Shown: in pieces, positions 1 to 58,301 of the stretch | Numbering within the stretch: the stretch's first letter is position 1 | Layout: each line of letters starts with the position of its first letter | NCBI GenBank assembly: GCA_030057915.1 | Contig: JASGUC010000054.1 | Coordinates: 1-58,301, forward strand | From: Pseudomonadota bacterium | GTDB lineage: Bacteria > Desulfobacterota > Syntrophia > Syntrophales > UBA8958 | Direction: 5' to 3' | DNA: 58,301 bases | Made by a program: the position numbers and the translations under genes | Notes under the pieces: model-generated | Told to the model about the DNA's origin: nothing | Database searches by the model: none | What the model saw: the letters and a program-made list of their open reading frames with translations, nothing else

Positions 1-51
1 GCCATCCCCCCTTCCATGTCGCTGCGACTGATTTTCGGTGAAAAATACCCC

Positions 52-80
52 TTGACGCGAGAAAATGGCTTCCCTATACT
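52..80 (+). promoter_or_regulatory. Candidate sigma-70 promoter (upstream)
   Basis: TTGACG at 52-57 and TATACT at 75-80 are separated by exactly 17 bases, close to the sigma-70 consensus. It points toward the DUF4160/DUF2442 pair, with the ATG about 79 bases past the -10 box. This is a sequence match only. Confidence 0.55.
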
Positions 81-103
81 CCGAACCGTCAAAGGCAAGT
101 TTT

Positions 104-128
104 TGTCAATCGAATATGTTGTTTGACA
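104..128. promoter_or_regulatory. Inverted repeat, candidate operator
   Basis: TGTCAA at 104-109 and TTGACA at 123-128 form a perfect 6-bp inverted repeat with a 13-base spacer. The right arm is also the -35 box of the second promoter, so a protein bound here would block transcription of the DUF4160/DUF2442 genes. Autoregulation is an inference. Confidence 0.35.
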
Positions 129-152
129 TACTTCCTCTGATGTCTCTACAAT
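123..152 (+). promoter_or_regulatory. Candidate sigma-70 promoter (proximal)
   Basis: A perfect -35 TTGACA (123-128) and a -10 TACAAT (147-152) are 18 bases apart. The predicted transcription start falls at about 159, on the A of the first ATG, so transcripts from here would be leaderless or nearly so. Confidence 0.55.
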
Positions 153-158
153 GTGATC

Positions 159-395
159 ATGACGCCGACGGTTTTACGAGAAAAAGACTATCGCTTCTTT
201 TTCTTCTCGCGGGAAGAATCGCGCGCCCATATTCACGTGGCATGTCCGGACGGAGAAGCTAAATTCTGGCTGGTTCCTGAAATTGAGCTTGCAAGAAATC
301 AGGGGCTTTCACGTTCGCGCCTTAAGGAAATCGAAGGGATTATTGAGGTACATTATGCAGAAATTACAAGGGCATGGGAAAGCCGCCACAGTTGA
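159..395 (+). CDS. DUF4160 family small protein
   Basis: A 78-residue protein resembling the DUF4160 family: an opening rich in aromatic and charged residues (FFFFSREE), a HIHV segment, then a C-terminal helical stretch ending near HYAEITRAW. I chose the ATG at 159; an in-frame GTG lies at 153. No ribosome-binding site is visible, and the proximal promoter would start transcription at the ATG itself. It overlaps the next gene by 41 bases in another frame, which implies translational coupling. DUF4160 genes are commonly found next to DUF2442 genes, and the pair has been discussed as toxin-antitoxin-like. No biochemical function is visible in the sequence. Confidence 0.75.
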   Translation: MTPTVLREKDYRFFFFSREESRAHIHVACPDGEAKFWLVPEIELARNQGLSRSRLKEIEGIIEVHYAEITRAWESRHS

Positions 396-615
396 GGTTA
401 CGCACATTTCCAAAACTGGGGTCTGGATCTTGGCCGGTGACAGGGAATTGTTCATGTCCTATGAAGACTTCCCATGGTTCCTGGATGCCCCCGTTGGGAA
501 AATCTTGAATGTTGAAGAACCATATCCCGGACATTTCTATTGGCCCGCCCTAGACATCGACCTCACTCCCGAAATCATAGAACATCCCGAAAGGTTTCCA
601 TTGAAGTTCACATAG
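355..615 (+). CDS. DUF2442 domain protein
   Basis: An 86-residue protein with the DUF2442 pattern: a beta-rich opening, then LFMSYEDFPWF, a short VEEPYPGHFYWP segment and DIDLTPEIIEHPERFP near the end. The ATG at 355 lies inside the preceding DUF4160 gene; a longer reading frame from 283 would add 24 residues unlike the family. DUF2442 proteins are small and often adjacent to DUF4160. Some are annotated as antitoxin-like, but that role is not shown here. About 120 bases without an obvious gene follow before the cheW relic. Confidence 0.75.
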   Translation: MQKLQGHGKAATVEVTHISKTGVWILAGDRELFMSYEDFPWFLDAPVGKILNVEEPYPGHFYWPALDIDLTPEIIEHPERFPLKFT

Positions 616-735
616 GGCGCGTGGGGTGATCCGTCGTTACTAGGAGGCATTGAGGTACGGCTGAAGAAAAAACGGACTGATTCTTTTCCTCCCCCCCTGT
701 CTCTGCATCATACTGCCTTTTGGTCAAGGGAATAG

Positions 736-1045
736 AGTGAGCATGGGACGGAAGCCCTGGCAGCCAGGGAGGGGAAGTATCTGACCTTCAGCCTGATGGG
801 GGAGGAGTGGGTGATCAACTTACGGGGCAAGGTCATCCCGATTGTGGACCTGCGGCTAAAATTCGCCATGGATACGATGGCGTACACGGACAAGACCTGC
901 ATTATCGTGGTGGAGATCTCGGGACGCAGCCAGAAGGTGATGATCGGGATACTGGTGGATTCCGTATCGGAGGTCCTCAATATCAGAGGGAACGATATCG
1001 AGGAGACCCCCAGTTTCAGGTGCCGACTGGATACGGACTACATCG
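736..1045 (+). pseudogene. Decayed cheW fragment
   Basis: This frame matches the intact CheW at 10823-11344 in two blocks. EGKYLTFSLMGEE corresponds to CheW residues around 20-33. It then jumps directly to [40 protein letters not shown] and DTDYI, so about 30 residues between the blocks are deleted in frame. No start codon precedes the first block, because a stop lies at 733-735. Similarity ends after DTDYI, exactly where the stop codon of the oppositely oriented phaC begins (1046). The fragment therefore lacks both the CheW N-terminus and its C-terminal helix. It most likely marks an old duplication or rearrangement junction. Confidence 0.8.
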
Positions 1046-2827
1046 CTACCCTTCCAGGAACCGGGAGGCGGCGACAAGGAATTCTCCGAGCAATTTCTTG
1101 CTGACCACGAAGATGTGACCGATGTTTTTCTCGATCGTGCGATTCAATCCGTTCGTGGATATGGAAAGGTTGCCTTCCTCCCGCAGTCCCCATTTTTCAC
1201 TGGCCACGCACGATCCCGGCGGGGCGATGGGATCCCGTCTGCCACGGTAATCGAAGATGGAGACCCCTGCCTCCCGCAGGCTGTCCATGTTCACCGCCTT
1301 GCCGTCCAGGGCGGGATTTGACGACGGCAGGGGATACCTTTCCTCCGCGATCCGGTTTTCCAGGAAGACGTGCGCCAGCCATTCCCGATGGGCCCGGGCG
1401 GGGAATTTCGTCCCATGGGTCAGCCAGTAAAGGAATGGCGCGGCGTCCTCGATCGCCCCCGGGTAGGCTGCCCGGCCATAGAAGCCCAGGGGAACGGTAT
1501 AATGAATCCCCGGCTGAATCTCGTTCATCCCGGCCTGGATAACCTGGGGGGGCACATTCACGTCTCCGAAGAGGTTTTCCATCACCAGGGGATCATAGCG
1601 TTTCCTTATGAACGAACGCATGGGGCCTTGCCCGCTGGGACCATCGTCGAATTGGACCGGGCAAGCCATCAGCACGACCTTCCGGACGTCCATGGGCCGA
1701 CCCTCCCTCAGCCTTTCCTCCGCCCGTCTGGCCAGATAGGGCAAAAGCAGCGTGCCGCCCATGCAGTAGCCCATGGCGCTTATCTCCTGGCCGGGGTTCA
1801 TGGCGGCGATCATGTCGAGGTAGGTACGGTGAACGGTTCCCCCATAAAAGTCGAGGCCGAGACCGCTTTCCCTGGGGCCGGGATCGCCGTAGTCAACCAG
1901 GTAGATGTCATACCCACGCTCCAGCAGACCTTCCACTACCGACTTGTCCTTGGCCAGATCGAAAAGTTCCGGTTTGTTGATGAGCGGGGTGGCCAGGTAG
2001 AGAATGCGTCCGTTTCTTTTCACCCCCGGAGGCGTCAGATAGTGACGCAGGGAGACGCTGTGCATATTGCTGCCCGCAACGTTTTCATAGGGGCAGCAGC
2101 CGATCTTGCCGCCCGTGGCCGCTTCGGAAAAGGCCATGATGTCGAAGGCCTTCATCCTATGGAGGTTTTCCAGCCTCCGACGGCTCTCCTCGAGATATTC
2201 CAGGAACGACGGGCGTGATCCGCCGTTGTCCGACGCCGGGCTGAAGGGTAGGGCATCGTTGCCGATGGGAGATTCGGTTATGGTGATCAGCAGGGATTTG
2301 AGGAGTTCCTTCATGGCCTTGAGTCTGGTCAGGCCGACGAGGTTGTATTCGTATTCGAGTTCCTGAAAACGTCCGATGTATCCCCGGAGCAACTCATGCC
2401 CCCGAGAGGTGTTGGCGGCGGTAAAGGCCTTCTGTCTGTCGAAACGGCCGTCGGTTATGAAGCGATCCGTAAGTTCGTGGAGGAGTTCTCCGTAACGGGC
2501 GTACACCCGGGCGTTGCCCTCGCTGTAAATATCGAGATTCGCTCCCTTTCGGACGGCGCTTCTCACCTTGTTCCGCAGCGGCCCGGTCACGAAGACATCG
2601 AGCAGTTCCTTTTGCCAGTTTGCCGCATACGCCAGGGGGCCATAGATCATCGGGTTGCTCCCCATGACGCCCAGCAGATCACGGTAGTGAAAATAGGCCT
2701 TGAGCTGGTCATAGGCGGCATTGCTCTTCCAGGGGATATTGGTTCGGTAGCTCGCGCCGCTATCCACGGGGGTGAGCCCCATCGCCATCGTCAGCTCGCT
2801 GGCGGAAGCCTTCTGTATTTCCTTCAT
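1046..2827 (-). CDS. phaC: Poly(R)-hydroxyalkanoic acid synthase
   Basis: A 593-residue alpha/beta-hydrolase-fold polymerase that would join hydroxyacyl-CoA units into polyhydroxyalkanoate granules in the cytoplasm. The lipase-like box is GYCMGG at about 353-358, with Cys355 as nucleophile. The other triad members fit Asp532 (RRDPIAPPGS) and His571 (NIGHIFVV). The length suits class I synthases, with a helical N-terminal domain of about 230 residues. GGGAGGT-like purines precede the ATG. It lies downstream of the MBL-fold gene on the same strand with a gap of 108 bases. No phaA, phaB, phaE or phasin is in the window, so the class is uncertain. Its stop codon abuts the cheW relic. Confidence 0.85.
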   Translation of the reverse strand: MKEIQKASASELTMAMGLTPVDSGASYRTNIPWKSNAAYDQLKAYFHYRDLLGVMGSNPMIYGPLAYAANWQKELLDVFVTGPLRNKVRSAVRKGANLDIYSEGNARVYARYGELLHELTDRFITDGRFDRQKAFTAANTSRGHELLRGYIGRFQELEYEYNLVGLTRLKAMKELLKSLLITITESPIGNDALPFSPASDNGGSRPSFLEYLEESRRRLENLHRMKAFDIMAFSEAATGGKIGCCPYENVAGSNMHSVSLRHYLTPPGVKRNGRILYLATPLINKPELFDLAKDKSVVEGLLERGYDIYLVDYGDPGPRESGLGLDFYGGTVHRTYLDMIAAMNPGQEISAMGYCMGGTLLLPYLARRAEERLREGRPMDVRKVVLMACPVQFDDGPSGQGPMRSFIRKRYDPLVMENLFGDVNVPPQVIQAGMNEIQPGIHYTVPLGFYGRAAYPGAIEDAAPFLYWLTHGTKFPARAHREWLAHVFLENRIAEERYPLPSSNPALDGKAVNMDSLREAGVSIFDYRGRRDPIAPPGSCVASEKWGLREEGNLSISTNGLNRTIEKNIGHIFVVSKKLLGEFLVAASRFLEG

Positions 2828-2935
2828 GACCTACCTCCCGACGGTCATCTCGATTCAATACATATATCGGATGCGTTTCCCAAAGGCTTGAGTCCGATCG
2901 CTAGCGGTTTCATGAAGGCGGGGCGGGGGCAGGGC

Positions 2936-3853
2936 TCAGAGTTCCAGGGCGGTCCCTTCCCGGGCAAAAAAGACATGCAGGTCGGCGCCCCTGGCATAGG
3001 CATCCATGACCAAGGCCATCTGGTCCAGTTGCGCGTCGGTTCTCCGGGGATCGTGGTGAAAAAGCGCCAATCGTTTGACGCCCGAACGGATTGCCGCGTC
3101 GATGGCATATTCGCACGACGAATGTCCCCAGCCCATTTTGCCCTGTTCGTATTCGGCCCGGGTGTACTGGGAATCGTAGATGAGCAGATCGGCGTTTTGG
3201 TAAAACCGCTCCAGGCTTCGATTCGCTTCCCGCGCCGCTTCGTCGCCCTCCCGGTGGAGTCGCTCGTCATAGTTGGGGTCGTCGGGGTCGGTGCAAAAGA
3301 AATTCCGGAACGGCTCCGTGTCGAAGGCGGTGCACAGGACCTTTCCCCGGTATTCGAAACGGTATCCCAGGCAGAGGACCGGATGGTTCAGGTATTTCGT
3401 TCGCAGGCGCAAACCGTCGCCCAGGTCGAAGTCGCCCTCCTTGATATCGCAATAGGCTATCCGGGCGGACAACTCTTCCTGGCGCACGGGGAAATAACGA
3501 TAACTGAGCACCGTTCCCAATGTCTCCTTGAGCGACCGTGCCTCGAAGGTTACGGGGCCGTAAATCCGCAACTCGGCGCCGGGTAGATAAATGGGAGTGA
3601 AAAACGGCAATCCTTGAATGTGATCCCAATGGGTGTGGCTCAGGAAGATATCGACGCGAGTGGAATGCCAGGGGATGCCCCGGCTCATCAGGCTGTCGCC
3701 GAGTTCGCGGATCCCCGATCCGGCATCGATGACGACGATCCGCGGCAGGTCCGCAAACCGCACCTCCAGGCAGGGGGTGTTGCCCCCGTATCTTACGGTT
3801 TGAGGGCCGGGACAGGGTATGGAACCCCGGACCCCCCAGAATGTCAGTTTCAT
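2936..3853 (-). CDS. MBL-fold metal-dependent hydrolase
   Basis: A 305-residue metallo-beta-lactamase-fold protein. The N-terminus LTFWGVRGSIPCPGP and the metal motif HTHWDH (His73, His75, Asp77, His78) are typical of the PhnP/RNase Z-like and class II cyclic nucleotide phosphodiesterase-like branch. Further ligands are likely in IYDSQYT and LFHHDP near residues 230-270. The substrate cannot be told from sequence; many relatives cleave phosphodiesters. The ATG is 6 bases past the stop of the upstream HDOD gene, so the two are probably co-transcribed and may share a signalling context. Confidence 0.8.
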   Translation of the reverse strand: MKLTFWGVRGSIPCPGPQTVRYGGNTPCLEVRFADLPRIVVIDAGSGIRELGDSLMSRGIPWHSTRVDIFLSHTHWDHIQGLPFFTPIYLPGAELRIYGPVTFEARSLKETLGTVLSYRYFPVRQEELSARIAYCDIKEGDFDLGDGLRLRTKYLNHPVLCLGYRFEYRGKVLCTAFDTEPFRNFFCTDPDDPNYDERLHREGDEAAREANRSLERFYQNADLLIYDSQYTRAEYEQGKMGWGHSSCEYAIDAAIRSGVKRLALFHHDPRRTDAQLDQMALVMDAYARGADLHVFFAREGTALEL

Positions 3854-3859
3854 GAGCTT

Positions 3860-4741
3860 CTAATGCAACTCCAGAAAAATCCTTGCCTTTCCCAACTCCC
3901 GGTCCACGAGTTCGGCCATTGCCGGGATGTCGCCGGGCTCTACCCCCACGAGGGCGATTTGCGGGCCGATGAGGTCTTCCCGATCCAGCGCGGACCTTTG
4001 CGGGTATAGACAATGGGCAATCAGGTTTGCCGCCGTGACGATGACCGAGAAGGAATCGGCGTAGTCCCGGTCCGAGTCGTTCCGATGGTGATCCCGAAGG
4101 GCCACGGTTATCTGTGGGCTCAGGCGCCATTTTTCCGCGATCAGCGTGCCCACGTGACAATGCCCCACGCCAAACGCCTCTTCTTCCTGTCCGTGGAGAA
4201 AAGATCGACCGCCGCCGCCTTCGCGGCCAAGGATTAACTGGCGGTATCGGTCCATGTAGAGCGACATCAGCGGGATTTTGCCAAGATCGTGGAGAAGGCC
4301 GGCGACGAAGTATTCTTCCCGCTCGGTGGAGGCCACGCCCTTGCGGGCCGCGAGGATTTTGGCGATCACGCCGGTGGAGAGGCTGTGCATCCAGAAGTCG
4401 TTCATGACCTTGGCGGACAGTTGTTCATGGCGGCATAGATTGTCCATAACGGCCGAACTCAGGGCGAGATTCTTCACCGTATTCATGCCCAGGATGATTA
4501 TCGCCCGGGTGAGGGACGAAATGGATTCCCCGGGGGAATAATAAGCGGAATTGATCAGTTTGAGGACTTTGCCGGTGAGCACCGGATCGAGGGCGATAAT
4601 GCGGTTCAGGTCGTTTGCCGAGGCCGCGGGATCGTTGCATATGGCCAGGACCTTCCTCATGGTGGTGGAAAGACTGGGCATCCCGTGGAGATAGGCTTCG
4701 ATCTCCCGGGGGATCTTCTTCTTCCGCCGGTCCGTCTCCAT
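3860..4741 (-). CDS. HDOD domain protein
   Basis: A 293-residue cytoplasmic protein with the HDOD fold, found in bacterial signalling and often beside chemotaxis genes. Diagnostic segments are LPxL-like MPSLSTTMRKVL, LDPVLTGKVLKLINSAYY, RAIIILGMNTVKNLAL and GLLHDLGKIPLM, where the His-Asp pair is kept. HDOD proteins usually lack proven hydrolase activity and act in regulatory complexes. I used the ATG at 4741. An in-frame TTG at 4771 would add ten residues and overlap the upstream gene; neither has a clear ribosome-binding site. It sits between the exported small protein and the MBL-fold hydrolase. Confidence 0.8.
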   Translation of the reverse strand: METDRRKKKIPREIEAYLHGMPSLSTTMRKVLAICNDPAASANDLNRIIALDPVLTGKVLKLINSAYYSPGESISSLTRAIIILGMNTVKNLALSSAVMDNLCRHEQLSAKVMNDFWMHSLSTGVIAKILAARKGVASTEREEYFVAGLLHDLGKIPLMSLYMDRYRQLILGREGGGGRSFLHGQEEEAFGVGHCHVGTLIAEKWRLSPQITVALRDHHRNDSDRDYADSFSVIVTAANLIAHCLYPQRSALDREDLIGPQIALVGVEPGDIPAMAELVDRELGKARIFLELH

Positions 4742-4754
4742 AGGCGTATCGTCA

Positions 4755-5153
4755 CTATTTTCTGCCGTCAACGATGAGGTGCTGCAACATGTTCCAGGCC
4801 TTTTCGACGTCTTCCCTCTCCCTGTCCCTTCCGGTCTTCGCGGGCGGGCCGGGGGAATATACCGTTACGGTCCGCCCGTCCCCGTCCCTGATCTCCCGGA
4901 CGCCCGAGTCGTTCCCGCCTTCCTGGGCCGCCATTTCCTGACGGATCATCAATTGAATCGTCGCCTCGGAAACGCCGGCCTTCTTTAGGGAGAGGACCTG
5001 TTCGGGACTGAGGGCGGCGGCGAGACCGGGCGCGATGAGCATCGAAAGCGCGACGAACGGCAGAAGCAAGAAAACCCCTTTCCCGTTGCCGCGCTTATCT
5101 CCTTTTTTCGTAATGTTGGTAATGACTGACGACTTTCGGGTTTTCCAGTTCAT
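4755..5153 (-). CDS. Small exported protein of unknown function
   Basis: A 132-residue protein not recognised as a family. A basic N-region of about 27 residues (KKGDKRGNGKG) is followed by a hydrophobic core, FLLLPFVALSMLIAPGLAAA, with a plausible signal peptidase site after AAALS. The mature part begins SPEQVLSLKKAGVSEATIQLMI, a short helical motif seen in small envelope proteins, and ends in a polar tail. The start overlaps the end of the CheX-fusion gene by 59 bases, so it is probably coupled to it. A shorter start is possible. Confidence 0.6.
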   Translation of the reverse strand: MNWKTRKSSVITNITKKGDKRGNGKGVFLLLPFVALSMLIAPGLAAALSPEQVLSLKKAGVSEATIQLMIRQEMAAQEGGNDSGVREIRDGDGRTVTVYSPGPPAKTGRDREREDVEKAWNMLQHLIVDGRK

Positions 5154-6012
5154 CCGGGGTCATCCTTTCCAGCATCTCCAGGGCGGCTATGTCCAGCTTG
5201 ATGCGTTTGATCTTGGCGTCGAACAGGGGGATATTCTTTTTGTACAGTTGTCGCTTCGCCGCCTCCAAAAAGGGCTTCTCCGTGAGTTGCCGGCGCATGG
5301 CGTCACGGGCGGCGATAAGCTCCGCAAGCCGGTTCTTCATCTGCTGCATCTTGTCCGCATTCGTCAGGGGTGCCGCCGCGGCCCGCGGGGCCTTGTCGTC
5401 AGCCTTGGAGGCGGCTATTTCTTCCGGTGTTGTGGGGGGCCGGTTCGTGAAGCCGCCATCGGCGTCGTCGCGCCGGTTGAGACCGGTATCTTTCCGCAGC
5501 GTCCGGATGTTTTGCACGCCGTAGGCGGTGGACGTCTTTTCCGCCGCCTTGGTTTCCCTGATGCAGACATCGATGACAAAGGCGCCCCCGGTCGTGGAGA
5601 AGGGAATGACGATGCTGGGAGTCTTCAGGATGTGGTTGATGGTGTGATCGCTGCCGTAAACCACGGAGGGAATCGCCGCATAGACGGACAACCCCTCCTT
5701 TTCCATCTTCGTTCTGGCCACGCCGGAGACCATGTTGGTGATCTCTCCCACGGCATCCAGGACGTCCCGGGTGATCTCGTCGATGGTTTCGCCTAGCATG
5801 TTGCTGGCGATATGGCATATGCAGGCCTTGCCGAAGCTGATGGCGAGGGAGCCGATGGCGTCTCCGGTAATGCCGATGATGCCGGATACATCCCCGTGGG
5901 CGTCGTCGGTCTTTTTTACGTAGGGCTTTCCGGCCACGGGATTCACGTAGGCCATCGTCCTTAGGACCTCCACGGCCCCGACAATGAACGGGTTTATATA
6001 TTTGACATCCAT
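5095..6012 (-). CDS. CheX-like phosphatase domain with C-terminal coiled coil
   Basis: A 305-residue protein. Residues 1-155 are closely related to the free-standing CheX at 20639-21106, sharing INPF at the start, GKPYVKK, the GxSGIIGITGDA core and the active-site helix DAVGEITNMVSGVAR, with the Glu90-Asn93 pair that CheX and CheC phosphatases use on phospho-CheY. Residues from about 160 are unlike CheX: a Pro/Ala-rich linker, then a charged helix (about 210-290) that should form a coiled coil. The extension may tether or oligomerise the phosphatase. The receiver encoded 7 bases upstream is its likely substrate. Confidence 0.85.
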   Translation of the reverse strand: MDVKYINPFIVGAVEVLRTMAYVNPVAGKPYVKKTDDAHGDVSGIIGITGDAIGSLAISFGKACICHIASNMLGETIDEITRDVLDAVGEITNMVSGVARTKMEKEGLSVYAAIPSVVYGSDHTINHILKTPSIVIPFSTTGGAFVIDVCIRETKAAEKTSTAYGVQNIRTLRKDTGLNRRDDADGGFTNRPPTTPEEIAASKADDKAPRAAAAPLTNADKMQQMKNRLAELIAARDAMRRQLTEKPFLEAAKRQLYKKNIPLFDAKIKRIKLDIAALEMLERMTPDELENPKVVSHYQHYEKRR

Positions 6013-6019
6013 GACGGCC

Positions 6020-6415
6020 TCAGATCAAAGCGGTCTTTCGGGTCCAGCGCTCATGCTTTTCAAACGCCGCTTCCACGGCCTGCACGAGGGCGTCCAACTT
6101 TATCGGCTTGGTGAAGAAGTCATCGAATCCTGCCTCCCGACATTCCTCGATTTCGAACAACCCCGCCCAGCCGGTCATGGCATAGAGGATCGTCAGGGGT
6201 TTGAGCCCGCGGATCGCCCTGCACAAATCGATGCCGTTCATCCCAAAAAGCTTCAAGTCAAGAAAAATAACGGTGAAATCTTGATGTTTCACCTGCGCGA
6301 GGGCCTCCTCGGCGCCGTCGGCCAGAAACACCTCGCAGCCCATATCGCCGAGGATACTCCCCATCATCTCCCGCATGGACCGCTCGTCGTCAACGACAAG
6401 TACTTTATTCGCCAT
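6020..6415 (-). CDS. Single-domain response regulator
   Basis: A 131-residue CheY-like receiver. Acidic pocket VVDDE is at 8-12, the phospho-acceptor is Asp53 in FLDLKLFGMNG, and the conserved Lys is in FFTKPI. There is no output domain, so it should signal by protein contact. The start at 6415 gives MANKVLVVDDE, as expected for the family; an upstream in-frame ATG at 6448 would add eleven unconserved residues. The CheX-like phosphatase follows 7 bases downstream, which suggests a matched receiver-phosphatase pair. Confidence 0.85.
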   Translation of the reverse strand: MANKVLVVDDERSMREMMGSILGDMGCEVFLADGAEEALAQVKHQDFTVIFLDLKLFGMNGIDLCRAIRGLKPLTILYAMTGWAGLFEIEECREAGFDDFFTKPIKLDALVQAVEAAFEKHERWTRKTALI

Positions 6416-6734
6416 ATTCTTTAAATCTATCGATGTCGCCGGCGCCAAAATCCTCTCGCCCTCGATTTCTTATATCAATATCCATGCCGGATCAGGGAGA
6501 GAATCACAGGGGGCGCATCCCCTTTTCTCTATATGAAACATTCATGACGGTATCCCGTCACAAAGGGGGATGAAAGCGAAGCTTAATGTTCACAAAGCGA
6601 AGCTTGATGTTCATAAAATGATCTCCGAGAAGAACCACAATAAATCAATCGTTTATGAGTGCATTTTCAGGTGAGAATGTCTGCAACCATGGGGATTTCT
6701 TCATCTTTCGTTATGCCTGCCACGGGTATGGAGG
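6416..6734. other. Intergenic region with tandem repeat and small palindromes
   Basis: These 319 bases separate two minus-strand genes. I see no convincing small gene. They hold a two-copy 21-bp tandem repeat (6573-6614), a short hairpin GACGG-tatc-CCGTC near 6547-6560, and an imperfect inverted repeat CATCCCC/GGGGGATG around 6516-6572. No clear -24/-12 or -35/-10 promoter for the downstream operon was found. Confidence 0.5.
6573..6614 (+). repeat. 21-bp tandem direct repeat (two copies)
   Basis: Copy 1 is at 6573-6593 and copy 2 at 6594-6614. They share AAAGCGAAGCTT followed by ATGTTCA, with two mismatches (A/G after AAGCTT, and C/T at the last base). The copies abut directly. Each contains an AAGCTT palindrome. 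The arrangement could be a binding-site array for the downstream operon or neutral slippage. Confidence 0.75.
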
Positions 6735-7601
6735 TTATCGCCCTTTTGCCAGGTTCTGCATCTGAGCGGTAGTAAAAACGGTGTTGATGACTATAAATTT
6801 CGACAGGCCGACAGCCTGAAAAAGATCGCGGATAACCGCGCCGGTGGTGTAGGTAAGCACATCCTGCGGGTCGGGCATGGGGGATTGAATGACAAAGCGG
6901 TTGCCGGAGGAGGAGAAAATAGCCTCCACCAAAAAGTGGGTCAGCATGACCATGCCGCTTAGGGAGACGAGTTCCGCTTCCAGGGTAAAGTAGGGAGTTG
7001 CCATTATTTCCTTAAGATACTCCGGCAGGCTGAAGAAGTCGCAAAAGGTGATCCCCAGCCGCCGGTGATTAGTGTCGATAAACTGGTCGTCGATGGCATA
7101 CTCGGCATACAAAGGGGGGAAAGTCTGACGGAAGCTTGCAAAGAGCATCTTGCCCACTTCATATAATAAGGACCCAAGCTCGACCTCCTTTCGCTCCTGC
7201 CGGTTAAGTCGAAATTCCCTGGCGAAAATGGCCCCGGCGACCACATAACGGGCAAAACTCTTGGCGACAAGGACCGCGGTTTCCCGATCACCGGGGGTAT
7301 GGGGCAAGGAAAAGAAAAGGACAAACAATCTTGTCTGCTCGACTCCCAGTCTCATGACGACATCGTAAAAATGTGTCAGCGCCCCGGACCTGAGCCTTCC
7401 CGAGTATGCCGCATTGGCCATGGAGAAGAGGCGACCGGTGATCTCGGGTGCCAGTCTCGATTTCAGGGCTTCTATCTCGTTCTGATTGGCATCGGGGTTT
7501 TCGAGCACGGCGATGACTTCCGGATCGATGAATCCGCGCAGGTGTGTGAAGAGTTTTTCTTCGATATCCTTCAGGATCGCATCGTCTTGTCGGTCATCCA
7601 T
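6735..7601 (-). CDS. HDOD domain protein with degenerate HD motif
   Basis: A 288-residue protein that follows the HDOD layout: LKSRLAPEITGRLFSMANAAY corresponds to the early helix of the family, then FYDVVMRLGVEQTRLFVLF matches the RAI..LG helix. Where other HDOD proteins in this window have LLHDxGK, this one has LLYEVGK, so the His-Asp pair is replaced by Tyr-Glu. A catalytic or metal-binding role is therefore unlikely and a scaffold role more plausible. It is divergent from the PilZ gene at 7821 and separated by 319 bases from the receiver operon. Confidence 0.7.
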   Translation of the reverse strand: MDDRQDDAILKDIEEKLFTHLRGFIDPEVIAVLENPDANQNEIEALKSRLAPEITGRLFSMANAAYSGRLRSGALTHFYDVVMRLGVEQTRLFVLFFSLPHTPGDRETAVLVAKSFARYVVAGAIFAREFRLNRQERKEVELGSLLYEVGKMLFASFRQTFPPLYAEYAIDDQFIDTNHRRLGITFCDFFSLPEYLKEIMATPYFTLEAELVSLSGMVMLTHFLVEAIFSSSGNRFVIQSPMPDPQDVLTYTTGAVIRDLFQAVGLSKFIVINTVFTTAQMQNLAKGR

Positions 7602-7760
7602 TTTTCAATGGCTTTCCCTGGTTCTGCCGCCTTCGATATTCGCGTCCGCTCGCTTCCCTTATATCTTTCCGCCGTGTTTGTAAACGAGATTTTGACGATC
7701 GTTCCCGGTGTCGGCATTATGTCGCTCTCGTCAATCGACCGTCAACCGCTATGTTCCCGC

Positions 7761-7789
7761 TTGACAGTCGGGGCTCCTTGTCGTAATTT
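7761..7789 (+). promoter_or_regulatory. Candidate sigma-70 promoter for the PilZ gene
   Basis: A perfect TTGACA at 7761-7766 is followed after 17 bases by TAATTT at 7784-7789, a weak -10 box. It is 31 bases upstream of the PilZ start codon, in the intergenic region divergent from the HDOD gene. Confidence 0.35.
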
Positions 7790-7820
7790 TTCACGACCAT
7801 TACGGGAGGTGGGCGTCGCT

Positions 7821-8540
7821 ATGAGGCGTAAGGACAACAGTGGAAGCAAGGGGGATCCCCCGGTCTTGTGTCCCGGTTTGACCATCGGGGCTTACGTGCA
7901 TGTCGCCCTGGAGGGGGCAGGGGCCTGCCGGGGACTTTTCATCGGGATGGAGTTCGGTCAATACCTGCTGATCAAGTTGCCCCTTGCAGCCGAAATAGGG
8001 TGTAAACTCTACATGAAGAACCACGTCATCATCCGGTACGTTCACGGAGGGATTGTCTATGGCTTCCGCTCGACTCTCATCGGTCTGGTCAGGGAATCCA
8101 TCCGCCTGGCGATCTTTGCCTATCCCGAGGCGGTGGAGAGCATGAATCTTCGCAAGGAGGAGCGTTTTGCCTGCCTGCTGCCGGGGGTCGTGAAGCTTAT
8201 GGACCCCGAAGGTATAGTGACGGACTGGAAGGGGAGTGTTACCGATCTCAGCGGCGGCGGCTGTAGTTTTGAAATCGTGTCGGGGGATGGCGTGGTCCCC
8301 GAATTGAGGATCGGCATGGCGATGCAATTGCAATTCCGGCTGCCCGACGCCGTGACCGCGCTCGACATGGAGTCGGAGTTGCGAACGATCCAGGAGGATC
8401 GAAGCCTGGCGCGGCTCGGTCTCAGGTTCCGCGACGCTCCCGCCCGGGAGGCTCAGCGCGACAACAAGATGGCGATCCGACTTTTCCTCGCCGATCTCAA
8501 GAAAAAGTTCAGTTTAAACGGGCATGGTTCGGCGCTCTGA
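7821..8540 (+). CDS. YcgR-like PilZ protein (c-di-GMP receptor)
   Basis: A 239-residue protein. Residues 15-100 look like the YcgR N-terminal domain (YcgR_2 type: IGAYVHV, LLIKLP, GFRSTLIG), and residues 108-235 are a PilZ domain. The c-di-GMP motifs are Arg111-x3-Arg115 in NLRKEERF and DLSGGG at 142-147. YcgR proteins bind c-di-GMP and slow or bias the flagellar motor through the stator or FliG/FliM. The ATG at 7821 has GGGAGGTGG about 10 bases upstream; the long upstream extension of the reading frame is not conserved-looking. Its 3' end overlaps the convergent HD-GYP gene by 32 bases. Confidence 0.85.
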   Translation: MRRKDNSGSKGDPPVLCPGLTIGAYVHVALEGAGACRGLFIGMEFGQYLLIKLPLAAEIGCKLYMKNHVIIRYVHGGIVYGFRSTLIGLVRESIRLAIFAYPEAVESMNLRKEERFACLLPGVVKLMDPEGIVTDWKGSVTDLSGGGCSFEIVSGDGVVPELRIGMAMQLQFRLPDAVTALDMESELRTIQEDRSLARLGLRFRDAPAREAQRDNKMAIRLFLADLKKKFSLNGHGSAL

Positions 8541-9504
8541 ACATCAGGACGAATTTTTCAAATAATTCGGTCTGAAAATGAAAGAGCATCTCCTCCCGCA
8601 TTAGTTTCAGCGCCTCGAAAGACGTCATGCTTTTCTTGTAAGGCCGCTCGGAGGTCAAGGCATCATAAACGTCCGCCAGGGAGCACAACCGGGCGTAGAT
8701 GTGTATTTCGTCCTTCCTCAGGCCCCGGGGGTAGCCGGAGCCGTCGTAGCGCTCGTGATGCTGCAAGACGACCAAACGCGATTCCTCGGTCAGTTGCCTC
8801 GTTTCCAGGAGTATTTTGAAGCCGTGGGCGGGGTGGCGCCTGATTTCCCTCATTTCCTCTTCCGTGAGCTTCGCCGGCTTGTTGATGATTGCCTGATCGA
8901 CCCTCACCTTGCCGAGATCGTGAAGGAAAAAGCCTACGCCCAGGGCATGGATGTCGTGGGTGGAGGTATTTTGGAAGATAGCCTTCGCCAGGGTCACCCC
9001 CAGGATCCCCACGTTTACCGAATGGGTATAGGTGTAAAAATCGTGAGTGTTTATGTTGATCAGATAATAGGCGGCGTGATCGTCCCGCAGAATGAGATTG
9101 ACGATTTCTGAGATGCCCCTTTTGGCCTGATCGATGCGCAACGTTGAAGGTTTCTCCAATAGACCCTGCATCATGACCAGGGAATGTTCGATTACCAGAT
9201 GCGCCCTTTTCTCCGCGGCGAGGGTCCTGTCGTGAATGCTGCTTATCAACTCCGGGGGAACGACGTCTTCTTCCTCGGCCGGGTTGGAACCCCCCTCCGG
9301 TTCCACCGGCGGCTTCCCAACCGCCGCCAGGCACCGGCTGCGACCGAAGTCCACCTTTACATGGCGGATCCCGCTGTCCTTGATCTTTCTGATCTCCTCT
9401 TCCGAGGTGATCAGGAAGCTGTTTTTGAGAAAGGGATGCTCGTGCCAGGAGAGAGGAATCTCCACATACATGCCTATCTCCAGCTCTTCCACGGGAAGGT
9501 TCAT
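8509..9504 (-). CDS. HD-GYP c-di-GMP phosphodiesterase with DUF3391
   Basis: A 331-residue cytoplasmic protein. Residues 1-140 are a DUF3391 domain (VEELEIGMYVEIPLSWHEHPF start) and residues 150-325 an HD-GYP domain: FLHDLGK with His195-Asp196, then HHERYDGSGYP at 249-259 containing the HD-GYP signature. HD-GYP enzymes hydrolyse c-di-GMP to pGpG or GMP. Placement next to a PilZ receptor supports local control of motility by c-di-GMP. The gene is convergent with the PilZ gene and overlaps it slightly. No clear ribosome-binding site precedes the ATG. Confidence 0.9.
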   Translation of the reverse strand: MNLPVEELEIGMYVEIPLSWHEHPFLKNSFLITSEEEIRKIKDSGIRHVKVDFGRSRCLAAVGKPPVEPEGGSNPAEEEDVVPPELISSIHDRTLAAEKRAHLVIEHSLVMMQGLLEKPSTLRIDQAKRGISEIVNLILRDDHAAYYLININTHDFYTYTHSVNVGILGVTLAKAIFQNTSTHDIHALGVGFFLHDLGKVRVDQAIINKPAKLTEEEMREIRRHPAHGFKILLETRQLTEESRLVVLQHHERYDGSGYPRGLRKDEIHIYARLCSLADVYDALTSERPYKKSMTSFEALKLMREEMLFHFQTELFEKFVLMFRAPNHARLN

Positions 9505-9512
9505 GTCGTCAC

Positions 9513-9610
9513 GGTAAATTTGTTCTATCTCTAAGTGGATGAAAACAGGACGTGCCTCACTTTTAGTAGATCATTCAAGATTAACTACTTACATTGAGAA
9601 CAAATTTACC
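9513..9610. repeat. Long-range perfect inverted repeat upstream of HD-GYP gene
   Basis: GGTAAATTTGTTCT at 9513-9526 and AGAACAAATTTACC at 9597-9610 are perfect 14-bp inverted arms separated by 70 bases. Both arms are flanked by the same GTTCATGTCGT (about 9499-9509 and 9613-9623), so part of the region is also directly repeated. It lies immediately upstream of the HD-GYP start codon. It could be a pair of operator sites; the rest of 9505-9761 shows no gene. Confidence 0.6.
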
Positions 9611-9761
9611 CTGTTCATGTCGTTACCGGCGTCCGGTGGTGGAAACGGCCCGCGGCCGAAAAATGGCAACGAGCCTTAGAAAATCTTGGTTGATACGCCC
9701 AACACCTTTGCCGCTTTACTTATGCTTACCATTCTCCCCATATAGAACAGAATTAGTCAGA

Positions 9762-10784
9762 TTATAAGCGAACTGTTAAAACCCCTCCCACGCCCCCGCC
9801 GATGATGGAATCGATCCCGGTCACGAGGGACTCCATCTGGGCGGCCTGGGCGGAGAGTTCCTCGGCGGCGCTGGCGGTCTCCTCCGCATTGGCCGCCGAC
9901 TGCTGGGTGATTCTGTCAATTTCGGCAATGGCCCGATTTATCTGCTCGATACCCTGGGCCTGTTGCTCCATGACGGAATCGATTTCCTTGATGAGGGCAT
10001 TGGTCTTCTTGCCTTCATCGCCCATCTTGTAGAATTCCTCCAGGGTTTTGGCGACAAGGGCCATCCCTTCCTTGATTTCCCTAGTCATTTCGCCGATTAT
10101 CGACTCGGTGTTCCTGGCCGCTTCCGCCGAGCGCATGGCAAGGTTGCGCACTTCCTCGGCCACCACGGCAAATCCGGCCCCCGCCTCGCCGGCCCGGGCG
10201 GCCTCGACGGCGGCGTTCAACGCCAGCAAGTTGATCTGAAAGGCAATCTCGTCGCTGGTTTTGATGATCTTCGCCGCCTCGGCGCCGGATTCGCCGATGC
10301 GCTTCATGCAGGCGTCCGTTTCCCGTAGGGACCGGTGAGAACTCTTCATGAGGGCGAAGGTTATGTCCCCCGTCTTTGTCATGAAGGTCGAATTGTCCAG
10401 GGCTTTTTTCGTCGTGGATGACATCTCCTCGAGGGATGAAGACGTCTCCTCGATGGCCGCGGCGGCGGCGGAGGCGCCTTCCGCCAGGCTCTGGCTCGCC
10501 GATGCCACCTGGGAAGAGGCGGCGGAAACCTGGGTCGTACTGTCGGCGAGGCCACCAACCGCTCTCTTGATCGCGCCGCTGATGGAACGGGAGACCATAA
10601 GGCCGATTCCCAGCGCCAGGGCTACTCCCAGGGCCGTCCCCAGGACCAGGATCGACATGACGGCGTCTTTGCCGATCACATCGGTGAGATAGCCGCCGGC
10701 GGCCAGATAGCCCGTAATGCCGCCGAACAGTATCAGTGACGCGCTCGCGCCGCTGCCAAGCAATAATTTCTGATTGAGCGTCAT
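9762..10784 (-). CDS. Methyl-accepting chemotaxis protein without sensor domain
   Basis: A 340-residue MCP. Two hydrophobic helices (about 9-30 and 43-65) are joined by a loop of only about 12 residues, so there is no periplasmic sensor domain and no obvious HAMP. The cytoplasmic signalling hairpin is clear: [17 protein letters not shown] and [15 protein letters not shown] bind CheA/CheW. Methylation helices are rich in Ala, Ser and Glu pairs. The ATG at 10784 has AAGGAGGAA in the right place; the earlier start adds seven residues. As last gene of the che operon, it may sense a cytoplasmic or membrane cue, or serve as array filler. Confidence 0.9.
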
Positions 10785-10822
10785 CGACGTTCCTCCTTGA
10801 TCCACATGGAAAGCCGTCCTCC

Positions 10823-11344
10823 TCAGGCGCTCCTCTCCAGGGCCGTCAATTCCTCGTCGTTGAGAACCTTGTCGATATCCAGGAGGATCTTTACCCCGTC
10901 GCCGGTTTTCGCCATGCCGAGGATGTAGTCCGTCTCGAGCTTGCTGCCGAAATTAGGGGTCTCTTCGATGTCGGAACTCTTGATGTTCAGCACCTCGGAG
11001 ACGGAATCCACGACGATGCCCATGGGGATCTTCCGCGCCGGACCCGTTATCTCCACCACGATAATGCAGGTTCTCTCCGTGTATTCCATGGCTTGCATGT
11101 TGAATTTCAGCCTCAGGTCCATGACGGGGATGACCTTGCCGCGGAGATTTATAACGCCTTTGACATATGATGGCGTTTGGGGAACCGTGGTTATGGTCAT
11201 CATGCCGATGATCTCTCTCACCTTCAGTATCCCGATCCCGTATTCCTCGCCTGCCAGGACAAAGGTAAGGTATTTTCCCTCCCGGCCTTCGCTTTGCCTG
11301 ATTTTGTCATCCAGCGCCTTGATTTTGTCCTCTGTCATCTCCAT
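10823..11344 (-). CDS. cheW: Chemotaxis coupling protein CheW
   Basis: A 173-residue SH3-like adaptor that links receptors to CheA. It has the standard elements [49 protein letters not shown] and [15 protein letters not shown] precedes the ATG. It lies between cheA and the MCP gene in the minus-strand che operon. A broken second copy is at 736-1045. Confidence 0.95.
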
Positions 11345-11422
11345 TCTCCTTTGTCTTCATGATTGCCATATCGACGTGGATCGGCCAGTGATCTCCCCTG
11401 CGGGAAGAATGCCGGAAAGGCG

Positions 11423-13636
11423 TCAGGACGACGATTCGCTCAAGGCGAACAATCCTTCCGGATCTATGATCAGTCCGATCTGACCATCGCCGAGGATCGC
11501 TCCCCCGGCGATCCCTCTGACGTTCTTGATGCCTTCGCCCAGGCTCTTTATGACCACCTCGGCCTTCCCCAGTATTTCGTCCACCATCAGTCCCTTCGTG
11601 CGCCCGTCCCCTTCCACGACCACGACGATGGCCTCCCACGGCGCCTTGTGCCTTGTCTCGATATTGAACAATTCGCCCAGCCGCACCAGCGGCAGGAGAC
11701 GGCCCATGGCATCGATCGTCTCGCCTCTTCCCACCACATTGGTGAAGGATTCCCTGGCGGGCCGGAGGGCCTGTCGGATAGCGGTCGTGGGAAGGATGTA
11801 GCGTTGGCTTCCCACCTTCACGATCATGCCGTCGATAATGGCCATGGTAAGGGGGAAACTCGTGGTGAAGGTGGTTCCCACGCCCGGGGAGGAGAAGATA
11901 TCGATCTTGCCGCGCAACTTATCGACGGCCTGCTTTACCACATCCATTCCCACCCCCCGTCCGGAAACGTCGGTGACTCTTTCGGCCGTGGAGAGTCCGG
12001 GCAGGAGAATCATCCGGTATATCTCCTGGTCGGATAGCCCCTCTCCGTCATGGATCAGGTTGTTTCTGATCGCCTTTTGTAAAATCTTTTCCCGATTCAG
12101 GCCGCGACCGTCATCCGCGATCTCGATGACGATATTGCCGCCCCGATGATATGCCTTGAGTACGATCCGCCCCTTTTCCGTCTTGCCCGCCGCAAGACGT
12201 TCCGCGGGCGTTTCGAGCCCGTGATCCACCGCATTGCGCACCAGATGGACGAGGGGCGTGTATATTTCGTCCACCATGTTCCGGTCGATTTCCGTATCCT
12301 CCCCCACCAACTCCACGGCGATCAGCTTGCCACTGTCCTTGGCGAGGTCGCGGATCAGGCGGGACATGCGCTGAAATGACTGTTTGATGGGTATCATCCG
12401 CAGGCTTGTCGTCACCCGCTGCAGACCGGAGGTGATGCGGAAGAGCTGCGCGATGTTCCTCATGAAGTTCCTGTCGGTGGTCAACTGGTTGCCGATATCC
12501 TGCTCGATCATCGACTGGGTGATGACCAGTTCTCCCACCATGTCGATCATGTCGTCAAGCTTGCGGGTATCCACCCGTATCGTGGTCGTATCGGTGATTT
12601 GTTCCGCCTGTTTCCTCAGGGCCCGGGTCACCTGTTTGGGCGTGGCTAGACCCTCCGCGATGAGCGTCTCGCCGAGTTTTTTGCCCGGCTTTTCCGCCGA
12701 GGCCTTCAAGCCGGCATTCAGGGCGTCCTTGGTGATCATCCCGTCTTCCAGGAGAATCTCTCCCACCAGTCTGGCGGCCGGCGTCGTCTCCACGCCGCGA
12801 TCGAGCTTGTGGATTCGATCCAGCAACTCGGTCAGGTCATCCGCCTCTCCGGCGCTCGCCTTTCCGTCCAGGACGTCTCTCACCTGGCCGATCAACGACT
12901 TCAGGGCGTCGGCGCCGTCCAGGATGACATCGATAATCGGCGGCGAGACGCGCAGTTCGTCGTTGCGAGCCTTGTCCAGGAGGTTTTCCAGGGAATGAGA
13001 AATATCGCGAATGTTGTCGAGGTTCAGGAAGCTGGCCACCCCCTTGATGGAGTGAAAGGGACGGAAAATGGCGTTGATGAATTCCTTGTCCTCGGGATTC
13101 TGCTCCAGATTGAGGATATTCACCTCGATCTGTTCGATGTATTCGAACGACTCGGTGATAAAATCCCTGAGGAGGCCTTCGTCCTGCTCCTGGAGGGAGA
13201 CGGCCGTCGTGGTCGGCGTCTGCTCCTCCTTGGCGCCTTCGGCTTTCTCCGTGGCGTCCTGGGTTTCCGCCGGCCGAAAACCTGTAAGGCCGCCGATGGA
13301 CGCCAGGTAGCCGTCGATGCGCCCATCGTCCTCATAGCCGGCCTTTTGAAGGCAGTCGTGCACGATCTCCTGCAACAACGATATGCCGCCTTCAAGCAGT
13401 TCGAATCCGGCGGCCCTGTCGCCCACCTTGTCCATGATGAACTGCTCCAGGAGGTGATTCATGGCGACCCCCACCCTCCGCGCCGGCGTCAACTGGATCT
13501 GGTCGGCCGTTGCGGTTATGTCCTCCAATACGTTCAGGAGGCCGCCCGCGGAGGGGATATCGAACTCCCGGGCGTTGAGGAAGAGGAAATCGGAGGCCAT
13601 GCGGTCAACGAGGCTTGAGAGTTTTTCGTTATCCAT
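11423..13636 (-). CDS. cheA: Chemotaxis histidine kinase CheA with MshEN-like linker
   Basis: A 737-residue CheA. Domain order: an N-terminal helical domain of about 145 residues that is not an Hpt; an Hpt domain at about 150-255 with phospho-acceptor His195 in FRPFHSIKGVASF; two helical-hairpin units at about 288-345 (GEILLEDGMITKDALNAG and LGETLIAEGLATPKQV) that resemble the MshEN/GspE N-terminal repeat; a dimerisation helix pair; the ATPase domain with N-box HLVRNAVDHGLE (464-475), DDGRG and GRGVGMDVV; and a C-terminal CheW-like domain. The usual P2 CheY-binding domain is not recognisable. AAGGATGATC precedes the ATG. It follows cheB by two bases. Confidence 0.95.
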   Translation of the reverse strand: MDNEKLSSLVDRMASDFLFLNAREFDIPSAGGLLNVLEDITATADQIQLTPARRVGVAMNHLLEQFIMDKVGDRAAGFELLEGGISLLQEIVHDCLQKAGYEDDGRIDGYLASIGGLTGFRPAETQDATEKAEGAKEEQTPTTTAVSLQEQDEGLLRDFITESFEYIEQIEVNILNLEQNPEDKEFINAIFRPFHSIKGVASFLNLDNIRDISHSLENLLDKARNDELRVSPPIIDVILDGADALKSLIGQVRDVLDGKASAGEADDLTELLDRIHKLDRGVETTPAARLVGEILLEDGMITKDALNAGLKASAEKPGKKLGETLIAEGLATPKQVTRALRKQAEQITDTTTIRVDTRKLDDMIDMVGELVITQSMIEQDIGNQLTTDRNFMRNIAQLFRITSGLQRVTTSLRMIPIKQSFQRMSRLIRDLAKDSGKLIAVELVGEDTEIDRNMVDEIYTPLVHLVRNAVDHGLETPAERLAAGKTEKGRIVLKAYHRGGNIVIEIADDGRGLNREKILQKAIRNNLIHDGEGLSDQEIYRMILLPGLSTAERVTDVSGRGVGMDVVKQAVDKLRGKIDIFSSPGVGTTFTTSFPLTMAIIDGMIVKVGSQRYILPTTAIRQALRPARESFTNVVGRGETIDAMGRLLPLVRLGELFNIETRHKAPWEAIVVVVEGDGRTKGLMVDEILGKAEVVIKSLGEGIKNVRGIAGGAILGDGQIGLIIDPEGLFALSESSS

Positions 13637-13638
13637 TG

Positions 13639-14688
<1,050 letters not shown>

Positions 14689-14698
14689 TTACGATGGA

Positions 14699-15133
14699 TC
14701 AGAAATCGAGATCTTCCCCTTCCATTACATCCTTTTCCTGATAATCTCCATGTTTTTCAAGACCCAGGGCGGATTGAAGGACCCTTCTGAGTTCCTCGGG
14801 GAGAAAGGGCTTCTTCAGGAAACCCCGGGCGCCCAGACGGGCCGCCTCCTCGATCCTCTCCCGGTTGGCTTCCGTGGTTACCACCACCACCGGAATGTTG
14901 CGATACAGCTCGTCTTTTATCATCGCCTGCATGAGTTCGATGCCGTTCATGTCGGGCATGTTGATGTCCGTGATGACCACATCGATCCAGGTCGAGGCGA
15001 GGGTCTCCAGGGCCTCCCTTCCGTTTGCCGCCTCATGGAAGGCTCCGACATCGAATCTGGAAAGAGTGATGATTTTGCGAATTACCGATCTCATGGACAA
15101 CGAATCGTCAACGATCAGGACATTGCAGGACAT
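14699..15133 (-). CDS. CheY-like response regulator of the che operon
   Basis: A 144-residue receiver: LIVDDSLSMRSVIRKI, phospho-acceptor in ITDINMPDMNGIELMQ, and Lys in FLKKPFLPEEL. A polar C-terminal tail of about 20 residues (EKDVMEGEDLDF) extends beyond the domain. Receivers of this type between cheR and cheB serve either as motor CheY or as a phosphate sink. The separate CheY at 20227 is more like the classic motor-binding form. GGAGAAG precedes the ATG. Confidence 0.9.
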   Translation of the reverse strand: MSCNVLIVDDSLSMRSVIRKIITLSRFDVGAFHEAANGREALETLASTWIDVVITDINMPDMNGIELMQAMIKDELYRNIPVVVVTTEANRERIEEAARLGARGFLKKPFLPEELRRVLQSALGLEKHGDYQEKDVMEGEDLDF

Positions 15134-15184
15134 TTATTCTTCTCCATTTTTAATGACGACGCCTATTGCCTGTGCGGCGCAATC

Positions 15185-16018
15185 CTATCTGCCGCCCTTT
15201 CTGTAGATGCTCGGTTCGATATAGGTGAAGCCATGCTTCAGTCCCGTCAGGCTTTCGGAGTGCCCGACGAAAAGGTAGCCCCCTTTCTCGAGGCAGTCGA
15301 AAAACCGTTGGACAAGGCCGTTTTGGGTTGCCTTGTCGAAATAGATCATTACGTTTCGGCAGAAGACGATGTCGCAGTGAAACTCCGCCGGCGGTCGGTC
15401 CATGAGGTTGAAGCGCCGGAAATCCACAAGCCGGCGAAGCTCCGGCTTTACCCGGTACAATCCGGCAGAGGCGCCGGTGCCATACTGGAAATGACGACGC
15501 AGGATGTCCTTGGGGATCTTGGCGATCTTTTCCTCCGGATATATTCCCCTCATCGCCGTTTTCAGCACCCGGGTGGAGATGTCCGTGGCGATGATTTTCG
15601 CCCCGGCGCCGTCGTCCCCCAGCAACTCCTTGATGGCTATCGCCAGGGAGTAGGGTTCCTCCCCGGTGGAGCATCCGGCGCACCAGATCTTCACTCTGGG
15701 CGTCGAGGGGCCAGTGCCGGACCGGGCGATTTGGGGAAGGATCGATCTCAACTTTTGAAAGTGCCTCTCCTCACGGAAAAAATAGGTCAAATTGGTGGAC
15801 AGGGAATCGATCATGGCGATGAGTTCGTCGCTTCCCTCAGGCGTGGTAACATAGTGGAAGTATTCGGTAAAGGACTTGAAATCCCCTTCTCGGAGTCGTT
15901 TCCCCAATCTTGCCCTGACAAGCTCCTTCTTGCCGTCATGGAGGTTGATCCCGCAGAGGTCATAAACCAGCCTGCTGATTTTCTCGAACTCTTTATCTCG
16001 AAGATCCGAATAGGTCAT
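15185..16018 (-). CDS. cheR: Chemotaxis methyltransferase CheR
   Basis: A 277-residue S-adenosylmethionine-dependent methyltransferase acting on MCP glutamates. The N-terminal helical domain (1-75) is followed by the SAM-binding motif IWCAGCSTGEEPYSLAI, then IIATDISTRVL, DIVFCRNVMIYFD and the C-terminal GGYLFVGHSESL. It starts 14 bases past the end of the broken MCP reading frame and is now the first intact gene of the operon. Confidence 0.95.
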   Translation of the reverse strand: MTYSDLRDKEFEKISRLVYDLCGINLHDGKKELVRARLGKRLREGDFKSFTEYFHYVTTPEGSDELIAMIDSLSTNLTYFFREERHFQKLRSILPQIARSGTGPSTPRVKIWCAGCSTGEEPYSLAIAIKELLGDDGAGAKIIATDISTRVLKTAMRGIYPEEKIAKIPKDILRRHFQYGTGASAGLYRVKPELRRLVDFRRFNLMDRPPAEFHCDIVFCRNVMIYFDKATQNGLVQRFFDCLEKGGYLFVGHSESLTGLKHGFTYIEPSIYRKGGR

Positions 16019-16032
16019 GCTTCACCAATGGG

Positions 16033-16373
16033 CTAAAAATCCTTGAAATCGCCACCCGGCGCCGGAAGCTTGCTCAATTTGCCGGCGACCTCGGCCCTCG
16101 TCTTGTCGCCGGAGCGGTGGCGGCCACCATTGCCGGGTCCGCGGCCAGGCCTTTAACGAACTTTGTCTCTTCAATCAGGGCGATCTCCACCATCTCCGAG
16201 AGATTCTTGGCAACGAGCGCCATTTGTTGCTAAGACGCCTCCTTCAGCGATCGGGAGGACATGACCGCCGCAAAGCCACCGATTATCAGAAGAGGAATCA
16301 GCACCATCAGGATGCTGCCGGTCATCATCTTTCCATTTAGCGAAAGACCATTTAGCGAACCCCCTTTTTTCAT
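16033..16373 (-). pseudogene. Broken methyl-accepting chemotaxis protein (N-terminal remnant)
   Basis: A strong AGGAGGGG precedes an ATG at 16373, and the frame encodes a typical MCP signal anchor (MMTGSILMVLIPLLIIGGFA) followed by SLKEAS and then a TAG at codon 48 (16230-16232). Reading on, ALVAKNLSEMVEIALIEETK and FVKGLAADPAMVAAT look like the start of a periplasmic dCache-type sensor. A further frameshift near 16111-16125 moves to GDKTRAEVAGKLSKLPAPGG, which ends at a stop at 16033-16035. The rest of the receptor is gone. It is the first position of the che operon and carries its best ribosome-binding site. Confidence 0.8.
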
Positions 16374-16405
16374 TACACGCCCCTCCTAATGTGTTGATTG
16401 TTTGA

Positions 16406-16454
16406 AACCTTCGGGAAAAGGCCTCGCCGTTGGCGAGGCCTTTTCCCGAAGGTT
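16406..16454. repeat. Perfect 23-bp hairpin in che operon leader
   Basis: The arms 16406-16428 and 16432-16454 are perfectly complementary over 23 bases with a GTT loop; the apex is AAGGCCTCGCC/GGCGAGGCCTT. On the minus strand it lies between the sigma-54 promoter and the ribosome-binding site of the first reading frame. Only three T residues follow it on the minus strand, so it is not a classical terminator. It may be a leader structure, an mRNA stabiliser or a small palindromic element. Confidence 0.9.
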
Positions 16455-16550
16455 ATGCGAAGCCCCCCGGCTCATTTGTGGCAGGCGTCAAGGCCCATGT
16501 CTTGGGAAAGGATTCCGGCGCGCCTGCGTGCAGTTTCGATTCAGGGAAAT

Positions 16551-16566
16551 TGCAATATTCAGGCCA
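16551..16566 (-). promoter_or_regulatory. Sigma-54 promoter of the che operon
   Basis: On the minus strand the sequence is TGGCCTGAATATTGCA: TGG at -24 and TTGCA at -12 with the GG and GC exactly 10 bases apart. It reads toward the broken MCP gene and cheR. It matches seven other elements in the window. Confidence 0.7.
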
Positions 16567-16716
16567 GGAATGGCAAGGAGGTTTTCTCGAGAAAGCGAGG
16601 CGTTGGCTGGTAAAATTCTATCTGTGGGACGAAAAACATCTTGACATTGGGCGATTGTTGACGAAGTATGTCATCGCTTTGACGCGGTTGCGAATATGTG
16701 AGCGAACGAGGTGATC

Positions 16717-18108
16717 ATGGCGTCCGAGGTTCATGGCATGAAGGCGTTCAGGATCCTGATTGCCGAGGATGATCGTCTGAACTTGCAGAATCTGCAGGAA
16801 CTCCTGGAGTCGCACGGTTACGAGACCCTTGGCGTCGTCGATGGAAAGCAGGCGCTGGAGGCCTTCAGTCGTGACAGCTACGATCTTGTCATCACCGATC
16901 TGCGCATGCCGAATATGGACGGCCTGGAGTTATTGAGGCGCATCAAGGAACTCAATGCCGATCAACTCGTCATCCTCGTGACCGGGTACGGCAGCGTTCA
17001 ATCGGCCGTCGATGCCATGAAGATGGGGGCCTTCGATTATATCACCAAACCCCTCAAGGACGACCTGGTCCGGCTTACGGTCTCCCGGGCCTTGTCCTTC
17101 GCCCGCCTGAAGGAAGAGAACATCGATCTTAAGGACCGCCTGCAGGACAAGTTCGATTTCGGCAAGATGATCGGCTACAGCGATGCCATGAAGAAGCTCT
17201 TCGAGAAGATAGAGAAGGTCGCCAAGACGGACAGCTCCGTCCTGATCCACGGCGAGAGCGGGACGGGGAAGGAACTGGTCGCCCAGGCGATACATTTCAA
17301 CAGCGATCGGAGATACCGGCCCATGGTTGCCGTGAATTGCGGTGCCATACCCGAGGAACTGCTGGAAAGCGAGCTTTTCGGTCACGAAAAGGGGGCCTTC
17401 ACCGGGGCCATTCGGACGCGGATCGGGAGGTTTGAATTGGCCCAGGGAGGATCCATCTTCCTGGACGAGATTGGCGACATGTCTCCGGCGCTACAGGTAA
17501 AGGTATTGCGGGTGATTCAGGAAAGACAGTTCGAAAGGATCGGCGGCGTCAAAACCATGACTGCCGATGTAAGGATCATCACCGCCACCAATCAGAATCT
17601 CGACGAACTGGTGAACGAGAAGAAATTTCGCGAGGACCTCTACTACCGAATCAATGTCATCCCCATCTATCTCCCCCCTCTACGGGAAAGGGGAACGGAC
17701 ATGGCCATTCTTGCCCATCATTTCCTGAAGAAATTCAATCAGCAAAAGAAGAAGAACGTCATGGGCATCGAGCAGGACGCCCTGGACGCCCTGACCTCCT
17801 ATCACTGGCCGGGAAACGTCCGGGAGATGGAAAATCTTGTGGAAATGCTGGTGGTGATGAAGGAAAACGGCGTGGTGACCCTCCAGGACCTGCCCGGTAA
17901 GATCCGGAAACAGGGACGGGAGCGGCAGCCGGCGCCATGTGAGGTCGATCTTCCGGAGGAAGGAGTCGATTTCAACAAGATGCTGCTTGCATATGAAAGG
18001 GAATTGATCCTCAAGGCCCTGGAGAAGAGCGGGGGGGTCAAGAACAAGGCCGCAAGGATGCTGAATCTGAAGCGAACGACCCTGGTGGAGAAGCTGAAAC
18101 GTCTGTAA
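16717..18108 (+). CDS. Sigma-54-dependent response regulator (NtrC/FlrC type)
   Basis: A 463-residue transcription activator. Receiver domain: acidic pair in AEDDR and phospho-acceptor Asp61 in [14 protein letters not shown]+ domain: Walker A GESGTGKE at 179-186 and the sigma-54 contact loop GAFTGA at 226-231, so it can open sigma-54 promoters. The C-terminal Fis-type helix-turn-helix includes [21 protein letters not shown] prefer the ATG at 16717, which has GAGGTG 5 bases upstream, over the GTG at 16711. Its position between the che operon and the cheD operon, both with sigma-54 promoters, suggests it activates flagellar and chemotaxis genes. No cognate kinase is adjacent. Confidence 0.9.
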
Positions 18109-18174
18109 CCTTTTCCCTTCGAGACCTTTTCAAAGAACGGATATTGGAAGAGGCCGCCACCCCGGTCAGGGAAG

Positions 18175-18190
18175 TGGTCCTCGATTTGCA
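18175..18190 (+). promoter_or_regulatory. Sigma-54 promoter of the cheD operon
   Basis: TGGTCCTCGATTTGCA has TGG and TTGCA with correct -24/-12 spacing. Its last base coincides with the A of an in-frame ATG at 18190, so transcription would begin near 18200 and the cheD start must lie downstream, at 18226. Confidence 0.65.
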
Positions 18191-18225
18191 TGTTGAAAAC
18201 GATAAAATTTTTAGCTATGAACTTT

Positions 18226-18708
18226 ATGGGCGATGTCATTATCGGTATATCGGACTTCAATTGTAGCCGGAAACCTGACGATGTTCTGGTTACCTATGCC
18301 TTGGGCTCTTGCATTGCCGTCGTCGTTTTCGATCCGGTGGCGATGGTGGGGGGGATGCTCCATTTCATGTTGCCGGACTCGACTCTGGACAAGAATAAGG
18401 CGTCCGCATCCCCGGCGATGTTTGCGGATACGGGAATCCCGCTGCTTTTCAAATCCTGTTACGCTTTAGGGGCCGAAAAGAGGCGGATGATCGTCAAGAT
18501 CGCCGGGGGCGCCAGCATCTTGAATGACGGGGATTATTTCCGGATCGGCCAGAAGAATATCACCGCCGTGCGGAAGATCTTCTGGAAGAACAACGTGATG
18601 ATCGATGGCGAGGATACGGGCCAGAATTATAACCGCACCGTTCGTCTCCAGATCGCCGACGGCAAATGCCTTGTACGGACCTCCGGCGGCGTGGTCAAGG
18701 AGCTTTGA
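18226..18708 (+). CDS. cheD: Chemoreceptor glutamine deamidase CheD
   Basis: A 160-residue CheD. The catalytic Cys29 is in YALGSCIAV and His46 in GGMLHFMLPDS, both essential family residues. It deamidates glutamines in MCPs and is often regulated by CheC-type phosphatases. The start at 18226 (MGDVIIGISDF) matches family length; the longer frame from 18190 overlaps the sigma-54 promoter. No strong ribosome-binding site is visible. The next gene begins on the base after its stop codon. Confidence 0.9.
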   Translation: MGDVIIGISDFNCSRKPDDVLVTYALGSCIAVVVFDPVAMVGGMLHFMLPDSTLDKNKASASPAMFADTGIPLLFKSCYALGAEKRRMIVKIAGGASILNDGDYFRIGQKNITAVRKIFWKNNVMIDGEDTGQNYNRTVRLQIADGKCLVRTSGGVVKEL

Positions 18709-19557
18709 ATGATAGAGAGAATCCTCCTGTCCATAAAACAGTTGCCGGCCTTCCCCGCCACGGTCCAAAAGGTATCGGAGCTGCTGAGGAATGAGGATTA
18801 TGACGTCAATGCTGTCGTCAACGTGATCAAATACGATCAGGGGATAACGGCAAATATTCTTAAAATAAGCAATTCCGCATACTTCGGTGTCCGCCAAAAG
18901 ATAAGGTCCATCCACGACGCCGTGATCTACCTGGGGCAGAAGAATCTCCTCCGGGCGCTGCAGACCGCCAGCGTGGGCCGCATCTTTTCCAAAGGCACGG
19001 CCGGATACGGCATGAAAACCAGGGAACTCTGGGGGCACTCCGTGGCGGTTGCGCTCATGTCCCAGATCGTCAGTCGCCGGATCGCCCGCAGGGAAGATGC
19101 GACGTTGTACACCGCGGCGTTGCTTCATGACGTGGGTAAGCTGATCATGGGCGAATATGTTCAGGAGTCTTCGCAAAGGATATTCGCCCTTATGGAGTCA
19201 GGAAAATACTCGTTCCTCGAGGCGGAGGAGGCGGTCATCGGGATCAATCACGCGGAGCTTGGGGGGCGCGTCGCCGTTTACTGGAATTTCCCTCCGGAGA
19301 TTCATGACGCGATCGCCTATCACCACCGACCGGATCGCATCCTTTCCGGCGATGCCATGATCCCCAGCCTTGTTTACATCGCCGATCAGTTTTGCCTCAT
19401 GATGGGAATAGACGGCGGCATGGACGGCCTGGCCCACCGCGGCATCAGCGAGGTGATGCATAAATACGGTTTGAAGGAGAAAGACCTGGAGCAGAGCATG
19501 CTGGCCCTCTACGACGAGCTGGAACAGGCCGATGAACTCCTCCGTATTGTAAATTAG
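18709..19557 (+). CDS. HDOD domain protein
   Basis: A 282-residue HDOD protein with all family landmarks: LPAFPATVQKVSELL, KYDQGITANILKISNSAYF, DAVIYLGQKNLLRAL and ALLHDVGKLIMGEY, where the His-Asp is retained, plus AYHHRPD. HDOD proteins in this position, within cheD-cheY operons, are common in deltaproteobacteria and are thought to relay regulatory inputs. The ATG directly follows the cheD stop codon, so translation is coupled. Confidence 0.85.
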   Translation: MIERILLSIKQLPAFPATVQKVSELLRNEDYDVNAVVNVIKYDQGITANILKISNSAYFGVRQKIRSIHDAVIYLGQKNLLRALQTASVGRIFSKGTAGYGMKTRELWGHSVAVALMSQIVSRRIARREDATLYTAALLHDVGKLIMGEYVQESSQRIFALMESGKYSFLEAEEAVIGINHAELGGRVAVYWNFPPEIHDAIAYHHRPDRILSGDAMIPSLVYIADQFCLMMGIDGGMDGLAHRGISEVMHKYGLKEKDLEQSMLALYDELEQADELLRIVN

Positions 19558-19612
19558 CCGGAGCGACGGGAACGAGCCAACGAGTATTTATGCAAGGGGG
19601 CGGTGAAGAAGG

Positions 19613-20068
19613 ATGAAGAAAGAGGAACTCAGAAGGATCTTCAATGGAGCGGCGTATGAAGTATTTGAGAAGATTTACTATGTTTTTCTCGAGGGGAGAG
19701 AGGCGCATTTGCCCGAGCGGCGCGAAAGGGTCTTGAATATCTCTTTTTCCGGACCGGCCACGGGCGACATAATCGCCTATTTTTCCGAAGACCTGACGGA
19801 ACAGATGATCGCCAATTCCCTGAATCTCGATCCCGAGGAGGCGCCGGAGCCGTTGCGACAGGATTGTCTCAAGGAGTGCCTGAACATGATCTGTGGAAAT
19901 TTTCTCCAGAAATACAATCCCGACCGCCTTTTCAAAATGGGCCTGCCTCTTTATGGAGTACCGACGACAAAACCCGCCGCCGGCCCTCCGGGAGAAGATG
20001 CGGTCGCGTCGGCCTTCGACACGGACGACGGCGGATATTTCGAGACGGTCTTGAGGATGTACGATTAG
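19613..20068 (+). CDS. CheX/CheC-like phosphatase-fold protein
   Basis: A 151-residue protein of the CheX/CheC/FliY phosphatase fold. The diagnostic helix is KECLNMICGNFL, with Glu88 and Asn91 in the ExxN arrangement. Unlike the CheX at 20639 it has a short, polar C-terminal region. It could dephosphorylate the CheY encoded just downstream, or bind CheD. The ATG lies close after AAGGATG-like purines. It is separated from cheY by a repeat-bearing gap. Confidence 0.75.
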   Translation: MKKEELRRIFNGAAYEVFEKIYYVFLEGREAHLPERRERVLNISFSGPATGDIIAYFSEDLTEQMIANSLNLDPEEAPEPLRQDCLKECLNMICGNFLQKYNPDRLFKMGLPLYGVPTTKPAAGPPGEDAVASAFDTDDGGYFETVLRMYD

Positions 20069-20102
20069 CGATCTTTGAAAAACGCCGTTTCCGACGCCCT
20101 GC

Positions 20103-20200
20103 CGTCATGCCGGTGGAGTCTGGAATAACTTGTTTCCAAGATGTTCTGGAGTCCGGACCTTGTCGGGGTGACAGGAAGACGCGGATTTTCAAAGGTCTCG
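20103..20200 (+). repeat. Dispersed palindromic repeat, family A (diverged copy)
   Basis: This gap between the CheX-like gene and cheY begins GTCATGCCGG and ends TTTTCAAAGGTCTC. The same ending closes the copy at 21283-21380, and the layout (GTCAT..GGAAT, TCTGGA, CGGG..., GACA) resembles the cleaner copy at 29210-29284. Confidence 0.5.
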
Positions 20201-20226
20201 ATTAGCCAATCATTGGGGGGGGATCA

Positions 20227-20607
20227 ATGGACAAGAACATCAAGATACTGATTGTGGACGATTTTGCGACCATGCGCAAGGTGATCAGAAACATACTGAA
20301 ACAGATCGGCTTCGAGAACATCGTCGAGGCCGAGGATGGCGCCATTGCTTTGCGGGCCCTAAAATCGCAGCAGATCGACTTTGTGATCGCGGACTGGAAC
20401 ATGCCGAACATGACCGGCCTGGAGCTTCTCAAGGCGGTGCGCGCCGATGCGGATCTGGCCAAGACGCCTTTTCTCATGGTAACGGCCGAGGCCTTGCAGG
20501 AGAACGTGATCGCCGCCGTCAAAGCGGGAGTCAATAATTATATCGTTAAACCCTTCACCGCCGAGACCTTGAACGAGAAGATCGTCAAGATTCTTGGGAC
20601 GGATTGA
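20227..20607 (+). CDS. cheY: Chemotaxis response regulator CheY
   Basis: A 126-residue receiver closely resembling motor-binding Che[19 protein letters not shown], phospho-acceptor Asp56 in [22 protein letters not shown] with the switch Thr, and IVKPFT with the conserved Lys. Phosphorylated CheY should bind FliM and FliN to change rotation. A run of eight G residues (20215-20222) precedes the ATG as ribosome-binding site. CheX follows 31 bases downstream, giving a kinase-output and phosphatase pair. Confidence 0.95.
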
Positions 20608-20638
20608 CGAATTCAACTAAAGAGGCGAGGTAAGAATC

Positions 20639-21106
20639 ATGAAGGCGGCTTTTATCAATCCTTTCCTGGAGGCGACGGTGGAGGTGCTCAAAACCATGGC
20701 GTTTGTGGAGCCGACACCGGGCAAGCCCTATCTGAAAAACGACAACGTGGCCAAGGGTGACATTTCCGGAATAATCGGCCTCACGGGGGATGCCCGGGGC
20801 TCCCTGGCCCTGAGCTTCAGCGAGGGGGCCATCCTGAAAATCGTCTCCAACATGTTGGGAGAAGCCATTACCGACATGAACGGCGACATCAAGGACGCGG
20901 TGGGGGAGTTGACCAACATGGTATCCGGGGTGGCCAGAAAGAAACTGGAGGCCGCGGGCTACAGCATCACCGCCGCCATCCCGACGGTCGTTTCGGGACG
21001 TAACCATTCCATACTTCATGTCATGGGCGGCCCGAGCATCATCATCCCCTTCAATACGGATTCCGGGGCGTTTGTCGTGGACGTCTGTCTTGCCCGGAAG
21101 GAATAG
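20639..21106 (+). CDS. cheX: CheY-P phosphatase CheX
   Basis: A 155-residue CheX. It has the ISGIIGLTGDARGSLALSF core and the active helix DAVGELTNMVSGVAR with Glu90 and Asn93. CheX ends the CheY-P signal in bacteria lacking CheZ. It is a close paralogue of residues 1-155 of the CheX-coiled-coil protein at 5095-6012. It is the last gene of the cheD operon; a good purine-rich site precedes the ATG. Confidence 0.95.
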   Translation: MKAAFINPFLEATVEVLKTMAFVEPTPGKPYLKNDNVAKGDISGIIGLTGDARGSLALSFSEGAILKIVSNMLGEAITDMNGDIKDAVGELTNMVSGVARKKLEAAGYSITAAIPTVVSGRNHSILHVMGGPSIIIPFNTDSGAFVVDVCLARKE

Positions 21107-21414
21107 GGAAGGCCAGCAGGCCGGGCGAAGGCGGCGGCCCGAAAAGGTCCATCAGAGGATGCGAATCGTTCCCTGAAGTCCGTTCCGGAGGCGGCCCATC
21201 CCGTGCGGTCCGCTCTTTGCCGCGGCGCCAGGTCTTTTCGATAAACGAGGCCTTCGCAAAACCCCGTCGTGTCCTCCCCATGGTCCTTCCCGGGAAGCTG
21301 GGAATCCCTTGTCTTCAACTTTTTTCTAGATGCCGGGCAAGCCCGACAGGGCAAGGGCGATGGTTTTTCAAAGGTCTCTAAACGAGATCGCGGCGGCCGG
21401 AGCGGTGACGGCCC
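21107..21414. other. Convergent intergenic region with family A repeat
   Basis: These 308 bases lie between the converging cheX and motB genes. No small gene is convincing. The right half is a family A repeat (21283-21380). No hairpin with a T run that would qualify as an intrinsic terminator was found. Confidence 0.5.
21283..21380 (+). repeat. Dispersed palindromic repeat, family A
   Basis: The sequence runs CCTTCCCGGGAAGCTGGGAA, then a T-rich loop, CTAGATGCCGGGCAAGCCCG, and ends TTTTTCAAAGGTCTC. It has two internal stem-forming palindromes like the copy at 29210-29284 and shares its 3' end with the copy at 20103-20200. Confidence 0.6.
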
Positions 21415-22236
21415 CTACCGGGGAGAGGGGACAGGCGTTGGCGTCTGGGTGATTGACGTTATGGACGGCGCCGGCTGTCCGGGTTTGGTGATGACGGTGA
21501 TGCTGATGCGACGGTTCTTCGGATCCCGGGGATTATCTCGATCATAAAGCTCCTGATCCGCATAACCCACCACCCGGGCGATGCGCATGGGGTCGGTGCC
21601 GTTCTTCTCCATTTCCCGCCTGGCCGCGGAGGCCCGGGAGGTGGAGAGTTCCCAATTGGTGGTCTGGGAGCCGCGGAAGGGGGCCGCGTCGGTATGCCCT
21701 TCAATGGCCACCTTATTGGGCAGGTCTCGCGTGTTTTCGGCGATGATGCCGATGATCTGTTTTGCCCTTTCCGTCGGCTCGGCGCTGCCCAGGGCAAACA
21801 TGACGCTCCCTTCCGTATCCACGACCTGAATCCGCACGCCGTCTTCAACGATGTCGATGTAGATTTGATCCCTGTAATTATGGAGCTTCTCATCGACGGC
21901 CTGCTTCAGCCTGCCGGCTATGTCCTGTTTCGATTTGCCGATGTGTTCCTGGGGTCCGATTCTGATCGCCCCCTGCTTTTCCCCGATCAAGCCCCGCTGT
22001 TTGTCCAAGATGCCTTGCGATCCTGCTGTCTCTTCTTTCATAATATTGAAATTCTTGAAATATTCGGACACGGAAAGTTTCTTGTCCGGGGATACCATGG
22101 TGATGAGCCACAACAGGAGGAAGAAGGCCATCATGGCCGTGACGAAATCGGCATAGGCCACCTTCCAGGAGCCGCCGTGACTGTCGTGCCCCTTCCTCTT
22201 TTTGACCTTTTTGATGATGACGTTGCGATCTTCCAT
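21415..22236 (-). CDS. motB: Flagellar stator protein MotB (first stator set)
   Basis: A 273-residue MotB. A basic N-terminus (KKVKKRKGHDSHGGS) leads to the single membrane helix WKVAYADFVTAMMAFFLLLW, with the ion-binding Asp30. A periplasmic plug/linker follows, then an OmpA-type peptidoglycan-binding domain with VAIEGHTDAAPF and NWELSTSRA. It forms the stator with MotA. The start lies directly at the motA stop codon, so translation is coupled. Confidence 0.95.
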   Translation of the reverse strand: MEDRNVIIKKVKKRKGHDSHGGSWKVAYADFVTAMMAFFLLLWLITMVSPDKKLSVSEYFKNFNIMKEETAGSQGILDKQRGLIGEKQGAIRIGPQEHIGKSKQDIAGRLKQAVDEKLHNYRDQIYIDIVEDGVRIQVVDTEGSVMFALGSAEPTERAKQIIGIIAENTRDLPNKVAIEGHTDAAPFRGSQTTNWELSTSRASAARREMEKNGTDPMRIARVVGYADQELYDRDNPRDPKNRRISITVITKPGQPAPSITSITQTPTPVPSPR

Positions 22237-23094
22237 CTATTTCTTGGCCTGTCGTAGTAGGTTTTCGACCTCGCTGAACAAGGGCTTGCTGTCGTGGGGA
22301 ATGACCCGTCTCCCGAATTCCAGCGCCACCTTCGGGGCGGCGCCGCCCACGAAGGCCACCAGCGCCACCTTGAAGACGGTGAGATATTGCAGCTCTTCCT
22401 GGACGGCGTGTTCCATGTGCCTCCCCAGGGGGCCGACGAAGCCGTAGCATAAAAGAACGCCAAGAAAGGTGCCCACCAGAGCGGCGCCGATGCTATGCCC
22501 CAAAATTTCCGGCGGTTCGCCGATCTTACCCATGGTGAGCACCACCCCGAGGACCGCCGCCACGATGCCGAGGCCGGGCAGACCGTCGGCGATGAAGGTC
22601 ACGGTCTTGGACGGGACTATCATCTCTTCGTAATGGGTGTCGATTTCACCTTCCAGCAGGGATTCCAATTCATGGGTCGCGATGGTGGTGGTCATGACCA
22701 TGCGTAAGGTATCGGTGATAAGCCCCATCGCCCGGTTGTTTTTCAATATACCGGGAAAACGATTGAAAAGAGAGCTTTTTTCCGGTTCGTCCACATCGGA
22801 TTCAATGGCTACCAGGCCCTGCTGGCGTATCTTGTAGAAGATGCCGTTTAGAAGCAACATGGCCTCGAGGTAATCTTCCTTCGAGTATGTTTTGCTGCGC
22901 ACAACCCCCAGCACGCCTTGAATGACCGCCTTGACGGTCTTCATCGGCGAGGCGATGATGAACGCGCCGATGGCGGCCCCGCCGATGATGACCAGCTCGG
23001 CGGGCTGGAACAGAACGGACAGGTTGCCATGCTCCATCAGATAACCGCTGACGACCGCGGTTATGACGATTATGGCGCCGACAATTACCAGCAT
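22237..23094 (-). CDS. motA: Flagellar stator protein MotA (first stator set)
   Basis: A 285-residue MotA with four membrane helices: VGAIIVITAVVSGYLM, LVIIGGAAIGAFII, and later PGLGIVAAVLGVVLTMG and IGAALVGTFLGVLLCYGF. The large cytoplasmic loop (about 60-170) carries the charged residues that contact FliG. It is encoded between a PilZ gene and motB under a sigma-54 promoter at 23700-23715. Confidence 0.95.
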   Translation of the reverse strand: MLVIVGAIIVITAVVSGYLMEHGNLSVLFQPAELVIIGGAAIGAFIIASPMKTVKAVIQGVLGVVRSKTYSKEDYLEAMLLLNGIFYKIRQQGLVAIESDVDEPEKSSLFNRFPGILKNNRAMGLITDTLRMVMTTTIATHELESLLEGEIDTHYEEMIVPSKTVTFIADGLPGLGIVAAVLGVVLTMGKIGEPPEILGHSIGAALVGTFLGVLLCYGFVGPLGRHMEHAVQEELQYLTVFKVALVAFVGGAAPKVALEFGRRVIPHDSKPLFSEVENLLRQAKK

Positions 23095-23110
23095 TTACAT
23101 TCCTTTCGCC

Positions 23111-23656
23111 CTATTTCCGCTTTTCCCTGATGATCTCCCGCTCCCGTTCGAAAACGAAACGGACGATCTCGTCGCGGATGGCGTCATCCATCTGAATGAA
23201 TTTGGCGGAAACGACGCAGCCGCTCGCCTGCCTTTCCGCCTTCTTTACTTCGGCGTATGCGTAGAGATAGACGGGGAGTGACTGGGCGTTGGCGAGGATC
23301 ATCTTCAATTCAATGATGTCTCCCACCCGGAAGGATTCCGGGATGGAAAAACTGATGCCGCTGCCGCTGATGTTTACCGCCTTGAAGGGCAACATCTGGA
23401 ATCCCTCGCTCTGGAGCGTGAGCAGTCTGATGATCATGTCCATTTTTTTATTCAGGACCTTGAACCATTCCCCCTGTTGGAAGTCATCCATTTCCGGCAG
23501 GAGCTGGAATTCGGAAATGACGGTGTCGCCGGATATCCGGGCGCGCAGGGAGGAGTGGCGCTCATCGGGTCGAACAAGTCGGCAGCCCAGGGGGATATAC
23601 GCATAGACCCGGCAGAATTCCCGCCGTTCGACACAGGGCTCTCCAGGTTGATCCAT
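23111..23656 (-). CDS. PilZ domain protein preceding motA
   Basis: A 181-residue protein. An RxxxR motif near the N-terminus (RREFCR, Arg12 and Arg16) and NISGSG near residue 98 form the two parts of a c-di-GMP site, with about 80 residues between them, an unusually long separation that may house an inserted region. The domain continues to AEVKKAE and SAKFIQMD. It is the first gene of the pilZ-motA-motB operon, so it probably adjusts this stator in response to c-di-GMP. I use the ATG at 23656, preceded by AAAGGGA; a TTG at 23677 is less likely. Confidence 0.8.
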   Translation of the reverse strand: MDQPGEPCVERREFCRVYAYIPLGCRLVRPDERHSSLRARISGDTVISEFQLLPEMDDFQQGEWFKVLNKKMDMIIRLLTLQSEGFQMLPFKAVNISGSGISFSIPESFRVGDIIELKMILANAQSLPVYLYAYAEVKKAERQASGCVVSAKFIQMDDAIRDEIVRFVFEREREIIREKRK

Positions 23657-23699
23657 AAGAACCGGTTTCCCTTTCAAGGTGTTTTATGGGACGTTTAAA

Positions 23700-23715
23700 T
23701 GCAAACTTTACGCCA
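23700..23715 (-). promoter_or_regulatory. Sigma-54 promoter of pilZ-motA-motB
   Basis: On the minus strand the sequence is TGGCGTAAAGTTTGCA, with TGG and TTGCA at -24/-12 spacing. It lies 44 bases upstream of the PilZ start codon and is divergent from the promoter at 23772-23787. Confidence 0.7.
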
Positions 23716-23771
23716 TGTGCCGCCGGGAGCATGGCCTTCGATGAATCTCCGCTAAAAAACTCCCGGGCCGG

Positions 23772-23787
23772 TGGTATGCTAATTGCA
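23772..23787 (+). promoter_or_regulatory. Sigma-54 promoter of the SPOR/TPR gene
   Basis: TGGTATGCTAATTGCA has TGG and TTGCA with exact spacing and is almost identical to the element before flgB (28270-28285). It lies 57 bases upstream of the start codon at 23845, which excludes the longer reading frame that begins upstream of the promoter. Confidence 0.75.
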
Positions 23788-23844
23788 AAATCGCCTGTGA
23801 GGGGGCCTCGGTTTGCCCCTGAGCCGTCATGGGGATTGTCGGGT

Positions 23845-25968
23845 ATGATCAACAGGTGGATAGCGTTCATAGTCGTGGTTGCGTGTCTGCTGGCCCTGGC
23901 GCCGCCGGGAGTGGCCGCGCCGGCGGGGACGAGGATTTGGACCGTTCAGGTGGCCTTCCTTTCGGAGCGTCATAACGCGGAGAAAATGGTCGAGGAATTG
24001 AAACGGCGTGAAGTGAAAGGCGTTTGGGTGCAAAGGGAGGGAAGCTCCTACGCAATCAGGATCGGGAGGCATAAGAATAAAAGGGAGGCCCTTCTTGCCC
24101 TGGGGAAGATCAGGAAGGCATATCCGCAAGCCGTCATGAAAGAGGTCGCCGGGGCGACCGCCAAGGTCGTTGCGGAAACAAAGCGGACGAAAGCGGTCAG
24201 GGCGGAGATGAAGGCGCGTCAAAATGTTGGCGTCAAGACCCCCGAGAAGGAAACGCCGGCGGCGAATCCTGGAAAAACCCCGGCAGCCGGCGTCGCTGCC
24301 GTGGATGAGTCTCCCGCGTCGATAGCGAATCCCCTGTTTGCCGAGGCCATGAAAAGATACGAAAGGGGCGATTTCCCCGGCGCCGCCGACCTGTTCCAGC
24401 AGGTCATGCGTCAAATACCCGCCGATCCAGTCGCCTACGAACGGTCTATACGCAGGGCGGCGGACTGTTACCTGTCCATGGGTGGCAAGGGCGCCAACCA
24501 GTATCTCTTTTCCGCGGTCGATCACTACAAGCGCATCCTCCAGCATTATCCCGACCCGCGCACGGGCAACGATTTGGTCTATTTAAACCTGGCTAAGGGA
24601 TACGAGGGCCTGAAGTTCTATTACGAGTCGGCCGACGCCTTGAAGAAGCTCCTGTCCCACTATCCGGAATCCGTCCACGCCCAGGAGGCCCTGTTCCGTT
24701 TGGCGGAGGCCCATCTGGCGGTGAAGCGCCACGAGCAGGGAGCGCAGGTCCTTAGGCAATATCTGGATAAATACCGACAAGGGGTCCATGCCAAAACCGC
24801 CGCTCTGCGCCTGGCGGAAGTCTATATGCTTCTGAACGATCTCGACCGGGCTCTGGCGCTCTATGAGGGGATCGCCCAGGGAATGAACGACCTGTCCGAT
24901 ATGCCGAAAGAAGCGCTGTATTCAATGGCGGACGCCGCTTATCGCAAGGGCAGGCATGAAGAGACGATCCGGTTCGTCTCCGTCTTCCTGAGCCTCTACC
25001 CCCAGGACGAGAAGGCGGGCAGAGGGCTGTATCTTCTTGGCAACAGTTTTCACAATCTGGGGCGGTTTCCCACGGCCATGAAGATATACAACGAGGTCTT
25101 GGAAAGATATGCCGCCTCGCCGGAGGCGCGGGAAAGCATCCTTATGACGGCGAACCTTGGCGTCCGGCATCCTGGCCACCGCCAGCCCGCCTACCCGTCC
25201 ATCGAGAATCATTACGGAGATCCCCTGGGGGCTTACAATCTCCTCCTGTCCCAGCAACCCGAAAAAGACCTGGAGGAGAGGGTCCTTTTTGCCAAATCCG
25301 AGGCCTTGTTCAAAAATGGACGCTACCTCGATGCCGTTGCCAATTTCCTCCTGCTACAGGATAAATATCCCGACGGCAGGGAATCGCCGCCCGTGAAGCA
25401 ACAACTGAAGGCGGCGGCGAAGAAGCTTATCGACGACTTACACCCCCGGCGGGATTATGTGGCCATCGCCTCCCTGTATTGTCGAACCTTCGGGCGCGTT
25501 GTCTTTGCACGGGAGGACGCGGACTCGCTCCTGAAGATCGTGGATGCGCTAAACAAGATGTCTCTTCATGACGAGGCCCTGCGGGTATCGAATTATGTGC
25601 GGTCCCTGTCCGCCGATCCCCAATGGCAGTCCTGGATTGCCAAGACCATGGCGCCCTCGGCGCAATCCCCCGGAAATGCCGATGGGGGGGGACCCTCCGG
25701 TGAAACGGGCTCGGCGCCGGCTGGGGGTTCGCGGGCGTCGATGGAACTGATGGAGAAATCCCTGGCCGACGCCGGCGCCGACGACGCTCGGCGTCGCTGG
25801 CTGCTCTTCGAGATTGGGCGCCGCCATATGGAGTCAAGGGAGTCGGCGGCGGCGGAAAAGAGTTTTTTGCAAATCAAGGACGGGAGCCCGGATCCTTTTT
25901 GGACGAAACTGAGCGATTATGCCCTCCAGGAATCCCGATGGTCGGAAAGATACGGAGACTTTTACTGA
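23845..25968 (+). CDS. Exported SPOR and TPR repeat protein
   Basis: A 707-residue protein. A signal peptide or anchor (WIAFIVVVACLLALAPPGVA) is followed by a SPOR-like domain at about 30-105 (IWTVQVAFLSERHNAEKMVE, then YAIRIGRHKNKREALLALG), which would bind denuded peptidoglycan. After a Lys/Ala/Pro-rich linker come many TPR helices from about 155 on, for example FAEAMKRYERGDFPGAADLF and LFRLAEAHLAVKRHEQGAQV. A Ser/Gly/Pro spacer near 610-640 precedes a final helical part. It is probably a periplasmic scaffold for the motor or cell wall. The start at 23845 is fixed by the sigma-54 promoter and the signal peptide. It heads an operon with a kinase and an NtrC-type regulator. Confidence 0.8.
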   Translation: MINRWIAFIVVVACLLALAPPGVAAPAGTRIWTVQVAFLSERHNAEKMVEELKRREVKGVWVQREGSSYAIRIGRHKNKREALLALGKIRKAYPQAVMKEVAGATAKVVAETKRTKAVRAEMKARQNVGVKTPEKETPAANPGKTPAAGVAAVDESPASIANPLFAEAMKRYERGDFPGAADLFQQVMRQIPADPVAYERSIRRAADCYLSMGGKGANQYLFSAVDHYKRILQHYPDPRTGNDLVYLNLAKGYEGLKFYYESADALKKLLSHYPESVHAQEALFRLAEAHLAVKRHEQGAQVLRQYLDKYRQGVHAKTAALRLAEVYMLLNDLDRALALYEGIAQGMNDLSDMPKEALYSMADAAYRKGRHEETIRFVSVFLSLYPQDEKAGRGLYLLGNSFHNLGRFPTAMKIYNEVLERYAASPEARESILMTANLGVRHPGHRQPAYPSIENHYGDPLGAYNLLLSQQPEKDLEERVLFAKSEALFKNGRYLDAVANFLLLQDKYPDGRESPPVKQQLKAAAKKLIDDLHPRRDYVAIASLYCRTFGRVVFAREDADSLLKIVDALNKMSLHDEALRVSNYVRSLSADPQWQSWIAKTMAPSAQSPGNADGGGPSGETGSAPAGGSRASMELMEKSLADAGADDARRRWLLFEIGRRHMESRESAAAEKSFLQIKDGSPDPFWTKLSDYALQESRWSERYGDFY

Positions 25969-25969
25969 T

Positions 25970-26085
25970 GGAGGTCCGAGGTCCAATGTCCAAGGTCCGA
26001 GGTCCAATGTCATTTCGAGGAGCGCGAGCCTACCCAGATGTCATTTCTAGGTAGCGAAGCGACTGAGAAATCCTAATCTTTGAAA
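25970..26085 (+). repeat. Dispersed repeat, family B
   Basis: It begins with iterations of GGTCCAATGTC/AAGGTCCGA (25975-26010), continues with GTCATTTCGAGGAGCG, and ends in a 33-bp block (26053-26085; AGCGAAGCGACTGAGAAATC at its start) that is identical to 47120-47152. It lies between the TPR gene and the kinase gene and is followed at once by a run of 11 G. Confidence 0.8.
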
Positions 26086-26107
26086 GGGGGGGGGGGACAG
26101 AAGCGTC

Positions 26108-26875
26108 ATGACGGCGGAGACGGGGGAAGAAATGACCGGGATCGTTCATGAGCCGACGATGGAACTGGCCCATCGGATACGCAATCCCCTGGGCAGCATC
26201 GAGCTGTTTGCCTCGCTCATGCTCAAGGATTGCCGCCACGACGCCGATCAGCGCCGATTGGAGCAGATTCTCGGGGCCGTCAAGACCATTAACCGGTATC
26301 TGTCGGAATTCATGGTGTCCAAGAGAAACCTGCGGCTGTCCCTGGAGGAATTCGACGTCCACGAACTGCTGCGGGAGATCGTCGGGCGCGAGGAGATACT
26401 CGGCGACGAGAGCGAGGTTTACCTCGAGGTCGCCTATGCCGACGCGGCGCCCCTGATTGCCGGCAATCGGGAAATGCTGAAGCGTCTTTTCGTCAATCTT
26501 ATCCTGTACACCCTGCAATCCATGCCCAGAGGATGTGCCCTCCGCATCGAGACGAGGATAATGGCCCCCGACCCAGCGCGAGATCTCCCGGAGGGGCCTG
26601 GCGGGTCATTGGGCATAAGATTTGCCGGAACCGATTGGATGAAGAGTGGAACGGCCGATCAGGCCGCGCCTTTTGATATCTTTATGACCAGCAGCCGGAA
26701 GAACGTCGGGCTCGGCTTCGCGATCCTGCAGAACATGATGGATCTGCACGGAGGCTTCTTTACCCTGGGCGCCGAAGGCGGAGGGGCGATGAATCTGGAT
26801 CTCTTCTTTCCCTTGCAATCGTTGGGGACGCGATCCGGGTTGACGCGACCGGTCAAGGAACGGGGGGTTGGATGA
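26108..26875 (+). CDS. Soluble histidine kinase, FlrB/FleS-like, with degenerate ATPase
   Basis: A 255-residue protein with no membrane segment and no sensor domain. The H-box is AHRIRNPLGSIELF with His22, typical of FlrB/AtoS-type kinases. A helical dimerisation region follows to about residue 95, then an ATPase-like domain. In it the N-box region reads VNLILYTLQSMPRG, with Tyr where Asn is expected, and the DxGxG motif is not visible; a GLGFAILQNMMDLHGG G2-like motif is kept. Kinase activity is uncertain. It overlaps the NtrC-type regulator gene by 4 bases, so that regulator is the expected partner. The G11 run upstream serves as ribosome-binding site. Confidence 0.8.
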   Translation: MTAETGEEMTGIVHEPTMELAHRIRNPLGSIELFASLMLKDCRHDADQRRLEQILGAVKTINRYLSEFMVSKRNLRLSLEEFDVHELLREIVGREEILGDESEVYLEVAYADAAPLIAGNREMLKRLFVNLILYTLQSMPRGCALRIETRIMAPDPARDLPEGPGGSLGIRFAGTDWMKSGTADQAAPFDIFMTSSRKNVGLGFAILQNMMDLHGGFFTLGAEGGGAMNLDLFFPLQSLGTRSGLTRPVKERGVG

Positions 26876-28248
26876 AACGGGTGCTTATTGTCGATGACGA
26901 CGACGCCATGAGAATGGCCCTGATGGATTCGCTCGAATCCTGTGGATACGAGGTTGCCGCGGCGGAGAATGGCCAGGAGGCGCTGGAGATGTTCCAAAGG
27001 GAAACCTTTTCCGTGGTGATTTCCGATATGCGCATGCCCCGGGTGGGGGGCATGGAGGTGCTGCGGCAGATAAAAAGGGTTTCCGCTCAGACCCCCGTGA
27101 TCCTCATCACCGCTTACGGCACGGTAAAGACCGCCGTCGAGGCCATGAAGGAGGGGGCGGCGGAGTTCCTCATGAAGCCCTTTTCCCTGGACGATCTGGA
27201 GTTCACGGTCAAAAACGTCCTGGCCAACCAGATGCATCAGGAATCCGAACCGCTCCGCTCCGACCGGTCGGGACCGCCGACAATAAAAGAAATCATTACG
27301 GAAAGCAACCGGATGCTTTCCCTGCTGACCATGCTGAGGAATATCGCCAAAAGCAGATCCAGCGTCCTGATTCAGGGAGAGAGCGGGACCGGCAAGGAAC
27401 TCATCGCCAGATACATCTATCTCAACAGCGGCCGGAAACACAAGCCCTTCGTGGCGGTCAACTGCGCCGCGATTCCCAACAATCTCCTGGAGAGTGAAAT
27501 GTTCGGGTATGAGAAGGGGGCGTTTACCGGGGCCATGCAGAGAAAGATCGGCAAATTCGAAATGGCCGATGGCGGCACCCTGCTTTTGGACGAGATCAGC
27601 GAGATGGACAGCCAACTGCAGGCGAAACTCCTCCGGGTCCTGCAGGAGGGCGAGGTGGACCGGGTCGGGGGGAAGCAGCCGGTTCCCGTGGATGTCCGCG
27701 TCATCGCCACGACCAATGTCGATCTGAAACAGGCGATCGAGGAGAAGAAATTCCGTCAGGATCTCTATTTCCGTCTCAATGTCGTTCCGGTCACGATCCC
27801 GCCATTGCGGGACAGAAAAGAGGACATTCCCCTCCTGGCGGGCTATTTCCTCAAGAAATACGGCGCCGCATCCGAAAAAACGGGTTTATCCCTATCCCCG
27901 GCCGCCTTAGGGCAGATGGGGGCTTATGCCTGGCCGGGCAATGTCCGGGAGCTGGAGAACGTCATGGAACGGGCGGTCCTCATCTGCGACGGGGCCACGA
28001 TCGAGCCGGAGCATCTTGGCCTTGACGGGATGGAACTGCCCATGACCGAGCCGGCGATTCAGGAGACCCCGGCAACCGTCCCTGCGGCGTCCATGGAAAA
28101 CATGACCCTCCGGGAGGTGGAAAAGGCGCTGATCATCGAAACCTTGAACAAGGTTCGGGGGAACAGGACCAAGGCGTCGCAAATCCTGGGAATCAGCGTC
28201 CGAACCATGCGCAACAAGCTCCATGAGTACAATCTCGAGGATATATGA
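26872..28248 (+). CDS. Sigma-54-dependent flagellar regulator, FlrC/FleR-like
   Basis: A 458-residue activator. Receiver: VDDDDAMRMAL and Asp52 in ISDMRMPRVGG. AAA+ domain: GESGTGKE at 169-176 and sigma-54 loop GAFTGA at 216-221. The C-terminal Fis-type helix-turn-helix reads GNRTKASQILGISVRTMRNK. It is paired with the kinase at 26108 by a 4-base overlap. The flgB sigma-54 promoter lies 22 bases past its stop codon. By analogy to FlrBC/FleSR it should switch on rod, hook and basal body operons. It is clearly paralogous to the regulator at 16717. Confidence 0.9.
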   Translation: MKRVLIVDDDDAMRMALMDSLESCGYEVAAAENGQEALEMFQRETFSVVISDMRMPRVGGMEVLRQIKRVSAQTPVILITAYGTVKTAVEAMKEGAAEFLMKPFSLDDLEFTVKNVLANQMHQESEPLRSDRSGPPTIKEIITESNRMLSLLTMLRNIAKSRSSVLIQGESGTGKELIARYIYLNSGRKHKPFVAVNCAAIPNNLLESEMFGYEKGAFTGAMQRKIGKFEMADGGTLLLDEISEMDSQLQAKLLRVLQEGEVDRVGGKQPVPVDVRVIATTNVDLKQAIEEKKFRQDLYFRLNVVPVTIPPLRDRKEDIPLLAGYFLKKYGAASEKTGLSLSPAALGQMGAYAWPGNVRELENVMERAVLICDGATIEPEHLGLDGMELPMTEPAIQETPATVPAASMENMTLREVEKALIIETLNKVRGNRTKASQILGISVRTMRNKLHEYNLEDI

Positions 28249-28269
28249 ACCGCCGGCGTAACGGCTCAT

Positions 28270-28285
28270 TGGTATGCGGATTGCA
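28270..28285 (+). promoter_or_regulatory. Sigma-54 promoter of flgBC
   Basis: TGGTATGCGGATTGCA has TGG and TTGCA at -24/-12 spacing, 38 bases upstream of the flgB start codon. It differs from the 23772 element in only two of 16 bases. Confidence 0.75.
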
Positions 28286-28322
28286 TCTTTAACGACAGGT
28301 CGGGAAAGGAAGGTGGAAACGG

Positions 28323-28715
28323 ATGCGGGCGCTATTCAACAGGACGGTGGATGTGCTGTCGGGCATGCTCAATTATCGGTCCCGACGGCATCAGGTTCTT
28401 CTCTCCAACATTGCCAATCTTGACGTGCCGGAATATCGGGCCGCGGAGCTGACGCTGAAAAACGTCAAAGAAGGAAATTCCTCCGCCATGCCGCCGGTGA
28501 GTCTGAAGACGACCCAGCGCGGACATATGCCCTCCCGGGGGATGACGAGTGATGGGATCATCGGGGATGTCGAGTTGAAGACACAGGAAGGCAAGGTTTC
28601 CCTGGACCGGGAAATGGCCTCCGTCTCGGAGAACCACCTCATGTACAATGCCACGATCGAGATGTTGGCCAGAAAATTCCGCAGCTTGAACACCGTGCTG
28701 AAGGAGACCAGATAA
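28323..28715 (+). CDS. flgB: Flagellar basal-body rod protein FlgB
   Basis: A 130-residue proximal rod protein. It has the rod-family N-terminus MLNYRSRRHQVLLSNIANLD with the ANxDVPEYR motif and the C-terminal NATIEMLARKFRSLNTVL helix. No signal peptide, as expected for type III export. AAAGGAAGGT precedes the ATG. It starts the flagellar core and is followed by flgC after one base. Confidence 0.95.
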   Translation: MRALFNRTVDVLSGMLNYRSRRHQVLLSNIANLDVPEYRAAELTLKNVKEGNSSAMPPVSLKTTQRGHMPSRGMTSDGIIGDVELKTQEGKVSLDREMASVSENHLMYNATIEMLARKFRSLNTVLKETR

Positions 28716-28716
28716 C

Positions 28717-29142
28717 ATGGATATATCGAAAACATTCAAGATATGCGGCGACGGCCTGGCCGCGCAACGGGCGAAGCTGGATGTCGTCGCCTCCAACCTG
28801 GCCAATGCGAGCACGACCCGCACCGCCGAAGGCGGCCCTTACCGCCGCAAGTCCCTGGTGCTTTCGTCCCAGGAGGTGGAGGCCCCTTTCGACGCGGCCA
28901 TGAAGAATGCGCTGAAGACCGTGAAGATAGAAAAGATAGTGGAAGATGAGGGACCGGGCAAGATGGTTTACGACCCCTCCCATCCCGATGCGGACGATAA
29001 GGGCATGGTCGTCCTCCCCAATGTAAATATCGTGATGGAAATGGCGGATATGATTTCGTCCTCCCGGTCCTTCGAGGCCTGTGTGACGGCCTTTGACGCC
29101 ACGAAGAACATGGCGCTGAAATCGTTGGAACTTGGGAAGTGA
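28717..29142 (+). CDS. flgC: Flagellar basal-body rod protein FlgC
   Basis: A 141-residue rod protein with the N-terminal motif LDVVASNLANASTTRT and the C-terminal NIVMEMADMISSSRSFEACV, then a heptad tail. It builds the proximal rod with FlgB. It follows flgB after a single base. Confidence 0.95.
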   Translation: MDISKTFKICGDGLAAQRAKLDVVASNLANASTTRTAEGGPYRRKSLVLSSQEVEAPFDAAMKNALKTVKIEKIVEDEGPGKMVYDPSHPDADDKGMVVLPNVNIVMEMADMISSSRSFEACVTAFDATKNMALKSLELGK

Positions 29143-29209
29143 AGAAAGCCGCCGGGCCCGGATACATGAACATCGAGGCCTGCGGATGATTGCTTAGAAA
29201 ACCTACTTT

Positions 29210-29284
29210 CGTCATTCCCGCGAAGGTGGGAATCCAGCGTTTTCAGGCATCTTCTGGATGTCGGGTCAAGCCCGGCATGACAAG
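29210..29284 (+). repeat. Dispersed palindromic repeat, family A (best copy)
   Basis: CGTCATTCCCGCGAAGGTGG begins the element and GTCGGGTCAAGCCCGGCATG ends it before ACAAGAC. Two stems are visible, ATTCCC/GGGAAT and CGGG/CCCG. This is the widespread type of palindromic intergenic repeat in deltaproteobacterial genomes. It lies in the 359-base flgC-fliE gap (29143-29501), which otherwise holds no gene I can support. Confidence 0.75.
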
Positions 29285-29501
29285 ACAGATCGTTCTTCCC
29301 GGGGCATATATCGAGAGATTCGTCTAAACGCGGAAGAATGATTCGTAAATAGCCCGGCAGATCCTTCCCGCCCCTTCGGGATGGGGATAGGGGCGCCGGG
29401 AGGAGCGAGATTTATACGTCGCTCACGGGGAAGCGAAAACGATTTCCGAGCCGCGGCGAGGCCAGCTTTCCGCGGCCTGAACATGGTGGAGAGGAGAGAG
29501 T

Positions 29502-29801
29502 ATGAAGACCTTGTCCGTTCCGGTCAATATGACGACCGATCCGTTGGGGGGAAAAGGCCGGACCTCCGGGTCGAAAGGAGGCGGTTCCTTTGCGGAGATG
29601 CTCCAAGGGGCCGTCAAGGAGGCCAACGCGCTTCAAAATCAGGCCGAGGAGGCGATAAACGACATGCAGCTCAAGGGTAGCGGCAGCATTCACGAGGTGA
29701 TAATCGCCATGGAGAAAGCGGACATTTCCTTCCGCACGCTGCTTCAGGTTCGGAATAAAGTCCTCGATGCCTATCAGGAAATCATGAGAATGACCGTTTA
29801 A
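29502..29801 (+). CDS. fliE: Flagellar hook-basal body complex protein FliE
   Basis: A 99-residue protein that joins the MS ring to the rod and is the first type III export substrate. It has a variable N-terminus, SFAEMLQGAVKEANALQNQA and the conserved C-terminus HEVIIAMEKADISFRTLLQV with NKVLDAYQEIMRM. GAGAGGAGAG precedes the ATG. It is separated from flgC by repeat-bearing DNA; no clear promoter was found in that gap. Confidence 0.95.
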   Translation: MKTLSVPVNMTTDPLGGKGRTSGSKGGGSFAEMLQGAVKEANALQNQAEEAINDMQLKGSGSIHEVIIAMEKADISFRTLLQVRNKVLDAYQEIMRMTV

Positions 29802-29816
29802 GGCGAGGAAGACGCG

Positions 29817-31370
29817 ATGAACCAGCTTATGCAGTTCTTTTCGGGTTTGGCGGCCGCCTTCAATGCCATGAATACCGCCAGGAAAACCATGATCGCCGGC
29901 GCCGGTCTGCTGACCGTGGTCCTCGTCGGGGCGTTGTCCTACTTTGCCGCCCAGGTGGAATATCAGGCGCTGTTTTCCGGTTTGTCCAGCGAGGATGCCG
30001 CGGCCATTGTAGCGAGACTGCAGGAGAAGAAGGTGCCCTACAAGGTGTCCGCGTCGGGCGACGTCATCTATGCCCCGGCGGACAAGGTTCCGGAGCTGCG
30101 GATGGAAATGGCGGCCACGGGAGCATTGCGTGGCGGCATCGTGGGCTATGAAATATTCGACAACAAGACCCTGGGGGCGACGGACTTCGAGCAGCAGTTG
30201 AACTTCCGTCGGGCCTTGCAGGGGGAGTTGTCGCGAACGATCAACAGCCTGGATGAGGTCCAGCAGAGTCGCGTCCACATCGCCTTTCCCAAGGAATCCC
30301 TCTTTGTGGACCAGCAAAAAAAGGCCACGGCTTCGGTGACGTTGAAGCTCAAGGGCGGCAAGACCCTGAGACCGGGTCAAATCGAGGGGATCGCCCACCT
30401 GGTGGCCAGGAGCGTGGAGGGTCTGGGGCCCGAGGATGTGATCGTTGTGGACAGCAGAGGCAACATCCTCTCCAAGAATCAGGACGAAGGGAAGAATTCC
30501 CGGCTCTCCATAGCGCAATTGGATTATCGGCGTCATATCGAGAAGGATATGGCCGCCCAGGTGCAGACCATGTTGGAGAATGTGGTGGGGCGGGGCAAAG
30601 CCGTGGTGCGGGTTACCGCGGACCTCGATTTCCGGGTTACGGAAAAAACCGAGGAAACGTATGATCCGGAGTCGCCGGTCGTCAGGAGCACCCAGCGGCA
30701 GACCGACAAAACCACCACGACCGCTGCAAAAACCGGTACGACAGGATCCCCGGGGGGACAGGAGCACGAAAAGACGGATGAGACGGTCAATTATGAAATC
30801 AATCGGGTGGTAAACAAAACGGTCATGCCCGTCGGGGAGATCCGGAAACTGTCCCTGGCGGTGCTGGTGGACGGCATATATGCCAAGAATGACAAGGGGG
30901 AGGAGGTATATCAGGAGCGGCCCAAGAAGGATATCGACGCCATCGAGGAACTGGTCAGGAAGTCCGCGGGCTTCAACGCCTCCCGGGGCGATCAGGTGGT
31001 GGTGAGCAGCATGCCGTTCAACAGAATGGAGCAAGAGGCCGCCTTGGCGGGGTCCAACTGGCAGGATGTATTCAGGACCCTGCTGCCGCTTTTTAAGTAT
31101 GTGGTCCTGCTGGCGGCCTTCGCCATGATCTTTCTCTGGGTGGTCCGCCCGTTGATCCGCGGGGCCATGGCCACGGCCTCTTCCCGGCCGGTAATGATGG
31201 GCGAGGCAATGCAGAGAACGGCGGCGCCCGCTTCCATCGGCGCCGGGGAGGGAATTCCCATGGTGGCCGCGCCGATGGAAGGGCCGCGGACGGAGACCGA
31301 TATCGTCCGTCAGCTTGCCAGTACGGATGCGAAGAGATTCGCGGAGATACTGAGAAACTGGGTTAATTGA
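29817..31370 (+). CDS. fliF: Flagellar MS-ring protein FliF
   Basis: A 517-residue protein with two membrane helices (about 20-42 and 420-440) around a periplasmic ring-forming region. Diagnostic segments are YQALFSGLSSEDAAAIVARL, LRGGIVGYEIFD, LGATDFEQQLNFRRALQGEL and SRVHIAFPKESLF. A Lys/Thr/Gly-rich insert lies near 300-325. The C-terminus (RFAEILRNWVN) is the FliG-binding helix. It assembles the MS ring on which the export gate and C ring are built. Confidence 0.95.
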   Translation: MNQLMQFFSGLAAAFNAMNTARKTMIAGAGLLTVVLVGALSYFAAQVEYQALFSGLSSEDAAAIVARLQEKKVPYKVSASGDVIYAPADKVPELRMEMAATGALRGGIVGYEIFDNKTLGATDFEQQLNFRRALQGELSRTINSLDEVQQSRVHIAFPKESLFVDQQKKATASVTLKLKGGKTLRPGQIEGIAHLVARSVEGLGPEDVIVVDSRGNILSKNQDEGKNSRLSIAQLDYRRHIEKDMAAQVQTMLENVVGRGKAVVRVTADLDFRVTEKTEETYDPESPVVRSTQRQTDKTTTTAAKTGTTGSPGGQEHEKTDETVNYEINRVVNKTVMPVGEIRKLSLAVLVDGIYAKNDKGEEVYQERPKKDIDAIEELVRKSAGFNASRGDQVVVSSMPFNRMEQEAALAGSNWQDVFRTLLPLFKYVVLLAAFAMIFLWVVRPLIRGAMATASSRPVMMGEAMQRTAAPASIGAGEGIPMVAAPMEGPRTETDIVRQLASTDAKRFAEILRNWVN

Positions 31371-31390
31371 TCCATGCGGGGACAGGGGCG

Positions 31391-32386
31391 ATGACCAACG
31401 AGGAACGAGCGGCAATCGTGTTGTTGAGCCTGGATGAGGATGTGGCGGCGGAAGTCATGCGCAACATGAGGCCTCAGGAGATACGCCGGGTGGGGAAATA
31501 CATGAATCGCATCACCATGATCCCAGCGGAGGTGGTGAATGCCGTTGCCAAGGAATTCGTGACCCTGGCCAAGGAAAGCGGCGGCACCATCGCCATCCAG
31601 GACGGCACGGCGAAAAATATCGTCATGAAGGCCCTGGGGGAGAAGAATGCCCAGCATATCCTGGCGGAGGTGGACAAGGCAAAGAGCATGGACAACCCCA
31701 TCATCGACAAATTACGGGATATCGACCCCAAGGTCCTCATGGAATTTACCAGATCGGAACATCCCCAGACCATCGCCCTGATCCTCGTCCATTTGAAGCC
31801 CGATCAGGCGGCGGAGATCCTCGAGAATTTCGGCCTCGAGATGCAGAGCGAGGTCGTCCGCCGCATGGCTAATCTAAAGAGCGTGCCCCATGAATTCATC
31901 GAAGAGATCGCCAAGACCCTGGAGAAGGAAATCGTGATCGGAGGCATCGACGATCAGCAGGTGGGGGGGGTCAAGGTGACTTCGGAGATTCTCAATCGTC
32001 TGGGACGGGCAACGGAGAACGCCATTTTGGAGTCCCTCGAGGAAAAGGATCCGGAATTGGGGAATGCCATCCGCAGTCTCATGTTTACCTTCGACGACGT
32101 CCTCAAGCTGGATGACAGGAGCCTCCAGGAACTCCTCAAGGAGATCGGCAGCGACGATCTGGCCAAGGCCTTGAAGCTTGTGGATGAGGGAATGAGGCAG
32201 AAGATCTTCAAGAATATGTCCAAGCGGGGAGCGGACATGCTTCGGGAGGACATCGAAATGATGCCTCCGACCAGGATTTCCGAGGTCGAGGCAAGCCAGC
32301 GGGTCATTCTCGATGCGACCAAGCGCCTGGAGGCAGAGGGCCGCATTGTCATCTCCCGGGGCGGCGAGGAAGATGAATACGTATAG
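31391..32386 (+). CDS. fliG: Flagellar motor switch protein FliG
   Basis: A 331-residue switch protein. The N-terminal domain binds FliF. The middle domain has the EHPQ motif at 123-126 (SEHPQTIALILVHL). The C-terminal torque domain runs from about 195 and includes the charged helix with DDRSLQELL. I chose the ATG at 31391, preceded by a purine-rich GGGGACAGGGG; a TTG at 31367 overlapping fliF is an alternative. It transmits torque from both MotA sets. Confidence 0.95.
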   Translation: MTNEERAAIVLLSLDEDVAAEVMRNMRPQEIRRVGKYMNRITMIPAEVVNAVAKEFVTLAKESGGTIAIQDGTAKNIVMKALGEKNAQHILAEVDKAKSMDNPIIDKLRDIDPKVLMEFTRSEHPQTIALILVHLKPDQAAEILENFGLEMQSEVVRRMANLKSVPHEFIEEIAKTLEKEIVIGGIDDQQVGGVKVTSEILNRLGRATENAILESLEEKDPELGNAIRSLMFTFDDVLKLDDRSLQELLKEIGSDDLAKALKLVDEGMRQKIFKNMSKRGADMLREDIEMMPPTRISEVEASQRVILDATKRLEAEGRIVISRGGEEDEYV

Positions 32387-33068
32387 AAGCAAGGTCATCA
32401 AATCCGACCGCGTAAGAATAAAGGATCCGGATGGCCGGGAGGCGCCGGGATTCCGAAGGGCAGGATTCAGTGACGCCCGGAACGATCAGACCCCGTCGCG
32501 GAACCGGAGATCGGAAATAGACGAATTGCGCCAGGCTCATGCGGAAGAGATCCGCCAGAGGGAAGCGCGGGCCTATGAGGAGGGATTCCAGGCGGGAAGA
32601 GATCAGAGCGAACGGCGTCAGCGCGAGGAGATGAAGAAGAGGGCCGATGCCCTGGATAATGTCATCCGGGAGGTGGCCATGATGAAGAAAAGGATCGTCG
32701 AGGAGGCGGAAGAGGACATCATCGGTTTGTCGCTCCACATAGCGGAAGTGGTTGTCCATCACGAGATCGCCGCCAACCGCGAGGTGATCCACCACGTCCT
32801 CCAGAACGCCATGAAAAACGTCCTCGATCGCGAAAACCTCGTCATTCGCCTGCATCCCGACGACCATCTCTATCTGATGGAGATCAAGAACTCATTTTTG
32901 CAGAATTTCGACGACTTGAAGAATGTCGGCTTTCAAAGGGACGAGACGATCAAGCAGGGAGGCGCGGTAATCGAAACCCAGCATGGCGAGGTCGATGCCC
33001 GGATAGATCAACAGTTCCGGGAGGTGAGGCAGGCCATGCAATCCGTCCGCACGCAGCGGGAAGCATAG
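32373..33068 (+). CDS. fliH: Flagellar export regulator FliH
   Basis: A 231-residue FliH. A charged N-terminal half contains AYEEGFQAGRDQSE, the FliH/YscL repeat region, and long helices. The C-terminal half (NLVIRLHPDDHLYLMEIK, VIETQHGEVDARIDQQF) matches the FliI-binding domain. It regulates the FliI ATPase and docks it to FliN. The ATG at 32373 overlaps the fliG end by 14 bases and has GCGAGGAAG upstream. Confidence 0.9.
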   Translation: MNTYRSKVIKSDRVRIKDPDGREAPGFRRAGFSDARNDQTPSRNRRSEIDELRQAHAEEIRQREARAYEEGFQAGRDQSERRQREEMKKRADALDNVIREVAMMKKRIVEEAEEDIIGLSLHIAEVVVHHEIAANREVIHHVLQNAMKNVLDRENLVIRLHPDDHLYLMEIKNSFLQNFDDLKNVGFQRDETIKQGGAVIETQHGEVDARIDQQFREVRQAMQSVRTQREA

Positions 33069-33073
33069 GCACG

Positions 33074-34393
33074 GTGAAGATCGACTTCGCGACATACCAT
33101 CGGAAGCTCCGGGACTTCAATCCGATCCAGGTCCACGGCAAGGTGAGCGAGATTGTCGGACTTATCGTGGAGGGGCATGGACCGGCGGCGTCCCTGGGCG
33201 AGTTGTGCGCCATCCATCCGGTCGGCGCCGGGAGGCCGATTACGGCGGAGGTGGTGGGTTTCAAAAAGGGGAAGGTTCTCCTCATGCCCCTGGATACAAT
33301 CCAGGGGTTGAGTCCCGGCGCCCGCATAGTCTCCCTGGGAAGGAAGGCGTCCGTGGAGATCGGCCCGCAGTTCCTCGGGCGCGTCATCGACGGCCTCGGC
33401 CAGCCCATAGACGACCAGGGGCCGATAGCCGCCGCCGCGGCCTATCCGATTTACGCCGATCCCATCAATCCCCTGAAGCGGGGACGCATCACCGAACCCA
33501 TGGATTTGGGCATCAAGGCGATCAATGGCGTCTTGACCTGCGGAAAAGGCCAGCGGATGGGGATTTTCGCGGGATCGGGCGTGGGCAAGAGCGTGTTGCT
33601 CGGGATGATCGCCCGCAACACCAAAGCGGATGTCAACGTTATCGGGATGATTGGCGAAAGGGGGCGGGAAGTCCGGGAGTTTCTGGAAAAGAATCTCGGA
33701 AAGGAGGGGCTCAGCCGTTCGATCGTTGTGGTGGCGGCTTCGGACCGCCATCCCTTGATCCGGATGCGCGCCGCCTACGTGGCTACCTCCATATCCGAGT
33801 ATTTCCGCGATCAGGGTAAGGATGTCCTCCTCATGGTCGATTCGCTTACGCGGTTTGCCATGGCGCAACGAGAGATTGGCCTTTCCGTGGGCGAACCGCC
33901 CACGACGAAGGGCTATACGCCCTCCGTCTTCAGCCTTCTGCCCAAACTGCTGGAAAGAACAGGGAAGATGGAAGGACGGGGCAGCATAACGGGGCTATAC
34001 ACCATCCTTGTGGAAGGAGACGATTTCAACGAACCGGTGGCCGACGCCGCCCGCTCCATCCTGGATGGTCATGTCGCCCTGACCAGGGAGTTGGCCAATC
34101 GCGGCCATTATCCCGCCGTGGACGTCCTGCAGAGCGTCAGCCGGGTGATGATCGATATCGTCGATGAGGAACAGCGACGCATGGCCAACAATATCCAGAA
34201 TATCCTGGCCACCTACAGGAAGGCGGAGGATCTGATCAACATCGGCGCCTATGTCAAGGGCTCCAACCAGGATATCGACTATGCGGTGGAGATGATCGAC
34301 CGGGTCAACGATTTCCTCCGCCAGAATATTCATGACAAGATTGACATAGCCAAAACAAGAAAACAGATGCGGAATCTGTTCGATGGCAAATGA
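33074..34393 (+). CDS. fliI: Flagellum-specific ATPase FliI
   Basis: A 439-residue export ATPase related to F1-beta. Walker A is AGSGVGKS at 166-173, Walker B is around VLLMVDSLTRFAMA, and the export-ATPase signature GEPPTTKGYTPSVF is present. The start codon is GTG. It lies six bases past fliH and overlaps fliJ by 4 bases. It energises the start of substrate export with FliH and FliJ. Confidence 0.95.
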   Translation: MKIDFATYHRKLRDFNPIQVHGKVSEIVGLIVEGHGPAASLGELCAIHPVGAGRPITAEVVGFKKGKVLLMPLDTIQGLSPGARIVSLGRKASVEIGPQFLGRVIDGLGQPIDDQGPIAAAAAYPIYADPINPLKRGRITEPMDLGIKAINGVLTCGKGQRMGIFAGSGVGKSVLLGMIARNTKADVNVIGMIGERGREVREFLEKNLGKEGLSRSIVVVAASDRHPLIRMRAAYVATSISEYFRDQGKDVLLMVDSLTRFAMAQREIGLSVGEPPTTKGYTPSVFSLLPKLLERTGKMEGRGSITGLYTILVEGDDFNEPVADAARSILDGHVALTRELANRGHYPAVDVLQSVSRVMIDIVDEEQRRMANNIQNILATYRKAEDLINIGAYVKGSNQDIDYAVEMIDRVNDFLRQNIHDKIDIAKTRKQMRNLFDGK

Positions 34394-34836
34394 AGACGTT
34401 TACTTTCAAATTGCAGACCGTCCTCGATGCGCGGAAGGCGAAGGAAGAGCAGACTCTCGCCGAATATACGGAACAGACCAGGTTGCTCGAGAAGGAAAGG
34501 GAGTCGCTGGCCAGGATGGGAACGGAAAAGGAGCGGCTTCTCCGACAACTGCGCGAGGATACAAACCGCCTTCTGAATCCCGCGGACATCGACCTCCGGG
34601 TTTCCTATATCAAGGTGTGGAACAGGAAGATGGCCATGCAAGAGAGTCTGGTGCTGACGATGGCGCAGGATGTGGAGAAGAAACGACATGCGCTGCTGGA
34701 GACGGTCAAGGACCGAAAGATAATGGAAAATTTAAAAGAGCGTCATTGGAAGGAATACCTGCTTCAGCAGGCTATGCAGGAACGGTTGATGGCGGACGAA
34801 ACGGCGGTGCAGAGACACGGGAGGAAGGATAAATGA
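34390..34836 (+). CDS. fliJ: Flagellar export stalk protein FliJ
   Basis: A 148-residue coiled-coil protein starting FTFKLQTVLDARKAKEEQTL, typical of FliJ, the central stalk of the FliI ring. Nearly the whole sequence is charged heptads. It overlaps fliI by 4 bases and the following gene by 4 bases, so all three are translationally coupled. Confidence 0.9.
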   Translation: MKTFTFKLQTVLDARKAKEEQTLAEYTEQTRLLEKERESLARMGTEKERLLRQLREDTNRLLNPADIDLRVSYIKVWNRKMAMQESLVLTMAQDVEKKRHALLETVKDRKIMENLKERHWKEYLLQQAMQERLMADETAVQRHGRKDK

Positions 34837-35435
34837 AAAGGACCCTGATCGTCGGACAGATTGTGATTCTCTTGATCCTTGGCGTGAAGATCGCCGCCAT
34901 GAGCCAGTTGTTCGACCATGTCGGCCTGTTCGGGAGATTGAACCTCTCTCCCGCGGCCGTTGCCGGGGCCAACCCCCAGGAGGGCATCCTCGCCGCCTCG
35001 GGCGATGGGGGAGCGGACAGTCTGCAAAAGGAGAGGGATCTCTTCGCGCTCCTGGAAAAGAGAAAGACGGAACTGGATGCCCGTCAGGAATCCCTGAGAT
35101 TGGAAGAGCAGAAACTCGCCGCGTTGAAAAAGGAGATCCAGGACAAGATCGATCAACTGGGCGTCATCGAGAAGAGTCTCGAAGCGAAGCTGGATGCCGA
35201 GAAGTCGGCGGATGCCAAGAGATTCAAGGATCTGGCCAAGATATACGAGGCCGCGGCACCGGCAAAGGCCGGCGCCATGCTGGAAAAGTTGGACAATAAG
35301 ACCGCCGCGGGGATCGCCATGAATATGAAGCGCGATAAGGCCGGGGCGGTCCTGTCCCATGTCAATGTACAGAAAGTCGTGGAAATAACGAAGGAAATCA
35401 CCAAAAGCTTCAATGCGACGGCGGAAAAGAAATGA
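34833..35435 (+). CDS. MotE-like flagellar chaperone protein (MgtE N-domain type)
   Basis: A 200-residue protein with an N-terminal membrane helix (IVGQIVILLILGVKIAA), a long coiled coil at about 65-135 and a C-terminal MgtE_N-like helical domain: LAKIYEAAAPAKAGAMLEKL then AAGIAMNMKRDKAGAVLSHV. Relatives in flagellar operons (MotE, or YlxF in Bacillus) are found after fliJ and may help MotC/stator or export assembly. Overlap with fliJ supports membership in the operon. The precise role is not shown by sequence. Confidence 0.8.
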   Translation: MKRTLIVGQIVILLILGVKIAAMSQLFDHVGLFGRLNLSPAAVAGANPQEGILAASGDGGADSLQKERDLFALLEKRKTELDARQESLRLEEQKLAALKKEIQDKIDQLGVIEKSLEAKLDAEKSADAKRFKDLAKIYEAAAPAKAGAMLEKLDNKTAAGIAMNMKRDKAGAVLSHVNVQKVVEITKEITKSFNATAEKK

Positions 35436-35545
35436 TTGCCGGGTATGATGCCAACAAGAAAAAATTTCCCTTTCCCCCTAGTCCCCTCAAGCTAAACATC
35501 TGCATAAGTAATTATAATCATTCAGAATAAAATTGCCGATCCTGA

Positions 35546-35561
35546 TGGCATATCCGTTGCA
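35546..35561 (+). promoter_or_regulatory. Sigma-54 promoter of fliK-flgD-flgE
   Basis: TGGCATATCCGTTGCA has TGG and TTGCA at -24/-12 spacing, 35 bases upstream of the fliK start codon. It separates the hook operon from the upstream basal body genes. Confidence 0.75.
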
Positions 35562-35596
35562 TTGAAGGTTTTCAAAAGCAAAACGATGGATATGCC

Positions 35597-38479
35597 ATGA
35601 ATCTGCCCAGCCTAATTGAAACGAAAGCCCAGCCGAACATCGACGTCGCCAAGTCGTTCGGTTCCTTCCTCGCCCAAGGCTCGGCTCGGCCCTGGTCGCT
35701 GGGTCGTCCGGAGGGCGGCGCGATGCTGCCGGCCGGGGCCGATTTTTCCCAGGTGATGGAGGGGATTTACGGCGAATCGACGGCCGCCGCTGGCAAGGCT
35801 TTCCCTGGCGAGACAGGCGCGGAGTCCCCCAGGGTTGCCCTTGGGGAGGCGGGACGACCGGGTGCGACGACAATGCGGAGGGCAGAGGACATGCCGACGA
35901 CGGACGAAGCGACGCCATTAGCAGTTGCGCCCCTGGCGTCATTCCTTTCCGCCGACCTGGCGACTCCTTCCCCGGAAGCCCCGGCCACCACCCTTTACGA
36001 AAAAGAACTGCCGCTTCGCAAGGTCCGACCGGGTCTTGCGGGCGCCGAGGTTAGAATGGATCGCATGGAGGCCCAGCCTCCTCGGAAAGGGGCCGCCCGT
36101 GAGGTCGCGTTTGACCGGGGCGTGGAGACGGCTGTCCGAGGTGAGGCGGCTGCAAGCGCGTCGATCCGTGCGGGGCGGGGCCTCCGGGTTGAGGACATGG
36201 GTCTTGCGGGCGCCGGGGTCCGGACGCGGATGGAAGGTTCGGCGTCATCCCCCGTGGTTGGGGCGGCGGACGAAGCGACGGCGGAAAGCCCCTCGCCTGT
36301 TGTCCAGATGTCCCAGGGTCGGGCCGGCGTCCGGGTGGGCGCTGCCGTTGTGGAAGACCGGGCTGGCAAGCAGGGGCTCTTGGGTGATTCCGGGCGGGAC
36401 GGCCTCCAGGGCCCAACGGTTGTCGGGGCGAAGGGCGTCGATCCGTCGGGGTCGAGCGCAGGCGCATCTTCTCCCGCACGTCGTCCTGAGGGCGTTCAGG
36501 TTGCCTATCCCGGCGCGTCCGCTCCGGAATCTTCCGAGGCGCGTAGTCCCGAGGGCGGGCATACCGCCTATTCCGAGGATATTGCCGACAACGATGCCCG
36601 CGGGCGGCTTGATGTCCCGCTCCGTAAGGGGTTGGGAGACCTCGCCGAGGTTAGAATGGATCGCATGGAGGTCCAGCCTCCCCAGAAAGGGGCCGCCCGT
36701 GAGGTCGCGTTTGACCGGGGCGTGGAGACGGCTGTCCGAGGCGAGGCGGCTGCAAACGAGTCGATCCGTGCGGGGCGAAACATCCGGGTTGAGGACATGG
36801 GTCTTGCGGGAGCCGGGGTCCGGACGCGGATGGAAGGTTCGGCGTCATCCCCCGTGGTTGGGGCGGCGGACGAAGCGGCGGCGGAAAGCCCCTCGCCTGT
36901 TGTCCAGATGTCCCAGGGTCGGGCCGGCGTCCGGGTGGGTGCCGCCGTTGTGGAAGACCGGACTGGCAAGCAGGGACTGTTGGGTGATTCCGGGCGGGAT
37001 GGCCTCCAGGGCTCAACGGTTGTCGGGGCGAAGGGCGTCGATCCTTCGGGGTCGAGCGCAGGCGCATCTTCTTCCGCACGTCGCCCTGAGGGTGGTCAGG
37101 TTGCCTATCCCGGCGCGTCCGCTCCGGAATCTTCCGAGGCGCGTCGCCCCGAGGGCGGGCATACCGCCTATTCCGAGGATATTGACGGCAACGACGCCCG
37201 CGGGCGGCTTGAGGTCCCGCTCCGTAAGAGGCCGGGAGACCTCGCCGAGGTTAGAATGGATCGTATGGAGGCCCAGCCTCCTCGGAAAGGGGCCGCCCGT
37301 GAGGTCGCATTTGACCGGGACGTGGAGACGGCTGTCCGAGGCGAATCGGCTGTCCGAGGCGAAGCGGCTGCAAACGAGTCGATCCGTGCGGGGCGGGGCC
37401 TCCGGGTTGAGGACATGGGTCTTGCGGGCGCCGGGGTTCGGATGCGGATGGAAGGTTCGGCGTCATCCCCCGTGGTTGGGGCGGCGGACGAAGCGGTGGT
37501 GGAAAGCCCCTCGCCTGTTGTCCAGATGTCCCAGGGTCGGGCCGGCGTCCGGGTGGGTGCCGCCGTAGTGGAAGACCGGACTGGCAAGCAGGGACTGTTG
37601 GGTGATTCTGGGCGGGGCGGCCTCCAGGGCTCAACGGCTGTCGGGGCGAAGGGCGTCGATCCGTCGGGGTCGAGCGCAGGCGCATCTTCTTCCGTGCGTC
37701 GTCCTGAGGGCGGTCAGGTTGCCTATCCCGGCGCGTCCGCTCCGGAATCTTCCGAGACGCGTCGTCCCGAGGGCGGGCATACCACCTATTCCGAGGATAT
37801 TGACGGCAACGACGCCCGCGGACGGCTCGATGTCCCGCTCCGTAAGGGGCCGGGGGGCCTCGCCGAGGTTAGAATGGATCGCATGGAGGCCCGTCCCCTG
37901 GAGGCGCGAAAGGCCTCAAGAATCAACAATGCCGCGACGACCAATTCGTTTGCCGCCGGGGACGTCCTTTCCGCCCGCCTTGAACGCCTCGTGAGTTCGG
38001 AGGCAACCGAAGGCGCGGTTCCTTATCGGTCCGTTCTCGAGCAAATCCGGGAAGGCATGACCGAAGGTTTCAAGGATGGCGGCCGGGTGCGCATAACCCT
38101 GCATCCCGAGTCGCTGGGGCGGGTGGACATGGACATCGTCGTCCGCCAGGACCGGGTGGACCTGATCATGAGGGTGGATAACAACCAGGTGCATCAACTT
38201 CTGAGCAGTCGCATCGAGGATCTGAAGGCGACCCTTCAGGGCCAGGGCTGGCAGGTAAACGGAGTGGACGTGATGTTGCAGAAAGAAAACAACCTGCATG
38301 ACGGCAACAACTTCGCCGGCATGTTCTCCTGGCGGGAAAGGATGAATCGGGAACGAAGCGGCGACGGCATGGCGGGGGGAAGAAATGGAAATCGCTCTGC
38401 TCGGCCCATGGACGGCCTCGTGGCGGCCGCGGAGAAGACCGCGGGCGGAATGATAAGCGGATTGAGCATTTTTGCCTAA
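35597..38479 (+). CDS. fliK: Flagellar hook-length control protein FliK with three 200-residue repeats
   Basis: A 960-residue FliK, about twice the usual length. Residues 1-150 are a disordered-looking, Ala/Pro-rich N-terminus. Residues about 150-765 are three near-identical 200-residue repeats and the start of a fourth, each beginning near EVRMDRMEAQPP. Residues about 830-905 are the Flg_hook C-terminal domain, with RITLHPESLGRVDMDIV and QGWQVNGVDVMLQ, which contacts FlhB to switch export specificity. In FliK the N-terminal part acts as a molecular ruler, so extra length could lengthen the hook. It starts the hook operon and flgD follows 20 bases on. Confidence 0.9.
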   Translation: MNLPSLIETKAQPNIDVAKSFGSFLAQGSARPWSLGRPEGGAMLPAGADFSQVMEGIYGESTAAAGKAFPGETGAESPRVALGEAGRPGATTMRRAEDMPTTDEATPLAVAPLASFLSADLATPSPEAPATTLYEKELPLRKVRPGLAGAEVRMDRMEAQPPRKGAAREVAFDRGVETAVRGEAAASASIRAGRGLRVEDMGLAGAGVRTRMEGSASSPVVGAADEATAESPSPVVQMSQGRAGVRVGAAVVEDRAGKQGLLGDSGRDGLQGPTVVGAKGVDPSGSSAGASSPARRPEGVQVAYPGASAPESSEARSPEGGHTAYSEDIADNDARGRLDVPLRKGLGDLAEVRMDRMEVQPPQKGAAREVAFDRGVETAVRGEAAANESIRAGRNIRVEDMGLAGAGVRTRMEGSASSPVVGAADEAAAESPSPVVQMSQGRAGVRVGAAVVEDRTGKQGLLGDSGRDGLQGSTVVGAKGVDPSGSSAGASSSARRPEGGQVAYPGASAPESSEARRPEGGHTAYSEDIDGNDARGRLEVPLRKRPGDLAEVRMDRMEAQPPRKGAAREVAFDRDVETAVRGESAVRGEAAANESIRAGRGLRVEDMGLAGAGVRMRMEGSASSPVVGAADEAVVESPSPVVQMSQGRAGVRVGAAVVEDRTGKQGLLGDSGRGGLQGSTAVGAKGVDPSGSSAGASSSVRRPEGGQVAYPGASAPESSETRRPEGGHTTYSEDIDGNDARGRLDVPLRKGPGGLAEVRMDRMEARPLEARKASRINNAATTNSFAAGDVLSARLERLVSSEATEGAVPYRSVLEQIREGMTEGFKDGGRVRITLHPESLGRVDMDIVVRQDRVDLIMRVDNNQVHQLLSSRIEDLKATLQGQGWQVNGVDVMLQKENNLHDGNNFAGMFSWRERMNRERSGDGMAGGRNGNRSARPMDGLVAAAEKTAGGMISGLSIFA
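36047..37898 (+). repeat. In-frame 600-bp tandem repeat array inside fliK
   Basis: The marker TTAGAATGGATCG recurs at 36051, 36651, 37251 and 37869, giving periods of exactly 600, 600 and 618 bases. Three complete units and about 30 bases of a fourth are present. Units differ at scattered single bases only. The 618-base unit contains an extra 18-bp copy of CTGTCCGAGGCGAAxCGG near 37331-37366. All periods are multiples of three, so the fliK frame is kept. Confidence 0.95.
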
Positions 38480-38499
38480 TTTATTTAAGGAGTAAGGCC

Positions 38500-39159
38500 A
38501 TGGCCGACGTGAATGGAATCGACAACATCATCGCCCGATACAGCAAGGAGACGGCGACCTCCCAATCCACGGCCCAGAGTCTGGGGAAGACCGAGTTTCT
38601 GAAACTGCTGGTGGCCCAGCTCAAGAATCAGGACCCCCTCAATCCCATGGACGGCACGGATTTCGCCGCACAGCTCGCCCAGTTTTCGAGCCTGGAGCAG
38701 TTGAACAATCTCAACGAGGGGATAAAGAACCTGGGGATCTATCAGATGAGCCAGGCCAATGCCCAGGCGGTGAATCTCATCGGCAAGGAAGTGGTCATCG
38801 GCAAGGGCAATGCCTTCCAGGTCGCCGGCAATGCGGTGGATTTGTCTTATGAGCTTGCGGGCGCGGCAAAAACGGTGAACATCGACATCTTCGATGAAAA
38901 AGGCGCCCTGGTGGACAGCTTCAAGGTCGGCGACCAGGATGCGGGCACCAACCGGGTGACCTGGAACGGCGGGGTGAATCATAACGGCAAATACACCTTC
39001 GGGGTGACCGCCACGGGGTCGGACGGGGCGGAGGTGACGGTGACCACGCTTGCCTCCGGGAAGGTAACGGCGGTGAGTTTCAAGAATCAGTCTATATATG
39101 TAAACGTTGACGGCCGGGAAATCGCCTTCTCCGACGTCAGGGAAGTCAAGCAGGCTTAG
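38500..39159 (+). CDS. flgD: Flagellar hook cap protein FlgD
   Basis: A 219-residue hook scaffolding protein. The conserved N-terminus reads LGKTEFLKLLVAQLKNQDPL, then MDGTDFAAQLAQFSSLEQL. The C-terminal part contains a Tudor/FnIII-like beta region with the NRVTWNGGVNHNGKYTFGV signature. FlgD caps the growing hook so FlgE can polymerise. It lies between fliK and flgE. Confidence 0.95.
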   Translation: MADVNGIDNIIARYSKETATSQSTAQSLGKTEFLKLLVAQLKNQDPLNPMDGTDFAAQLAQFSSLEQLNNLNEGIKNLGIYQMSQANAQAVNLIGKEVVIGKGNAFQVAGNAVDLSYELAGAAKTVNIDIFDEKGALVDSFKVGDQDAGTNRVTWNGGVNHNGKYTFGVTATGSDGAEVTVTTLASGKVTAVSFKNQSIYVNVDGREIAFSDVREVKQA

Positions 39160-39188
39160 AAAAATCATTCGATAGGAGGATAGGAGAT

Positions 39189-40811
39189 ATGTCAAGCGCA
39201 CTTTGGATCGGGACGACGGGGCTCACCGCGAGCAACAAGCAACTGGACGTGATCGGCAACAACCTGGCCAACTCCAATACCATCGGCTTCAAGGCCGGAG
39301 ATACCTCTTTCGCCAGCATGCTCAGCCAGAGCCTGAGCGGCGGCTCCGGGGCCATGCAGGTGGGCCAGGGAGTCGGGGTGGCGGCGGTGACGACCCAATT
39401 CGGTCAGGGGTCTTTCGAGACCACGGGCAATGCCACGGATGTGTCCATCGATGGGGCGGGCTTCTTCATCGTCAAGGACAGGAAGGAAGATCTTTTGTAC
39501 TACACCCGGGCGGGCTCCTTCTACATCAACAAAGACGGCGATCTCAGCGATCTGAGCGGCTACCTGGTCCAGGGGCACGTAATTGGCCCGGACGGGAAGG
39601 AATCGACGGAGATGAGCAAAATCAACCTTACCGGCCGCAAGTCCAAGCCCCATGAGACGACGACATTCGATTTGGGACTGAACCTCAACGTCGAGACCGA
39701 GGCCACGGATGCGGTCAATCACTTCAGCTCCAGCCAGACGATCTACGATTCCACCGGGACCAAACACAATATGGCGATTACCTTCACTCGTTCTTCTTCG
39801 CTGGATGGGCTCTGGAACGTGAGCGGCACGGTTGACGGCGGCGGGACCGTGGTTCCTGACCATGCCTGGATGGAATTTAACGACAAGGGCGCCCTGATCA
39901 CGGACACCACGCGGGAGATCCTGGCGGGGAAAAAGGTTTACACCGATGCGAATAAAACCGAAGCGATGACCAAAGACACGCCAATGGCTGGCACCGTCTT
40001 CGATAACGGGAATGTCTCGAAGAAGTTTAACATAGGTGATACAATAAAAATCACGGGCGATGGTGCGGTGGTCAATTATACCATTGCTCTCAATGACACC
40101 ATCAAAAGCTTTCTTGCGGCCATTGAAGGCGCCTATGCCACCCACGATGTTCAGGCGAACCTGGTGGACGGGAGGATCGTCCTGATCGACAAGAAAACGG
40201 GCGCCAGTACCATGACATGTACCTTCGCTGACGACAACGGCGTATTCGGCGCCATGAAGAACGACAATGAATACGGACAGCTTGGGGGGACCAAGATGAG
40301 CGCCCACGACATTACCTTCGATTTTTCAGGTCAGAGTACCGCCATCGGCAAGAACGGCAAGATCACCTGGAATCTTACCGGTGAAGACGCTCCCGAGGTC
40401 ACCAGCTACGCCATCGACTCCCGGGTCAACTACATGAGCAACGACGGCTATCCCGCCGGTCTGCTCAACTCCATCGATGTGAACAAGAACGGGATCATCC
40501 AGGGATTCTTCACCAACGGCCAGCAGCAGCAACTGGGACGAATCATGACGGCGAGCTTCACCAACAACGGCGGGCTGAACAAGGTGGGAAGCTACTTCAT
40601 GGAAACCGCGGAATCCGGGGCGGCGACCATTGGCACCCCCTCGCAGGGTGGCCTCGGCGGACTGCAGTCCCACTCCCTGGAGATCTCCAACACCGACGTC
40701 GCCAAGGAGTTCATCAAGATGATCGCCGCCCAGCGGGCCTACCAGGCCAATTCCCGGATCATCACCTCGGCGGATCAGATGCTCCAGGAACTGATGAATA
40801 TCAAACGGTAG
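39189..40811 (+). CDS. flgE: Flagellar hook protein FlgE
   Basis: A 540-residue hook subunit. The N-terminal rod-family helix has LDVIGNNLANSNTIGFKAG, and the C-terminus has AKEFIKMIAAQRAYQANSR and TSADQMLQELMNI. The central region, about 100-440, is larger than in E. coli FlgE and holds the surface domains. GGAGGATAGGAG lies before the ATG. A terminator is not obvious after the gene. Confidence 0.95.
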   Translation: MSSALWIGTTGLTASNKQLDVIGNNLANSNTIGFKAGDTSFASMLSQSLSGGSGAMQVGQGVGVAAVTTQFGQGSFETTGNATDVSIDGAGFFIVKDRKEDLLYYTRAGSFYINKDGDLSDLSGYLVQGHVIGPDGKESTEMSKINLTGRKSKPHETTTFDLGLNLNVETEATDAVNHFSSSQTIYDSTGTKHNMAITFTRSSSLDGLWNVSGTVDGGGTVVPDHAWMEFNDKGALITDTTREILAGKKVYTDANKTEAMTKDTPMAGTVFDNGNVSKKFNIGDTIKITGDGAVVNYTIALNDTIKSFLAAIEGAYATHDVQANLVDGRIVLIDKKTGASTMTCTFADDNGVFGAMKNDNEYGQLGGTKMSAHDITFDFSGQSTAIGKNGKITWNLTGEDAPEVTSYAIDSRVNYMSNDGYPAGLLNSIDVNKNGIIQGFFTNGQQQQLGRIMTASFTNNGGLNKVGSYFMETAESGAATIGTPSQGGLGGLQSHSLEISNTDVAKEFIKMIAAQRAYQANSRIITSADQMLQELMNIKR

Positions 40812-40965
40812 CGACCGGCATGGCTGGCATGAATTTTTCAAGTTGACAGTGATGACGCCGCCGCCCGATATGGACGGCGCGTCGTCGCGGTCATGGTTTT
40901 GCGAGTTCCGCGCCCTGGCGGAGGTTTTATGACTTGCGGTGGGCGCCTTTCCTCCCCTGACGGTT

Positions 40966-41238
40966 ATGAACGTAAAATCGCCTCTTCTTGTCGCCTATAC
41001 CCGCAATCTGCAACCTCCCTCCGGGCGGGTTTACCATCATCCCCCGCCCGTGGAGGCGAATGGAGGCTCTCGCCCTCAGGTTTACGCCCCGGAAGATGTG
41101 GTCGATATCTCCGAGTTGGATCCCGCCCTGGAGGTTCAAGGAGAGGCGGTGAGGGTCAATCTCCGCTCGACAAGGCAAAAGGCGGCGGGCATGGCCATGA
41201 CGCCCGTCCGGGGCACCATCATCGATACCTGGGCCTGA
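40966..41238 (+). CDS. Small protein of unknown function between flgE and motA
   Basis: A 90-residue protein I do not recognise. The C-terminal half, APEDVVDISELDPALEVQGE then VRVNLRSTRQKAAG, has the acidic/aliphatic pattern of real coding sequence, while the first half is Pro-rich. An in-frame GTG at 40939 would add nine residues and sits 15 bases past GGAGGT; the ATG at 40966 has no ribosome-binding site. A competing frame from 40893 is rich in Arg, Gly and Pro and looks like a shadow. It is followed by a 216-base gap with the motA promoter. Confidence 0.45.
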   Translation: MNVKSPLLVAYTRNLQPPSGRVYHHPPPVEANGGSRPQVYAPEDVVDISELDPALEVQGEAVRVNLRSTRQKAAGMAMTPVRGTIIDTWA

Positions 41239-41378
41239 CGCCCCCCGCTCCCCCCCTCGTCAAAATTATGACAGCGGACCCGCCACGGGCCGACAATCCC
41301 TTTTCCTCTCGTTGTCATCGGACTCCTTAAGGAATAAAAATACCAATAATGTTGTCCATATAAGGCACTTTCTCCAGA

Positions 41379-41394
41379 TGGTATGCAAATTGCT
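41379..41394 (+). promoter_or_regulatory. Sigma-54 promoter of the second motA operon
   Basis: TGGTATGCAAATTGCT has TGG and TTGC at -24/-12 spacing. The ATG of the longest motA reading frame (41383) lies inside the promoter, so translation must start downstream, at 41455. Confidence 0.7.
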
Positions 41395-41454
41395 GTTCTG
41401 GTTTTGACACGAGGGGCATGGGCTTCCTGTCTGAACCTTGAGGTGATTGATACT

Positions 41455-42225
41455 TTGGATCTCGCGACAGTTATCGGCATCGTCGGGGCGTTTGCCCTCG
41501 TCGTGGCGGCGATGAGCACCGGGGGCGGCTTGACGTGGTTTCTGGACGGGCCGTCGGCAATGATCGTCTTCGGTGGAACCTTCGGCGCCGTACTCGTCAA
41601 CTATCGCATGTCGGATATGCTCAGTGTGTTGAAGGTGGCGAAACATGCCTTCTTCAAGAGGGAATTCAAGACGGATGAAATCGTCAGACTCATGGTTGAC
41701 ATGTCCAGGCAGGCCCGAAAAGAGGGGATACTTTCGCTGCAGAATATGGGGGGCCGGGTTAAGGATCCCTTTTTGGGAAAAGCGGTGAATATGATGTTGG
41801 ATGGGTACGAACCAGCCCTCATGGCCAATATTCTGGAAACGGAATTGGATTCTCTCGCCGAGAGGCATCGCCTGGGGGCGGAGATTTTTACCAGCATGGG
41901 CAATTTCGCCCCCGCCATGGGCATGATGGGGACCCTGATCGGCTTGATCCAGATGTTGATGAAGATGGAAGAGCCAAGCTCCATCGGCCCTTCCATGTCG
42001 GTGGCCCTGATTACGACCTTTTACGGCGTCATCTTGGCCAATCTTGTCTTTCACCCCATCTCCGGGAAGCTCAGAACGCGAAGCGCCGAGGAATTGCTGG
42101 TAAAACGCCTCATCATCAAAGCGGTAATGTCGATTCAGGCGGGGGACAACCCCCGGATTCTGGAGCAGAAGCTGCATTCCTTCATCGCGCCGACCGAACG
42201 ACGATCGAGGTTCTATCGTGACTGA
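41455..42225 (+). CDS. Flagellar stator protein MotA (second set)
   Basis: A 256-residue MotA. With a TTG start at 41455 the protein begins MDLATVIGIVGAFALVVAAM, as MotA/PomA proteins do, and GAGGTGAT lies 7 bases before. Four membrane helices are visible, the last two in FAPAMGMMGTLIGLIQMLM and SVALITTFYGVILANLVF. The Pro of FAPAMGMMG is the conserved helix-3 proline. The cytoplasmic loop carries charged residues such as EFKTDEIVRL. It is followed by two motB-like genes, overlapping the first by 8 bases, and is the second stator set of this cluster. Confidence 0.9.
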   Translation: MDLATVIGIVGAFALVVAAMSTGGGLTWFLDGPSAMIVFGGTFGAVLVNYRMSDMLSVLKVAKHAFFKREFKTDEIVRLMVDMSRQARKEGILSLQNMGGRVKDPFLGKAVNMMLDGYEPALMANILETELDSLAERHRLGAEIFTSMGNFAPAMGMMGTLIGLIQMLMKMEEPSSIGPSMSVALITTFYGVILANLVFHPISGKLRTRSAEELLVKRLIIKAVMSIQAGDNPRILEQKLHSFIAPTERRSRFYRD

Positions 42226-42856
42226 GGGCGGGCACGGACTTCCCCCGGGGAACGTGGTGACGACGAGCGACTGGCAGCCGGTTTACGGGGCGCTCATCAT
42301 GATCATGCTGGTGTTTTTCGTCATGCTCCTCTCCCAGACCCGCTTTGGCGAGGGCAACCTGCGGACGCTCCAAAAAGCGGCGCTTGGCAAGCAGGGGAAA
42401 AAGGCCCCCCCAGCGGTCGCCGACAGCCATGATCCGGTGGGCGCCCTGCGCCATGCGCTATCCAATGTGGGTCTCGACCATGATGTGGAGATCGTGAAAG
42501 ACGGCCGGAGGCTGAGACTGACGATCAGGGGATCGGCGTTCCACGAGCCTGGCGGCGTCATCCTGCTGCCCAAGGCCGAGTCGATCCTCCGGGAGGCTCT
42601 CCGTCATGCAGGGAGACATGGGAGTTTGGCGGAGATAACCGTCGGCGCCGACTGCCGTGGCGCGAGCGACGGATCCTTGACGACGGATTGGGAACTGGCC
42701 GTCTTGCGGGCAGCGAATCTGCAACGTTGCCTGGTCCAGGACAGGGGATTCCCGGCGGAACGTCTGAAAACCGTCGCCCGGGGCGCCGCATGCCCCCCCA
42801 GGGGCGACGGCCGGGGCGGGGAGACAGGCAACGTGACCATAATTATCGACTCCTGA
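42218..42856 (+). CDS. MotB-like OmpA-domain protein lacking the ion-binding Asp
   Basis: A 212-residue protein with one membrane helix, WQPVYGALIMIMLVFFVMLL, and an OmpA-like periplasmic domain (AEITVGADCRG, ELAVLRAANLQRCLV). Aligned on the Trp, the position of the essential MotB Asp is Ala25 (VYGALIM versus FNDMLTL in the next gene). It should therefore not conduct ions by itself. The start is GTG at 42218 with GAGG seven bases before, inside the end of motA. It could pair with the next protein in a mixed dimer or act as a regulatory B subunit. Confidence 0.8.
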   Translation: MTEGGHGLPPGNVVTTSDWQPVYGALIMIMLVFFVMLLSQTRFGEGNLRTLQKAALGKQGKKAPPAVADSHDPVGALRHALSNVGLDHDVEIVKDGRRLRLTIRGSAFHEPGGVILLPKAESILREALRHAGRHGSLAEITVGADCRGASDGSLTTDWELAVLRAANLQRCLVQDRGFPAERLKTVARGAACPPRGDGRGGETGNVTIIIDS

Positions 42857-42868
42857 GTTGGCAAGCCC

Positions 42869-43585
42869 ATGAAGCGCGGAAATAATGACCAGGGGAGAGA
42901 GGGGAAGGGCGGCGTCGCCAACGACTGGATGCTGACCTTCAACGATATGCTGACCCTGCTGTTCACCTTCTTTGTCCTGCTGTTGGCCTTCTCCGCCCTC
43001 CCGGCGGATTATGTCGTCCAGGCGGCAAAGTCGTTCCGGGAGACCAAGACCGGAGGCCTGGCCCCGGAAGGGGGCGTCATGAGGATATTCCAGCCCTTTG
43101 TGACGCCGGTTAAAGACGCGGACATCGAAGCGGAGAAGGCAAGGAACGATCGACGGCGGGAAATGGAGAAGGCGCTGCGGTTGAAGGCCGGGCTGCTCAA
43201 GGTCCTGGAGGGTTCTCCCGGAGCGATCATCGCCGATTGGCCGTTGGGCATGGGCCTGCAATTCGCGCCGGCGGACCTCTTCGACCCGTCCGGCCATATG
43301 GTCAGGCAGGGTCGGGAATTGTTGGTCCGGTTGCGCGAAGCCATAAAGCAGGAGGAGGGCTTCGTCCGCGTGGAGGCCTATGCGGGGGCCTTCGCCGCAA
43401 GGGGATCGGAAAACGGCGGGGATAATCTGGCGGCGATCCGGGCGGCGGCGATAGCGGCGGCCATGACCGCCGACGGCGGTCTGGAGGCGGAGAGGGTTGC
43501 CGCCTCGGGACACGATACGGGCGGTGACCCGCCGACGGACGGCAAGGGTGCGATAAGAATCTTTGTCTCGGCGAGACATATTTAG
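42869..43585 (+). CDS. MotB-like stator protein (second set, Asp present)
   Basis: A 238-residue protein. Membrane helix WMLTFNDMLTLLFTFFVLLLA carries Asp26 in the MotB proton-binding position. A periplasmic region follows with FAPADLFDPSG and VRVEAYAGAF, matching a short OmpA-type domain; its C-terminus is Ala-rich and weakly conserved. It lies between the Asp-less MotB-like gene and fliL, which is the usual stator-to-fliL order. Confidence 0.85.
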   Translation: MKRGNNDQGREGKGGVANDWMLTFNDMLTLLFTFFVLLLAFSALPADYVVQAAKSFRETKTGGLAPEGGVMRIFQPFVTPVKDADIEAEKARNDRRREMEKALRLKAGLLKVLEGSPGAIIADWPLGMGLQFAPADLFDPSGHMVRQGRELLVRLREAIKQEEGFVRVEAYAGAFAARGSENGGDNLAAIRAAAIAAAMTADGGLEAERVAASGHDTGGDPPTDGKGAIRIFVSARHI

Positions 43586-43600
43586 GATCGGGAGGAAGGA

Positions 43601-44104
43601 ATGGCCAGGACAGAGCGGGAAGATAAGTCAACGGAACAATCCGAACAGGAACCCCAGGGAAAGAAGAAAGGGGTGCTGCTGAAGTGGGGGATAATCGGCC
43701 TGGCCCTGCTTCTGGTCGTGGGAGGCATCGCCGGCGGGGCGTATTACCTTTTGGTCTTGAAGGCCGGTCCGGCTAAGAAGCCGGCGGCCTCCCAGCCGGT
43801 CATCGGCACGATCTGGCCCATGGATCCCTTCATCATCAATCTTCAGGACACCGGCGGCGACCGTTATTTGAAACTGGTGGTGCAACTGGAGATATCCGAT
43901 CCCCAGGGGGTGAAGGATTTAGATCAATTGAAGCCGAAACTGCGGGACAACATCCTCGAGCTGCTGGGGGCGAAAACCTATCGCGAACTTATGGAAACAA
44001 CGGGAAAACAGCGCCTGCGGGAGGAGATCGTCATGCGGCTCAACAGCTTTCTGCCGGGCGCCAAGGTCACGCGGGTTTACTTTACCGAGTTTGTCATCCA
44101 ATAG
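43601..44104 (+). CDS. fliL: Flagellar basal body-associated protein FliL
   Basis: A 167-residue inner-membrane protein. A charged cytoplasmic start is followed by WGIIGLALLLVVGGIAGGAY, then the stomatin-like periplasmic domain with DPFIINLQDTGGDRYLKL, IRDNILELLGAKTY-like LRDNILELLGAKTYRELM and the end VTRVYFTEFVIQ. FliL stabilises stator units. GGAGGAAGGA precedes the ATG. It lies directly after the second motB-like gene, and a second FliL-like gene is at 54005. Confidence 0.95.
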   Translation: MARTEREDKSTEQSEQEPQGKKKGVLLKWGIIGLALLLVVGGIAGGAYYLLVLKAGPAKKPAASQPVIGTIWPMDPFIINLQDTGGDRYLKLVVQLEISDPQGVKDLDQLKPKLRDNILELLGAKTYRELMETTGKQRLREEIVMRLNSFLPGAKVTRVYFTEFVIQ

Positions 44105-44130
44105 TCAGCCCTTGTTAACAGGCGGACGTT

Positions 44131-45114
44131 ATGAGCAAGATACTGACCCAGGAAGAAGTTGACGCCCTGTTGAGAGGGATATCCGGCGGCGATATCGAAA
44201 CGGAGACCGAGGACGTCCATGATCCCTCCGATGTCGTCCCCTACGACCTGACCAGCCAGGACCGGATCATCCGGGGGCGCATGCCGACCCTGGAGATGAT
44301 CAACGAAAAATATGCCCGCCTGCTGAGGACCACCTTGTCTTCGCTGCTACGCAAGGTGACCTCCGTCACCGCCATATCGGTGAACATGGTCAAATTCGGA
44401 GAATTTCTGAAGACCCTGCCGGTGCCCACGAGCCTGCATCTGTTTCGCATGGCCCCCCTAAGGGGGACCGGCCTCTTCGTGGTGGAGGCAAAGGTGATTT
44501 TCATGCTCGTGGATATCCTTTTCGGCGGCAGCGGTCGAGACATGTTCAAGGTCGAAGGTCGGGAATTCACGCCTATCGAGAACAACATCATCCGTCGGGT
44601 GGTGTTGAATGCCCTGACGGATATGGAAAAGGCCTGGCGGGGACTGATCGAATTGAGGATGGAATACCAGCGCTCCGAGGTTAATCCCCAATTCGTCTAT
44701 ATCGTTTCCCCCACGGATGTGGTCGTGGTGATCAATTTCGAGATCGAGGTCGAGTACTCTTCCGGACTCATGACCCTCTGCATACCCTACTCGGCCCTGG
44801 AGCCGTTGCGGGAAAAGCTGCAGGCGGGATTTCAGAGCGAACAAATGGAAGTGGACAAAGGGCTGATGGAACGTTTCCGGAAAAATATCCTCCAGGCGGA
44901 GGTCGATATAGTCGTGGAGTTAGGAGGGACCCAGATCACCGCGGGAGACGTGATAAACTTCCAGGTGGGAGACGTCGTTCCCCTGGACCAGTACGCCTCC
45001 GATCCGATGCGGATCTTTGTGGAAGGGGTCGCGAAATATTATGGATTTGCCGGGAGCTACCGGGGCAGCCAGGCAGTCCAAATCGCCGACATCATAACGG
45101 GGGAAAGGGATTGA
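44131..45114 (+). CDS. fliM: Flagellar motor switch protein FliM
   Basis: A 327-residue C-ring protein. The N-terminal CheY-binding motif is ILTQEEVDALLRGI. The middle domain contains the GGSGRDMF loop region and the C-terminal SpoA domain begins about 250 (DIVVELGGTQITAGDVINF). It receives CheY-P and passes the switch to FliG. fliN follows three bases on. Confidence 0.95.
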   Translation: MSKILTQEEVDALLRGISGGDIETETEDVHDPSDVVPYDLTSQDRIIRGRMPTLEMINEKYARLLRTTLSSLLRKVTSVTAISVNMVKFGEFLKTLPVPTSLHLFRMAPLRGTGLFVVEAKVIFMLVDILFGGSGRDMFKVEGREFTPIENNIIRRVVLNALTDMEKAWRGLIELRMEYQRSEVNPQFVYIVSPTDVVVVINFEIEVEYSSGLMTLCIPYSALEPLREKLQAGFQSEQMEVDKGLMERFRKNILQAEVDIVVELGGTQITAGDVINFQVGDVVPLDQYASDPMRIFVEGVAKYYGFAGSYRGSQAVQIADIITGERD

Positions 45115-45117
45115 GTC

Positions 45118-45576
45118 ATGGAACAAAATGAAATTGACGCCCTGTTGCAAGGGGTTACTTCGGAAACCGAAGGGTTGAAGGCCGGTAAGAAGGATGAAGA
45201 GTTGACCTGGGACGATGTGGAACAGGAGATGACCCTTTCCAAAGGGCCGGTCGTGAAGGCCGAGATAAGCGAGGTGTCGTTCCAGGAGATTCGGAAGCCG
45301 GACGCTCCCAAGGGGAACATGGAGCTGGACTTCATCCTGGACATCCCTCTGAGCCTGACGGTGGAGCTGGGGCGCTGCCGGATGCTGATCAGCGAACTCC
45401 TGCAATTGGGACAGGGTTCGGTGGTGGAGCTTGCCAAGCTGGCGGGAGAGCCCATGGACGTGTTCGTCAACAACCGTCTTATCGCCCGGGGAGAGGTGGT
45501 GGTGGTCAACGAGAAATTCGGCGTTCGTCTCACGGACATCATTTCGCCCGCGGAACGTGTGAACAAGCTGGGATAG
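45118..45576 (+). CDS. fliN: Flagellar motor switch protein FliN
   Basis: A 152-residue protein. The SpoA domain at about 70-148 (LDIPLSLTVELGRCRMLISE, VVELAKLAGEPMDVFVNNRL) is the standard FliN core. The first residues QNEIDALLQGV repeat the FliM-type CheY-binding EIDALL motif, so this FliN may also bind CheY-P, as FliN of Thermotoga and others do. It lies between fliM and fliO. Confidence 0.95.
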   Translation: MEQNEIDALLQGVTSETEGLKAGKKDEELTWDDVEQEMTLSKGPVVKAEISEVSFQEIRKPDAPKGNMELDFILDIPLSLTVELGRCRMLISELLQLGQGSVVELAKLAGEPMDVFVNNRLIARGEVVVVNEKFGVRLTDIISPAERVNKLG

Positions 45577-45590
45577 CGGGCAGGTCGATC

Positions 45591-45992
45591 ATGGATTATT
45601 CCTACCTCGTCTCGTTTGTGAAAATGCTCTTCGCCCTGGCGATCGTTCTGGGGATAATGCTGGGCGCCGTTTATGTCCTCAAGCGGATCATGCGGCATAC
45701 GGCCCCGGGAGGGGGCGCGGAAGGTCCCATCGCGGTCCTGGCGACCCGTTATCTGGGGCCGAAGAGTTCCATCATGATGCTGGAGGTAACCGGCCGGATT
45801 CTGATTGTCGGCGTTACCGCCAACGGCATAAACCTCCTGACGGAGATCGATGACCAAAGCGCCGTGGAGAGAATCAGAGCGGAACGGATGAGTCAGAATC
45901 GGCTGGGCGCGGCGGCCCTGGCCGTTCCCGGCCAGTATCGGGCGGCGATGGAATCCGTGATGGCGGCGATCGGAAAGAGGCGGAAGAAGTGA
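45591..45992 (+). CDS. fliO: Flagellar biosynthesis protein FliO
   Basis: A 133-residue membrane protein with one N-terminal helix (LVSFVKMLFALAIVLGIMLG) and the FliO domain, ILVGV-like ILIVGVTANGINLLTEID. FliO assists FliP assembly. It overlaps fliP by 4 bases. Its C-terminal tail is Arg/Lys-rich. Confidence 0.9.
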   Translation: MDYSYLVSFVKMLFALAIVLGIMLGAVYVLKRIMRHTAPGGGAEGPIAVLATRYLGPKSSIMMLEVTGRILIVGVTANGINLLTEIDDQSAVERIRAERMSQNRLGAAALAVPGQYRAAMESVMAAIGKRRKK

Positions 45993-46771
45993 AAGGCAAA
46001 ACAGTCGTGGCGCGCCCGGGGTTGCCGGCGCTATTTCTGATCGGCTGCTGTCTGCTTTTGGCCGCCGGGTCCGCGGGCGCCGAGACGATCCCCCTGCCCA
46101 ACGTCAGTCTTTCCATCGGCGGCGGGCCGCCGGATTCTCCCGCAAAGACCGCAACGGTCATTCAACTTCTGTTTATCCTCACGGTCCTTTCCCTGGCCCC
46201 AGCCATCCTCCTGATGGTGACGTCCTTCACCAGGGTGGTCGTGGTCCTCTCCCTTCTCCGTCATGCCCTGGGCACCCAGCAGGTTCCTCCCAACCAGATC
46301 GTTATCGGCATGGCGCTGTTTCTGACGTTCTTCATCATGACGCCGGTTTGGCAGAAGGTCAATCAAGAGGCCCTGCAACCCTATTACAACGAGGAGATAT
46401 CGGGGGATGAGGCCATGAGCAGGGCGTCGGGGCCTATCAAGAGCTTCATGTTGAAACAGACCCGGGAGAAGGACCTGGCCCTGTTCGTTCAGATCGCCCG
46501 GGAAAAGCGTCCGAACAAGCCGGAAGATATCTCGTTGCGAGTGCTTGTCCCCGCCTTCATGATCAGCGAATTAAAGACGGCGTTTCAGATCGGCTTCATG
46601 ATTTATCTGCCATTTATCGTCATCGACATGGTGATCGCGAGCATTCTCCTCTCCATGGGCATGATGATGTTGCCCCCGATCATGCTGAGCCTTCCCTTCA
46701 AGCTGTTGCTGTTTGTCCTGGTTGACGGCTGGCATCTGATTGTGGGTTCCCTCGTGCAAAGCTTTCATTGA
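45989..46771 (+). CDS. fliP: Flagellar export gate protein FliP
   Basis: A 260-residue export gate subunit. It starts with GTG and a cleavable signal peptide (LPALFLIGCCLLLAAGSAGA). Conserved segments are FTRVVVVLSLLRHALGTQQV, PPNQIVIGMALFLTF and the C-terminal GWHLIVGSLVQSF. It forms the gate with FliQ and FliR. The genes fliO, fliP and fliQ are adjacent. Confidence 0.95.
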   Translation: MKGKTVVARPGLPALFLIGCCLLLAAGSAGAETIPLPNVSLSIGGGPPDSPAKTATVIQLLFILTVLSLAPAILLMVTSFTRVVVVLSLLRHALGTQQVPPNQIVIGMALFLTFFIMTPVWQKVNQEALQPYYNEEISGDEAMSRASGPIKSFMLKQTREKDLALFVQIAREKRPNKPEDISLRVLVPAFMISELKTAFQIGFMIYLPFIVIDMVIASILLSMGMMMLPPIMLSLPFKLLLFVLVDGWHLIVGSLVQSFH

Positions 46772-46796
46772 CGGCCAAGGCGCCAAGGAGGGGAAG

Positions 46797-47066
46797 ATGT
46801 CCATAGATATGGTGGTGGGGTTGATGGGCGAGACCGTCAAGGTAATCCTCCTGGTTGCGGCGCCGGTGCTCCTCGTGGGATTGGTGGTGGGGGTGTTCGT
46901 GAGTCTGATCCAGGCCATGACGCAGGTGCAGGAGATCACCCTGGTCTTTGTGCCGAAAATCGTCGCCTGCCTGGTGGCCCTCGTGGCCGCCCTGCCCTGG
47001 ATGATCGGCGTCCTGATTAAGTTCACGACCAATCTTTTCCAGAACATCCCCACGTACATCCGTTAG
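46797..47066 (+). CDS. fliQ: Flagellar export gate protein FliQ
   Basis: An 89-residue protein with two membrane helices, VILLVAAPVLLVGLVVGVFV and KIVACLVALVAALPWMIGVL, and the FliQ motif SLIQAMTQVQEITL. I chose the ATG at 46797, with AAGGAGGGG in place; a longer frame from 46740 overlaps fliP and is not conserved. A repeat-bearing gap separates it from fliR. Confidence 0.95.
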   Translation: MSIDMVVGLMGETVKVILLVAAPVLLVGLVVGVFVSLIQAMTQVQEITLVFVPKIVACLVALVAALPWMIGVLIKFTTNLFQNIPTYIR

Positions 47067-47082
47067 CTTCCACGGGTTGAAA

Positions 47083-47152
47083 AAGGTCCAAGGTCCAATG
47101 TCCAAGGTCATTTCGAAGGAGCGAAGCGACTGAGAAATCCTAATCTTTGAAA
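47083..47152 (+). repeat. Dispersed repeat, family B
   Basis: It has the same parts as the copy at 25970-26085: AAGGTCCAATGTCCAAGGTC iterations, GTCATTTCGAAGGAGCG, and a 33-bp block at 47120-47152 identical to 26053-26085. It lies within the fliQ-fliR gap and would be part of the fliQR mRNA. Confidence 0.85.
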
Positions 47153-47191
47153 AATGTCATTTCGGTTGATCATGAAAGGCTTGGGATCCAC

Positions 47192-47974
47192 ATGGACGGT
47201 TTCCCGGTACTGACCTTCGAGCGGATAGGCGTCTTTCTGCTGATCTTTCTCCGGATCGGCGCCATCTTCGTGATGCTCCCCATCTTCGGGGATCGTTCGG
47301 TTCCCGCCCGGGTGAAGGCCGCCCTTAGTCTGGTTCTCACGGCGATGCTCTACCCCTTCATCAGTTTTCCATTGCCCGCGGCCTATCTCGACAATCTCCT
47401 CCCGATGGTTGTGGCGATGGGGGGAGAGATATTCATCGGCGTTATCATCGGATTTACCGCCCGGTGCCTCTTTGCCGCCATGCAGGCCGCCGGGGAAATG
47501 GCGGGGATCCAGATCGGATTCAGCATGGCCAATGTAATAGATCCCCTAAGCAGCGTCCAGGTCTCCATCGTCGGGGAGTTCTTGTACCTTGTCGGCCTGC
47601 TGATTTTCCTTGCGGTGGATGCCCATCATATATTTCTGAGCGTGCTGGCGGAGAGCTATGAGCGGATTCGGCCCCTGGAATTTGCCTTCTCCGGTCCCCT
47701 GATGCAACTGCTGATCGATCTGACCAAGAATATCTTCGTGGTGGCGGTAAAGATATGCGCCCCCCTCATTGCCGTGGCATTGCTGGTCAATGTCGGCCTC
47801 GGGGTGATCGCCCGTACGGTCCCCCAGATAAATGTCTTCATCGTCGGCTTCCCGCTTCAGATCGCCGCGGGGCTCTTCTTTCTGGGGCTGATGGCGCCGA
47901 TTTTCGTTAAAATGGCCGGCCGGCTCTTTCTCCATCTACAATCGGACCTGGCCGCGCTTTTCAAGGTGATGTGA
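47192..47974 (+). CDS. fliR: Flagellar export gate protein FliR
   Basis: A 260-residue membrane protein. It starts FPVLTFERIGVFLLIFLRIG and has conserved PARVKAALSLVLTAML, MAGIQIGFSMANVIDP and later hydrophobic helices. It completes the FliPQR gate and is next to FlhB in the complex. I used the ATG at 47192, preceded by GAAAGG; the frame could begin at a TTG at 47147, which lies inside the repeat's tail. Confidence 0.95.
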   Translation: MDGFPVLTFERIGVFLLIFLRIGAIFVMLPIFGDRSVPARVKAALSLVLTAMLYPFISFPLPAAYLDNLLPMVVAMGGEIFIGVIIGFTARCLFAAMQAAGEMAGIQIGFSMANVIDPLSSVQVSIVGEFLYLVGLLIFLAVDAHHIFLSVLAESYERIRPLEFAFSGPLMQLLIDLTKNIFVVAVKICAPLIAVALLVNVGLGVIARTVPQINVFIVGFPLQIAAGLFFLGLMAPIFVKMAGRLFLHLQSDLAALFKVM

Positions 47975-48020
47975 AAGAGGGGAATTATTGACGCCGCCGT
48001 CATGAAACGGATGCTTTGTT

Positions 48021-49091
48021 ATGGCCCAAAACGACCAGGGACAGGAAAAGACAGAAAAGGCGACGCCCAAACGACGTGAGGAATCCCACAAGAAAGGACA
48101 GGTGGCCAAGAGCCGCGAGCTTTCTTCCGTGGCCATCCTGGTGGGGACGCTGATATACTTCTACTTCAACGCCCCCGATTTGCTGAAGGGATTGATGGCC
48201 ATGACGAAGAAGATGCTGGGCCGCGCCGGACAGGTCCAATTGACCGGCGCCGGCGTCCCGGCGCTCTTCGCGGAACTCGCCTGGCAGGTCGTGATTTTGC
48301 TGCTGCCCCTCATGTTGACGGTTGTCGTCGTATCCCTCCTTGCCAATATCCTCCAGGTCGGATTCATCTTTTCCGCGGAGGCCATGGCGCCGAAATTTTC
48401 CAAGATCAACCCCATCAAGGGCATGAAGAATGTCCTCGGCCTGCGCGCCTTTGTGGAGCTGTTGAAAAACACGTTGAAAATCATTGTGATCGGATCGGTT
48501 GCCTATCTGTCCATCCGGTCGGAGGTCTGGGGATTTCTCCCCCTTATGGATCAGGGGGCCTGGCAGATCCTGTCCTTCATCGGTGGCAATGCCTTCAAGA
48601 TCCTCAGTAACGTCTGCTGGCTCCTCATGGTGCTGGCCGTTCTCGACTACCTGTATCAAAGGTGGGAACACGAGAAGAACATCAAGATGACCAAACAGGA
48701 ACTCAAGGAAGAGAACAAACAGATGGAGGGCGATCCTTTGATCAAGGGGCGGATAAGACGCCTGCAGAGGGAAGCGGCCCGGAAACGTATGATGGCCAGC
48801 GTGCCGAAAGCGGATGTCGTCATTACCAACCCCACCCATCTGGCGGTGGCGCTGAAATATGACGTGGCCACCATGGCCGCGCCGGTGTTGCTCGCGAAGG
48901 GGGCGGGTCATGTCGCGGAGAGGATCAGGGAGATCGCCGGGGAGCATCGGATTCCCATTGTGGAGAACAAATGGGTGGCACGGGTATTGTATAGAATGGT
49001 CGATATAGACGGGGTGATACCCGAAAATCTCTATCGGGCGGTCGCGGAGATCCTGGCCTACGTCTATGGTCTGCGCAACTCCAGAGGATAA
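48021..49091 (+). CDS. flhB: Flagellar export switch protein FlhB
   Basis: A 356-residue protein. The start DQGQEKTEKATPKRREESHK is typical. Four membrane helices follow, then the cytoplasmic domain with the autocleavage motif NPTH in VVITNPTHLAVALKYD. Its C-terminal domain (AGHVAERIREIA, VARVLYRMVDIDGVIPENLY) is what the small protein at 57378 resembles. FlhB switches export from rod and hook to filament substrates under FliK control. Confidence 0.95.
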   Translation: MAQNDQGQEKTEKATPKRREESHKKGQVAKSRELSSVAILVGTLIYFYFNAPDLLKGLMAMTKKMLGRAGQVQLTGAGVPALFAELAWQVVILLLPLMLTVVVVSLLANILQVGFIFSAEAMAPKFSKINPIKGMKNVLGLRAFVELLKNTLKIIVIGSVAYLSIRSEVWGFLPLMDQGAWQILSFIGGNAFKILSNVCWLLMVLAVLDYLYQRWEHEKNIKMTKQELKEENKQMEGDPLIKGRIRRLQREAARKRMMASVPKADVVITNPTHLAVALKYDVATMAAPVLLAKGAGHVAERIREIAGEHRIPIVENKWVARVLYRMVDIDGVIPENLYRAVAEILAYVYGLRNSRG

Positions 49092-49097
49092 GTTAAC

Positions 49098-51173
49098 ATG
49101 GCCGAAGCATACGCGGAAAAATCTTCCTTTCTTGCCGATCTGACCGGAAGCAGCGGTTTTTTCCTGGCCTTGGGGGTCGTCGGCATTCTAACGGTGATGA
49201 TCGTGCCCCTCCCGACGATCGTCCTCGACCTCCTTCTTTCCATGAGCATCGCCACCGCCATCGTCATCCTACTGATGGCCATGTCGGTAATGAAACCACT
49301 GGATTTTTCGGTGTTTCCCTCGGTGCTGCTCATCGTTACCCTCCTGCGCCTGGCATTGAACGTGGCCTCCACAAGGCTGGTGCTTCTTTACGGCAACAAG
49401 GGCACCGACGCCGCCGGTCAGGTTATCAAGGCCTTCGGAACCTTCGTCGTCGGGGGTAATTATGTAATAGGCTTCATCGTATTTTCCGTCCTCGTGCTCA
49501 TCAACTTCGTGGTCATCACCAAAGGCGCCACCCGGATCGCCGAGGTGGCCGCCCGCTTCACCCTGGATTCCATGCCGGGCAAGCAGATGAGCATCGACGC
49601 CGATCTCAATACGGGACTCATCACCGAAGCGGAGGCGAGGCAGCGACGTCGGGAAATCGAAAACGAGGCCAACTTCTACGGCGCCATGGATGGCGCGAGC
49701 AAGTTCGTCCGGGGCGATGCCATTGCGGGCATCATCATCGTCCTGGTGAATATCATCGGGGGATTGATCATCGGGGTGCTCCAAAAGGACATGAATGTGG
49801 TCGATGCGGCACGCACCTACTCCCTCCTCACCATCGGCGACGGGTTGGTGACCCAGATCCCCGCCCTCATCGTCTCCACCGCCGCGGGCATTCTGGTGAC
49901 CCGCACGTCCGCCGCCTCGGAACTGGGGGAGGAACTCAAGGGACAGGTTTTTTCCCAGCCTAAGGCCTTCGCCCTCACCTCCTTCTTTGTATTTGTGTTC
50001 GCCCTGATCCCCGGGATGCCCAAGTTCGCCTTCCTGGTCGTCGCCGCGGGAATGGCCATACTGGCCTACAACATGACGGGGAAAAGGCCACCGGAGGAGG
50101 CGGAGATGGTGGAAACGCCGGTGCCGGAGATAACGGATACGGTGGACTCCCTGACCCCCCTCGATCCGCTGGGCCTGGAGGTGGGCTACGGGTTGATTTC
50201 CCTTGTGGATTCCAACCAAGGGGGGGAACTGCTGGGAAGGATCAAGGTGCTGCGAAAGCAGCTTGCCCAGGAGTTGGGGTTCATCATCCCCGCCATCCAC
50301 ATCCGGGACAACCTGCAGTTGAATCCCAATGAGTACAGCCTGCTGATAAAGGGGACCGAGGTGGCGAAGGGGGAATTGATGCCGGGCTACTTACTGGCCA
50401 TTACCTCCGACGATGAGGGCGCGAGATTGTCCGGGATTCAAACCCGGGAGCCGGCCTTCGGACTGCCCGCCGTCTGGGTGCCGGAAAGGGAGAGGGAGAT
50501 GATCCAGGCCCGGGGGATCGTCATGGTTGACCCCGCCACGGTCCTCACCACCCACCTGACGGAGGTGATAAAGACAAATGTGGAGGAACTCGTGGGACGG
50601 CAGGAGGTCCAGGCGTTGCTCGACAATCTGTCCAAGACTCACGGACGGATTCTCGAAGAGCTGACGCCCAAGGTCGTTCCGTTGGGCCTCCTCCAAAAGG
50701 TGCTCCAGCGGCTTTTGAAGGAGCGGGTTTCCATCCGCGATCTTTTGTGCATCATCGAAACCCTGGCCGATTATGTGCCGCTAACGAAGAATGTGGATAT
50801 ACTGACGGGATATGTGAGGCAAGCCCTCGCACGGGCCATTACGAGACAGCATCAGGATGCGGGCGGTAGCGTCAACGTGGTGATGCTGTCGCCGGAAATC
50901 GAAGAGATCATTCAGCAATCGATTCAACATACGGAATACGAATCCTTTGTCTCTCCCGATCCAAATGTGGTCAAGAGGATAATGCAGAAGGTTCAGGACA
51001 GCGTCGGCGAATTCATGAAGCGGGGCCTGCAGCCCATCATCCTCTGTTCGCCCAATATTCGGGTCCATTTCAAGAAGATCGTGGATCGCTTTTTCCCCAA
51101 TATCACCGTCCTGTCCCACAACGAGATCAGCCGTGACGCAAATATAACTTCCTTTGGCATGGTGGAGATCTGA
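49098..51173 (+). CDS. flhA: Flagellar export gate protein FlhA
   Basis: A 691-residue protein. The N-terminal half has about eight membrane helices and the FHIPEP signature region (LRLALNVASTRLVLL, TRIAEVAARFTLDSMPGKQM). The C-terminal cytoplasmic half includes DPLGLEVGYGLISLVD and is the substrate and chaperone docking nonamer. Only six bases separate it from flhB and two from flhF. Confidence 0.95.
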   Translation: MAEAYAEKSSFLADLTGSSGFFLALGVVGILTVMIVPLPTIVLDLLLSMSIATAIVILLMAMSVMKPLDFSVFPSVLLIVTLLRLALNVASTRLVLLYGNKGTDAAGQVIKAFGTFVVGGNYVIGFIVFSVLVLINFVVITKGATRIAEVAARFTLDSMPGKQMSIDADLNTGLITEAEARQRRREIENEANFYGAMDGASKFVRGDAIAGIIIVLVNIIGGLIIGVLQKDMNVVDAARTYSLLTIGDGLVTQIPALIVSTAAGILVTRTSAASELGEELKGQVFSQPKAFALTSFFVFVFALIPGMPKFAFLVVAAGMAILAYNMTGKRPPEEAEMVETPVPEITDTVDSLTPLDPLGLEVGYGLISLVDSNQGGELLGRIKVLRKQLAQELGFIIPAIHIRDNLQLNPNEYSLLIKGTEVAKGELMPGYLLAITSDDEGARLSGIQTREPAFGLPAVWVPEREREMIQARGIVMVDPATVLTTHLTEVIKTNVEELVGRQEVQALLDNLSKTHGRILEELTPKVVPLGLLQKVLQRLLKERVSIRDLLCIIETLADYVPLTKNVDILTGYVRQALARAITRQHQDAGGSVNVVMLSPEIEEIIQQSIQHTEYESFVSPDPNVVKRIMQKVQDSVGEFMKRGLQPIILCSPNIRVHFKKIVDRFFPNITVLSHNEISRDANITSFGMVEI

Positions 51174-51175
51174 AG

Positions 51176-52339
51176 ATGCAGGTGAAACGTTACGAGGTGA
51201 CAAATGTTCAGGAGGCCTTGGGAAGGATCAAAAGCGATCTCGGCCCGGAGGCCATCGTCCTTTCGACCAAAACCCTGAGGAATTCCCCGCCCCGTCTGAT
51301 AGAGGTGATAGCCGCCGTGGACCGGAACGGACCGGTGGGGATGACGACGGGCGAGGGGAGGGGGAAGGGGAAGGAAGAGAGGGACAAGGAGTCGTTGGCG
51401 GACGGCATCGCCGACTGCCGCAGGCAGATCGAAGAGATGAAGGACATGATGGCCGCAATCCAGCGAGGCCTCAGGGTTCAGGAGGATCTGGCGGAATTGC
51501 GGGACGGTGTGAGCGCCCTGTTCAATGTGTTGGGGCTGGGAGTGAAATATCGTGACCGCGACGAGGTGGCCAAATTATATTACGCCCTGGTCCGCAACGG
51601 CGTATCCAAAACCAGGACGGCCAAGATCGTCGCCGATATCCAGAAGGACCCCCGTTTTTTCAAGGCGAGAAATTATGAAGAAATAACGGCTGTCGCCGAG
51701 CAGTGTCTTGCGGAATCACTCCGGAGACGCCGGGCGGACGGCGGCGGCGGGAGACTGAAGGCCCTCGTCGGCCCCACGGGCGTGGGCAAGACGACGACGC
51801 TCGCAAAACTGGCGGCCCGGTGCCGGATCGACGAGGGGAAAAGGGCCGGCCTGATCACCACCGACACCTACCGCATCGCCGCCGTGGAGCAATTGAAAAT
51901 TTATGCGAAGATCCTCGAGGTTCCGGTTTATGTGGCCGCGGACAAGGACGCTTTCCGAAAGTCCGTTCAGGCCCTTGCGGATCGGGACGTGATCCTTATC
52001 GACACCCCGGGGAAATCGCCTCGGGACGCCGCGCACCTCCAGCATCTCCAAGAGATGTTTTCCACGCAAGAATCGCTGGATGTGCTTCTGCTCCTCAGCA
52101 CCACCGCCGGCCGCGATTCCCTTCTCGAGACCGCGGATCGTTACCGGGTCCTGGGCTACAACCAGATCGCCCTGACCAAGCTCGATGAATGCCGCTCCTT
52201 CGGGGCGCTCTACGACGTCATCGAGCGGTCGGGGACGGCGGTCAGTTATATAACCAACGGTCAGAACGTGCCTCGGGATATCGCCGAGTTTTCCGCCCGG
52301 GCGATGGCAAGATCGATTATCGACAATTCGTACCATTGA
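51176..52339 (+). CDS. flhF: Flagellar SRP-type GTPase FlhF
   Basis: A 387-residue protein. The N-terminal B domain (QVKRYEVTNVQEALGRIKSD) is followed by a polar linker and the NG domain. G1 is GPTGVGKTTTL from residue 199, then TTDTYRIAAVEQL and LIDTPGKSPRD. FlhF sets the pole and number of flagella with FlhG. The final ATG-to-stop length is normal. The next gene starts 12 bases later. Confidence 0.95.
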   Translation: MQVKRYEVTNVQEALGRIKSDLGPEAIVLSTKTLRNSPPRLIEVIAAVDRNGPVGMTTGEGRGKGKEERDKESLADGIADCRRQIEEMKDMMAAIQRGLRVQEDLAELRDGVSALFNVLGLGVKYRDRDEVAKLYYALVRNGVSKTRTAKIVADIQKDPRFFKARNYEEITAVAEQCLAESLRRRRADGGGGRLKALVGPTGVGKTTTLAKLAARCRIDEGKRAGLITTDTYRIAAVEQLKIYAKILEVPVYVAADKDAFRKSVQALADRDVILIDTPGKSPRDAAHLQHLQEMFSTQESLDVLLLLSTTAGRDSLLETADRYRVLGYNQIALTKLDECRSFGALYDVIERSGTAVSYITNGQNVPRDIAEFSARAMARSIIDNSYH

Positions 52340-52350
52340 GGAGAGGGAAT

Positions 52351-53253
52351 GTGGATCAGGCTTCAGCCCTCAGAGAGCTTGTGCGCAGGGAAAATATGGC
52401 GGGGAATAGACAGGCCGACGCCAGACGGCAAGACGAGATAAATCGCTCCATAAGGGTTATCGCCATCACCAGCGGCAAGGGCGGGGTGGGAAAGACCAAC
52501 ATCGCCGTCAATCTCGCCTACGCCCTGTCGGTGATGAACCGCAAGGTGATGATCATGGATGCCGACATGGGCTTGGCCAATGTCGATATCGTTCTCGGTT
52601 TGGCGCCGAAATACAACCTCTTCCACGTCCTGACGGGAGAAAAGTCCCTTCAGGATATCATCGTCAGGGGTCCCGGAGGGATCACGATCCTCCCGGCGTC
52701 CTCGGGGATCGAAGCGATGGCGGATCTCGCAAAGGGGTATAAGCTTGCCCTTCTTGACGAACTCAACGCCCTCAAGGAGCGGCCGAATTTCATGCTCGTG
52801 GACACGGCCGCCGGGATTGCCGGCAATGTGACCTACTTCAACCTGGCCGCCAAGGAGATCGTCGTGGTCACCTCACCGGAGGCTACTTCCATGACCGACG
52901 CCTATGCCTTGATGAAGATCCTCTACCAGAATTATGCGCGGAAACGATTTCGGCTGATCGTGAATATGGTCAAGCACCAGGGTGAAGCCATGGAGGTATT
53001 CAAGCGGTTGCGACATGCCATGGATCGCTTCCTCAACATCCAGATCGAACTCCTGGGCTACGTGCTGTATGACGAGAAATTCAAGGAGGTTATCAAACGG
53101 CAAAAGGCGTTGACGGAACTCTATCCCCATTCGCCGGCGAGCAAATGCATCTATGGGATTGCCGAGAAGGTCTGCGGGGAGATCCCGGAGCGCGTGGAGA
53201 ACGGCAGTCTGGTTTTCTTTGGAGAAACGGGCGTTCAGCATGGCCATGGATAA
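52351..53253 (+). CDS. flhG: MinD-like ATPase FlhG (FleN)
   Basis: A 300-residue MinD/ParA-type ATPase with the deviant Walker A SGKGGVGKTN (Lys43), DADMGLANVD, and VDTAAGIAGNV. The short N-terminal region (ALRELVRRENM) resembles the FlhF-stimulating DQAxxLR motif of FlhG. FlhG limits flagellar number. The start is GTG at 52351, preceded by GAGGAGAGGGA; the longer frame from 52189 lies inside flhF. Confidence 0.95.
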   Translation: MDQASALRELVRRENMAGNRQADARRQDEINRSIRVIAITSGKGGVGKTNIAVNLAYALSVMNRKVMIMDADMGLANVDIVLGLAPKYNLFHVLTGEKSLQDIIVRGPGGITILPASSGIEAMADLAKGYKLALLDELNALKERPNFMLVDTAAGIAGNVTYFNLAAKEIVVVTSPEATSMTDAYALMKILYQNYARKRFRLIVNMVKHQGEAMEVFKRLRHAMDRFLNIQIELLGYVLYDEKFKEVIKRQKALTELYPHSPASKCIYGIAEKVCGEIPERVENGSLVFFGETGVQHGHG

Positions 53254-53968
53254 AAAGAAACGGGACGAGCTGATCCTGCGGTACGCGCCGATGGTGAAGA
53301 ATATCGTGGCCAGGATGACGGCCAGGCTTCCTATCGACGGCTCGGACAAGGAGGCCCTGGTTAATGTGGGCATAATCGGCCTGATGGGGGCCCTGGAGAA
53401 ATTTGACGAAAAGCGCAACGTGCAGTTCGAAACCTATGCCAAATTCAGGATCCGCGGCGCGGTGCTGGATGAGTTGCGCCTCAACGACTGGGTTCCCAGG
53501 TCGGTTCGCGACAAAGACGACAAGCTGGAAAAGGCTTTCCATACCCTGGAAAAAGAACTGGGGAGGGCCCCCACGGAAGAGGAGGTGGCGGCCCATATGG
53601 GCATCGGGATGGAAGAGTATCACCGGCTCCTCTCCGGGGCAAAAGCGATTACGGTAATCAGCGTCGAGGACATGACCTCGGACTATCTCGATTACCATAC
53701 CGATGCGGATTGGCTCAAAACCGTGGATCAAGGCAACCCCCTGGATCTCCTCTCCGGGGCGGAAACCAAGGCGCGGCTGAAAAAGGCCGTGGACGCCCTG
53801 CCGGAAAAGGAGCGGATGGTGATGGCCCTGTATTACTATGAAGAGTTGACGATGAAAGAGATCGGCCGCACCTTGCGCTTGACCGAATCGAGGGTTTGTC
53901 AACTCCATTCTCAGGCTGTTTTGAGGATGCGTGCCGCCCTCCGGCATTCCCGTGACGATGAGCGGTAG
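53240..53968 (+). CDS. fliA: Flagellar sigma factor FliA (sigma-28)
   Basis: A 242-residue sigma factor of the sigma-28/WhiG family. Region 2 includes VNVGIIGLMGALEKFDEKRN and FETYAKFRIRGAVLDEL. Region 3 has ELGRAPTEEEVAAHMGI, and region 4 is ELTMKEIGRTLRLTESRVCQ. It should direct late genes such as flagellin, which are not in this window. The ATG at 53240 overlaps flhG by 14 bases; a second in-frame ATG is at 53246. Confidence 0.95.
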   Translation: MAMDKKKRDELILRYAPMVKNIVARMTARLPIDGSDKEALVNVGIIGLMGALEKFDEKRNVQFETYAKFRIRGAVLDELRLNDWVPRSVRDKDDKLEKAFHTLEKELGRAPTEEEVAAHMGIGMEEYHRLLSGAKAITVISVEDMTSDYLDYHTDADWLKTVDQGNPLDLLSGAETKARLKKAVDALPEKERMVMALYYYEELTMKEIGRTLRLTESRVCQLHSQAVLRMRAALRHSRDDER

Positions 53969-54004
53969 CTCCAAAAACGGACCTGTGTTGTAACAAGGCG
54001 GGCG

Positions 54005-54583
54005 GTGAAACAGAAAGCGCAAATAGATGTCATCGACATCACTATCCCCGAGAGCGATCTGGGACCGGCCCCGGAAGAGAGGGAGGCCCCCCCCGCCCCC
54101 CCGGAAGCCGCGCCTCCCGCCAAGTTCGGGAAAAGGCTGCCCTGGTTTGTCGGCGGCGCCGTTGTTGTGGTTGTGGCGATCGTCGCGGTGTGGTATCTAA
54201 CCATGAAACCGTCCACCGAGAGCGTCCGGAAGGAACAAGGGGTCGCTGCGCCGGCCGCGACGCCCGCGACGCCCGCGCCGACCCACGGTCGGTTGCCCCT
54301 GAGCGACTTTTTTGTCGAGGTGCGGGATGGAGAGGGCAAGGCGCGCATATTGCATTGCAGCGTCGTCCTCGATATCGGCGGGACGGGGCGTGGGGATTTG
54401 CCGGAGCGGCAGGTGGAAATGAGAAAGGCCATTTATCGAATCCTCGGCAAGCGTTCCGTGGCAGTCCTTTTGAGTCCGGAGGAGAGAAAGAGCCTCAAGA
54501 AGGATATAAACGAGGCGCTCAATACCCTCCTTGGCGAGGGGACCGTCAAAGGGGTCTATTTCGAGAAATACGCAATCTTGTAG
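54005..54583 (+). CDS. Second FliL-like membrane protein
   Basis: A 192-residue protein. A Pro/Glu-rich cytoplasmic part of 40 residues, a membrane helix (FVGGAVVVVVAIVAVWYLTM), an Ala/Pro linker and a FliL-like periplasmic domain (LSDFFVEVRDGEGKARILHC, LPERQVEMRKAIYRIL, VKGVYFEKYAIL). It lacks close similarity to the fliL at 43601 but has the same layout. The start is GTG with AAGGCGGGC upstream. It opens the accessory tail after fliA and may act on one of the two stator types. Confidence 0.75.
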   Translation: MKQKAQIDVIDITIPESDLGPAPEEREAPPAPPEAAPPAKFGKRLPWFVGGAVVVVVAIVAVWYLTMKPSTESVRKEQGVAAPAATPATPAPTHGRLPLSDFFVEVRDGEGKARILHCSVVLDIGGTGRGDLPERQVEMRKAIYRILGKRSVAVLLSPEERKSLKKDINEALNTLLGEGTVKGVYFEKYAIL

Positions 54584-54599
54584 AAACGGTGGCAGAGAC

Positions 54600-55367
54600 A
54601 TGGAAGAACAGGATTATTATCGCGCCCTGGAGTCGGCATTCGCGGCTACCTTCATTGAAGAATTGATCCCCGGGATCATTCACAATTTTGCCAATCCCCT
54701 CAACGGGATCATGGGACGGGGTCAGATCATGAGGCGACGGCTCGATCAACTGATCGAAAAGCTGGAACGATCTTGTCCTCAGGCGGTGTTGGGACAAAAG
54801 GATCTCTTCGATAAGCTCTCCCGGGACATAGACGAGATCAATCATGAATCCAACCGGTTCTACGACATGTTCCAGGATGTGAGCGGGAAGTTCTACAGCC
54901 TCACCACCCATGACCTGGGGAAATTTTCCCTTCATCAGCTCATGACGGCGGAATTGCGGTTTGCCGACAATTACTTGAACTTCAAACACCATATCAAGAA
55001 GGAAGTGCATCTGGATGAAGACATCCCCCCTGTCTCGGGCAACTATGCCCACTGTTCCTTGAGCGTCTGGGCGATTCTAAGGCAGGCGATGCGCGATTTG
55101 AAGGATCTTCCCGACAAGAGACTCCTGATCAGGACCACAAGGGGAGAGGACGGCGCGACGATAACCTTTGCCTACCCCGTAGCCGATTGCCCCGAGGAGA
55201 GGGACGCGGTCGCCGCCGTGGTCGGCCCCGATCTCGAAAGCCCGGGGACCCGTCGGGAGGAACAACTGCTTCCGATGGCGGCCAGACTATTGGCTGCCAT
55301 GGACTCGAAACTGGAAATACAGGAGGAAAGCGGGCGTCGGCAATTGAACGTTCAGCTCAGATATTAA
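54600..55367 (+). CDS. Histidine kinase-like protein without recognisable ATPase domain
   Basis: A 255-residue cytoplasmic protein. The first part has a HisKA-like H-box, IIHNFANPLNGIMGRGQIMR, with His28 in the phospho-acceptor position, followed by long helices (about 45-115). The C-terminal part does not show N, G1 or G2 boxes; TTRGEDGATITFAYPVAD gives only a beta-rich segment that may be a much-altered ATPase fold. It could be a phosphotransfer or scaffold protein for FlrBC-type signalling. Start at 54600 with GGCAGAGACATG context. It is between fliL2 and the coiled-coil gene. Confidence 0.65.
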   Translation: MEEQDYYRALESAFAATFIEELIPGIIHNFANPLNGIMGRGQIMRRRLDQLIEKLERSCPQAVLGQKDLFDKLSRDIDEINHESNRFYDMFQDVSGKFYSLTTHDLGKFSLHQLMTAELRFADNYLNFKHHIKKEVHLDEDIPPVSGNYAHCSLSVWAILRQAMRDLKDLPDKRLLIRTTRGEDGATITFAYPVADCPEERDAVAAVVGPDLESPGTRREEQLLPMAARLLAAMDSKLEIQEESGRRQLNVQLRY

Positions 55368-55438
55368 AGATTTATAGGAAAAAGGTCGATAGTTGTTGAA
55401 AGAAAGGAATTGGCGGGTGTTTTCCGGGGGATTGAAAG

Positions 55439-55759
55439 GTGCTGACCACGATCGAAATGCAGCAATCCATCGCGCAATTGCATGCCATGGAGAAGATACA
55501 GCAGGTTCAGCAGCAGCATGCGGATCTGCAGCAGCGGCACTTCGCCTCGCAGTTGCACGAGGAGCGCAAAAGGCTCAAAGAGAAGGTAAATGACGCCGAT
55601 GAGGCCGAATTCCGCAGACTCCAGGAACGGGAGGCAGACGCCCGGTCCGGAGGAAGAAGGGATGAGGCGAAGCGGCGGTCGGCGGTGAGGGGCCCTTCCG
55701 AAGAGCCTCCCGAAGAGACCGCCGTCGAGGAAGGATCCCGTATCGACATAAGGGTGTAA
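55439..55759 (+). CDS. Coiled-coil protein of unknown function
   Basis: A 106-residue, very polar protein. Residues 5-70 are Gln-, Glu- and Lys-rich heptads (IEMQQSIAQLHAMEKIQQVQ onward), and the C-terminus is acidic, ending SRIDIRV. It begins with GTG at 55439; a GGGGGA stretch lies about 8 bases before. Small Gln-rich coiled-coil proteins of this kind occur in deltaproteobacterial flagellar tails, but I do not recognise a named family. The next gene begins one base after its stop codon. Confidence 0.65.
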   Translation: MLTTIEMQQSIAQLHAMEKIQQVQQQHADLQQRHFASQLHEERKRLKEKVNDADEAEFRRLQEREADARSGGRRDEAKRRSAVRGPSEEPPEETAVEEGSRIDIRV

Positions 55760-55760
55760 G

Positions 55761-56234
55761 GTGGACATCCAATCCCTGCTTTTGGTGCAATTGGCCGTCG
55801 ATATTCTGATCTGCCTGTTGCTCGTGCTGCTTTTATGGCGGTTTGGCAGCCGCGGGGAAAAGGCCCCCGCGGACCATTCGGGGGTGGACATGGAGGAGCT
55901 GAAGAAATTTATGGACGAATCCCGGAGGTTATCCGCGGAATTCGTCGTCGCCCTCGAAGAGGGACGAAAAAACTTGAAATCCCTCGCCTTCTCCCTCGAC
56001 GAGCGGGAAAGACGGCTGCAAGATCTCCTCGCCAGGGCCGAAAATATACCGAATCCGGAATCTCGGGAAGGGAAGGCCGATCCCGGGTCGAAGGGCGATC
56101 CCTATGGCGAGGTCCTGAGGATGATCGACGAGGGCCTCACCGAGCGGGAGGTCGCGGATAGGTTGGGCGTCCCCACGGGGGAGATTGAGCTAATCAAGAG
56201 TCTTGGCCGCCGCGGAAATCGGGAACCGTCATGA
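55761..56234 (+). CDS. Membrane-anchored helical protein with C-terminal HTH-like motif
   Basis: A 157-residue protein resembling the DUF2802/DUF6115 type found next to flagellar genes. An N-terminal membrane helix (LVQLAVDILICLLLVLLLW) is followed by a long charged helix (about 45-95) and a C-terminal helix-turn-helix-like motif, VLRMIDEGLTEREVADRLGV. The last part probably contacts protein rather than DNA, given the anchor. GTG start at 55761. It overlaps the FliK-like gene by 4 bases. Confidence 0.7.
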   Translation: MDIQSLLLVQLAVDILICLLLVLLLWRFGSRGEKAPADHSGVDMEELKKFMDESRRLSAEFVVALEEGRKNLKSLAFSLDERERRLQDLLARAENIPNPESREGKADPGSKGDPYGEVLRMIDEGLTEREVADRLGVPTGEIELIKSLGRRGNREPS

Positions 56235-57385
56235 TTTCAACCTTCGGCCCCGTAGCGCCCACCGGACAAATCGGTTTGACGACGGCGGAGATAACGCCCG
56301 TTGCCCGGACGTTGTCGTTCACTCCCGGGGAGGTTTTGAAGGGATTCGTCCTCCAGGCCGGAACGAACAACCGGGTCCTGCTGCAAATCGGCGACACCAG
56401 GATCCTCGCCGACACCCAGACACCGCTGAAAGCGGGGGAACAACTGGTCTTAAGGGTTGAGGAAACGGGGCCCAAAACGATCCTGCAGATCCTTGGGGAC
56501 AGTCATCGGGAAACGCAAAAAATCAATCAGTACCTCATCTTGAGCAGGTCCCAGCCTGAGTCTGCCAGCGAGTTGTTCCTCGCCCTGAGGCAGAAACTCG
56601 ACGCGGCCGCCATTTCGGCGGCCTCGGGGGGCTCGATAGGGAAGGACGCGCAAAAAATCGCCCGCCTGCTGGATTCCCTCGTGTTTTCACCCCAGACCAT
56701 GCACAACGCCGGCTTTGTAAAGGATTACATTCAGGGATTGGGGCTGCTGCTGGAACACGGCCTCTTTCGCGTCCTGGATGGCAAGGCCCGCCTCGCCGAG
56801 GCCAAGGACCGCGAGGGCGTGAAGGGAGGGCTGTTGAAACTGACGGCCCTTCTGGAGGAGCTGACCGGCCGTTCCGGGGCGGCATCGAGGGAACAAATGG
56901 AAAACTTAAGCGGTCTGTTGAGGCAATTCCAAGGTTCCGTTACGGCCATAGAAATCCAGCAGGTGCTCAATGTCCTGGCCCAAGAGGAAGGACGCCCATA
57001 TTTCCTCTCCATCCCCATGCAGTTCCCCGACGGCATCCGCTTCCAGGATCTCTATATCGAAAGGGGCGACCGACGGGCGGGAGATGCCGTCGGGAACGTT
57101 TCTCATCGCTTCACCCTTTTTTTGGATCTCGATATCCTGGGGGAACTGATGGCGGAGGTCCAATTGACGGGCGATAAGGTGCGTTGCCGCCTCAAGTGCC
57201 GGGAAGAGACGACACGACTTCTGATCTCATCGCAGCTCCCGGAGCTGAGGGACAGCCTGGAGGGCGCCGGACTGAAGGTCGAGGAGGCCTCCTGCCACCT
57301 GGATGCCCAATTGACGCAGTTGCGGGAGGAATACCGGAGGGAACACACGATCGACAACCGGGAGGCCTTGAGCTTATATGCCTAA
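56231..57385 (+). CDS. Second FliK-like hook-length control protein
   Basis: A 384-residue protein. The N-terminal part (SFTPGEVLKGFVLQAG, NRVLLQIGDTRILADT) is a beta domain, the middle is helical, and the C-terminal part (HRFTLFLDLDILGELMAEVQ, CREETTRLLISSQLPELRDS) resembles the Flg_hook domain of FliK. Its normal length contrasts with the repeat-expanded FliK at 35597. It overlaps the FlhB C-domain gene by 8 bases, so a FliK/FlhB-like pair is encoded together. Confidence 0.75.
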   Translation: MISTFGPVAPTGQIGLTTAEITPVARTLSFTPGEVLKGFVLQAGTNNRVLLQIGDTRILADTQTPLKAGEQLVLRVEETGPKTILQILGDSHRETQKINQYLILSRSQPESASELFLALRQKLDAAAISAASGGSIGKDAQKIARLLDSLVFSPQTMHNAGFVKDYIQGLGLLLEHGLFRVLDGKARLAEAKDREGVKGGLLKLTALLEELTGRSGAASREQMENLSGLLRQFQGSVTAIEIQQVLNVLAQEEGRPYFLSIPMQFPDGIRFQDLYIERGDRRAGDAVGNVSHRFTLFLDLDILGELMAEVQLTGDKVRCRLKCREETTRLLISSQLPELRDSLEGAGLKVEEASCHLDAQLTQLREEYRREHTIDNREALSLYA

Positions 57386-57683
57386 GGACAATACGCAACG
57401 GCCCCCATCGCCCCCCCTCGCCGCCGCCCTGCGGTACGATGCGAAGAAGGATCGGGCGCCCCGGATGATCGCCAAGGGTCGGGGCTTCATAGCGGAAAAG
57501 ATCATCGAACTGGCGCGCAAAAACGACATCCCGATCAAGGCCGACCCGCATCTGGCGCAGATTCTCTACCGCCTCGAACTGGACGAGGAGATCCCCAACG
57601 AACTTTACCGGGCAATCGCCGAGATTTTGGCGTTCGTCTATAAGCTCAATGAAAAACGTCGTCAGGAATCGTCAAACGGTTGA
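57378..57683 (+). CDS. Stand-alone FlhB C-terminal domain protein (FlhX-like)
   Basis: A 101-residue protein matching the cytoplasmic C-terminal part of FlhB (FlhB-CC). It has AAALRYDAKKDRAPRMIAKG, IAEKIIELARKNDIPIKAD and QILYRLELDEEIPNELYRAI, which align with FlhB residues after NPTH. The NPTH cleavage motif and membrane helices are absent, so the protein mimics the cleaved fragment. FlhX proteins can partly replace the FlhB C-terminal domain. It is coupled to the second FliK-like gene. Confidence 0.85.
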   Translation: MPKDNTQRPPSPPLAAALRYDAKKDRAPRMIAKGRGFIAEKIIELARKNDIPIKADPHLAQILYRLELDEEIPNELYRAIAEILAFVYKLNEKRRQESSNG

Positions 57684-57822
57684 CGAACCTTAAGGGAAAA
57701 ATTTTCCCCATCCGTTGCCCGGGGGTCCTCCCGTAGCGGCTCTCCCTCGACAGGACAATCACAACCTTACGTTATGACTGAGAAATAGGCGCGTCTAATC
57801 ATGGCGGATGGTGCTGCGATCA

Positions 57823-57838
57823 TGGCATGGCTATTGCA
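57823..57838 (+). promoter_or_regulatory. Sigma-54 promoter of flgF
   Basis: TGGCATGGCTATTGCA has TGG and TTGCA at -24/-12 spacing, 35 bases upstream of the flgF start codon. The gap also contains a perfect A/T-centred palindrome (57694-57708) without a loop. Confidence 0.75.
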
Positions 57839-57873
57839 AAACCTGAAGGAAAGCCTTTTTCGTCAGGAGAGAG

Positions 57874-58301
57874 ATGAACTACGATGTTCAAGAAATAGCC
57901 GTTTCCTGCCACCAGGCCATGCGCCGCATGGATGCAGTGGTCAACAATATCGCTAATTCCGGGACGCCGGGTTTCAAACAGGAATATCTGGTGTTTCTGG
58001 AAGACCCGGCGAAGGGGAGAACAGGGCCGGCGGCCAATTACCCGACGACGGTGGAAAGCGTGGAGATCGATTTTCGGCCGGGGATGGTCACGCGGACCGG
58101 CAATATCTTCGACCTGGCCCTCAACGGAGAGGGCTTTTTCTCCATCCAGACCGCGGAGGGCGTCGTCTATACCCGCAAGGGGGATTTCACGCTGGACAGG
58201 GACGGCTACCTGGTTACCCAGAGCGGCGACAAGGTCCTGGGAGACGGGGGGGCCCTCCAGATAAGCGGACAGGTGGTGAACTTCGAAAACGACGGCTCGG
58301 T
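57874..58301 (+). CDS. flgF: Flagellar basal-body rod protein FlgF (partial)
   Basis: An open reading frame that runs off the window end. The first 142 residues include the rod-family helix MDAVVNNIANSGTPGFKQEY and the FlgF-type segment FDLALNGEGFFSIQTAEG, then YTRKGDFTLDRDGYLVTQSG. This order and the Asn-Gly-Glu-Gly-Phe-Phe motif mark a proximal rod protein of the FlgF/FlgG type; flgF is more likely because flgF normally comes first. AGGAGAG precedes the ATG at 57874. Confidence 0.85.
   Translation, partial: MNYDVQEIAVSCHQAMRRMDAVVNNIANSGTPGFKQEYLVFLEDPAKGRTGPAANYPTTVESVEIDFRPGMVTRTGNIFDLALNGEGFFSIQTAEGVVYTRKGDFTLDRDGYLVTQSGDKVLGDGGALQISGQVVNFENDGS

Follow-up and report, generated by a model that had tools for sequence, protein, structure and literature searches.

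A 58,301-nt stretch of DNA from a bacterium of the Desulfobacterota (contig JASGUC010000054.1, analyzed as a whole and referred to here as the window) encodes a flagellar hook-length control protein, FliK, in which three long tandem repeats lie in frame upstream of the C-terminal switch domain. We consider it likely that the apparently disordered ruler and linker of a genuine FliK were expanded here by in-frame tandem duplication, probably with a longer hook or a delayed switch as the outcome. What is new is that in-frame duplications, most likely independent and confined to one part of the protein, recur in FliK across the phylum; no description of FliK repeats was found in the open-access literature.

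The 960-aa reading frame is a genuine FliK in a flagellar gene cluster. Residues 828-898 match the Flg_hook profile PF02120 with 55.7 bits, against a cut-off of 29.8. The flgD gene, followed by flgE, lies directly downstream, and genes of the fliF/fliG/fliH/fliI type, read from ORF translations, lie upstream; a fliK gene adjoining flgD-flgE is the usual arrangement of a hook-ruler locus. Three features by which FliK is recognized, namely the Flg_hook (T3S4) domain, the flagellar locus, and a variable, extended upstream region, were found.

Three tandem units were confirmed within this frame at positions 36047-37864, followed by the first 28 bp of a fourth (Table 1). The start-to-start periods of 600, 600, and 618 bp given in the initial annotation proved exact, and the third unit is longer because it contains an 18-bp inner tandem duplication. 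The description of the units as near-identical, with few differing bases, was slightly strong, as pairs of units differ at 33-38 of 600 bases (5.5-6.3%; pairwise identities of 94.5, 94.2, and 93.7%). The best 90-nt self-match of fliK (89/90), compared with a maximum of 53/90 among 200 codon-shuffled versions of the gene, excludes chance. A mobile or dispersed repeat was also ruled out, since the unit was found nowhere else in the genome. A diverged unit end immediately precedes the first unit, so that a related motif bounds the array on both sides. In a relative (L002/L020, genome G002), FliK carries a single similar stretch, VRKDNGNVRMDKADFME, just before the C-terminal domain.

Table 1. Positions of the fliK gene, its repeat units, and the second FliK-like locus in the window.
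Feature	Coordinates	Strand	Basis
fliK, flagellar hook-length control protein, 960 aa	35597..38479	+	ORF; PF02120; adjoins flgD-flgE on upstream side
Diverged copy of unit end at upstream junction, PLRKVRPGLAGA (compare PLRKGPGGLA)	36014..36046	+	Sequence comparison
Repeat unit 1 (U1), 600 bp / 200 aa	36047..36646	+	Sequence self-comparison
Repeat unit 2 (U2), 600 bp / 200 aa	36647..37246	+	Sequence self-comparison
Repeat unit 3 (U3), 618 bp / 206 aa	37247..37864	+	Sequence self-comparison
18-bp tandem duplication within U3	37329..37370	+	TRF, period 18, 2.3 copies
Beginning of a fourth unit, cut off after 28 bp, 96% identity	37865..37892	+	Sequence comparison
Flg_hook (T3S4) switch domain of FliK, without repeats	38075..38290	+	PF02120 match
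FliK-like second Flg_hook protein of 384 aa, without internal repeat	56231..57385	+	PF02120, 44.4 bits
FlhB C-terminal-domain homologue, stand-alone, beside the second FliK-like gene	57378..57683	+	PF01312, 86.5 bits; TIGR00789 match below its cut-off

The repeats are coding, weakly constrained, and not very recent. A base-by-base alignment of the units, in which synonymous and nonsynonymous changes were counted, gave dS values of 0.093-0.118 and dN/dS ratios of 0.34-0.48 in the FliK frame. Long ORFs also overlap the array in another forward frame and on the reverse strand; coding in another frame was rejected, as dN/dS between U1 and U2 rose from 0.47 in the FliK frame to 1.06 in the +1 frame, and a stop codon interrupts the +2 frame. 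Sites at which one copy differs from the other two number 18, 15, and 20 in the three copies, a star-like pattern which suggests that both duplications occurred at about the same time, or that the copies were homogenized once and then left alone. With a dS of about 0.1 and private changes spread evenly over the three copies, the array appears old enough to have diverged without homogenization, and the earlier description of the expansion as recent holds only in a relative sense.

As had been proposed, the repeats enlarge, in frame, the region of FliK upstream of the switch domain. Main FliK frames of the order have a median length of 582 aa (n = 43, SD 101, CV 17%, range 462-977); the 960-aa protein was described as the longest in this set, whose upper range is 977 aa, and with one unit only it would have an ordinary length of 554 aa, near the median. 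The repeat region looks disordered. An AlphaFold2 model, based on a shallow alignment of two sequences and hence weak evidence, contains no secondary structure in the repeats or before residue 810 (pLDDT ~23-38), which agrees with their Gly + Pro content of 21%, and places the expected strand-helix fold solely at residues 810-894 (pLDDT ~43-62). Both observations support the initial annotation in that the repeat does not resemble a folded domain. Its Glu/Arg/Ala-rich label was correct for Ala and Arg but not for Glu, which makes up just 7.5-8.5% of residues; the composition is Ala/Gly/Arg/Val/Ser-rich.

To place the array in context, FliK genes from 46 genomes of the order and from 60 more of the phylum (106 genes, the latter 60 picked by rank of domain score, a possible source of slight bias) were surveyed, a repeat being scored when at least 65 of 90 bases were identical at a lag of at least 45 nt. 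Strong in-frame internal repeats, the mark of a YscP-like repeat ruler and represented by the three units in the window, were present in 16 of the 106 genes (10/46 in the order and 6/60 in the phylum sample). Each of the 16 lags is divisible by 3, each of the repeats stops short of the C-terminal switch domain, and the best-match periods lie between 66 and 627 nt. Arrays were clear in, among others, L139 (117 bp, ~4-5 copies), L175 (90 bp, ~5-6 copies), and L146 (321 bp, ~3 copies), with copies calculated as array length divided by period. In the phylum sample, FliK length correlated with the self-match score (rho 0.49, p 6e-5). No homology was detectable between the repeat units of different genomes (best E 0.03), which argues against common ancestry and makes independent origins most likely. 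Among other ORFs in the flagellar clusters of 20 relatives and the window, none of 434 had strong repeats, nor did any of the 88 that encode 400 aa or more (for FliK against these 88, Fisher p 7e-5, genome relatedness ignored). A control drawn from the genome itself (335 kb plus the window) counts against the preferred reading, as 9 of 320 sampled ORFs also passed the threshold, some of them probably spurious, the others including an hsdS-like gene.

Repetitive sequence of other kinds was also noted. The FliK protein L083, from a different genome of the order, has several stretches of the VRSQKS / VRGQRSE type, which look like a captured and translated short intergenic tandem repeat in the ruler region. 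The FliK proteins L024, L025, and L029, from the same genus, have a middle part with degenerate repeats of ~30 residues (MKNQLVMALEGKGIPADxxxGILKExDQ) that are apparently helical, unlike the Gly/Pro-rich repeat in the window. The longest FliK proteins in the phylum sample, L133 and L140 (>1200 aa), have no strong DNA-level repeat at the threshold used. In the window itself, an intergenic region (25960-26075) contains a tandem 21-bp repeat, AGGTCCGAGGTCCAATGTCCA, and an adjoining stretch in which ATGTCATTTC... occurs twice; it looks like a dispersed intergenic element.

The functional reading of the FliK repeats draws on two characterized rulers. Salmonella FliK (405 aa) has a like C-terminal Flg_hook domain (Salmonella 2RRL was found by profile, with an E of 0.0047) preceded by a variable region; however, the window protein is far longer, its three 200-aa tandem units have no described counterpart in Salmonella FliK, and its cluster encodes a second FliK-like protein. 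In Salmonella, residues 1-207 form the ruler, to which the flexible linker of residues 208-267 also belongs, and residues 268-405 bring about the switch by binding FlhB (PMC6972891). Variants of 363-785 aa (FliK363-FliK785) yielded hooks of 42-135 nm, corresponding to 0.2 nm per residue (PMC6126814). When 14 pseudorevertants of a Salmonella fliK deletion mutant were isolated, all suppressors were found to be an in-frame tandem duplication of 100 residues that improved switching (PMC6972891), indicating that tandem duplication inside fliK arises readily. These spontaneously selected duplications and the engineered length series resemble the window FliK in changing length, in frame, upstream of or at the switch domain (PMC6126814, PMC6972891), but they are laboratory alleles, whereas the repeats described here are natural, larger, and diverged. 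The second parallel is Yersinia YscP, a type III ruler whose length changes naturally with the number of its internal repeats: in Y. enterocolitica, YscP differs in the number of 14-, 25-, and 46-aa motifs, with a linear correlation between YscP size and the length of the needle (PMC3469391). YscP measures the injectisome needle rather than the hook, its units are much shorter, and its repeat number varies within one species, whereas the variation in FliK was seen between species only.

On this basis, we infer that unequal recombination gave rise to two duplications of a 600-bp segment flanked by a short homologous motif (PLRK..LAEVRMDRME), which would have taken FliK from ~554 to 960 aa and left the C-terminal switch domain alone. 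The related motif on both sides of the array fits recombination between short similar stretches. If FliK is secreted, as is presumed, the extra residues would either allow more hook growth ahead of contact between the C-terminal domain and FlhB or delay the switch. The added residues sit where Salmonella FliK measures the hook, so that a longer hook or a later switch is probable, and an effect on hook length is plausible by analogy with both Salmonella FliK and Yersinia YscP. Applied to 960 aa, the Salmonella slope predicts a hook of ~166 nm, which is a rough guide only, as the slope was obtained with helical inserts; the unit is Gly/Pro-rich and looks non-helical, and 0.2 nm per residue may therefore not apply. 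Needle length in Yersinia depends on the helical content of YscP, according to the title of a 2009 paper by Wagner et al. that PMC3469391 cites.

It is possible, if doubtful, that the expansion was neutral, with an unconstrained, disordered FliK spacer tolerating functionless duplications, and the hook being set elsewhere, by the second FliK-like protein or by the export kinetics of FlgE. The middle of FliK is unconserved within the genus: good conservation with the relative L020 was confined to the C-terminal part, and the unit had no detectable match in the FliK of G002. The dN/dS ratios of the repeats are fairly high, yet they are still below 1. A second Flg_hook protein of nearly constant length (median 387 aa, CV 3%, n = 39) is encoded by most genomes of the order that have FliK, and in the window it adjoins the FlhB C-terminal homologue. 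It might take part in, or assume, the control of length or of the switch, and given its constancy one may ask which of the two proteins measures the hook. The position beside flgD-flgE, the usual hook-ruler locus, favors the long FliK as the length setter. Length changes in the same region of Salmonella FliK altered the hook (PMC6126814, PMC6972891), which likewise argues against functionless repeats.

That the array is a contingency locus, in which rapid copy-number change by recombination would vary hook length between cells or strains, is unlikely. Tandem 600-bp units with exact shared runs of up to 66 nt can recombine, and YscP varies in this manner within one species (PMC3469391). However, a divergence of ~6% between copies speaks against frequent copy-number turnover, and its even distribution among the three is not what frequent gain, loss, and homogenization would leave; a runs test on the odd-one-out sites, performed for gene conversion or mosaic clustering, was not significant (P 0.09). 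An assembly artefact is very improbable even though the genome (2.85 Mb) is in 64 contigs and the named relatives in the genus are metagenome-assembled, because each copy has 15-20 differences of its own, the frame is kept throughout, the longest exact repeat of 66 nt is below common read lengths and should be resolved by ordinary short reads, and other genomes have equivalent arrays, among them one that was assembled as a single contig (L175, G179); a further identical copy may have been collapsed in the assembled array.

In-frame duplication within FliK, the reading we prefer for the window, has counterparts across the phylum, where about one in seven of the surveyed FliK genes carries unrelated in-frame duplications in the same part of the protein. 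This recurrence suggests a general route for the evolution of hook length or export timing. More speculatively, FliK may be a recurrent site of tandem duplication that makes hook length readily evolvable, while the second FliK-like protein of constant length and its FlhB C-terminal partner keep the switch constant. The lengthening of FliK achieved in the laboratory seems to have been paralleled in nature more than a dozen independent times in one phylum. The resulting natural series of FliK lengths, from ~460 to >1200 residues, is one against which hook length could be measured, and it would offer a test of whether hook length is selected or drifts.
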